IMG/VR virus record: IMGVR_UViG_3300011116_000471 | Span: 1 to 31,069 of that record | Direction: 5' to 3' (one strand) | DNA: 31,069 nucleotides | Origin: a virus | In this document: one piece after another, positions 1-31,069 of the stretch | How the letters are laid out: every line of letters starts with the position of its first letter | How positions within the stretch are numbered: the first letter of the stretch is position 1 | The notes under the pieces: generated by a model | Told to the model about the DNA's origin: nothing | Seen by the model: the letters and a program-made list of their open reading frames with translations, nothing else | Databases searched by the model: none | Translations under genes and position numbers: made by a program

Positions 1-83
1 TGTTTCAGCACCTATTAGATGAGCACAAGATGTCACAAGATTATGTAAATGGATGTCTTAATAACTTAAAGTTGTTCATCTGA
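1..83 (+). CDS. 3' end of an unknown gene (partial)
   Basis: An open frame runs in from the left edge (first full codon at base 3) and ends with TGA at 81-83. The last 26 residues read FQHLLDEHKMSQDYVNGCLN and then NLKLFI. The stop overlaps the start codon of the next gene as TGATG, the usual sign of a coupled operon on this strand. The fragment is too short to assign a family. Since the two following genes are a methyltransferase and a glycosyltransferase, it may belong to the same sugar or modification operon, but that is inference only. Confidence 0.5.
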   Translation, partial: FQHLLDEHKMSQDYVNGCLNNLKLFI

Positions 84-616
84 TGTTTCCTAATTGGTTT
101 AAAGATGTAGAGAAGTACTTCAGACATGTGCCAAGTGTTCCACTTCGTGCACTGCAGATCGGCACCTACACAGGCGATGCAACTGATTGGTTACTAAAGA
201 ATCGAGAGATTGAATTTATACATGATGTTGATACGTGGGAAGGCAGTGAAGAAGTCGCCCATGAGGTTCTTGATTTTGTTTCAGTAGAGGCATACTACGA
301 CTCAAGATTTAAAGAGAACAAGAAGGTAGTAAAGCACAAGATGACCAGTGATACCTTCTTCTGGAATAACAACAGGTCATATAACTTCATATACATAGAT
401 GGTGATCACACCGCTCTACAGACCGCTATTGATGGCTTGAATGGCTTCAGACACCTGGAATCAGGTGGGGTGATGGCATTTGATGACTACCTCTGGAACT
501 ACGGCGGAGGAGAGTACAGAGAGCCTAAGAGGGGCGTGGATTGCGTTCTTAATCTCTGTAAAGGCGAGTACACAATGATTGAGTCTGGTTATCAGGTGTG
601 GATTGAGAAGTGTTAG
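83..616 (+). CDS. Class I SAM-dependent methyltransferase-like protein (Methyltransf_24 type)
   Basis: The 177-residue protein has the layout of a small Rossmann-fold methyltransferase. A first strand and glycine loop (LQIGTYTGDATDWLL, about residues 23-37) is followed by an acidic strand end (HDVDTWEG) and the family signature YNFIYIDGDHTALQTAID near residues 99-114. A later strand, SGGVMAFDDYLW, follows. IDGDH followed by FDDY is typical of the methyltransferase 24 family, whose members often modify sugars or small molecules. The substrate cannot be read from the sequence. The start overlaps the upstream stop, and the end overlaps the next gene by 7 bases, so the three plus-strand genes are probably one operon. 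The genes lie beside the tail fibres, which suggests glycan or fibre modification. Confidence 0.75.
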   Translation: MFPNWFKDVEKYFRHVPSVPLRALQIGTYTGDATDWLLKNREIEFIHDVDTWEGSEEVAHEVLDFVSVEAYYDSRFKENKKVVKHKMTSDTFFWNNNRSYNFIYIDGDHTALQTAIDGLNGFRHLESGGVMAFDDYLWNYGGGEYREPKRGVDCVLNLCKGEYTMIESGYQVWIEKC

Positions 617-1341
617 ATAACGCCTGCTTTGAGGTCTTTCATACTGATACTGGAAATAAATTAAGAAACAAATCTTACGAGGGAATTTTAAATTCTATGT
701 CCTTCTTGCCACGCCTTGGCTCTCCTACTATGTACTTCAACACCGCTGATAAGGCTGAAGCATTTATTAATCAAACGCCAGAGTTTAAAGTAAACACAGT
801 TACTGACTTCTGTAAGCCAGGAGAGACCTTCCCACCATCCTCTGGAGTTGTAGGAGTTTGGGCAAGTACTTACTTGGCTTATAAAAAGTTTTTAGAATCT
901 GACAAAGATGTATTAATAATCTTTGAAGATGACATAGTCATAAGTAAAAATATTAAAACTATTGCTGAGATTTATATGGGTGAACTTATGCCTGTATGGG
1001 ATTTCTTTTCTCTTTTTGTTCCTGATGACTCACTCTTTGCATATAATGAATCTGAGCATGATTTAAGTGAAGAGCACATCTGCAAGTCCTATCAACAGTG
1101 GTCTTGTGCAGGGTATGCGGTAAGTAGACGTGGAGCAGAAAAAGCAATTGCAGATATTAAACTAAGAGGAATTAACTGCCCTATAGATTGGTATATATTT
1201 AACTTTAGAATGAAACAAGAAGAAAATCAAATGCGATTTAATACCTTTACAGTAAAACCACAAATATATAAACCTATAAAGTTCTTATCAGAAGCGGCTC
1301 AACACAGTCAGATTCACAACGGTAGTACAGAACTTCTTTAA
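610..1341 (+). CDS. Glycosyltransferase family 25-like protein
   Basis: The 243-residue protein starts with GTG at 610, with GAGAAG just upstream. The core LIIFEDDIVIS (about residues 102-112) carries the acidic EDD motif expected to bind the metal and nucleotide sugar. It is preceded by VGVWASTYLAYKKFL, and later comes CAGYAVSRRGAEKAI followed by PIDWYIF. That order (start-of-helix after VG, EDD, AGY, D-W) matches GT25 enzymes. The family includes lipooligosaccharide galactosyltransferases of bacteria and collagen galactosyltransferases of animals and giant viruses. The gene ends at the base next to the stop codon of a collagen-like fibre gene on the other strand. This makes the fibre a possible acceptor, but host glycans or DNA are alternatives. 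Confidence 0.75.
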   Translation: MLDNACFEVFHTDTGNKLRNKSYEGILNSMSFLPRLGSPTMYFNTADKAEAFINQTPEFKVNTVTDFCKPGETFPPSSGVVGVWASTYLAYKKFLESDKDVLIIFEDDIVISKNIKTIAEIYMGELMPVWDFFSLFVPDDSLFAYNESEHDLSEEHICKSYQQWSCAGYAVSRRGAEKAIADIKLRGINCPIDWYIFNFRMKQEENQMRFNTFTVKPQIYKPIKFLSEAAQHSQIHNGSTELL

Positions 1342-2694
1342 CTACATACCGCCATATAACAACACTGTGGTTGTTGGATCTGCAGCAACTTGTCCCTGAG
1401 TTCCCTGGGTTCCTTGGGTGCCGTTAGTTCCACCAATACCTTGTGTACCTAAAGTTCCTTGAGTACCTTGAGTACCTTGGCTACCAACAGTTCCTTGAGT
1501 ACCTTGAGCACCATTAGAACCAACAAATCCTGCAGTACCTTGAGTACCTTGGGCTCCATTAGACCCTACAAAGCCAGCAGTTCCTTGAGTACCAACACTT
1601 CCCTGAGCACCAACAGTGCCTTGAGCACCTGTGTCACCCTTGTCACCAGTACGAGCAAAGGTAATTAAAATATCATCAGAGTTAGATAATGTTCCATTTC
1701 CAGATACATAAGAACAACCAACTGTAAACCAACCAGTGTTATCTGTAAGAGAAGAGATTGTGTAAAGTGCAAAGACAGATGTATTTAATTTCTGTGATAC
1801 ACGGAAGTGTCCTTTAATAGTTGAAGTAGAGTCATCAATTGTGTTTAAAAATGAGGACAAGTTTGTTACAGAGTCATCGCTTGCATCAATGTACATGGCA
1901 GTTGCTGTTGTAGGAGATGCGTTAAATCTTAAGTTTCCAGTTCCTGGATCAGCATTAGTAGTACTTGTTAAGAATGTGTAATCAAAGGTGGCTCCACCAA
2001 AACTACCAACAGTACCTTGGCTACCAAATGTTCCTTGAGTTCCTGTAGTTCCTTGGCTACCAACAGTTCCCTGTGCACCAACAGTACCTTGTGCTCCAGT
2101 AGAACCATTTAAACCTTGAGTTCCTTGTGTACCTTGAGTTCCTTGTGTACCTTGAGTTCCCTGTGTTCCCTGTGTTCCTTGTGAACCAAATGTTCCTTGT
2201 GTTCCTGTAGTTCCTTGGCTACCAACAGTTCCTTGGGTTCCTTGAGTACCTTGGGTTCCCTGTGTTCCTATTGGTCCTTGTAATCCTTGTGTACCTTGAA
2301 TGCCCTGAGCGCCAGTAGTTCCTTGAGCGCCAGTAGTTCCTTGAACTTGAGTTACAGTTGTATTAATTACCTGTGTTCCAGCATCGTAAGTAAATGTAAT
2401 ACCTGTTTTACTGCCGCTATTTAAAGCGTTTGCAATACGGGAATTTGTAGCGTATTTATTTACAGTACCTTCAGAAAGATCATCTGTAGTACTTAATGCT
2501 GAACCTGAGATTAATAAAGCAATTGCATCTTCATCAAGAAAGTATGGCAAACTAGCATAAGTAGTAGTGCCATCACCAATTTTAAATTTATTATTTGTAG
2601 TGTCGTAGCAAACTTCACCAGCATATGGTGTTGGGTTATTTGCAGTCCATTGACCAGCGGTTCCTCGTCGTACTTGAATGCGTACTGATGACAT
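1342..2694 (-). CDS. Collagen-like tail fibre with Mtd-type N-terminal domain
   Basis: The 450-residue protein has four visible parts. Residues 1-55 hold the pattern IQVRRGTAGQWT, AGEVCYDTTNNKFKIGDG and SLPY, which matches the N-terminal domain found at the base of many phage tail fibres (named from the major tropism determinant). A first collagen-like block of Gly-X-Gln triplets covers about residues 117-230. A beta-rich domain of about 120 residues begins at FGGATFDYTF and ends at FARTGD. A second Gly-X-Gln block precedes a short C terminus. The inserted domain occurs twice more in the neighbouring fibre at 2979-5723. The start overlaps the previous stop as TAATG, with GGAGGAG upstream. It is probably a trimeric receptor-binding or fibre protein. 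The stop sits directly against the stop of the convergent GT25-like gene. Confidence 0.85.
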   Translation of the reverse strand: MSSVRIQVRRGTAGQWTANNPTPYAGEVCYDTTNNKFKIGDGTTTYASLPYFLDEDAIALLISGSALSTTDDLSEGTVNKYATNSRIANALNSGSKTGITFTYDAGTQVINTTVTQVQGTTGAQGTTGAQGIQGTQGLQGPIGTQGTQGTQGTQGTVGSQGTTGTQGTFGSQGTQGTQGTQGTQGTQGTQGTQGLNGSTGAQGTVGAQGTVGSQGTTGTQGTFGSQGTVGSFGGATFDYTFLTSTTNADPGTGNLRFNASPTTATAMYIDASDDSVTNLSSFLNTIDDSTSTIKGHFRVSQKLNTSVFALYTISSLTDNTGWFTVGCSYVSGNGTLSNSDDILITFARTGDKGDTGAQGTVGAQGSVGTQGTAGFVGSNGAQGTQGTAGFVGSNGAQGTQGTVGSQGTQGTQGTLGTQGIGGTNGTQGTQGTQGQVAADPTTTVLLYGGM

Positions 2695-2975
2695 TAAATT
2701 ACTCCTCCACCATCATAAGTAAGGGCATAGACATCTGACCCACCTGCTTCGTTTCCACCATCAATTGTTGCTGAATAAGAATCACTTCCTCCAGCCTCGT
2801 TTCCGCCTTCAAGTATATCTGCCTCTGCGTTAGTAACAATCTCAAACCATTGCACCCCATCAAATACAAACAGATTTTTTGCATCTGTGTTGTAGTAGAT
2901 ATCACCAGCGTACCTGCCAGTAGGCGCAGTGCCTACGGCAAGTACGTTAATAGGTACGAGGGCTCTTTTGCTCAT
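2694..2975 (-). CDS. Short tail-fibre-associated protein with GGNEAGGSD repeats
   Basis: The 93-residue protein lies between two fibre genes. The first half (ALVPINVLAVGTAPTGRYAG, then DIYYNT, LFVFDGVQWFEIV) resembles the N-terminal attachment domain of the larger fibre, which has P-x-x-G-x-x-Y-x-[DN]-T followed by a W-N/D-G segment. The second half is two copies of DGGNEAGGSD separated by about 10 residues and a third partial copy DGGG at the end. It ends in GGGVI with no further domain. It may be a short adaptor or a fibre whose shaft has been lost. The function is not known. It is followed by the 450-residue fibre with a one-base TAATG overlap. Confidence 0.7.
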   Translation of the reverse strand: MSKRALVPINVLAVGTAPTGRYAGDIYYNTDAKNLFVFDGVQWFEIVTNAEADILEGGNEAGGSDSYSATIDGGNEAGGSDVYALTYDGGGVI

Positions 2976-2978
2976 TTG

Positions 2979-5723
2979 TTAGGCTTTAACTACTACCCTG
3001 TATGTCTCACCTGATTGTGGAGCCACTGCAAATCCGATAGTTACAGCAGATGTAGTTGATGCAATTACATCAGTGACTACTTCGTTGTAGGTAGCGTCTT
3101 GTACAGTTACTAACACGTCTCGTGTTCCAAGACTGTGTGTAATTGTGAATGTTGTTGCTGAGTATGGAGATACTGGAGTAATAGTCTCTGCGTAAGTTCC
3201 AAGTTGACCAGAGGTACCTTGAGTACCAAGAGTTCCTTGGGTACCTTGAGTTCCAAGAGTTCCTTGTACACCTTGTGCACCAGTTGTACCTTGTACACCA
3301 GTAGCACCGTCTAGGTTAATTGACCATACAGCGTATGTTCCTGAACCTCGAACGTCATTGACGTTTACAACGAGTGTGTCAGTTCCTGATGTGTAACTTA
3401 CTACAGTGGCAGACATGTTGTTGTTTACATCGTAAGCAACTACTACGTCCTGACCTACTGAGTATGAAAGGTTTGGATCAGCCAGTACAAAACTTACGTT
3501 ATTTGCTACTGCAATTGAACGTGATGTTGTAGAGGTCGTCTTGTAGCGATCAGATTGTCCTTGAACACCTTGAGCACCAAGGGTACCTTGTACGCCCTGT
3601 GCACCCAGTGTTCCCTGTGTGCCTTGAGCACCAGTAGCACCTTGTGTACCTACAGTACCTTGGGATCCAACGGTACCCTGAGCACCAACAGTTCCTTGGC
3701 TACCAACAGTTCCTTGGCTACCAACAGTTCCTTGGCTACCAACAGTTCCTTGGCTACCAACAGTTCCTTGAGTACCTGTTGTGCCTTGGGTTCCATCTGT
3801 ACCTTGAGTACCTTGGGCTCCGAGTGTTCCTTGAACACCTTGGGTTCCTTGGCTACCGACTGTACCTTGAGTACCTGTTGTGCCTTGTGTACCTTGGGCA
3901 CCAGTGGTTCCTTGGGCTCCTAGTGTACCTTGGGTTCCTTGGCTACCGACTGTACCTTGTACGCCCTGGGCTCCAAGAGTACCTTGAGTACCTTGGGCTC
4001 CAACGTCACCAGTACGAGCAAAGGTGATTAAGACATCTTCATTATCAGCAAGTGTTCCGTTACCAGAAACAAACGCCACATCAATATCGAAGTATGTACT
4101 TTGATCTGTGATCGAAGAAATTGTATAAAGAGCAAACTTTGAAACATCAGTTCTCTTAGATACCTTTAAGTGACCCTTGATTGTTGATGTTGAATCATCA
4201 ATGGTCTGTAGGTAAGCATGGATGTCTGTGTTATCAATGTTGTTGTCATCAATACGAAGTACTGTTGCTGTACTTAATGCTGAGTTAAACTTAATGTAAG
4301 AATTATCTGGGGCGCTATTACTTGTAGCATTGTCATAGTAGTAGTTAAATGTAATACCACCAAATGAACCTTCAAGACCCTGTGCACCTTGAGTACCGTC
4401 TGTACCTTGAGTACCTTGGCTACCAACAGTTCCCTGTGCACCAATAGTACCTTGAGTACCTTGTGAACCTACAGTTCCTTGAACTCCTTGAGAACCTAAA
4501 GTTCCCTGAGTTCCTTGTGAACCAACACTTCCTTGAACGCCTTGGGTTCCATCTGTACCTTGAGTACCTTGGGCTCCGAGTGTTCCTTGAGAACCTACTG
4601 CACCCTGTGTACCAAGAGTACCTTGAGATCCTACAGTTCCTTGTGAACCAACAGTTCCCTGTGAACCAACGGTTCCTTGTGTACCTTGAGATCCAACAGT
4701 TCCCTGTGCACCGAGAGTACCTTGTGTACCTTGAGAACCTACAGTTCCTTGTACGCCTTGCGCTCCATCAGTACCTTGTGTACCTTGAGCACCGACATCA
4801 CCAGTACGAGCAAATGTAAAGAGTACTGCGTCTCCATTAGTAAAGGTTCCGTTACCAGATACGTAAGCAACATCTATATCAAACCAGTTTGGTGCCGAAT
4901 CTGTGAGACCAGAAATTGTGTAGAGTGCAAAGACAGATGCATCAAATTTCTTAGATACCTTTACGTGACCCTTAATTGTTGATGTTGAATCATCAATGGT
5001 CTGTAAGAAGTTAGAGATATCGTAGTTACCATCAGCAGGATTGTCATCTAGTGCGATGTGTGAAACTAAAGTTAAGTTAGCATTATTTAGACGAGCATTG
5101 TTGTCGCCTGGGTCTGCCATAGTTGTGTTATTAGAGTAGTTGTATCCAACTGTAATACCACCAAATGAACCTTCAGTACCTTGTGTACCTTGAATTCCAT
5201 CAAGACCTTGCGCTCCTGCAGTACCTTGTGTACCTTGCGCTCCTAAAGTTCCTTGTGTGCCCTGTGCACCAAGAGTACCTTGTGTACCTTGAGAACCTAC
5301 AGTTCCTTGAACTCCTTGAGAACCTACTGCACCTTGTGCACCCAAAGTTCCTTGAGTACCTTGAGCACCATTAGAACCATCTAAACCTTGTGCACCAGCA
5401 GTTCCTTGTGAACCTACTGTGCCTTGTGAGCCAACTGTTCCTTGTGAACCTACTGTGCCTTGAGCACCTACTGCTCCTTGTGTACCAAGTGTTCCTTGTG
5501 CACCAAGAGTACCTTGAGTACCTTGTGCTCCAGTAGTTCCTTGGCTACCTTGGCTTGCATTAATCCATGCACTGCCATTCCATGTGCGTAGGTATCCTAG
5601 TACTGTGTCAAAATAAACTTGACCAACTGCGGGAGATGCTGGGGCGGTTGCTAAGTTTTGTATTCTTGCATTTTGTAATTCTAATTTATTTAAATCAATT
5701 GGGGTTAAAAACTTACGGGCCAT
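2979..5723 (-). CDS. Large collagen-like tail fibre (914 residues)
   Basis: The N terminus (LTPIDLNKLELQNARIQNLA, then VGQVYFDTVLGYLRTWNGSAW) is a fibre attachment domain. Long Gly-X-Gln shafts follow, with codes such as GTQ, GSQ, GAQ and GTV, at about bases 5175-5553, 4369-4800, 3550-4007 and 3204-3306. Two beta-rich inserts that start FGGIT and end FARTGD interrupt the shafts at about 4800-5169 and 4008-4368. Both share the sentence TIDDSTSTIKGH with the insert of the 450-residue fibre. The last 70 residues contain FTITHSLGTRDVLVTVQD, a common phage tail module with H-x-LG that also occurs at 5737-6051. GGAG precedes the ATG. Collagen triplets here lack proline almost entirely, so the trimer must be stabilised differently from animal collagen. 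It is probably the main host-contact fibre. Confidence 0.88.
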   Translation of the reverse strand: MARKFLTPIDLNKLELQNARIQNLATAPASPAVGQVYFDTVLGYLRTWNGSAWINASQGSQGTTGAQGTQGTLGAQGTLGTQGAVGAQGTVGSQGTVGSQGTVGSQGTAGAQGLDGSNGAQGTQGTLGAQGAVGSQGVQGTVGSQGTQGTLGAQGTQGTLGAQGTQGTAGAQGLDGIQGTQGTEGSFGGITVGYNYSNNTTMADPGDNNARLNNANLTLVSHIALDDNPADGNYDISNFLQTIDDSTSTIKGHVKVSKKFDASVFALYTISGLTDSAPNWFDIDVAYVSGNGTFTNGDAVLFTFARTGDVGAQGTQGTDGAQGVQGTVGSQGTQGTLGAQGTVGSQGTQGTVGSQGTVGSQGTVGSQGTLGTQGAVGSQGTLGAQGTQGTDGTQGVQGSVGSQGTQGTLGSQGVQGTVGSQGTQGTIGAQGTVGSQGTQGTDGTQGAQGLEGSFGGITFNYYYDNATSNSAPDNSYIKFNSALSTATVLRIDDNNIDNTDIHAYLQTIDDSTSTIKGHLKVSKRTDVSKFALYTISSITDQSTYFDIDVAFVSGNGTLADNEDVLITFARTGDVGAQGTQGTLGAQGVQGTVGSQGTQGTLGAQGTTGAQGTQGTTGTQGTVGSQGTQGVQGTLGAQGTQGTDGTQGTTGTQGTVGSQGTVGSQGTVGSQGTVGSQGTVGAQGTVGSQGTVGTQGATGAQGTQGTLGAQGVQGTLGAQGVQGQSDRYKTTSTTSRSIAVANNVSFVLADPNLSYSVGQDVVVAYDVNNNMSATVVSYTSGTDTLVVNVNDVRGSGTYAVWSINLDGATGVQGTTGAQGVQGTLGTQGTQGTLGTQGTSGQLGTYAETITPVSPYSATTFTITHSLGTRDVLVTVQDATYNEVVTDVIASTTSAVTIGFAVAPQSGETYRVVVKA
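3685..3770. repeat. Perfect 18-bp tandem repeat inside the fibre shaft
   Basis: The 18-base unit CCAACAGTTCCTTGGCTA occurs four times in a row without a mismatch (3685-3756) and continues for 14 further bases. It encodes the six-residue unit GTVGSQ on the minus strand. Since 18 is a multiple of three, gain or loss of units changes shaft length without breaking the frame. Less perfect versions of the same unit appear throughout both fibre genes. Confidence 0.9.
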
Positions 5724-5736
5724 TTACATTATCTCC

Positions 5737-6051
5737 TTAAGATAAATACGCTTTGCCTGAAAATGATTGGGAGAACGAGACCGTAAGTGAGTTCGAATTA
5801 GTATATGTTATTTCACCTTCGTAGATTGTACCAGCAGAGTCTACAACTGTAACGTTAGGTTTAAAACCTAAATTATGATTTATTACCCAGGATGAACTAA
5901 CTGCTCCTTGAGTATGTTCGTAGGCCAGAGCCTGTGGCTCTAGTGCACTGCTAGTTGTTCCAAAGTCTTGGGTACCAGAGGGTGTAGTTATTAAAATTAC
6001 GTCATTTACTACAATTGGAACACTAGATCCTGGTCTTACGTACTGGCTCAT
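5737..6051 (-). CDS. Small tail protein with H-x-LG module
   Basis: The 104-residue protein starts MSQYVRPGSSVPIVVNDVIL and contains SSWVINHNLGFKPNVTVVDS, followed by EITYTNSNSLTVSFSQSFSGKAYL. The last half matches the C-terminal module of the large fibre (ITHSLGTRDVLVTVQD and so on), a beta-sandwich module found widely at ends of phage tail proteins. The stop is 13 bases before the large fibre start, and the start overlaps the previous gene by four bases (ATGA). It may be a separate fibre tip, adaptor or trimerising piece. The family is recognised by pattern only. Confidence 0.7.
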   Translation of the reverse strand: MSQYVRPGSSVPIVVNDVILITTPSGTQDFGTTSSALEPQALAYEHTQGAVSSSWVINHNLGFKPNVTVVDSAGTIYEGEITYTNSNSLTVSFSQSFSGKAYLS

Positions 6052-7103
6052 TCTGTTACCTCTTCAGTCTTAAATATCTTTCCTCTAACGTATGTGTGGG
6101 TGACTCCGTCTTTAGTTAACTGAACATCATAGTAAGAGGTTCTAGGTAACATACGTGTCTGTGTTCCAGTGAGTGCTAATTTTAGAGTACGAAGGCCTGC
6201 TCCGTCTGCCGTACCAACATCTGGAAATGTAATTGTAAAACTTGTTATAACTCCAGGAATACCTACCCCTAGAATTTCTGCCTTTGCAGTATAGGTATCT
6301 ACTTCAAAATCAAGCACGATGGTAAACTCATAGGCGTCTCCCTCATAGACAAAGAGGTCCTGAGTAATAATTGATACTGGAGTTTCCACATTGCCATAGG
6401 TTGGGGTAGGAAGATGAACACGAGTGGCTGCTGATCGATCATCAATTTCTTGTGGCTGAAAGATTGGTACGTAGTGATTAGTAGTCTTAGAAATTCTGCG
6501 AAAACTAAAGACATCAATCTTGAACATACCAATACCAAGTTGAGAGCAGAGTTCTTTGTATTGTTGTTTTCTAGATTCGATCATTTGCATCAATTGTTGA
6601 TAACGTTCAGATCTTGGAATTGTTACCCCATCTGGAGCAAAGACGTTAATATCAAAAGCAGCATCATTAGCCAGTGCATAGAGGGCTAAGGTTGATGCAT
6701 AAATAATTACAGGATACTCTTCAAGAGTTGGTAAATTTTGAATACTTACGCTACGACCATAGGCATCAGTATGGAAGGCTGAATGCTCAAGGAAGGCTGT
6801 ACTTATATAAGTTTGAGTTTCTGCCGTTGTAAAGTATCTAAAGTAATTTCCAGCAACAATAAAATCGTCACCATCAGCAGGGACGTCATCACAAACAATA
6901 TACCCAGTCGCTTCTTCAACCTCTACATCTGCAGAGATATCGGTGCCATTCTTAGTTACTATTAAGTTAGCGCCATCAAGAGGAGAATACGGAATTAAAA
7001 ATCTATTAGTAGTTCCATCTGCTGTAAATTGGTATACAAAAGACTTAGGTATATCACCAATTTCAGACCGTAATCGATCCGCTAGGCTTGCAATCGTAGC
7101 CAC
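6048..7103 (-). CDS. Virion neck or baseplate protein, function unknown
   Basis: The 351-residue protein starts with GTG, with GGAGG five bases upstream. Residues 1-100 carry a beta-rich segment (SFVYQFTADGTTNRFLIPYS, then ILV-rich strands). The middle is helical (EEYPVIIYASTLALYALAND, then ERYQQLMQMIESRKQQYKEL). The last 100 residues are again beta-rich (FVYEGDAYEFTIVLD to TYVRGKIF) and resemble an Ig-like adhesive domain. The middle helical region resembles proteins that follow the capsid in short-tailed and other phages and that act in head completion or as an adaptor. It lies between the terminator at 7162-7221 and the fibre genes, so it may be the first gene of a separate tail transcription unit. 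A precise role cannot be given. Confidence 0.6.
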   Translation of the reverse strand: MATIASLADRLRSEIGDIPKSFVYQFTADGTTNRFLIPYSPLDGANLIVTKNGTDISADVEVEEATGYIVCDDVPADGDDFIVAGNYFRYFTTAETQTYISTAFLEHSAFHTDAYGRSVSIQNLPTLEEYPVIIYASTLALYALANDAAFDINVFAPDGVTIPRSERYQQLMQMIESRKQQYKELCSQLGIGMFKIDVFSFRRISKTTNHYVPIFQPQEIDDRSAATRVHLPTPTYGNVETPVSIITQDLFVYEGDAYEFTIVLDFEVDTYTAKAEILGVGIPGVITSFTITFPDVGTADGAGLRTLKLALTGTQTRMLPRTSYYDVQLTKDGVTHTYVRGKIFKTEEVTE

Positions 7104-7161
7104 ATAACCTCCGTTAAAATTCTATGCCAATCATCTCGTGTAATAGAGATTTATTCAGCGC

Positions 7162-7221
7162 AAAATAAAAAGGGTCCAACTCCCAACTGGGAGGAGGGCG
7201 GGAACCAGTTGAGAGTCGGAC
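7162..7221 (-). terminator. Strong rho-independent terminator after the head genes
   Basis: Bases 7174-7190 and 7205-7221 form a 17-base-pair stem whose only two non-Watson-Crick positions are tolerable as wobble or mismatch, with a 14-base loop. Read on the minus strand the stem is followed by CCCTTTTTATTTTG (7162-7173 plus the stem end), the T-rich tail expected of an intrinsic terminator. It lies between the small head gene at 7241-7612 and the neck gene at 6048-7103, so it should separate head expression from tail-fibre expression. A smaller inverted pair CTAGC/GCTAG lies just upstream. Confidence 0.85.
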
Positions 7222-7240
7222 TACTAGCGACGGCTAGTTT

Positions 7241-7612
7241 TTAGTTTGGCCGCCAAATATATCCAAGTTGCTCTAGATAATCGGCTAGTGATCTTGGAAC
7301 TCGATACTTAACACCTGCTTTAAAGGTGTAAGTGTTTCCGACTCCATAACTCATATCTTCAATATCAGTGATTGTGCGAATGATGACCATGTCACCTGCA
7401 GTTGAAACTCCGACATTTTCGATTTCGTCAAGTACTAGTGGAGCATCTGGTTTTTTAGGATCAAAGACATCCTTTTCCAGACTCTCTGCCTCAAGTTGGG
7501 TAGCGATAGAAATTTCTTCTTTACGCTTTTTTAGTTCTGCTGCATTCTTCTTTGCTGCTTGTTCCGCTGCTTTGCCTGTTGCATCAAGCGGACTTGTTTG
7601 TGTATTTGCCAC
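7241..7612 (-). CDS. Small head-associated protein, unknown function
   Basis: The 123-residue protein has a charged helical first half (AAEQAAKKNAAELKKRKEEI) and a compact beta-rich second half (GDMVIIRTITDIEDMSYGVG, then YTFKAGVKYRVPRSLADYLE and QLGYIWRP). The second half, with a basic strand followed by V-P-x-x-L-A-x-x-L and a terminal W, resembles small phage proteins encoded just after the capsid that decorate or complete the head. It lies between the capsid gene and a strong terminator, so it is the last gene of the head unit. AGGAG precedes the start. The role is inferred from position only. Confidence 0.7.
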   Translation of the reverse strand: MANTQTSPLDATGKAAEQAAKKNAAELKKRKEEISIATQLEAESLEKDVFDPKKPDAPLVLDEIENVGVSTAGDMVIIRTITDIEDMSYGVGNTYTFKAGVKYRVPRSLADYLEQLGYIWRPN

Positions 7613-7644
7613 GTTGTTTATTCTCCTAAGTTAGTTAGAGGTGG

Positions 7645-7675
7645 CTGGGAGCCAAAAAAGGAGTAAGGCTCCCAG
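7645..7675 (-). other. Perfect hairpin in the capsid 3' untranslated region
   Basis: CTGGGAGCC (7645-7653) and GGCTCCCAG (7667-7675) are perfect inverted copies separated by 13 bases. On the minus strand this lies just after the capsid stop codon. The T-run is in the loop rather than after the stem, so it is not a standard terminator. It could protect the abundant capsid message from 3' exonucleases or reduce read-through. Confidence 0.6.
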
Positions 7676-7693
7676 ACACCAGGGTAAAACAAA

Positions 7694-8821
7694 TTAGTTG
7701 GTGTAAACCTTACAGATCGCTTGATCTGTGATTACGCCAAGACCCCAAATTGCATACCAAGCAAGAGCGTGCTCACGACCGAAGTCAAGAACGCCACCAT
7801 CACGAAGTTCAACTGGGAGAGAGATTGCGTGACCAAATGCATTGTCACCAATCATGATTGCTTCATAAACTGAAGCACCGTTTCCAGTTGCAGTAGTTAG
7901 GTAACCCTTTTCAGCAGTGTAATCTGAAGATTCTGGGTTTCCACCACTTCCTGGAGCAGTGTTTGACTTAACTGGAACTTCAATCTGTGATGCTGGAAGA
8001 CCAACAGATGTAGAAGTTGTGTAAGCAGCGTTTACTGCAAGTTTTTTAACTTGAGTTGTCTCAATGAATACTACGTCGTACAAACGACCAATTTCACCAA
8101 GCATGAAGTTACCAGGTGCGGCGTACTTCGTTACTTCAATGAACTCTGGGTTTGAACGGATATCACGAGATTGCGCTGGGCTAATGAACATTACATAAGT
8201 CTCACCTAAGCGAGGGATGTTCTTAGAAGCAAGAGTAAGAGCAGCATCCTTCACTGCACCAGTTGATAACTTGTGGTTACCATCTAGATCAGAGAATTGT
8301 GTTGCTACTGTACCTTCGTTGTACCAGTCGTTTACACCCTGTAGTGATGTGCGGTTATAACCGAACACTGCAGAAGTTGCTGCAGACAAAGTGTTACGTG
8401 CTTGTACATCTAGGTATTGCGCCATTTGGCGTCCTAGAAGACGAGATGCTGAAGCCATTACGTCATCAAAAGATGCGTTCAATAGTAATTCAGAAACAGC
8501 AACAGCATAACCATGCTCTGCTACTGTGATTGCAATCTGCTCTGCAGTAAGTGCGTTTGTTGTCATACGAACGCCTTCTGTCAAAGGAGTTGGATCTACT
8601 GCGAAGTTCTTGTAACGAAGGAAGTTCACACGAAGACCAGGTGCTACACCTAGTTCAGTCTTCTTAACTGCAAATTGTTCGAAACGAAGAATTGGCATTG
8701 CCTGGAACAAAATTTCTTTCGACCAGATTGTTTGAATTGCTTGGTTCAGGCTTGTATTTGAGCCTGAGTAAGCGGTTGGGGCGCCTGCGAGTTGCCCTGT
8801 ACCTGTAATTGCACTTGCCAT
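7694..8821 (-). CDS. Major capsid protein (N4-gp56-like)
   Basis: The 375-residue protein fits the N4-gp56 family of major capsid proteins, which build the icosahedral head with an HK97-type fold. Supporting features are the N-terminal helix NQAIQTIWSKEILFQAMPIL, the loop LRYKNFAVDPTPLTEGVRMT, and the segment AEHGYAVAVSELLLNASFDD that follows it. The last third carries DNAFGHAISLPVELRDGGVL. Family members run about 300-450 residues. It lies next to a coiled-coil protein of scaffold type and downstream of the portal, the usual head-gene order. A strong AGGAAAGGA ribosome site precedes the ATG. There is no sign of an N-terminal delta domain, which fits a separate scaffold. I did not see any truncation. 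Confidence 0.85.
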   Translation of the reverse strand: MASAITGTGQLAGAPTAYSGSNTSLNQAIQTIWSKEILFQAMPILRFEQFAVKKTELGVAPGLRVNFLRYKNFAVDPTPLTEGVRMTTNALTAEQIAITVAEHGYAVAVSELLLNASFDDVMASASRLLGRQMAQYLDVQARNTLSAATSAVFGYNRTSLQGVNDWYNEGTVATQFSDLDGNHKLSTGAVKDAALTLASKNIPRLGETYVMFISPAQSRDIRSNPEFIEVTKYAAPGNFMLGEIGRLYDVVFIETTQVKKLAVNAAYTTSTSVGLPASQIEVPVKSNTAPGSGGNPESSDYTAEKGYLTTATGNGASVYEAIMIGDNAFGHAISLPVELRDGGVLDFGREHALAWYAIWGLGVITDQAICKVYTN

Positions 8822-8855
8822 TTAGGTCAAGTCCTTTCCTAGTAGTTGTTTGGGA

Positions 8856-9632
8856 TTAACCGAACAGTCCCTGACCACGATTGCTGGCTGCTGTGCCAAG
8901 TAGTTTGGCTCTTTGTTTCGCATAATCCGCCAATGACATTTCCCTGATCGAATCAGGAGAGTACGATTTTTGTTCCGAATCATTATCGAGGGGTCCTGCG
9001 GCAGGATTAGTAATTCTAGTTCCTGCCATTTGTTGTCTTGCACTTTGCATTGCTTGTTGAGCAGATGACAAAATTCGAGCAGATTTCTCTTTTAACATTG
9101 CGATGCTCTGCTCAATCTCATCTGCATTGTTTCCATCAATAAGGTCAATCAATTCAGGAACAATACTGTCCCGTTCTTGTTCGACTCTTTGTTGACGATA
9201 ATTCATAACTTCTTGGAACTTACGTTCCTGATCTAGAAGAGCAATAGCACGTTCTCTTTCAAGACGTTCAGCCTCTAATTGAGCCTGAAATTCTTGCTCC
9301 TTCTTTTTTAGGAGTTCTTTAAAAGAAAGTTCAGATTCTTCTTCTTCTTTCTTTTGTGCTTCTTTTCTAGCCTCTTCTTCAGCAATGCGTTTCTCACGCT
9401 CTGCTTCTTTTGCGGCCTGTTCTTCACGAGCCTTTTTTAAAGATGCAAGTTCTTCTTTCATCTTTTCCATCTGAGGATATAACTTTGCTTTCTCTTGTTC
9501 ACGAGCCTTAGCAATGTCATCTGCGCTATACACAGAACCTACCTCACTTGGGTTTTCTTGTACTGGAAGTGTTGCCACAATTTCTGGTGACAATAAATCA
9601 GTAGTTTCTACGGTGTTTTCCATAGTTATCAC
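8856..9632 (-). CDS. Capsid scaffold-like coiled-coil protein
   Basis: The 258-residue protein is dominated by a charged coiled coil rich in Glu, Lys, Ala and Arg at about residues 40-160, for example EEQAAKEAEREKRIAEEEAR. A C-terminal region follows with QQAMQSARQQMAGTRITNPA and a basic stretch YAKQRAKLLG. This composition and its place between portal and capsid are typical of internal scaffolds that guide shell assembly and are removed later. The reading frame starts with GTG at 9632. An ATG three codons in (9623) is equally possible because neither has a strong ribosome site. No protease gene was seen nearby, so any removal must be autocatalytic or by exit. Confidence 0.8.
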   Translation of the reverse strand: MITMENTVETTDLLSPEIVATLPVQENPSEVGSVYSADDIAKAREQEKAKLYPQMEKMKEELASLKKAREEQAAKEAEREKRIAEEEARKEAQKKEEEESELSFKELLKKKEQEFQAQLEAERLERERAIALLDQERKFQEVMNYRQQRVEQERDSIVPELIDLIDGNNADEIEQSIAMLKEKSARILSSAQQAMQSARQQMAGTRITNPAAGPLDNDSEQKSYSPDSIREMSLADYAKQRAKLLGTAASNRGQGLFG

Positions 9633-9753
9633 TTATCTTTCTTGGGTCGTTGTCCGAATGCCTTACGGCGTATCACTGGGTTTTAACGAGATAATTGCAC
9701 TTTATTAGAATGCATCTGTCTCGGTAAATTCTGATTTTACATCAGAAATCTAA

Positions 9754-11490
9754 TTAATCTCTGTCTACTGTCCTTCTTTGTGGAATCTTTGTTCCATAAG
9801 CATCAGTAACCAGTTTATTTCTTATCTCAGCCTCTGCTTGAACCTCAATACTCTTAGTCTCTTGACTCTCTGGATTTAAAGGATTTTGGTCATCTTGAGG
9901 ACCTTGCATTCCGTCACCCATAACATCGCCATCACCTAATTGAGTTGGCTGCATAGGAATAGCGCTACTTCCATCAGGCCCTGGCATCATGCCAGTCATA
10001 TCCATAATTTGTTTTTGAATTTGAACCTTTATAAGTTGTAGAGCACCATCAGCCTTAGCATCAGCCATGAGTTCTTGACGAATCTCCAGTAATTTCTCTT
10101 CTGGGAATTCTTCTCCTAGTTGACGTAATGCACCTTCTTTAGACTCTAATCCCATACCTAATTTAGTTTGAATTTCATTTAAAACAATTAATTTATCAAG
10201 AGGAAGTGGTTGTGGGAACTGTGCATAATTTACATATGTAACTGGGTCATTAGGATCAAGTTGTGGATATTGACCATCTTTAATTGGTCCATCTTCATCT
10301 GGGTTGTACACAAATGTTTGTGGCTCTTTAACTGCAAGAGTCTTCATTACTAATTCGTTAATCTTTTCTAAGCCCTTTCCATATTGGGCAACTTTTTGAG
10401 AGTAACGATTCATTAACGGTTGGTACTGAATAGATAGTGCTACACCAGAAGTATTTGAAATTGGTTGAACTTGTCCTAATGCAGTTTCTGGAATATTCAT
10501 TAACTCATGCATTGAACGTTTTAGAAGTTCTAGATACTTTAAGGCTCCGTCAATACCTTGTGCGCCACCTTCTAAGTTGAAGACTTGGGCGTCTTTTGGA
10601 AGACCGCCCCAAACCTTCTTTGCGCCCTTTTCTAAGTTAGAGGCTTTAGCACCCACGATCACCGTTACAGGTGATGCGTGGTAGTTAATGATGTCTGCAA
10701 CATCAGTGCTAATTTCGTTATATGCACGGTTGATAGTGATGATGTCGTGTGCGTCGGAGAGACCCCACGGTGATCCCGAAACGGGAATGTTAGGAATGTG
10801 AACTACAGGAATTACGCCAAGTGGATTTGGACGTGAATCAATTAGTTCATCGTTGACATACTCTTCAATCATGTCATCGGTAAGAATTTCAGTGTAAGTA
10901 AATACTTGACGAGTACCCTCTAGAGATGTTCCCCAAAAACGATACTTTTGTTTAAATCTTAATAATCTATTTCTATCATGCGGATGAAACTCAGGAAAAC
11001 AAAACGACGAGTTCATTGGAAGAATACGAACACGACCAGGATGTACTAAGCCTGCAGAATCTGTCCAAGGCTCTTCATATGCAACCTTTACAAAACAATC
11101 TCCAGTAATTCCACCTTGCTGTCCCATCTCAAGCAGGACACGCATCTTGTCATTATCTACTTCCCAAACACGTTCCAACCTGTCAGGTACAATCGCTTCA
11201 GTCGCTTTCGGAGACCTAAAATGAACCCCACGACCAAAAGTAAAACGGGAAAGATAATCATTAAACGCCCGATAATAGTTAACAGCGATCTGCATTTCGC
11301 CTTGCTCACGACGGTACCCCCAATGGTGACCTAGATACATTGCCCAATTTAACGAGTAACGGTTTAGGCGAGGACCGTGGACTTCAAACTCTTCATCAGC
11401 AAGTTCTACTAATCCCAATGGGGAAATAGAAATAGTTAGGTCAGAGGATGCCGCTCTATATGACGGCGGACTAAAGTCCAAAAATGACAT
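9754..11490 (-). CDS. Portal protein
   Basis: The 578-residue protein has the expected length and order for a portal of the SPP1/Gp6-like group, the dodecameric ring through which DNA enters the head. Visible parts are an N-terminal wing with YYRAFNDYLSRFTFGRGVHF, a beta-rich part (GDCFVKVAYEEPW, RVRILPMNSSFCFP), and PNPLGVIPVVHIPNI. Helices follow, with NRAYNEISTDVADIINYHAS. The crown-like C terminus is MHELMNIPETALGQVQPISN followed by a Gln- and Asp-rich tail. The pattern P-E-x-A-x-G and S-G-x-A-L is common in portals. The start overlaps the upstream stop as TAATG. Between its stop and the scaffold start lie about 120 bases with a weak seven-base-pair hairpin. Confidence 0.85.
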   Translation of the reverse strand: MSFLDFSPPSYRAASSDLTISISPLGLVELADEEFEVHGPRLNRYSLNWAMYLGHHWGYRREQGEMQIAVNYYRAFNDYLSRFTFGRGVHFRSPKATEAIVPDRLERVWEVDNDKMRVLLEMGQQGGITGDCFVKVAYEEPWTDSAGLVHPGRVRILPMNSSFCFPEFHPHDRNRLLRFKQKYRFWGTSLEGTRQVFTYTEILTDDMIEEYVNDELIDSRPNPLGVIPVVHIPNIPVSGSPWGLSDAHDIITINRAYNEISTDVADIINYHASPVTVIVGAKASNLEKGAKKVWGGLPKDAQVFNLEGGAQGIDGALKYLELLKRSMHELMNIPETALGQVQPISNTSGVALSIQYQPLMNRYSQKVAQYGKGLEKINELVMKTLAVKEPQTFVYNPDEDGPIKDGQYPQLDPNDPVTYVNYAQFPQPLPLDKLIVLNEIQTKLGMGLESKEGALRQLGEEFPEEKLLEIRQELMADAKADGALQLIKVQIQKQIMDMTGMMPGPDGSSAIPMQPTQLGDGDVMGDGMQGPQDDQNPLNPESQETKSIEVQAEAEIRNKLVTDAYGTKIPQRRTVDRD

Positions 11491-11753
11491 TACTTCTTGC
11501 CTTTATCTTTTTCTTTTTTAGAATTCTTTACTTCTTTTTTACTTTCACGTTCTTTATTTTTAGCGTTCTCTTGTTTTTTTCTTGCCATATTTGCACGGCG
11601 AGATGCTTCAGTTGTTTCAACATATTGACCGCCTGCTTGTTGGTACTTTTTACTTACCCATGCACTTGCTCCAGGATTTGGATAGTTAGAGTATTTTGCT
11701 CGTGCTTGTGCAACAAACATCGCATAAAGTTTTGGGTTAGCAGGCTTACGCAT
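11490..11753 (-). CDS. Small basic phage protein (DUF5872-like)
   Basis: The 87-residue protein starts with NPKLYAMFVAQARAKYSNYP followed by ASAWVSKKYQQAGGQY. The rest is a highly charged Lys/Glu tail that ends EKDKGKK. The first 45 residues match the pattern P-x-L-Y-x-x-V-x-x-A-K-x-[KR]-[YF] ... A-x-x-W-x-x-x-x-Y-x-x-x-G-G found in short proteins of aquatic phages and giant viruses (DUF5872-like), with no known function. It is translationally coupled to the portal gene. A basic tail of this kind could bind nucleic acid, but this is a guess. Confidence 0.65.
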   Translation of the reverse strand: MRKPANPKLYAMFVAQARAKYSNYPNPGASAWVSKKYQQAGGQYVETTEASRRANMARKKQENAKNKERESKKEVKNSKKEKDKGKK

Positions 11754-11828
11754 TTACGTCTCCTCCGTAGATGACCAATCTCCGCTCATACCCTATAGCA
11801 TGAGCGGAGTTAGGTGTTAATAAGTTAC

Positions 11829-12224
11829 TTAGTCGTTTACGACTGTTGGGGACTGACGTTGAGTCCGTCCACCTGAACGAGCAACTGTCTCAATCTGTGC
11901 GGCTGAGTAGTCGTTCATTGTTCCATGTGCAAACTCACCAAGAAATGTTGGTGCTTCTGTCCATGAAGCAGACCCTACGTGAGCACGGTCTGCAAGTGTT
12001 TCAGCAGCAGTCTTTGTATGAACTGGTGCATTACGGTTTGGTCGTCCTGCAGCCACTGCAGAACCTTGTTGCATTCCTAATTGAAAATCGCTTGGAACAT
12101 CGGTATCAGTTGCAATACCTTCTTCAAAACGAAGTGGTCCACGGCGAGTTGCATTGTCTGCACCCTTACGCTCATAAACCTGTGGTGCACGCTCTGGGAA
12201 ACGAGGTGCTGGTGAGATTGTCAT
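11829..12224 (-). CDS. Unknown protein between terminase and portal
   Basis: The 131-residue protein is rich in Arg, Ala, Thr and Pro and has low predicted order (for example ERAPQVYERKGADNATRRGP). One motif-like piece, SWTEAPTFLGEFAHGTMNDY, lies near residues 85-104. I do not recognise a family. An AAGGAG ribosome site precedes the start, and the gene lies on the coding strand between the large terminase and the DUF5872-like gene. A virion-minor or packaging role would fit the position. The upstream gap of about 80 bases holds a GGAAA-5-TTTCC hairpin without a clear T-tail. Confidence 0.65.
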   Translation of the reverse strand: MTISPAPRFPERAPQVYERKGADNATRRGPLRFEEGIATDTDVPSDFQLGMQQGSAVAAGRPNRNAPVHTKTAAETLADRAHVGSASWTEAPTFLGEFAHGTMNDYSAAQIETVARSGGRTQRQSPTVVND

Positions 12225-12306
12225 AATGACTCCTTAAGGATTGATTTGGGAAAGGCCTTTTCCTTGGTAATAGTTTCCACCCTTTTTGATACTTTTTGTT
12301 GTTTAA

Positions 12307-13887
12307 CTAGAAAAAAGGATTACTAGAGGCCACTACTTCAGGCATTACTAAATCCTGAGTTAAAGAGCAGGCAATTGATAAAGAATCTACAAAGTCATCG
12401 TGTGCGTAGGATTCGTCTGGGGCTGCTACAAGGAAATTTGGTCCTTTATATTGGACCTCTGCATCAACCATCTGTTGATAGAACCTCTTCCAAGTTCTTA
12501 GGCGCCTAGTTTTTGCATGAGCAGGCCAAGCAATCATTTTTCGTTGAATTAAAGCCTGCAAATGTTTCCATCTCTTAGATTGTTCAGAGGGGCTAGATGT
12601 TAAAGACATAACCTCTGCTCTAGGTAAGAGTAATTTTAATCTTTGAGCAACAGCATCTCCAACACCATTGGCATCTACTCCAACTGCAAGAACATCGTAG
12701 TTACTTAAAAAGTTTACAATTTGATAGTACTGTTCTTCCCAGTCATCTCCCTGCATCTCTAACCAATTAAGGATTCGATGATCAAAATAACCAAACTCAT
12801 CAGGACGATCCCAATCAACCCAAACCACGGTAACAACTGTACTGTCAGTTTTTCTAGCAGGGTCAATACCAACAACCACTGGAGTCTTGTGCCATACCTT
12901 AACAAGTTCTTGAGATGTGTCGCCTAACTCATCCATAATTGAAGAAGTAATAAACATACCTCTCTCCAAAAGCCACTTACAGTTGTATGACATTTGGAAT
13001 TCGTCGGACTCTTCTCCGATACGTAGCATCTCTTTGCGAATAAACTTCTCGTAGTTTGGATTAAATTTGGCTACATCTTTCCAGTCCCATTGAAAATGGT
13101 TCTGTCTATTTCCCTTGGTTGTTTGACGTCTACGATTCAATTGAATTGATCTATAAAAGTTATTTTTACTTGTAGTTGGAGTCCCCGTTTTAACCATGGT
13201 TCCCGCATAGTATGCAAGCATAGGAGAAATTGATTTAGAAACAACAAAGTCATCTGCTTCTTGACACTCATCAATAACAATCAAATGGAATGACTTGGAC
13301 TCAATTTTTGCACGAGGGTTAGCAGTCATCATTGTTATCGTTGATCCAGACTTCTTTAACTTTATCTGTCGAGTTACACCACCTACACGAACTGCAGAAT
13401 CATCAATCTCAACGTCACCCATAATATCTACTGCTCGTTCTGATGTTAAACGAGTAACAGCACGTCCAAACAACGTCTCAGCCTGAGACTCTGTTGGCGC
13501 AAATAATCCAACCCAAACTCCATCTTTAAACTTACCTAACAAATCAGGGTACAATTTTGCAAGACGAGGAAGAAGAATCATTAACGTGGCTACAGTATCG
13601 GCCACTGTTTCAGACTTACCAGACTGACGAGAAGCAAGAGCAGTAACTTCTTCACCATCATTAATAATTACAGACTCCATAATACGTCGAGCCAATGGCT
13701 TTTGATATGGGTGTAAATCATGTCCAACCAATACCTTTAAGAAGTCCATCATCTTATCTATTAAAGTATCTACAAACTTTTGAGACAGTTCATCTAATAA
13801 ATCTTCTACTGGATCTTCTACAGGCTTTTCTTCAGCCTGATAAAACTCAGGAGTAATCTCTTCAAACTTTTCTTTATCAAATGACAT
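12307..13887 (-). CDS. terL: Terminase large subunit
   Basis: The 526-residue protein is the ATP-driven packaging motor and nuclease. The Walker A region is ASRQSGKSE at residues 85-93 (Lys91). The Walker B region is HLIVIDECQEA at 201-211, with Asp207 and Glu208. The C-terminal RNase H-like nuclease has three acidic clusters: GIDPARKTDS with Asp342, VGVDANGVGD with Asp405, and HDDFVDSLS with Asp497, Asp498 and Asp501. The length is normal for the family. No small terminase is obvious. The gene at 13964-14206 or 14052-14450 may do that job. The leader holds a hairpin at 13909-13930 (eight base pairs with one bulge) without a T-run, and AAGGA precedes the start. Confidence 0.95.
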   Translation of the reverse strand: MSFDKEKFEEITPEFYQAEEKPVEDPVEDLLDELSQKFVDTLIDKMMDFLKVLVGHDLHPYQKPLARRIMESVIINDGEEVTALASRQSGKSETVADTVATLMILLPRLAKLYPDLLGKFKDGVWVGLFAPTESQAETLFGRAVTRLTSERAVDIMGDVEIDDSAVRVGGVTRQIKLKKSGSTITMMTANPRAKIESKSFHLIVIDECQEADDFVVSKSISPMLAYYAGTMVKTGTPTTSKNNFYRSIQLNRRRQTTKGNRQNHFQWDWKDVAKFNPNYEKFIRKEMLRIGEESDEFQMSYNCKWLLERGMFITSSIMDELGDTSQELVKVWHKTPVVVGIDPARKTDSTVVTVVWVDWDRPDEFGYFDHRILNWLEMQGDDWEEQYYQIVNFLSNYDVLAVGVDANGVGDAVAQRLKLLLPRAEVMSLTSSPSEQSKRWKHLQALIQRKMIAWPAHAKTRRLRTWKRFYQQMVDAEVQYKGPNFLVAAPDESYAHDDFVDSLSIACSLTQDLVMPEVVASSNPFF

Positions 13888-13963
13888 AGTGTCCTTATTA
13901 AACAGCGAAACCCACCACTAAGGATGGGTTAACGCCTGACCTGTAAGAGAGTAAGACAGTTAA

Positions 13964-14206
13964 TCATAACACAGACTTAGAGCGTCGTTTTAACTCTTTA
14001 GCAATTGCATGGAAGGCTTCTGCTCCCATAAGAATTTCATCAAGGTCTGCTTCACTCTGTTGTCTTTGCCAGATCGTGATATGTCTGCCAATCGTATACA
14101 TCGACTGCTCCATCCATGAAATCAAATCGGGAGTAGAGATTGTCGATACTCGCTTCTCGATCCGAGTCTGGGGCTGGTGTCCATCCCGCTTCTTCCGTAA
14201 AATCAT
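13964..14206 (-). CDS. Small helical phage protein upstream of terminase
   Basis: The open frame gives 80 residues. The second half (TPDLISWMEQSMYTIGRHIT, then LDEILMGAEAFHAIAKELKR and RSKSVL) is clearly gene-like and resembles short helical proteins that sit just before the large terminase in actinophages. The first 30 residues overlap the previous gene by about 155 bases, so the true start is uncertain. No ATG near the end of the overlap has a good ribosome site, and an inner start (ATG at MEQSM, or a TTG just before) would leave about 50 residues. A small-terminase role is possible from position only. Confidence 0.55.
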   Translation of the reverse strand: MILRKKRDGHQPQTRIEKRVSTISTPDLISWMEQSMYTIGRHITIWQRQQSEADLDEILMGAEAFHAIAKELKRRSKSVL

Positions 14207-14450
14207 CGTAAGTAACTTCCCGCCTTCCTAATGCAGTACTTAATGCTTCCTCTTCATCTTTCATTCCGCTCCACGCTCCAAACACTAACGCTTTGTATCT
14301 AGGTAAGCGTACTATAAGTGGGGTAGATGTGCGATATGGAGGTTCAATCTCCTGTGTCCAACCACGAACAATAAATTTAAAGCCCCATTTAAAAGGGAAG
14401 TTTGTTAGTTGTACAAATGGTTTTGATCCGATTTTGTGAGCCTTTGGCAT
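14052..14450 (-). CDS. Unknown phage protein
   Basis: The 132-residue protein begins MPKAHKIGSKPFVQLTNFPF and carries a beta-rich N-terminal half (KWGFKFIVRGWTQEIEPPYR) and an acidic C-terminal half. I do not recognise it. It starts at the base where the KTSC-like gene ends (TAATG), so the two are coupled. A conserved-looking W-x-x-x-K-D-E-E cluster (GAWSGMKDEEEAL) is the only distinctive motif. The overlap with the next frame at 13964-14206 is unusually long, so one of the two starts is probably wrong. Confidence 0.6.
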   Translation of the reverse strand: MPKAHKIGSKPFVQLTNFPFKWGFKFIVRGWTQEIEPPYRTSTPLIVRLPRYKALVFGAWSGMKDEEEALSTALGRREVTYDDFTEEAGWTPAPDSDREASIDNLYSRFDFMDGAVDVYDWQTYHDLAKTTE

Positions 14451-15205
14451 TATGTCCTTTTCTTAGACTGACGTCCTCCGTAGTGTAACTGAGCGGCACG
14501 AGTAAACTTGTAAAACGTCTTTCTTGCATTAGCAGATAGAGTAGAGACATCAGCAGCACCACGAGGTTTGTAATCTAAGAAGGTGTAGATGTACTGACCT
14601 TTAGAGACTACGGACTTAAATTTTTGCCATTCACCAGGCGTTACTTCGTAGTAATTGTAGAAGGTTCCGTCTCTAAACACAACTGTGATTACTTGACGAT
14701 CTCTATCATATCCAGCGGCAACTGTTCGTGGTCGTGCTGGATTAGATGTACTAGTTGGAACAACTGTTATGGGTGCAGGAGCCTCAGACTCTCCAAATTG
14801 AGGACCTTTCTCACCTGGCACAATTAACTCACCAGTATCATCATCAACATCGTATGACTGACGATAGGCAGATCTATCAACAAAATTTCCATCTTTATCT
14901 ACGTAGTAGACATCACTATCAATATTAGGGGCTAATGCCTCTCCTGCTAAATTTGCAACTTTTTTTGTTCCAGTGTAATAACGCATCGTATCATTGGCTT
15001 TAGTTAAAGAGATAAATTCACTAAATTCACCAACAGAACTTGCAGTTGGAAGTCCAGCAAATATGCCAGCACCAGATCCAGTTATTTTAGAAATACCTGA
15101 AGTTTGTTTAGAGCCTAACCCGTAGAAGGCTCCAAGTAATTCTTGAGCAGACGGAAGAGCAGCCCGTCTGTTACGGGATGCTCCTCCACCTGACACTCTT
15201 GCCAT
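14450..15205 (-). CDS. Protein with C-terminal KTSC-like domain
   Basis: The 251-residue protein has a long N-terminal region of low order and a well-marked C-terminal domain. From about residue 161 the pattern RTVAAGYDRDRQVITVVFRD, GTFYNYYEVTPGEWQKFKSV and SKGQYIYTFLDY follows the KTSC-domain layout. In that layout an initial strand with a Y-D pair is followed by V-x-F-x-x-G-x-x-Y-x-Y and then helix and G-x-Y/F. KTSC domains occur in lysyl-tRNA synthetases and as short phage or plasmid proteins, with unclear function. Here it lies in the head region upstream of the terminase. A GG-rich N terminus (RVSGGGASRNRR) is basic. It is coupled to the next gene by a one-base overlap. Confidence 0.65.
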   Translation of the reverse strand: MARVSGGGASRNRRAALPSAQELLGAFYGLGSKQTSGISKITGSGAGIFAGLPTASSVGEFSEFISLTKANDTMRYYTGTKKVANLAGEALAPNIDSDVYYVDKDGNFVDRSAYRQSYDVDDDTGELIVPGEKGPQFGESEAPAPITVVPTSTSNPARPRTVAAGYDRDRQVITVVFRDGTFYNYYEVTPGEWQKFKSVVSKGQYIYTFLDYKPRGAADVSTLSANARKTFYKFTRAAQLHYGGRQSKKRT

Positions 15206-15215
15206 TTATTACGTA

Positions 15216-15887
15216 TTAAGAGGCTGCTGCCCAAGGAGTGATTGTTACTGCTGCGCCAACTGAAATGTTATTGGCTGCTGCTGCAACTGATTGGGTCTTG
15301 ATAGTACCTGCAACCGCTACAACTGAACCAGAAAGTCCTGATGCATTGTAAGAAGTTGTTGCAGTTGTTGTTACGTTAATTTGGTTTGCACTTGGAACTG
15401 TAGTAACAGTATAAGTTCCATTGAAGTCTGCGCTAAGTCCTGAAAGAGTTACTTTCTGACCAATAGCGTATCCGTGAGTTGCAACAGCAACTTGAAGAAC
15501 AGTTGTGCCTGCATCTCTTTGTAGTGCAGTTACTGTCTTTGCAGCATTTGTTGCGGCTGATGCAGTTGTAGGAACAAGGGAAGCGTCCTTCATTGCGTCA
15601 GTTGCAAGTGCTGTTGTCAAACCGATAACGCTTGGTACAAGTACGTAGTCAGTTGGACCTGCTACATCTTCGCCTGCGCTATTTGCTGTAAATAGTGGAT
15701 ATCCACCCCATCCTGATAGAGCGATGATGTGGTTATCTAGTAGTGGATCAAGACGACCTGGTGTTCCAACTGCACTTACTGCATTTGGACGAACGTCGTT
15801 TGGTTGCATAGGCATGTTGCCCCATACAAAGTCAATTGCGACTTCACCTGCGGTATCTAGAAGATTACCGTTGTTATTAGTAGCCAT
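15216..15887 (-). CDS. Probable structural protein with a beta-module
   Basis: The 223-residue protein is rich in Ala, Thr and Val. Residues 45-75 contain DPLLDNHIIALSGWGGYPLF, and residues about 130-190 form a beta-module: THGYAIGQKVTLSGLSADFN, then GTYTVTTV and NQINVTT. The H-G-[YF]-x-x-G-x-x-V-T-[IL]-S-G and N-G-T-Y-x-V pattern is a repeated module found in many aquatic phage virion proteins. That suggests a head or tail decoration protein. GAGGAA precedes the start, and the N terminus overlaps the upstream zinc-protein gene by 11 bases. The exact role is unknown. Confidence 0.7.
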   Translation of the reverse strand: MATNNNGNLLDTAGEVAIDFVWGNMPMQPNDVRPNAVSAVGTPGRLDPLLDNHIIALSGWGGYPLFTANSAGEDVAGPTDYVLVPSVIGLTTALATDAMKDASLVPTTASAATNAAKTVTALQRDAGTTVLQVAVATHGYAIGQKVTLSGLSADFNGTYTVTTVPSANQINVTTTATTSYNASGLSGSVVAVAGTIKTQSVAAAANNISVGAAVTITPWAAAS

Positions 15888-16119
15888 TTATTTCCTCACA
15901 ATCATGATTGTCTAGTTCAGTCTCAAGAAGTACTTCTTCGCAAGCCCTGCATTTGAAGAAGCGTGTACTGTCTAATGCTTCGTGTAAGGAATCCGAATGT
16001 TGTGGGTCCACTTCCATCTGAGGTTGGGCTAGAACTTCAGGTGGGAACGGTCCTCTAGGACTGTGCGAGTGCAATGGTACGGCATGACCCTGCACTGCGA
16101 ACTTGCGAATTAACTTCAA
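15877..16119 (-). CDS. Small protein with C-terminal CxxC-HxxxC zinc motif
   Basis: I place the start at TTG (16119), directly after the stop of the previous gene, giving an 80-residue protein that begins MKLIRKFAVQGHAVPLHSHS. The frame stays open back to an ATG at 16167, which would overlap the previous gene by 47 bases and seems less likely. A His- and Pro-rich middle is followed by a short C-terminal zinc motif, FKCRACEEVLLETELDNHDC, with two Cys in CRAC and a His and Cys in NHDC. It resembles short actinophage zinc proteins of unknown role. It overlaps the next gene by 11 bases. Confidence 0.6.
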   Translation of the reverse strand: MKLIRKFAVQGHAVPLHSHSPRGPFPPEVLAQPQMEVDPQHSDSLHEALDSTRFFKCRACEEVLLETELDNHDCEEINGY

Positions 16120-16120
16120 T

Positions 16121-16357
16121 TTATTGTTCCGACTTTTTGGCTGCTGCCTTCTTTTTTGGTGCTTCAACAGGTTTTGGTGCTAATGCTTTTAAAGCAGATG
16201 CTTGATCATCCTTATACTGCTGAGTAATAGCAAGTAATCCTGCCTTTTTACGATCATTCAAAAAGGAAGGTAAACATTTGCCACAATAAAGAATAGATTC
16301 TTGTTTTGTGATCCGATATTCAAACATAGCGTTCTTATCACAGTTAGCACATTTCAT
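16121..16357 (-). CDS. Small zinc-ribbon protein with Ala/Lys tail
   Basis: The zinc ribbon is CANCDKN near the start and YCGKC about 24 residues later, a Cys4 arrangement typical of short phage zinc proteins. The C-terminal third is a Lys/Ala/Pro tail (APKKKAAAKKSEQ), similar to DNA- or RNA-binding tails. I prefer ATG at 16357, giving MKCANC, because it overlaps the upstream stop as TAATG. An in-frame ATG at 16369 would add four residues and cannot be excluded. The function is unknown. It is followed after one base by another zinc-motif gene, so this is a small zinc cluster. Confidence 0.65.
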   Translation of the reverse strand: MKCANCDKNAMFEYRITKQESILYCGKCLPSFLNDRKKAGLLAITQQYKDDQASALKALAPKPVEAPKKKAAAKKSEQ

Positions 16358-16632
16358 TAGCAATCCCATGCTCTTAGAGATTTGTTAATGCGACTATTTG
16401 GATCACGAGCAGTTTTAGAAGAGGTATTTTTTTGTTTCATACCCTCCATCCTTGCACAAAAAGACTTACGACGTGCTGCAGACTTCTTTGATTTTGCTGC
16501 TTGTTCTTTCTTAACTGGTGGCTTTAGGTTTGAACCAGGATTAGCCTTCTCATATGATTTGCGGCCTTTTTCATTAAGACCACCTTTTGCATTCTTTCCC
16601 TCTTTGCGTGTCCACGCTGCTGTCTTTGCCAT
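16357..16632 (-). CDS. DUF6321-like small basic protein
   Basis: The protein starts MAKTAAWTRKEGKNAKGGLN and continues with EKGRKSYEKANPGSNLKPPV. KSFCARMEGMKQKN comes near residue 57, and a terminal RAWDC closes it. The order A-W-x-R-K-E-G-K-N-x-x-G-G-L-N-x-K-G-R, L-K-x-P-V and R-x-S-F-x-A-R-M matches DUF6321-type proteins that are common in aquatic phages. Their role is unknown, and the strong basic charge suggests nucleic acid contact. I choose ATG at 16632 over the GTG six bases upstream because it overlaps the previous stop as TAATG and has GGAG at the proper distance. It is 91 residues long. Confidence 0.75.
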   Translation of the reverse strand: MAKTAAWTRKEGKNAKGGLNEKGRKSYEKANPGSNLKPPVKKEQAAKSKKSAARRKSFCARMEGMKQKNTSSKTARDPNSRINKSLRAWDC

Positions 16633-16982
16633 TACCACTCCAATCCATGAGAAAACTGTTTGCCATTAACGTTAATAGGTGATCCACCAGTCATCGGTCC
16701 TGGACGTGATGGGTCTGAAAATATATTAGATAACTGTTCTTTTGTCTGGGGATCTACTTCTGGATGATCTGAAAGTTTTTGAGCACGGGTCCAAAACTCA
16801 GGAGGATACATTCCAAAGTTACGAAGGATTTGACCATGAGTTTTGACCACAGGATTTCTAGAAACTTTAACAGCAAAATCTAACATTTTTCTATCAACAG
16901 TTGTAAGAGGATTTTGTTTTGCTGCTGCTCCAGAATTAAAATCATTATAGGACTGATGGCCCTTATCAATAGCGCCAGCCAT
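16632..16982 (-). CDS. Unknown phage protein
   Basis: The 116-residue protein has a helical middle (RKMLDFAVKVSRNPVVKTHG, then QILRNFGMYPPEFWTRAQKL) and a Pro/Gly-rich end (SDPSRPGPMTGGSPINVNGK, then QFSHGLEW). I do not recognise a family. It is coupled to its neighbours on both sides by one-base TAATG overlaps, which supports it as a real gene. The C-terminal piece GKQFSHG looks a little like the effector tag discussed below, but it is at the wrong end and is probably coincidence. Confidence 0.6.
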   Translation of the reverse strand: MAGAIDKGHQSYNDFNSGAAAKQNPLTTVDRKMLDFAVKVSRNPVVKTHGQILRNFGMYPPEFWTRAQKLSDHPEVDPQTKEQLSNIFSDPSRPGPMTGGSPINVNGKQFSHGLEW

Positions 16983-17371
16983 TATGAAACTTTCTTTCCG
17001 CCCCTGTTCTTCTTCACAGGAACTCTTCCTGGGGTTTGAGGTGTTGGCATTTTAGGAGTATAAGTTGCAGAGACGTCTCCATGCTTTATTGATACTTGTG
17101 CTCCTGGTTGGGCAAATGCTTGTATTGTATTTGTAAAATGCATAACTCTGCCGTGTTTTGCTGTTTCCGCTTTTTCAGTAAGGCGAGCCTGTTGCGAAGT
17201 CTGTCTTTTTGTTGCTTCATGTTGAGCAGCGTGCATTGCTAAAGTTGATTGGGTTAAATTGTGTTGATCAAGGTCACGTTGAGAACGTGCACCTTCTTTA
17301 TATTTTTGAGCAATGAAATCACCAGCAATAGCAAAGGGATTAGGACCGCCTGAATACTGTTGCATGCTCAT
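16982..17371 (-). CDS. Unknown phage protein, Gln/Thr-rich
   Basis: The 129-residue protein starts MSMQQYSGGPNPFAIAGDFI and has a long helical, Gln-rich middle (QHNLTQSTLAMHAAQHEATK, then RQTSQQARLTEKAE). It ends in a basic Lys/Arg tail (GRVPVKKNRGGKKVS). This layout suggests a rod-like protein with a nucleic-acid- or membrane-binding tail. GGGAT lies nine bases before the ATG. No family was recognised. It is coupled to the following gene. Confidence 0.55.
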   Translation of the reverse strand: MSMQQYSGGPNPFAIAGDFIAQKYKEGARSQRDLDQHNLTQSTLAMHAAQHEATKRQTSQQARLTEKAETAKHGRVMHFTNTIQAFAQPGAQVSIKHGDVSATYTPKMPTPQTPGRVPVKKNRGGKKVS

Positions 17372-17385
17372 AGGTATATCATCCC

Positions 17386-17757
17386 TTAAACAGGTTCTTT
17401 AGACTTGTTAACTGCTAGGTGTTCTTCAATGCTAATTAAACGCTCTCCCATTTCAACAAAGGCCTCCATTAGGACTCCCTGGTTGTCATATAGTTTATTG
17501 ACTACATCTTTTGTTGATTTTCCGCCATTACTGGAAAGTTCTCCATCTAGGCGATTTAATCTTTCCATAACTCCTGGAACACGATCTCGGCCTGGAGACT
17601 CCTCTTCTCCAGACCAATCTCGTTTAAAATCTTCAAACCAACTCATAAATAAATCTGCCTTTTCTTTATAAGGTTCAATTAATTGACGGAGCCCTAATAG
17701 GGCTGCGGTTATTATTCCAACCGTTGCAAAGATAGTGATTATCATATTGTTGGTCAT
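17386..17757 (-). CDS. Membrane-anchored coiled-coil protein (lysis-region candidate)
   Basis: One transmembrane helix lies at residues 4-25 (NMIITIFATVGIITAALLGL). It is followed by about 100 residues that are charged and helical (EKADLFMSWFEDFKRDWSGE, then a second coil MEAFVEMGERLISIEEHLA). This resembles DUF2746-like proteins of actinophages, which often sit near the holin or endolysin genes and have no proved role. Two other membrane genes lie upstream, so a lysis accessory or holin partner is plausible. The orientation is N-terminal membrane anchor with a cytoplasmic or periplasmic coil. Confidence 0.65.
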   Translation of the reverse strand: MTNNMIITIFATVGIITAALLGLRQLIEPYKEKADLFMSWFEDFKRDWSGEEESPGRDRVPGVMERLNRLDGELSSNGGKSTKDVVNKLYDNQGVLMEAFVEMGERLISIEEHLAVNKSKEPV

Positions 17758-17781
17758 CCGACTTATGTACCTTTCTTAAAG

Positions 17782-17976
17782 TTACTTCTTAGCGCCAAAT
17801 CCATAGGACGAATCCTTTGGATTTAATGCTTTGGCTAATGGGCCGAGAAGACCTGCAAGAAAAGCATTTGCTAAAGTCTTTGGGTCTGTAATACCGCTCA
17901 TATACAAAGCGGCAACTGCGGCTGCTGCTGCACGTAGGTACGTACCTGCTGCGGCTTCTAGTGCTTTCTTATCCAT
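17782..17976 (-). CDS. Small membrane protein, holin-like
   Basis: The 64-residue protein is Ala-rich and amphipathic (EAAAGTYLRAAAAAVAALYM, then LANAFLAGLLGPLAKALNPK). It has one or two short hydrophobic helices, a Ser/Gly-Phe-Gly tail and a Lys-rich end. This resembles small phage holins or pore-associated proteins of actinophages. GGAG lies upstream of the ATG. With the genes on either side it forms a three-gene membrane cluster. It cannot be told from sequence which of the three makes the lethal hole. Confidence 0.6.
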   Translation of the reverse strand: MDKKALEAAAGTYLRAAAAAVAALYMSGITDPKTLANAFLAGLLGPLAKALNPKDSSYGFGAKK

Positions 17977-18019
17977 ACATCTCCTTACAAAGTGCCCAAC
18001 CTCAAGAACAAATAATCCC

Positions 18020-18187
18020 TTAATCTTCTCGATTACGCAGGGGATACGTTACTGCCCATGCAACTAATGTTCCTAAAATTGCGTATCCAACGATAGTTTT
18101 TGCACTTCCATCAAGTACAACCCAAGCAATAAACATTCCGAGAAGTGTCCACAGTTGGTCAACCATGTCTTTAAGTAGTTTCATCAT
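18020..18187 (-). CDS. Two-helix small membrane protein, holin candidate
   Basis: This 55-residue gene is short but well supported. Its ATG overlaps the stop of the 759-residue gene as ATGA, and a second ATG follows directly. The protein has two hydrophobic segments (LWTLLGMFIAWVVL and IVGYAILGTLVAWAVTY) separated by a short polar turn DGSAKT, and a charged C terminus RNRED. This is the class II holin plan, in which two helices have both ends inside. The endolysin lies 6 kb away rather than next to it, which weakens the call. A superinfection or membrane-stress role is an alternative. Confidence 0.65.
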   Translation of the reverse strand: MMKLLKDMVDQLWTLLGMFIAWVVLDGSAKTIVGYAILGTLVAWAVTYPLRNRED

Positions 18188-20463
18188 TTAGCACGTCTCC
18201 TAAACGTTCTCTTTGGTTTGTCATTTCCAGCAGCAGGTCCACCAGCGCCACCACCACTTTTTGGTGTTGTTCCTCCAGTTGCAGTTCCTGCTGCACTGAC
18301 AGCAGCACTTGTTGCTGCGCCAGTTGCTGCCATTGTTGCTGCATTAATAGCGGCTTGTCCAGCAATTACTGCTGCAACAATAATTTTCTCTGATTCTTCT
18401 CGCTCTTCAGCGGACATATCAGCACCAATATTTAACACGGCTGTTAACGCTTTTCCTGGATCATCAAATATTGCACCAATAAATTCAGCAGGACTTTCTA
18501 ATACTTGTAACGCTGCTGCTACTTCTGCAGTAATTATAACTTGATTACCATTTTCATCTTGTCGAACCTCGACAGGAGTTTCTGCTGGTAAATCTTCATA
18601 AGTTAATCCTGCTTCCTTTATTGCTTCAGCAGTAACTGCTTCTCCATCTGCAGACTCAATTAAGGCCTCTGCAACTAATTCTCGTTCTGCTTCAGTAAAC
18701 TCTCCATCTTCAGATAGTGTTTTTGCAAGATTAGTTACTTCTTCTTGAGTAATTTCACCATCAGCATTTAGTGCCTCAAGTATTTCTTCTGCATCAGATT
18801 CTGATAATTCGCCATCATTAGAAAGTTCATTTACTATAGACTCTTGTTCTTCTACGGAGGTTTCAGATGAATCATCAGGAGTTAATTCAGGCTCTGGAGC
18901 AGGCTCAAGAGCGTCTTCTGGCATTGGCTCAGGAACAATCTCGGGTTCTGGGGTTGGCTGTATCTCTTCTTCAGCAGGAACGTCAGGAACGGTTTCAACA
19001 GGCAGTTCAACAGGTAATGGTTGAAAATCAGGAACTACTACAAAGACTGGCTCTGGTTGAGGCTGAGGAACAGGTTGAGGTTCTGGAGCCTCGGGAATTA
19101 AACTAATTGCAGAATTTAATTCTGCTGCTTTAAGCACTAACTCTGATTGAAGAGTTGTCTTTGTTGCTATTGCTGTATTAAGGGTGTTAGTTAATGTTGT
19201 AATACTTGTACCTAGTACAGCATTAGCAGAGTTATTTAAGGTATTTTGAGTAACTACTGGAGTTAGACTTTGATTTAACTGTGCAATAGTTGCATTTGCT
19301 GCGTCTACCGCTGCCTGAACACTTGCTGTGCTGGTATCTACAATTGGAGTGAAGGCAGGACCTTGACTTATTTGTCCAGCAAATCCCGATCCTGCATTAG
19401 TATCTGCAATTGGTGTAATAGTGCCATTAGTTGTTTCTCTATAATTAAACCTTGCTCCATTAGGAATTGGACCAGTAGCGCTAACATTTGCTATCCAAGC
19501 ACCGTCAGTTGGATTAACATCGGCATTAAATCTTATTTGAACCATTTGAGTTGATGCATCCGTTTGTGGATATGGTCTAACATCCCAAGCAATATCTAGA
19601 CTTGATCCAGTTGTAGCGTAAGTAATTCCTGTTCCTGTGCTCCAAGTTGTCCAGTCCCATCCAGCAATAGAAACTGATGGAGCATTTGGAGTTTGATAAT
19701 AAACCCATCCTTCATTTACTCCAAATGTTATTGTGGCATTTGATCCAACATACACATTGTTATATAGCGTTCCGCCCATTAATAAACTAAATGGAAGATT
19801 CATTCTTACACCAGCATCATCAACTCCAGCCAAAACATTGGTACTAGTTCCAATAGTTGCTTGTAAATTATTAACTGCTGTTTGAGCATTATCAATAGCA
19901 ATATTGGCTTGAGTTAACTCAGTTTGTGCTGTTGCCTGTGCTGTTACTGCTGCTGTTCGTGCTGCTGTTGCTTGAGACAATTCTAATTGTGCTGTTGTTG
20001 TATCGATGTTACTAATTGCAATCTGTGCATCTATAACAGTGTCTTTAGCATCTTGAACTATTTGTGAGTCTTGATTTATAGGATTAGTAGTCAAATCAAT
20101 AGAACTTATTGTTGCTGTTGCTGTATCAATTAATGTAAGGCTTGTTTGTGCTACTACTACAGTTGCAGTTACGGTTTCTATCGCAGATTGAGCCTGACTT
20201 AATTCTGTTTGAGCAATTGCTATTGTGGCTGTAGCAGTATCTGTGGCTGCAATAGCCTGTTGTACTTCTGTAGTTGCTGTAGCAAGTGCTGAGTTAACTG
20301 CCTGTTGAGCAGGACTTACAACAACTTGTTCTTGAGTATCATCAGCATAAACTTCTTGAGACATGCCAAATACAAGAAAGAGAGTAACAACTCCTCCACA
20401 TAAGATAAGTCTTCCAATATTACGTACTACAGATAGTGCTGCGAATGGACGCAGTATTTTCAA
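18184..20463 (-). CDS. Large secreted or membrane-anchored protein with EF-hand-like loops
   Basis: The 759-residue protein starts at TTG with GAGGGG seven bases upstream. Residues 1-40 are a signal sequence ending VYA before DD, a probable signal-peptidase site. A long Ala/Thr/Gln-rich helical region follows (45-205). Next comes a beta domain at about 206-365 (LPFSLLMGGTLYNNVYVGSN, then FGVNEGWVYYQTP and NGARFNYRETTNG), then a second helical coil. A Pro/Glu-rich linker lies at about 455-535. After that come three EF-hand-like loops (SNDGELSESD, NADGEITQEE, SEDGEFTEAE). Near the C terminus are a hydrophobic Ala-rich segment, a Gly-rich stretch and a basic RRR end, a plan like surface-anchored proteins. 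It may contact or decorate the host surface. The beta domain resembles NIDO-like adhesive domains, but I cannot name the family. Confidence 0.65.
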   Translation of the reverse strand: MKILRPFAALSVVRNIGRLILCGGVVTLFLVFGMSQEVYADDTQEQVVVSPAQQAVNSALATATTEVQQAIAATDTATATIAIAQTELSQAQSAIETVTATVVVAQTSLTLIDTATATISSIDLTTNPINQDSQIVQDAKDTVIDAQIAISNIDTTTAQLELSQATAARTAAVTAQATAQTELTQANIAIDNAQTAVNNLQATIGTSTNVLAGVDDAGVRMNLPFSLLMGGTLYNNVYVGSNATITFGVNEGWVYYQTPNAPSVSIAGWDWTTWSTGTGITYATTGSSLDIAWDVRPYPQTDASTQMVQIRFNADVNPTDGAWIANVSATGPIPNGARFNYRETTNGTITPIADTNAGSGFAGQISQGPAFTPIVDTSTASVQAAVDAANATIAQLNQSLTPVVTQNTLNNSANAVLGTSITTLTNTLNTAIATKTTLQSELVLKAAELNSAISLIPEAPEPQPVPQPQPEPVFVVVPDFQPLPVELPVETVPDVPAEEEIQPTPEPEIVPEPMPEDALEPAPEPELTPDDSSETSVEEQESIVNELSNDGELSESDAEEILEALNADGEITQEEVTNLAKTLSEDGEFTEAERELVAEALIESADGEAVTAEAIKEAGLTYEDLPAETPVEVRQDENGNQVIITAEVAAALQVLESPAEFIGAIFDDPGKALTAVLNIGADMSAEEREESEKIIVAAVIAGQAAINAATMAATGAATSAAVSAAGTATGGTTPKSGGGAGGPAAGNDKPKRTFRRRAK

Positions 20464-20496
20464 TTATTCCCCTCGGAATGTTAAAGCCCAACTATA

Positions 20497-20712
20497 TTAT
20501 AGCGGCTTCCAATTTCTATTTATGATTAACTTACTTGCATTGTTTTGAGAGTTAACAGACTCTCCTTGTACACCTTTTCCAGGTGATGCCCAAGTAACAA
20601 CACTTGGATTTGCTTTTGATTTATAACCTAAATTAGTATTAAAACTAAATTCTTGTTTTCTAGTTTTACGATTTGGATTTATAGTTAAAGGTTTACGATT
20701 TAATTGAGCCAT
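20497..20712 (-). CDS. Small unknown phage protein
   Basis: The 71-residue protein begins MAQLNRKPLTINPNRKTRKQ and is basic and Asn-rich throughout (EFSFNTNLGYKSKANPSVVT). It ends LIINRNWKPL. It overlaps the upstream stop by one base (TAATG). There is no recognisable domain. The size and Lys/Arg content suggest a virion or DNA-binding protein, but nothing more can be said. Confidence 0.55.
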   Translation of the reverse strand: MAQLNRKPLTINPNRKTRKQEFSFNTNLGYKSKANPSVVTWASPGKGVQGESVNSQNNASKLIINRNWKPL

Positions 20713-21077
20713 TAATCTAATCCTCCTACAAATCCTGTAGCAGTTCCGCCACTTCCTAAACCACTTGTATCAGAAGCAGATTCTCCACTTTCATTTGGGG
20801 CTTGATCCCTATTTGGAACATTTCCTTCACGAGGATCTGTACCAGAACTCATTGCACCAATCATGTACGGATAATTAGCAAACCAAAATCCTGCACCTGA
20901 ATATCCTGATTCACGTTTGCGACCAAATCTACGACGTTGTTTTTCCTCTATGTTTTCTGCTTTATCAAATTGAGAAGATAGGTTACCTGCCATTTGACTC
21001 ACTCCATATCTTCCATATGTACCGCCTGGTCCGCCAAATATTCCTTTGCCAGTACGATAGTAATCACTGCCTGCCAT
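20712..21077 (-). CDS. Gly/Ser-rich small unknown protein
   Basis: I take ATG at 21077 as the start because GGAG lies nine bases upstream. The frame extends 10 codons further, but that part overlaps the previous gene deeply. The 121-residue protein begins MAGSDYYRTGKGIFGGPGGT. It has a basic segment (EKQRRRFGRKRESG), then aromatic FWFANYPYMIG, and ends in a Gly/Ser/Thr-rich tail. I do not recognise it. The composition resembles disordered virion or tail-end proteins. Confidence 0.55.
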   Translation of the reverse strand: MAGSDYYRTGKGIFGGPGGTYGRYGVSQMAGNLSSQFDKAENIEEKQRRRFGRKRESGYSGAGFWFANYPYMIGAMSSGTDPREGNVPNRDQAPNESGESASDTSGLGSGGTATGFVGGLD

Positions 21078-21270
21078 AGTTAAATACTCCATTAGGATCA
21101 AATACAATGACGGCTTGAGAAACTAACTTATTACCAGTCTTTCTAGCATGATGTCCACAAAAATATAACTCTCCATTTGAGAGAGTTGCTCTTACCATTG
21201 CTTGAGCCCCACACTGATCGCAGCGATCAGTAATCGCTATCGGTTTATGCGTCTCTAATATAGTAGGCAT
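21064..21270 (-). CDS. DUF7455-like zinc protein
   Basis: The 68-residue protein has the sequence ITDRCDQCGAQAMVRATLSN followed by GELYFCGHHARK, which is the DUF7455 signature. This family is widespread in Actinobacteria and their phages. The two Cys of CDQC and the Cys, His and His of CGHH are likely zinc ligands. No function is known, though its shape suggests a nucleic-acid or protein contact role. It has a promoter that would make a leaderless message (21277-21282). It is a host-lineage marker for this phage. Confidence 0.8.
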   Translation of the reverse strand: MPTILETHKPIAITDRCDQCGAQAMVRATLSNGELYFCGHHARKTGNKLVSQAVIVFDPNGVFNYGRQ

Positions 21271-21326
21271 AACCCAATTATGCCCTGTTTACCAGGTAAT
21301 GTATACTCATACCAGGAGGAGTAAAA
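21271..21326. promoter_or_regulatory. Divergent promoter region with paired TACCAGG sites
   Basis: On the minus strand CATAAT (21277-21282) lies six bases before the DUF7455-like ATG, which places the transcript start at the ATG itself, a leaderless pattern common in actinobacteria. TATACA, 17 bases further upstream on that strand, is a passable -35. On the plus strand TATACT (21302-21307) lies before AGGAGG and the next plus gene. The seven-base word TACCAGG occurs at 21290-21296 and again at 21310-21316, exactly 20 bases apart (two helical turns) and flanking GTATAC, so a regulator could bind both sides. All of this is by eye. Confidence 0.45.
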
Positions 21327-21467
21327 ATGAAACTACTAGAAGTAATTAAAGCGTTTTGGTGCAAACATGTTGCTACTGAAAAAAGTTCATGCCCATTTAA
21401 CGCTAAAACTTATGAAACCTGTGTTGACTGTGGTCAAATGGTTTCAGTAATGACTACCCATTCTTAA
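21327..21467 (+). CDS. Small zinc-binding plus-strand protein
   Basis: The 46-residue protein begins MKLLEVIKAFWCKHVATEKS and contains CPFNAKTYETCVDCG. The Cys/His pattern W-C-K-H ... C-P ... C-V-D-C-G resembles a short zinc finger. It has a perfect AGGAGG ribosome site seven bases from ATG, and its stop overlaps the next start as TAATG. This and the next gene are a plus-strand island inside a minus-strand region, and the first gene of that island is this one. The function is unknown. Confidence 0.6.
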   Translation: MKLLEVIKAFWCKHVATEKSSCPFNAKTYETCVDCGQMVSVMTTHS

Positions 21468-21646
21468 TGCCACTTTATTCATACGCATGTGTTGGTTGTG
21501 ATATTGATTATGAAAAAGAGCGTGGCATCAATGACCCAGAAGGTAAATACTTCTGTGAAAAATGTGGCTACGCTCTAATTCGAGTTTACTTTCCTGTTAC
21601 AGCCGTCTTTAAAAGCGGCGGTTTTTACAAGACAGACAATCGTTAG
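21467..21646 (+). CDS. FmdB-type zinc-ribbon protein
   Basis: The 59-residue protein begins MPLYSYACVGCDIDYEKERG and has CEKCGYALIRV and then FKSGGFYKTDNR at the end. The M-P-x-Y-x-Y-x-C-x-x-C start, second CxxC and F-K-x-x-G-F-Y-x-T-D ending are the FmdB-family zinc-ribbon pattern. FmdB proteins are short regulators or assembly-type proteins of unclear action. The gene is too short for many gene finders. Its TAG and the TAA of the opposite gene interlock over the four bases 21643-21646. Confidence 0.75.
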   Translation: MPLYSYACVGCDIDYEKERGINDPEGKYFCEKCGYALIRVYFPVTAVFKSGGFYKTDNR

Positions 21647-22002
21647 TTGTAGTTAGGATCGTCTAACTTTGCTGCAGGAACTTCTTCTGTAACTGCTTTA
21701 ACTTCAGCAACACTAGGTGTAACTTCAGTAACAGTATTGTTTACAGGAGTAATCGCTGCATTAGAGTTACTACTGCCAATAAGAAGACCAGCAAGTGTTC
21801 CTGTAATAAAGGTTGCAACACTGCCTAACACATTAAAGAACATCTTATCATTTTCAGATTGTCCAGTAATTGGTTGTGTAACAAATATAAGGGCATACAT
21901 AATTCCAACAGCGGTTATAAACAGAATAGAACCTAATGTAATACCTAAAATAAACTTTAATCTTGCATCTAAATCTTGAGGTGTTAATCTTTCTTTAGCC
22001 AT
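21643..22002 (-). CDS. Two-helix membrane protein (phage TM protein)
   Basis: The 119-residue protein has a charged N-terminal LTPQDLDARLKFILG, a first membrane helix (ITLGSILFITAVGIMYALIF) and a polar loop TQPITGQSENDKMFF. A second helix follows (GSVATFITGTLAGLLIGSSN), then an acidic tail. Proteins of this plan, with TQP-x-x-GQS-x-ND between the helices, occur in several aquatic phages next to small lipoproteins, as here. A role in membrane remodelling or superinfection exclusion is possible. It overlaps the lipoprotein gene start region by eight bases. Confidence 0.7.
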   Translation of the reverse strand: MAKERLTPQDLDARLKFILGITLGSILFITAVGIMYALIFVTQPITGQSENDKMFFNVLGSVATFITGTLAGLLIGSSNSNAAITPVNNTVTEVTPSVAEVKAVTEEVPAAKLDDPNYN

Positions 22003-22195
22003 TTTGTGTTCCTTCTGGTTTTATTTGACCAACTAGATCTTCTGGACATGCCCCGTTGGCTGTACAGATTGGTGGTTTGCATTCTGCATTTTCCCAATTT
22101 GCAGGCTCTTGACAAGGATACCTGAAGTGCCCATCATAACCACAACTTGAAAGAAGGGCGGTCAGAATCATCGTAAAGAATACTTTTTTTAACAT
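21995..22195 (-). CDS. Small phage lipoprotein
   Basis: The 66-residue protein begins MLKKVFFTMILTALLSSCGY, a signal-peptidase II pattern with a lipobox LSSC at residues 15-18. The mature part (FRYPCQEPANWENAECKPPI, then CTANGACPEDLVG) has four further cysteines likely to form disulfides outside the cell. Small lipoproteins with R-Y-P-C-Q-x-P-x-N-W and C-x-P-P-I-C occur in phages of aquatic bacteria and are candidates for blocking superinfecting phages or aiding lysis. It sits between a membrane protein and a coiled-coil gene. Confidence 0.75.
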   Translation of the reverse strand: MLKKVFFTMILTALLSSCGYDGHFRYPCQEPANWENAECKPPICTANGACPEDLVGQIKPEGTQNG

Positions 22196-22205
22196 AGACC
22201 AATTA

Positions 22206-22469
22206 TCAGTCCTGTTGGATACCTAGTCTTTCTAAATACTTTTCTTTTTCGCTCATTAGATACTCTTCAATACGTTTATATTGAACTTGGGTCTGTTCTT
22301 CGGTTGCTTTTATCTGTTCTTCAGTCATTTCTCCACTTAGTTCTTTAAAGGTTTGGACAGCAAGGTCTAATTGATTTTTAATTAGGGCTGACCGTAATTG
22401 AGCCTGATTCCAAAGAAATTCGGCTTGTTCTGTTTTTCTCTGTGTTTTTTTATCTTGGGTTTTAGACAT
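22206..22469 (-). CDS. Small coiled-coil protein
   Basis: The 87-residue protein is almost entirely helical and charged: AEFLWNQAQLRSALIKNQLD, then QTFKELSGEMTEEQIKATEE and YLMSEKEKYLERLGIQ. No membrane segment is visible, and the family is not recognised. It lies directly upstream of the lipoprotein gene with a ten-base gap, so they may be co-expressed. A virion-internal or chaperone role would fit, but that is a guess. Confidence 0.6.
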   Translation of the reverse strand: MSKTQDKKTQRKTEQAEFLWNQAQLRSALIKNQLDLAVQTFKELSGEMTEEQIKATEEQTQVQYKRIEEYLMSEKEKYLERLGIQQD

Positions 22470-22550
22470 CCCCAGAGCCTATCATAAAATTAGATGAGCA
22501 GTTTTTGCGTCCTCATGCTCAGGAGGCTCATATTAAGTTGTAGGGAAATA

Positions 22551-23513
22551 CTACTTAATAGTCTTTAATTTGTACTTCTTAGCCAACTTGTTATAAAGGG
22601 CTTTTAGACTTGCAATTGCTGCATTTAGATCAGCAATCTGCTTTGTAGCAGTTGCGGTGGCTGAGTCATAGGCTGCTTTATCAGCGGCACGACCAACCTT
22701 TTCTGCTGCAAGTGCTGCTTGGACTGCTGCTAACTCACCTGCAAGATCACGAATAGCAATGTTCTTGCTAACTGATCCAACAGGAGTTGACATACCAGCA
22801 ATTGCAGTAGCAACAGTTGCATAAACAATTACAGTAACTTGACCTGCTGCTGGAATTGCTACATCAAATGTTTTAGTTCCATTTGTTGCTGTAACAGTGT
22901 CTGTTGTTAAAGTAGTTGCAGAGGCTGTAGACCCGTTGCTTACAACAGCATTGATAGATGCTCCACCCTTTAAGTTTCCAAATACATCGTATCCAGTTAC
23001 CTTTAATGATTGAGTACTTCCAGCCGCTGCTGAATCAGGTGCGGTTAGTGCAATTGCATTAAGTGCACCAGCAGTTCCTTGTACGTAATATGTAGTTGTA
23101 TTTCCACGGATAGTTACAGCAACAGACCCTACTGCAGTTGTTTTTGTATAAACAAAAATATCAGCAGTGGTACCAGTTCCTGTACTAATAGAAAGACTTG
23201 CAGTTCCAGAGGATGCAGTAACTGGAGCAGTAGAAGTTGCTACGGCTGGAACTAATGTTGCATTTGTAGCAACAGCAGTAACAACTGTACCAGTATCTAA
23301 ACCTGTTACAGCAATTTTTAATGCATCTGCTAAATCAACGCTGTTATCTGCTGGAACAGGAAGTGCTACAGGAGCAGTTGCTGCTGTGCCTCCAGTTGCT
23401 GCTGAACCGTTAACGGTCAGAGTTAATATATTTGCATTTGCTGATGGAACTAAAAGAACGGTGCTTGTCAATGCTGCAGCACTAACAAGTGCGATTTTTT
23501 TCAGTGATATCAC
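22551..23513 (-). CDS. Secreted Ala/Thr-rich protein with coiled-coil C terminus
   Basis: The 320-residue protein starts at GTG, with AAGGAG ten bases upstream. A signal peptide covers residues 1-27 and ends SANA before N. The body is Thr/Ala/Val-rich beta (for example AITAPDS-like strands and KVTGYDVFGNLKGGASINAV). That middle part resembles Ig-like invasin or Big domains, whose Y-D-x-x-G-N motif is visible. From about residue 253 a coiled coil runs to the end (LAGELAAVQAALAAEKVGRA, then LKALYNKLAKKYKLKTIK). This layout is common for surface proteins of freshwater actinobacteria, so the gene may have come from the host. It may be an adhesion or shielding protein. The role in the phage is unknown. 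Confidence 0.65.
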   Translation of the reverse strand: MISLKKIALVSAAALTSTVLLVPSANANILTLTVNGSAATGGTAATAPVALPVPADNSVDLADALKIAVTGLDTGTVVTAVATNATLVPAVATSTAPVTASSGTASLSISTGTGTTADIFVYTKTTAVGSVAVTIRGNTTTYYVQGTAGALNAIALTAPDSAAAGSTQSLKVTGYDVFGNLKGGASINAVVSNGSTASATTLTTDTVTATNGTKTFDVAIPAAGQVTVIVYATVATAIAGMSTPVGSVSKNIAIRDLAGELAAVQAALAAEKVGRAADKAAYDSATATATKQIADLNAAIASLKALYNKLAKKYKLKTIK

Positions 23514-23686
23514 TTAGTTGTGTCTCCTTAAAATAGGCTCACGATGGAGTCTTTAAATACCTTATCTTCTTACATCTAATAAGACACTGAAGGAGTCGAA
23601 ATGTTGTTAAAAGTGTTAAAAATAGTAAAAGAGCAGTATCTATAATAGACGCTGTTATTTTAATACATGTTTATGTTTATATCAGG

Positions 23687-23727
23687 AGTAACTTTTATAA
23701 AGTGTGATGTATCCCACAAAAGTTACT
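23687..23727 (-). other. Inverted repeat at the 3' end of the HslV-like gene
   Basis: AGTAACTTTT (23687-23696) and AAAAGTTACT (23718-23727) are perfect ten-base inverted copies, and the right arm contains the stop codon of the HslV-like gene. Inner GTG/CAC can extend the hairpin. No T-run follows on the minus strand, so it is more like an end-stabilising hairpin than a classical terminator. The rest of the gap 23514-23686 has A/T-rich sequence with no clear promoter. Confidence 0.5.
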
Positions 23728-24268
23728 TAAGTTGTTCTTTCTCAATGTATGGACCTGAAGTAAAGGCTGTGAGTTTTGCAGCAATCTCCATAGCCTTCAT
23801 TGGTTTAGCACCAGCATGCAGAGCACCCAATGCATAGGAAGCACCAGAACCAACTGCGTAGGTTCCATCCATACTTCTCATAACAGCCAAATCTTGATCA
23901 ATATCAAATAGTTCACCACCAACAGCCATTAAGAATTGGAATCGTAATCCTTCTTTTGATTTGTCGTGGTCTTCATTAAAGTCATATCCATTTTCAGTTA
24001 AACACTTTCTAAGGGAAGGCATAGCCTTAGCAATCATAAAGTGATAGATGTCTTTAGAATCTTTGGCAGTTAATTTTGGCGGATTCCAGATGTGTTGAGC
24101 AATATCGCAAGGAGACACTTCTCCAGAACCAGCAATTAAAAAATCGCCACGTTCTGTAAGTTTTGCCATCTGTGGATGGCGGTAAATACGACCGCTATCA
24201 TCTGTTACTTGATTGTCGGCAAGTAAGAGGCAACGATCTTCGTATTGAACTCCAATGATTGTTGTCAT
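23723..24268 (-). CDS. HslV/20S proteasome-like Ntn hydrolase subunit
   Basis: The 181-residue protein matches the HslV-type plan of the proteasome family. It starts MTTIIGVQYEDRCLLLADNQ, with Thr directly after Met as in E. coli HslV, so removal of Met would expose the catalytic Thr. A later DGTYAVGSGASYALGALHAG resembles the G-S-G-x-x-Y/F-A motif, and KAMEIAAKLTAFTSGPYIEK resembles the late helix. HslV is about 175 residues, so the length fits. No HslU-like ATPase gene is in the window. It lies between the endolysin and a hairpin. Roles could be host-protein turnover, maturation of phage proteins, or interference with the host proteasome. It has a good AAGGGG ribosome site. Confidence 0.75.
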   Translation of the reverse strand: MTTIIGVQYEDRCLLLADNQVTDDSGRIYRHPQMAKLTERGDFLIAGSGEVSPCDIAQHIWNPPKLTAKDSKDIYHFMIAKAMPSLRKCLTENGYDFNEDHDKSKEGLRFQFLMAVGGELFDIDQDLAVMRSMDGTYAVGSGASYALGALHAGAKPMKAMEIAAKLTAFTSGPYIEKEQLK

Positions 24269-24286
24269 GACACCCCTTCAAGTAGA

Positions 24287-24324
24287 CAGCCCCCCAAGAA
24301 TACCAGAAGGTTCTTAGAGGGCTG
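24287..24324 (-). other. Long hairpin between endolysin and HslV-like gene
   Basis: CAGCCCCCCAAGAA (24287-24300) and TTCTTAGAGGGCTG (24311-24324) pair over 14 positions, the two imperfect pairs being G-U wobbles in the minus-strand RNA. The ten-base loop is short. There is no T-run after the stem on the minus strand, so it is more likely an RNA processing or stability element than a terminator. It lies 19 bases before the HslV-like ATG. Confidence 0.55.
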
Positions 24325-24343
24325 TGGGGGTAAAATGTCCAGT

Positions 24344-25084
24344 TTATAGGAGTTTGACCAGTTCTGCCCAGGTTTTAGGGCCAACAATTCCGTTAGAGTC
24401 CAAATTGTCGTGATTGTCTTGAAAGGATATTACCGCCTTCTTTGTTGCTGGGCCGTAATCTCCATCTGCTACTAATCCAAGAGCACGTTGAACAACCTTA
24501 ACTCCGTTGCCTTTACTTCCAGGTTTAATAGTTCCTGGAAAGGTTGGTGTCTCTGAAACAGGAACGCTTGCTTCAACTTCGTTACCAACATAGTTGGGAC
24601 GACCAAATCCAACAATAGATACCATGACCTTCTTTTTGTTAGGAATATAGCCACGAACTTTTTTGCAAACTTCGCCACCATTACGTTGATCACCTTTTGC
24701 AGTTCCTGCAGTATTGCCTTCAATACAAGTAACTGTTCCATCTCCATTGTTAGATACAACAATACCTACGTGAGAGATTCTATCTACACCATCTCCTGGA
24801 AAATCAAAATAGGCTATGTCACCTGGTTTTGGAGAGGCATCTTTTGCATCTACCCAAGTACCCATCTTTCTAAACGCTGTTGCACCAGCCACAGTTGAAA
24901 CTGTATTAGGAACCTTCACACCTGCCTGATTAGCACACCACATAACAAAAGACCCACACCATGGTAGGAAATCAGCCTTGGTAAACTTACCGTATTTAGT
25001 TTCGTTATCCTTTGGACCTTCAATAGTGCCAACTTCTTTTTCAGCAACCTCAATAATTGCCGCTGCTGTGCCTTTTTCTGCCAT
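24344..25084 (-). CDS. Endolysin: CHAP domain plus peptidoglycan-binding domain
   Basis: I place the start at 25084, where AAAGGAG lies six bases upstream and the protein begins MAEKGTAAAIIEVAEKEVGT. A further ATG 17 codons upstream has no ribosome site. The 246-residue protein has an N-terminal CHAP-type cysteine hydrolase with FLPWCGSFVMWC (Cys43 as nucleophile), DRISHVGIVV (His105) and CIEGNTAG (Glu122, Asn124). A linker follows, and residues about 185-246 are a PG_binding_1 domain (GSKGNGVKVVQRALGLVADG, then DYGPATKKAVISFQ and GIVGPKTWAEL). It should cut peptidoglycan for host lysis. The enzyme lacks a signal peptide, so it needs a holin. The first gene downstream is HslV-like. Confidence 0.92.
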   Translation of the reverse strand: MAEKGTAAAIIEVAEKEVGTIEGPKDNETKYGKFTKADFLPWCGSFVMWCANQAGVKVPNTVSTVAGATAFRKMGTWVDAKDASPKPGDIAYFDFPGDGVDRISHVGIVVSNNGDGTVTCIEGNTAGTAKGDQRNGGEVCKKVRGYIPNKKKVMVSIVGFGRPNYVGNEVEASVPVSETPTFPGTIKPGSKGNGVKVVQRALGLVADGDYGPATKKAVISFQDNHDNLDSNGIVGPKTWAELVKLL

Positions 25085-25133
25085 TTGGCTCCTTTCGTAT
25101 AGGACTATTGTCGCAGTGTGATAGGTTTGGCAC

Positions 25134-25667
25134 ATGGCAAAAATAGTAGAACTAACAAAAGATGAAATTAGAATCTGTGCTCAACTAGGCATGGAGCGCT
25201 GGCTATTAAAGTGGGGCAGTATAGACCGCCCAAACTATGCAGAGGGCAAACGTCAGGGTTGGCTTGAGTTTGAACTAAATGCAAACATCAGATCAAATGT
25301 CGCAGAGTATGCGGTGGCTAAACTTTATAAGATGCCTTGGACTGTTCCTTGGTATACAAATGAGGAGCATAAGAACCGAATTAATCACCCCGATGTTGGA
25401 AGTAACTTAGAGGTGCGTTGCGTCAGAACCAAGGATGCAATACCTGTGTGGAGCAAGGATGTAAATAAGGACGCCATAATTGTTGGCACAAGAATTCACG
25501 ACCTAGAGTATTTCTCTGCAGTAGAGATATATGGCTGGCTACCAGTATCAGAGTGTCAGAGAGATGAGTGGTGGTCACAAGAGAAATCAGGAAATTGCTG
25601 GAGAGTTCCAGTAGAGGAGTTTAGGGATTCGATTCCAGACGACTCATTAATGTCTTTGCACGTCTAG
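25134..25667 (+). CDS. Possible PD-(D/E)XK-like nuclease-fold protein
   Basis: The 177-residue plus-strand protein lies divergently from the endolysin with 49 bases between starts. Its middle carries AEYAVAKLYKMPWTVPWYTN (a helix with Glu), then NHPDVGSNLEVRCVRTKD, followed by a strand AIIVGTRIHD. The order helix with E, then D-V-G ... L-E-V-R, resembles a PD-(D/E)XK nuclease core, a pattern seen in uncharacterised phage proteins of actinobacteria. The Lys of E-x-K is replaced by Arg, so catalysis is uncertain. A TAGGTT hexamer six bases before ATG could drive a leaderless message. Its 3' end overlaps the end of the Cys-His-Asp gene by 47 bases on the opposite strand. Confidence 0.6.
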   Translation: MAKIVELTKDEIRICAQLGMERWLLKWGSIDRPNYAEGKRQGWLEFELNANIRSNVAEYAVAKLYKMPWTVPWYTNEEHKNRINHPDVGSNLEVRCVRTKDAIPVWSKDVNKDAIIVGTRIHDLEYFSAVEIYGWLPVSECQRDEWWSQEKSGNCWRVPVEEFRDSIPDDSLMSLHV

Positions 25668-25977
25668 ACGGCTCCTTAGTGAGGAAGCCTCTTCCCTTGG
25701 CTTTCTCATAAGGAACTGCAGTTGCAAACTGATCTGAGGTTGCATCAAGTATCTTTCCTGATGAATGTTTTAAAAACCAATGACTAGTTCCTTCATGTTG
25801 AATCTGCATTGGAGTATATCCAGCAGCCTTACCACCTAGTGAGTGATAGACAGCCTCACTGGCTACGTAACAATGGCCAGCGGTCTTGCACTCGTGTCCA
25901 CGAAACTTTGCACTACGTAGGTCATCAGTTAGATGCTCTCTAACATTAGAAACTATTTGATGATCGTAGTTGTTCAT
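25621..25977 (-). CDS. Papain-like Cys-His-Asp protein (effector cluster)
   Basis: The 118-residue protein has a compact candidate catalytic triad. GHCYVASEAVYHSL near residue 36 gives Cys, HEGTSHWFLKH near residue 61 gives His, and KILDATSDQF near residue 75 gives Asp. This C, H-W, D-x-T-x-x-Q-F order is repeated in the protein at 26483-26944, so the two are paralogues. Papain-like folds of this size act as peptidases, deamidases or transglutaminases, and appear in polymorphic toxins, but the reaction cannot be told. It ends the effector operon. Its start overlaps the ParB-like gene by four bases (ATGA). It lacks the N-terminal tag. Confidence 0.65.
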   Translation of the reverse strand: MNNYDHQIVSNVREHLTDDLRSAKFRGHECKTAGHCYVASEAVYHSLGGKAAGYTPMQIQHEGTSHWFLKHSSGKILDATSDQFATAVPYEKAKGRGFLTKEPSRRAKTLMSRLESNP

Positions 25978-26486
25978 TGAAACTGCTTAAAGTGAGCGGG
26001 GTGAATATTAGTAGGCACGTATTCTTTTCCTGTACGTTCTTCGTAACTTCCTTTATCAGTAAAGTTAGTTATCATGGCTAAATGACCGCCTTTAAAGTTT
26101 TCTTTTCTTTCACCTAATCCTGGCTGACGATAAACTGTTACTGGTACATGAGAGACGCCCTCAGCCATCGCTGCCTCTAATCTATGATGGCCTTCACCAA
26201 CAACGCCCCACTTATTATCATGATCATAAGCAACCATGATTGGATTATTAATTCCTTTGCCGCTCTTAATATCTCCTCTAATTCCAGCAATAATTTTAGA
26301 ACTAGAAGGCTGTGCATCAGCACCAAGACGTCTATGTTCCATTAGAGGAATTAAACGCTCTGTTCTAACCATACCAGTAGCACTCTCTGTCTTATCACCT
26401 TCAAGATGACCCTTACCACCTGCTTTTCTTACCTGAACATTCTCAGGAACAGGAACACCAAATTGTTTTTGATTTAAAGTACTCAT
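25974..26486 (-). CDS. ParB/sulfiredoxin-like protein with N-terminal effector tag
   Basis: The 170-residue protein begins MSTLNQKQFGVPVPENVQVR, which carries the tag L-N-x-K-Q-F-G. The following domain has NPIMVAYDHDNKWGVVGEGH then HRLEAAMAEGVSHVPVTVYR, where GEGHHRLEAA is the ParB/sulfiredoxin-fold motif (G-x-H/R-R-x-x-A). The chromosome-partition helix-turn-helix and C-terminal parts are absent, so it is a single-domain relative. Such stand-alone ParB-like domains can bind and hydrolyse nucleotides, and some cut nucleic acids. The start overlaps the previous gene by four bases. A second one lies at 27270-27668. Confidence 0.7.
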   Translation of the reverse strand: MSTLNQKQFGVPVPENVQVRKAGGKGHLEGDKTESATGMVRTERLIPLMEHRRLGADAQPSSSKIIAGIRGDIKSGKGINNPIMVAYDHDNKWGVVGEGHHRLEAAMAEGVSHVPVTVYRQPGLGERKENFKGGHLAMITNFTDKGSYEERTGKEYVPTNIHPAHFKQFQ

Positions 26487-26944
26487 AAAACTCTGTGATC
26501 CACATCTCGATTTTTAGTAAATCGTTTCATTGATTTACGTGTTTCAAATTTTTCTTGAGGTTCAACCACTGGAAACTTAGCCCGTGCATTGAATTGACGT
26601 TGTGTGTAATCTACTACATGCATTCCTTCAGTGGTAGGAACGTGGTGCACATAATGATTCCCAAACTGATGATTATTAGCGTTTGAATCTCGGTACTCTT
26701 TTACATGAGATCCGTGAGGAAGATAGTCATGCACTATACGACAAGCCTTGTCACACTCACCTTCTGCAGACCACTTATCTCCAGCAAGATACCCTAACTC
26801 ATTAGTGTTAAGTGGACTTCCAGTTCCTAAGTCGGGATGGCTATCAGATGTAAGGCTTTTTGCAAGATGGGTCAACTCTTTTGGCGTATGTATAAGCGGT
26901 GCTTGTTTCCAAACGCCTTTAACAAACTCGTTACCTCTACTCAT
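26483..26944 (-). CDS. Papain-like Cys-His-Asp protein, paralogue of 25621-25977
   Basis: The 153-residue protein contains GECDKACRIVHDYL, then GNHYVHHVPTTEGMHVVDYT and QRQF. Placed against the gene at 25621-25977 the first segments align without gaps (GHCYVASEAVYHSL), and the His and Asp segments also correspond (H-W/Y ... V/L-D-x-T-x-x-Q-F). Cys, His and Asp are therefore the candidate triad. An N-terminal helix and a basic C-terminal tail (SMKRFTKNRDVDHR) are additional. Four-base ATGA overlaps link it to both neighbours. The reaction is unknown. Alternatives are a protease, a deamidase or an inactive binding protein. Confidence 0.65.
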   Translation of the reverse strand: MSRGNEFVKGVWKQAPLIHTPKELTHLAKSLTSDSHPDLGTGSPLNTNELGYLAGDKWSAEGECDKACRIVHDYLPHGSHVKEYRDSNANNHQFGNHYVHHVPTTEGMHVVDYTQRQFNARAKFPVVEPQEKFETRKSMKRFTKNRDVDHRVL

Positions 26945-27270
26945 TTTAACACCGATGCCACTTGTCGTTTTACTTTAAATCCTTTTCTAGATGCAACGGT
27001 GTTATCTATACCTGAAACTTCTGACGCCCCCATTGAGGTGTCATTAGACATAGGTTCTACCTCATAAATTTTTCCATGAGAGACACTCTTGCTCTTATCT
27101 CCTAATCCCATACCAGTACCAAGTCTGGTTTGAGTATGAGCAACTGCTCCTTCAATGCTTTGCGTAGCAAAAGCCCAACCACCCTTTAATCTAGGTGTAA
27201 TGATTGCGCCCTCCTTTATATCTTCAATACTTCCATGATAAAGAGAACCAAATTGTTTTTTATTTAACAT
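26941..27270 (-). CDS. Rifampin-ADP-ribosyltransferase-like protein with effector tag
   Basis: I take ATG at 27270, giving MLNKKQFGSLYHGSIEDIKE, because it overlaps the previous stop as TAATG. A GTG or ATG three codons upstream is also open. The tag L-N-x-K-Q-F-G runs directly into Y-H-G, the first conserved motif of Arr-type ADP-ribosyltransferases. GGWAFATQSIEGAVAHT follows, then KIYEVEPMSN, matching the A-x-A-T and V-Y-x-V-E-P motifs. The protein is 109 residues, shorter than Arr (about 140). It may transfer ADP-ribose from NAD to a host protein or small molecule. The target is unknown. Confidence 0.65.
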   Translation of the reverse strand: MLNKKQFGSLYHGSIEDIKEGAIITPRLKGGWAFATQSIEGAVAHTQTRLGTGMGLGDKSKSVSHGKIYEVEPMSNDTSMGASEVSGIDNTVASRKGFKVKRQVASVLK

Positions 27271-27668
27271 TAGTACCAACTAATTGGTATTAACGCTTTA
27301 CGGTTAATGTTGCGTTGTGCCGCAATGCGGTGATGGCCGTCATGCAAAGTAAGTGACTTATCATGATGACTCATCATTTTTACAGGGGTCTTTACACCTT
27401 CTTCTTTAATACTTTCATACAAAGTAGGGTTAGGGTTATCTCCTGGTCTTCCCATAGTTCTTACTTTAGATTCACGTAACTTTTTTTGCAATGTATTTTT
27501 TTCACGACGTTTTCTATCTGCAGGTTTTTTAACTCCAACAGGAACGTCATCATTTTTTCCCTCACCAGCATCAGATAAGTTAGCATGTTTAACAATTTCA
27601 GATGCAGTCATAAACATAGGTCTTTGACCTGCAAACAATTGTTTAGATAAGTTATCTTGAGCAGCCAT
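27270..27668 (-). CDS. Second ParB/sulfiredoxin-like protein with tag variant
   Basis: The start at ATG 27668 overlaps the previous stop as TAATG and gives MAAQDNLSKQLFAGQRPMFM. The segment N-L-S-K-Q-L-F-A-G is a variant of the tag with one inserted residue. The C-terminal part has ESIKEEGVKTPVKMMSHHDK, then SLTLHDGHHRIAAQRNI, where L-x-D-G-H-H-R-I-A-A is the ParB/sulfiredoxin motif. The middle is highly basic (KPADRKRREKNTLQKKLRES). It is 132 residues long. It lacks any helix-turn-helix, so plasmid partition is unlikely. Role and substrate are unknown. Confidence 0.65.
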   Translation of the reverse strand: MAAQDNLSKQLFAGQRPMFMTASEIVKHANLSDAGEGKNDDVPVGVKKPADRKRREKNTLQKKLRESKVRTMGRPGDNPNPTLYESIKEEGVKTPVKMMSHHDKSLTLHDGHHRIAAQRNINRKALIPISWY

Positions 27669-28021
27669 TATGCTTTCCACTTCCTTGGTGGAGTGTAGGT
27701 GCGTGTGCGATCTCTCTTGTCACTTAACTTAGTAACAGCAGTTACGTGCACGGTGCTGCCCTTCTTAACAGGAACTTCATTCTCCCAATACTCATCGTAG
27801 ACTTGATTCTTCTTTAATACATCAGGACGAGTTTCACGACTCTTCTTAGCCACCTGTCCTTCAATTACAACGCCAGGTCCACGCCGAATAGGATTTCTTG
27901 CAAAGCCGACGGCTCTCTCTGGGTCTTCTGTCCAATGCATGCCGAGGGGTTTTTTTACATCTGTAGTAAAACTTAATCCACGATAGAGAGTGTGAAATTG
28001 TTTAGGAGATAGATTACTCAT
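27668..28021 (-). CDS. ADP-ribosyltransferase-like protein with effector tag
   Basis: The 117-residue protein begins MSNLSPKQFHTLYRGLSFTT: the tag N-L-S-x-K-Q-F is followed by L-Y-R-G. Then MHWTEDPERAVGFARN and PGVVIEGQVAKKS follow, and DEYWENEVPVKKGSTVHVTA comes late. The order Y-R-G, H-W-T/S, and a late E-x-E-x-x-V (here with Tyr-Trp before) is the R-S-E type ADP-ribosyltransferase plan, the class that modifies Arg or other residues. This is a different subfamily from the Arr-like proteins beside it. The gene overlaps both neighbours. It may be a host-modifying enzyme, but activity is not shown. Confidence 0.65.
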   Translation of the reverse strand: MSNLSPKQFHTLYRGLSFTTDVKKPLGMHWTEDPERAVGFARNPIRRGPGVVIEGQVAKKSRETRPDVLKKNQVYDEYWENEVPVKKGSTVHVTAVTKLSDKRDRTRTYTPPRKWKA

Positions 28022-28268
28022 CTTCTTCCCTTGGCTCAGACCTCTTAGGCTTTCTTACGTTATAACCTAATTTTGGTCCTTGCATTAAATCTTTAATTCC
28101 CTCAGCACTCGCCATCTGCGTCTTATTTAAGTTGTTGTTCACCCATGCAGAAATATAATCGGCTCCACCCTCTTCATTTACATCTTTAACTTTAAAGCGC
28201 TCCTGGACGGATCTTTTCCCATAAGAAGATCTAGAGTAACCACTCTTTGAAAAACTCTTCTTCTTCAT
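28014..28268 (-). CDS. Small basic unknown protein of the effector operon
   Basis: The 84-residue protein begins MKKKSFSKSGYSRSSYGKRS, which is Ser/Lys/Arg-rich, and continues with ADYISAWVNNNLNKTQMASA and EGIKDLMQGPKLGYNVRKPK. It ends in an acidic REEDE. It overlaps the next gene by eight bases and the previous one by four. No family was recognised. The piece NNLNKTQ is distantly like the effector tag, but it is internal and lacks F-G. It could be an adaptor or immunity-like partner for its neighbour, but that is a guess. Confidence 0.5.
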   Translation of the reverse strand: MKKKSFSKSGYSRSSYGKRSVQERFKVKDVNEEGGADYISAWVNNNLNKTQMASAEGIKDLMQGPKLGYNVRKPKRSEPREEDE

Positions 28269-28498
28269 TTCTTATCCTTGGGAGTAAAGTGATCGTGAGG
28301 CTCGCCTAAACCAAATTGTTCTTGATCATGTAAGTGTTTGTGAAAATCAAGACGAGTCTTATGTGAGCCATCGTCATTGGGTGTAGACATAAATGCATTC
28401 GATTCTTCAAAGGTCATGGCATGCTTATGATACTTAAGAGAATGCCAATCAACTTGCCACTTATCGGTTGGATGTGGAATCCACTTCTTTGAACTCAT
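28265..28498 (-). CDS. Small His-rich unknown protein
   Basis: I choose ATG at 28498 because it overlaps the upstream stop as ATGA. An ATG four codons earlier is too close to its purine run. The 77-residue protein contains WIPHPTDKWQVDWHSLKYHK, then KTRLDFHKHLHDQEQFGLGE and PHDHFTPKDKK. It is rich in His, Trp and Asp, which suggests metal binding or a small compact fold. I do not recognise the family. It is part of the coupled chain from 30 kb to 25.6 kb. Confidence 0.55.
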   Translation of the reverse strand: MSSKKWIPHPTDKWQVDWHSLKYHKHAMTFEESNAFMSTPNDDGSHKTRLDFHKHLHDQEQFGLGEPHDHFTPKDKK

Positions 28499-28659
28499 AT
28501 CGACATCCATCCTTCATACTCAGCATCAGGATTATCAGTATGCCATTGAGCCATTAATTTATTTTGTTTATCCCAATTAGTGTCGTGAGTATCAAGACCG
28601 CACTTGGGGCACAAACTTATGCCCATACTCTTATAGACATGCTCACACATGGTCGTCAT
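28495..28659 (-). CDS. Small CxxC zinc protein
   Basis: The 54-residue protein begins MTTMCEHVYKSMGISLCPKC and has C-E-H and C-P-K-C-G, so two Cys and one His with a further Cys form a likely zinc site. The remainder is DTHDTNWDKQNKLMAQWHTD and a short acidic end. It overlaps the nuclease gene by four bases (ATGA), as does its own end with the next gene. It resembles tiny zinc proteins in aquatic phage operons. The function is unknown. Confidence 0.6.
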   Translation of the reverse strand: MTTMCEHVYKSMGISLCPKCGLDTHDTNWDKQNKLMAQWHTDNPDAEYEGWMSI

Positions 28660-29060
28660 GGGTTCACCTGTCTCTTTGCTACTAATTCATCAAAGTCTTT
28701 AATCTTCGTGCCGCCACCATATGTCCAAGCATAACCTTCATTGATTAGTTTTTGATTAAGTGAGAGATCTGCGCCATCTAAGAAGACCCAACCAAGTATG
28801 CGTCCGTACTTCTCTGATGAGTCAGGCTTCTCCGTCTTAATTACAACGTCTTTTGCCGCCGCTAATTCTTTTTTAATCTTTTCTTTAACTTCCAAGCCGA
28901 GGGCTTTTTCTTTTGCATCAGTTGTACGGCTCTCAGGTGTATCTATACCTGCTAGGCGCACACGAGAGAAGAATGAGACAGAGAACCCTAAATCAATATC
29001 AACATCGATAGTATCGCCATCAACTACCTTGTGGACCTTCTTAACACGGTACTCATACAT
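28656..29060 (-). CDS. Staphylococcal-type thermonuclease (SNase)
   Basis: The 134-residue protein is a single SNase domain that cuts DNA or RNA with calcium. KVVDGDTIDVDI carries the metal-binding Asp near residues 19-21, RVRLAGIDTPES gives Arg35 and Glu43, and SSEKYGRILGWV gives Arg87. These three catalytic residues fall at the same numbers as in mature staphylococcal nuclease. There is no signal peptide, so the enzyme should act inside the host or in the virion. It is coupled by ATGA to the zinc protein and by one base to the preceding small gene. It may degrade host DNA or protect against other phages. Confidence 0.92.
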   Translation of the reverse strand: MYEYRVKKVHKVVDGDTIDVDIDLGFSVSFFSRVRLAGIDTPESRTTDAKEKALGLEVKEKIKKELAAAKDVVIKTEKPDSSEKYGRILGWVFLDGADLSLNQKLINEGYAWTYGGGTKIKDFDELVAKRQVNP

Positions 29061-29191
29061 TATTTTTTAACCTTTGGTCGGTATGGCTCAATACGTGACT
29101 TAACCGTTCCGTCTTTTCGCATGATGACTATCCAGCCATCTTTAATCTGCATCTTGTTAAATGGTTCGTTACGTGAGTATTTGGCGCTCAT
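29060..29191 (-). CDS. 43-residue unknown protein
   Basis: The protein begins MSAKYSRNEPFNKMQIKDGW and continues IVIMRKDGTVKSRIEPYRPK and VKK. It is basic with a short beta-like core (WIVIMRKDGTVKSRI). It is shorter than common gene-finder limits, but its start overlaps the Arr-like stop by four bases (ATGA) and its stop overlaps the SNase start as TAATG, so it is very likely real. The family is not known. Confidence 0.6.
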   Translation of the reverse strand: MSAKYSRNEPFNKMQIKDGWIVIMRKDGTVKSRIEPYRPKVKK

Positions 29192-29499
29192 TTGTGTTCT
29201 CCTGTAATCATAAATCCGTGAGGGGAGGAGTAGAAGCGTTCACCCTCTATGTTCCCAGATTCTTCTTTAACTTCCTTGCTAACTGGTTCTACTTTGTAGA
29301 CTTTCACTGGATTCTTCTCAGCGCCTTTTGGCATTTTAGTTTCGCCAAAGAATCTTGCTTGTCCTGGATCACTTGTAGCCCATGCACGAGCCATGCGGCC
29401 TTCTCCCTCAGTGACAGCAGGCAATATGAAGCCACCACTTACATCTGCTCTAGTCCCATGGTACATGGGGCCAAACTGCTGTTTAGATAGATTGCTCAT
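29188..29499 (-). CDS. Rifampin-ADP-ribosyltransferase (Arr)-like protein with effector tag
   Basis: The 103-residue protein begins MSNLSKQQFGPMYHGTRADV, so the tag N-L-S-K-Q-Q-F-G runs straight into Y-H-G-T-x-A-D, the start of the Arr family. RAWATSDPGQARFFGE and VKVYKVEPVSKEVKEE follow, then FYSSPHGFMITGE, all in the order seen in Arr (Y-H-G-T, Y-L/A-T, V-Y-x-V-E-P, R/S-P-L/G-x-V-x-G-E). Arr proteins transfer ADP-ribose to rifamycins, but relatives may modify other targets. The start overlaps the GNAT gene by four bases. It is a cleaner match to Arr than the paralogue at 26941-27270. Confidence 0.75.
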   Translation of the reverse strand: MSNLSKQQFGPMYHGTRADVSGGFILPAVTEGEGRMARAWATSDPGQARFFGETKMPKGAEKNPVKVYKVEPVSKEVKEESGNIEGERFYSSPHGFMITGEHK

Positions 29500-29846
29500 T
29501 CAAAGAACTCTTTAGGCCAAATTGCTTCTGGGTGATAGTACCTACCTACTTTTTTTGCCCAACTGTCGCCTTCTTCAGTTCTATCTTGACTATGCTTAAG
29601 TGTTGGAATGCTTTTATCTTGTTTCTTTAAATTAATTCCCATATTCCACATAGCAGTAGCAACACCTTTACGTTGATGTGATGGATCAACATCTATGTTA
29701 CTTACACCTAGTCCTTTTTCCCATCTCATTTCACCTATTGGCTTATCTTCTTTTTTTGCAACAATGCTGTGTCCACCTTGTTCATCGGCGCCTTTATATT
29801 CCAAGGTGTAGTCTTTAAATTGAACAGAAGACAGATTACTGTTCAT
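29496..29846 (-). CDS. GNAT acetyltransferase with effector tag
   Basis: The 116-residue protein begins MNSNLSSVQFKDYTLEYKGA: the tag N-L-S-x-x-Q-F is followed by a first strand and Y-K-G. The GNAT core follows: KPIGEMRWEKGLGVSNIDVD, then PSHQRKGVATAMWNMGIN. Q-R-K-G-V-A is the acetyl-CoA pyrophosphate loop (R-x-x-G-x-G/A). It lacks a long N-terminal domain. It may acetylate a host protein, an antibiotic or a phage partner. It lies between the second GNAT (two bases away) and the Arr-like gene (four-base overlap). Confidence 0.75.
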   Translation of the reverse strand: MNSNLSSVQFKDYTLEYKGADEQGGHSIVAKKEDKPIGEMRWEKGLGVSNIDVDPSHQRKGVATAMWNMGINLKKQDKSIPTLKHSQDRTEEGDSWAKKVGRYYHPEAIWPKEFFE

Positions 29847-29848
29847 CT

Positions 29849-30364
29849 TTAAAACAACTTATACTTAATTGAATCTGGCTTTTCTTTCTTTAACTTCTCA
29901 GACATATGTAGAGTGGCATCAGAGGCCGCCTTGCCCACATTAAGGATAGATCCTTCTGGAGTTGTCTTGTGCATGTAGTCAAACATCTGGCGCCCAATTC
30001 CTCCGCCTTGATACTTCTCGTTCACACGCATGTAACCGATATTGGTATCTGCAATTGGCTTTGGCTTTTCTCTTGTCTCATTACCGTGCTGATCTTTAGT
30101 TACAAATGTTATACCAGATTCACGGGGCGGTTCACGATAGAAGTCTGAGTAACCAACTAATCCTGGTTCACCCTTTGGACTATCTTTAATTCCGCCGCCT
30201 TTTGGGTCAACTGCTCTTGGCGTTGTATCTTTTGTGTCATACACAGATAAACGACGTGCATCGCCGTAGGAACGGATTGGATGCTTGTACGCCGTCTCTT
30301 CTGGCATATCGTGCTCAACGTAGTGTCTTCCTGCTGAGTCTTGGAATTCTGCGTATCTGGCCAT
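29849..30364 (-). CDS. Second GNAT acetyltransferase-like protein (no tag)
   Basis: The 171-residue protein has a long N-terminal segment of mixed composition and a GNAT-type core near residues 112-140: NIGYMRVNEKYQGGGIGRQM followed by FDYMHKTTP. The loop Q-G-G-G-I-G-R is the acetyl-CoA-binding pattern. Later SILNVGKAASDATLHMSEKL resembles the fourth core strand and helix. It starts the compact effector operon, and it lacks the N-terminal tag. Its substrate is unknown. The upstream gap includes a plus-oriented hairpin at 30398-30437. Confidence 0.7.
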   Translation of the reverse strand: MARYAEFQDSAGRHYVEHDMPEETAYKHPIRSYGDARRLSVYDTKDTTPRAVDPKGGGIKDSPKGEPGLVGYSDFYREPPRESGITFVTKDQHGNETREKPKPIADTNIGYMRVNEKYQGGGIGRQMFDYMHKTTPEGSILNVGKAASDATLHMSEKLKKEKPDSIKYKLF

Positions 30365-30397
30365 AACTGTATTGTGACATTAAGGCTACTGTCTCAC

Positions 30398-30437
30398 GCC
30401 CCTATTTAAAAAAATTTAGGGCTTTGCTTTATTTTTC
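30398..30437 (+). terminator. Hairpin with T-rich tail (plus orientation)
   Basis: GCCCCTA (30398-30404) and TAGGGC (30417-30422) form a six-base-pair stem with one bulge, and T-rich sequence TTTGCTTTATTTTTC follows at 30423-30437. That is a plus-strand terminator layout, although all nearby genes are on the minus strand. It could stop antisense transcription, or act as an RNA structure on the minus strand between the small 30-residue gene and the effector operon. The call is moderate. Confidence 0.4.
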
Positions 30438-30445
30438 AGTAAAGA

Positions 30446-30538
30446 CTAAAGACCTAACTTAATAAACCACTCTAAGATGAATCTATACATCTCTAGATCT
30501 AGTAGGTTCCACTCTAATTGCAATAAAATATCTCTCAT
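30446..30538 (-). CDS. 30-residue amphipathic peptide gene
   Basis: The peptide MRDILLQLEWNLLDLEMYRF, then ILEWFIKLGL, is rich in Leu, Trp, Phe and Glu with an amphipathic helical pattern. It has a strong GAGGAGATGAT ribosome site and starts within the stop of the HNH gene (ATGA overlap), so it is probably translated. It is too short for a known family. It may be a membrane-active or regulatory peptide. A chance open frame of this size with such a site is possible but less likely. Confidence 0.45.
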   Translation of the reverse strand: MRDILLQLEWNLLDLEMYRFILEWFIKLGL

Positions 30539-30912
30539 ATCATCTCCTCATTCTTGTGGGTGTAGTGCCCCCTCTGGTGAGTTCTCTCTCTATGGCAGTT
30601 AGAACAGACCACATCGCACTTTTTAATCTCTTTGATCATCTTATCCCAACTGCCCGTCTTATGAAGGAGTGCGGGGGTGAATTTTTTCTCAGAAGGATCT
30701 CTATGATCTAGATCTAAGACATAGTAGGGATACTTAACTCCACAATCCATACAGCCACGATGCTCTTTGTACTTACGGATGTAGTCCCGTATCTGATCCT
30801 TCTTGGTCTTATTGCGTAGTAACTGGGCGCCCTTATTTTTAAGGTAGTACTTAGTGCCGCTCTTCTTATTACTCGCCTTAGCCTTCTCGGACTTCCTGTC
30901 CTTGTAGGGCAT
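30535..30912 (-). CDS. HNH-type endonuclease-like protein
   Basis: The 125-residue protein has a basic N-terminal half (KKSGTKYYLKNKGAQLLRNK, then TKKDQIRDYIRKYKEHR). A zinc-containing HNH region follows: GCMDCGVKYPYYVLDLDHRD, then KKCDVVCSNCHRERTHQRGH. The pattern C-x-x-C, D-H-R, C-x-x-C-H and a late H is the HNH fold with structural zinc. Such proteins are DNA nickases or homing-type enzymes, and some act in packaging. It lies far from the terminase, so a packaging partner role is not obvious. There is no clear Shine-Dalgarno site, so it is probably coupled to the membrane gene. Confidence 0.82.
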   Translation of the reverse strand: MPYKDRKSEKAKASNKKSGTKYYLKNKGAQLLRNKTKKDQIRDYIRKYKEHRGCMDCGVKYPYYVLDLDHRDPSEKKFTPALLHKTGSWDKMIKEIKKCDVVCSNCHRERTHQRGHYTHKNEEMI

Positions 30913-30917
30913 TTAAG

Positions 30918-31069
30918 TTATTGCTGAGAAGAATATAGAAAGGCCGCAACAATCCAGAGAACTGCGACAATTGCCGACAAGATCTTCATAACTATGTAGA
31001 CAGATCTATCAGCCTTGCGAGATACCCACAAGACATACAACGCTACGACAGTCACACAGGTCAATGCCA
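30918..31069 (-). CDS. Two-helix membrane protein, start at or beyond the window edge
   Basis: The open frame runs from the right edge to TAA at 30918-30920. The first partial codon at 31069-31068 reads xTG, so ATG, GTG or TTG could be the start, with ALTCVTVVALYVLWVSRKAD next. A second helix (YIVMKILSAIVAVLWIVAAF) follows a short basic loop. The 49 visible residues form a small two-helix membrane protein. This could be a holin or another small membrane protein. It stops six bases before the HNH start. Confidence 0.55.
   Translation of the reverse strand, partial: ALTCVTVVALYVLWVSRKADRSVYIVMKILSAIVAVLWIVAAFLYSSQQ

What the first reader, a model, noticed from the sequence alone, without database searches (positions are those of the whole stretch)
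610..2694. GT25-like glycosyltransferase gene placed directly against a collagen-like fibre gene
GT25 enzymes include collagen galactosyltransferases. Here a GT25-like gene (EDD motif) is convergent with a Gly-X-Gln fibre gene, and the two stop codons are adjacent at 1339-1341 and 1342-1344. The fibre repeats are rich in Thr and Ser at the X position, possible O-glycosylation sites. A methyltransferase overlaps the GT25 gene and could cap the sugar. This suggests glycosylation of phage collagen to vary or shield the fibre, but other acceptors are possible.
Basis: partly seen in the sequence, partly recalled or inferred. Interest (0 to 1): 0.62.

Follow-up and report, generated by a model that had tools for sequence, protein, structure and literature searches.

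The report
Phage sugar genes beside collagen-like fibres
A group of lake viruses that infect bacteria carries a small set of sugar-attaching and methylating genes, ending in a relative of the enzyme that puts sugar on animal collagen, which usually lies right next to a collagen-like tail-fibre gene; this suggests, but does not prove, that the viruses coat their own fibres with sugar.

Summary
A GT25 gene (610-1341, +; EDD at residues 106-108) meets a collagen-like fibre gene (1342-2694, -) stop against stop, and a methyltransferase overlaps its start. The model of the GT25 protein best matches a domain of human collagen galactosyltransferase COLGALT1. Complete relatives show a four- or five-gene cassette: GH130-like protein, TPR protein, methyltransferase, sometimes an ATP-grasp protein, then GT25. 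Among relatives at least 55% identical, 49 of 58 sequence clusters have a collagen-like gene as the next gene (44 convergent, 5 co-directional with a different fibre). More distant GT25 relatives have none (0 of 42). In less redundant clusters it is 13 of 18, against about 3 expected. Most of this is one inherited arrangement, and some members end at fibronectin- or glycine-rich fibres instead. Threonine richness is not special to these phages, lysine is nearly absent, and many related phages have collagen without GT25. The enzyme is therefore not a hydroxylysine-type collagen galactosyltransferase. Best reading: a fibre-linked glycosylation and methylation cassette, with collagen Thr/Ser the likeliest acceptor but unproven. 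New variant of a known kind.

The parts
3..83 (+). 3' end of the TPR-protein gene of the same operon (cut by the window edge; about 187 aa in complete relatives)
   Evidence: Reading frame ends TGA at 81-83 and matches the C-terminus of the TPR proteins of L002 and others
83..616 (+). SAM-dependent methyltransferase (Methyltransf_24), 177 aa
   Evidence: Pfam PF13578 E 3e-11; conserved between TPR and GT25 in relatives
610..1341 (+). GT25-type glycosyltransferase, 243 aa
   Evidence: Pfam PF01755 E 1.9e-7; PHROG 16010 E 4.8e-13; AF2 pLDDT 82.9; best fold match COLGALT1 residues 337-574, Z 18.2
925..933 (+). EDD motif (residues 106-108), putative metal and nucleotide-sugar site
   Evidence: E106 and D108 invariant, D107 nearly so, in 36 relatives down to 23% identity
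1339..1344 (.). Abutting stop codons of the GT25 gene (+) and the fibre gene (-)
   Evidence: TAACTA; 0-nt gap repeated in 24 of 44 clusters
1342..2694 (-). Collagen-like tail-fibre gene with Mtd-type N-terminal domain, 450 aa (likeliest acceptor)
   Evidence: PF01391 E 4.6e-29, PF18454 Mtd_N E 1.8e-14; tail-fibre PHROGs
2694..2975 (-). Small fibre-associated gene, 93 aa, between the two fibre genes
   Evidence: Weak PHROG tail-fibre hit; conserved in place in relatives
2979..5723 (-). Second collagen-like fibre gene, 914 aa (other possible acceptor)
   Evidence: PF01391 E 4.9e-67; X position Thr 52%, Y position Gln 57%

Best explanation
The genes at 3-1341 are the distal part of a phage operon (GH130-like protein, TPR protein, methyltransferase, GT25) that builds and O-methylates a short glycan on the phage's own tail fibres. 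The GT25 enzyme most likely adds a hexose from a nucleotide sugar. The likeliest acceptor is Thr/Ser at the X position of the collagen-like repeats of the fibre encoded next door, or a sugar already attached there. The TPR protein would hold the fibre substrate and the methyltransferase would cap the sugar. The coat would stiffen, protect or vary the fibre. Shown: gene identities, operon, conserved place, GT25 fold (predicted). Inferred: donor, acceptor, role of each partner, benefit.
For: GT25 by Pfam and PHROGs; model pLDDT 82.9 with best fold match COLGALT1 C-terminal GT domain, Z 18.2 over 220 residues, then mimivirus R655 Z 16.3 and bacterial beta-1,4-galactosyltransferases Z 14. Full cassette in relatives (in 51 of 51 clusters with enough upstream sequence). 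Next gene collagen-like in 49 of 58 clusters; 13 of 18 coarser clusters versus 3.1 expected, 0 of 18 at the other end of the cassette. A separate clade is co-directional with a different collagen fibre. The same core lies between a collagen-like gene and a tail-fibre gene in cyanophage DSL-LC02. Precedents: SgtA glycosylates Thr in the collagen-like region of C. difficile BclA3 from the gene next door (PMC7157674); mimivirus L230 glucosylates viral collagen peptides (PMC9614988).
Against: Clusters share ancestry, and the tree needs only a few changes of neighbour state, so most of the adjacency may be one inherited event. Some GT25 cassettes end at fn3 or Gly-rich fibres. Many related phages have collagen fibres without GT25. 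Thr content barely differs between phages with and without the cassette. Distant GT25 homologues sit in unrelated contexts. The fibre region may simply be a cargo insertion site.
Confidence: 0.45

Rival explanations
1. The cassette modifies another virion protein (fn3 or Gly-rich fibres, baseplate or capsid proteins), and the collagen gene is a neighbour only because all fibre genes lie there.
For: Cassettes with fn3 or Gly-rich neighbours exist (L063, L078, L216, L363); FkbM-type cassettes have collagen next door in only 7 of 27 clusters; mycobacteriophage virions carry glycans on capsid and tail tube (Freeman 2023 as cited in PMC12619734).
Against: The GT25 end is collagen in 13 of 18 clusters against about 3 expected.
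Confidence: 0.22
2. The cassette changes host surface glycans during infection, for example to block superinfection or release progeny from receptors.
For: Bacterial GT25 enzymes build LPS/LOS (Pfam description); cell-wall glycosylation against superinfection is proposed for glycosyltransferases of Nanopelagicales phages (PMC10202952); the cassette lies on the strand opposite the late genes, so it could be expressed at another time.
Against: Location inside the fibre module across distant phages, including a cyanophage; no relative of this GT25 found in the held bacterial genomes, although one pattern-based scan is weak evidence.
Confidence: 0.2
3. The cassette glycosylates phage DNA to evade nucleases.
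For: Suggested for glycosyltransferases of Nanopelagicales phages (PMC10202952); the distant Streptomyces-phage GT25 pair lies among replication genes in one phage.
Against: No base-hydroxylating or DNA-modifying partner was recognised in the cassette; it lies among fibre genes; the closest folds act on proteins or sugars.
Confidence: 0.06
4. GT25 works as a true collagen galactosyltransferase on hydroxylysine.
For: Closest fold is COLGALT1.
Against: Lys is about 0.5% of X and Y positions; no 2OG oxygenase hit in 9 of 10 related records; single GT domain.
Confidence: 0.02

Closest known systems
Human COLGALT1 (GLT25D1), C-terminal GT domain
   Same: Best fold match (Z 18.2, 220 residues, 3.3 A) and profile match E 5.5e-6; EDD motif
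   Different: Phage enzyme has one domain, no N-terminal DXD domain; fibre nearly lacks Lys; about 13% identity
Bacterial GT25 beta-1,4-galactosyltransferases (8xlz, 8xc8)
   Same: Single GT25 domain, best sequence-profile match in the PDB (E 1.1e-7)
   Different: Those are annotated as sugar-chain galactosyltransferases; the phage gene sits in a fibre-linked cassette; about 16% identity
Mimivirus L230 and R655 (virus GT25 enzymes)
   Same: Virus-encoded GT25; L230 glucosylates viral collagen peptides and has an EDD at the same residue numbers, 106-108 (PMC9614988); R655 Z 16.3
   Different: L230 is fused to a lysyl hydroxylase and acts on Lys; these phages show neither feature
C. difficile SgtA-BclA3
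   Same: Glycosyltransferase gene beside its collagen-like substrate, O-linked to Thr (PMC7157674)
   Different: Adds GlcNAc to GPT repeats on a spore protein; whether SgtA shares any family with this enzyme was not tested here
Mycobacteriophage virion glycosylation
   Same: Phage glycans on virion proteins (Freeman 2023 as cited in PMC12619734)
   Different: Capsid and tail-tube C-termini are modified, not collagen-like fibres
Cyanophage DSL-LC02 cassette (OR032571)
   Same: GH130-like plus TPR-methyltransferase genes set against the strand of a collagen-like gene and a tail-fibre gene
   Different: FkbM and radical-SAM domains instead of Methyltransf_24 and GT25

Membership tests
Glycosyltransferase family 25 (PF01755) | Profile score above the curated cut-off | tested here: met
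   31.6 bits versus 24, although only profile positions 65-189 match
Glycosyltransferase family 25 (PF01755) | GT-A fold of GT25 type with EDD/DXD motif | tested here: met
   AF2 pLDDT 82.9; top fold matches are GT25 enzymes; EDD conserved to 23% identity
Glycosyltransferase family 25 (PF01755) | Sugar transfer activity | not testable with these tools
   needs an assay
Collagen galactosyltransferase (COLGALT) | Two GT domains with an essential N-terminal DXD motif (166-168) | tested here: not met
   243 aa, single domain; matches only COLGALT1 337-574; motif essential in PMC3244457
Collagen galactosyltransferase (COLGALT) | Essential RMQV stretch after the second DXD motif | tested here: not met
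   Corresponding region reads VPDDSLFAY (alignments); motif from PMC3244457
Collagen galactosyltransferase (COLGALT) | Hydroxylysine acceptor available | tested here: not met
   Lys about 0.5% of X and Y positions; no PF13640 hit in 9 of 10 related records, other oxygenase families not searched
Phage collagen-like tail fibre | Long Gly-X-Y runs plus tail-fibre attachment domain | tested here: met
   PF01391 and Mtd_N; tail-fibre PHROGs
GH130 / beta-mannosyltransferase-like (cassette partner, not in window) | Profile score above the curated cut-off | tested here: not met
   17.8 bits versus 26 for L002; homologues in cyanophages are annotated beta-mannosyltransferase
Virion glycosylation system | Glycan on a virion protein | not testable with these tools
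   needs virion mass spectrometry

The most novel reading that the evidence does not exclude
A bacteriophage system dedicated to O-glycosylating and methylating a collagen triple-helix fibre on Thr/Ser with a GT25 enzyme related in fold to animal collagen galactosyltransferase: a hydroxylysine-independent route to glycosylated collagen, widespread in freshwater phages.
Probability: 0.3. Interest if true: 0.78.

Novelty: new variant of a known kind. Interest (0 to 1): 0.52.

Why it matters
If true, it would be the first case I know of where a tailed phage glycosylates its own collagen-like fibres, with an enzyme of the fold that glycosylates animal collagen. It would give a genetic route to glycosylated collagen without lysyl hydroxylation, explain why fibres of abundant lake phages keep Thr-rich repeats next to sugar genes, and make phage fibre glycosylation testable in the freshwater actinobacteria that are the likely hosts. 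The comparison also offers natural controls: related phages with the same kind of fibre but no GT25, and cassettes that carry an FkbM methyltransferase instead.

Tried and rejected
(1) First AF2 model from 17 close relatives failed (pLDDT 36.7); a wider alignment fixed it. (2) Co-occurrence in close relatives alone was set aside as weak, because they inherit the order; base rates, the opposite end of the cassette, distant homologues and a tree were used instead. (3) Thr richness as a signature of glycosylation: not distinctive. (4) Hydroxylysine-type glycosylation: rejected. (5) Search for relatives in bacterial genomes: none confirmed; pattern-based, so weak. (6) Promoter and terminator scans at the locus: no more than in shuffles. 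(7) Exact match of the second DXD of COLGALT1 with the DWD seen in many relatives (VWD in the window): suggestive only; the profile alignment places it two residues off, so it is not claimed. (8) PDB profile search with the GH130-like protein gave only weak lectin matches.

Full report
What is there. The window is a 31,069-base virus record from IMG/VR with a portal protein, terminase, major head protein and CHAP endolysin. Its left end holds, on the + strand, the tail of a TPR-protein gene (3-83), a Methyltransf_24 gene (83-616) and a GT25 gene (610-1341). Against it, on the - strand, run the fibre genes: a 450-aa fibre with an Mtd-type N-terminus and collagen repeats (1342-2694), a 93-aa gene (2694-2975) and a 914-aa collagen-like fibre (2979-5723). 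The stop codons abut exactly (TAACTA at 1339-1344).

What the enzyme is. Pfam scores it above the GT25 cut-off, though only over profile positions 65-189. With an alignment of 36 relatives AlphaFold2 gives a confident model, pLDDT 82.9. Its best structural matches are the C-terminal GT domain of human COLGALT1 (Z 18.2, 220 residues, 3.3 A), mimivirus R655 (16.3) and bacterial GT25 beta-1,4-galactosyltransferases (14.0); profile searches agree. E106, D108 and nearly D107 of the EDD motif are conserved to 23% identity. It is a GT25 member but not a COLGALT: it lacks the N-terminal GT domain with the essential DXD and the RMQV stretch that COLGALT1 needs (PMC3244457).

The operon. In complete relatives the + strand block is a GH130-like protein (333 aa), a TPR protein (187 aa), the methyltransferase, in some phages an ATP-grasp protein (280 aa), and GT25. 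The GH130 hit is below Pfam's cut-off, but one cyanophage homologue at 46% identity is annotated beta-mannosyltransferase.

Is the collagen link real? In 80 close relatives almost all keep methyltransferase, GT25 and a convergent collagen-like fibre, but that is expected from descent. Harder tests: (a) Over a wider range, clusters at least 55% identical have a collagen-like gene as next gene in 49 of 58; clusters under 40% identical in 0 of 42, including Streptomyces phages where the homologue lies beside another glycosyltransferase and a nucleotidyltransferase. (b) In 90% clusters of the GH130-like protein, cassettes ending in GT25 have collagen next in 13 of 18 against 3.1 expected from the local share of collagen genes (20,000 simulations, maximum 11) and in 0 of 18 at the other end; cassettes ending in an FkbM methyltransferase have 7 of 27, TPR-only cassettes 1 of 10. 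(c) One clade carries the cassette co-directionally, 33 nt before a different collagen-like fibre; neighbouring fibres have at least four kinds of N-terminus. (d) The tree needs only a few changes of neighbour state, so the simulation overstates independence. (e) Exceptions are real: fn3 or Gly-rich fibre arrays, led in some cases by a small gene, follow GT25 in L063, L078, L216 and L363, and a 178-aa gene lies between GT25 and the collagen gene in L362, L364 and L368. (f) Many related phages have collagen genes and no GT25. (g) An unrelated cyanophage, DSL-LC02, has the GH130-like and TPR-methyltransferase genes set between a collagen-like gene and a tail-fibre gene.

Acceptor sites. Thr or Ser fills X in 61% of triplets in cassette phages and 53% in relatives without a cassette (P = 0.07), so Thr richness is a trait of these fibres in general. 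Lys is about 0.5% of X and Y positions, and a 2OG-Fe(II) oxygenase is found in only one of ten GT25-bearing records. Hydroxylysine chemistry is therefore very unlikely; O-linkage to Thr/Ser is the chemically open route and has a precedent in SgtA-BclA3 (PMC7157674).

Conclusion. The best-supported statement is that this is a fibre-linked glycosylation and methylation cassette whose GT25-bearing form has settled mainly at collagen-like fibre genes. That the collagen repeats are the acceptor is plausible (about 0.3-0.35) but unproven. Host: low-GC freshwater actinobacteria are likely, inferred from base composition and from Streptomyces-phage capsid relatives (61.8% identity), not shown.

Noticed in passing
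L008 2381-3223, L025 9169-10011, L047 3990-4835: An ATP-grasp ligase gene (carbamoyl-phosphate-synthase-like) is present or absent between the methyltransferase and GT25 in otherwise closely similar cassettes; its role is unknown.
   Followed up: partly
L395 8539-9201, L404 3062-3736 and others: A large sister group of cassettes has an FkbM methyltransferase in place of Methyltransf_24 and GT25; the convergent neighbour is in some cases a very long collagen-like gene (55-145 triplets).
   Followed up: yes
L140 1-1578: The terminase large subunit looks interrupted by an intein-like sequence (CLVPTTKVLTSDLQYVEIGSVKVGDTLVGF).
   Followed up: no
window 23723-24268 (-): HslV/proteasome-like peptidase (PHROG 1040 E 7e-27; weak Pfam Proteasome match).
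   Followed up: no
window 14450-15205 (-): Protein with a C-terminal KTSC domain (E 4.6e-12).
   Followed up: no
window 25134-25667 (+): A second gene against the main coding strand, next to the endolysin; matches only PHROG 18407 of unknown function.
   Followed up: no
L063 9064-12864, L065 5449-11013: fn3/Gly-rich fibre gene arrays inserted between GT25 and the collagen fibre (L063) or beside GT25 (L065), apparently a hot spot for fibre-gene exchange.
   Followed up: partly
L305-L346 (for example L310 7221-8696): A distant GT25 group in about 490-aa proteins, mostly flanked by two Methyltransf_24-like genes, with no collagen nearby: GT25 plus this methyltransferase may be an older pair.
   Followed up: partly
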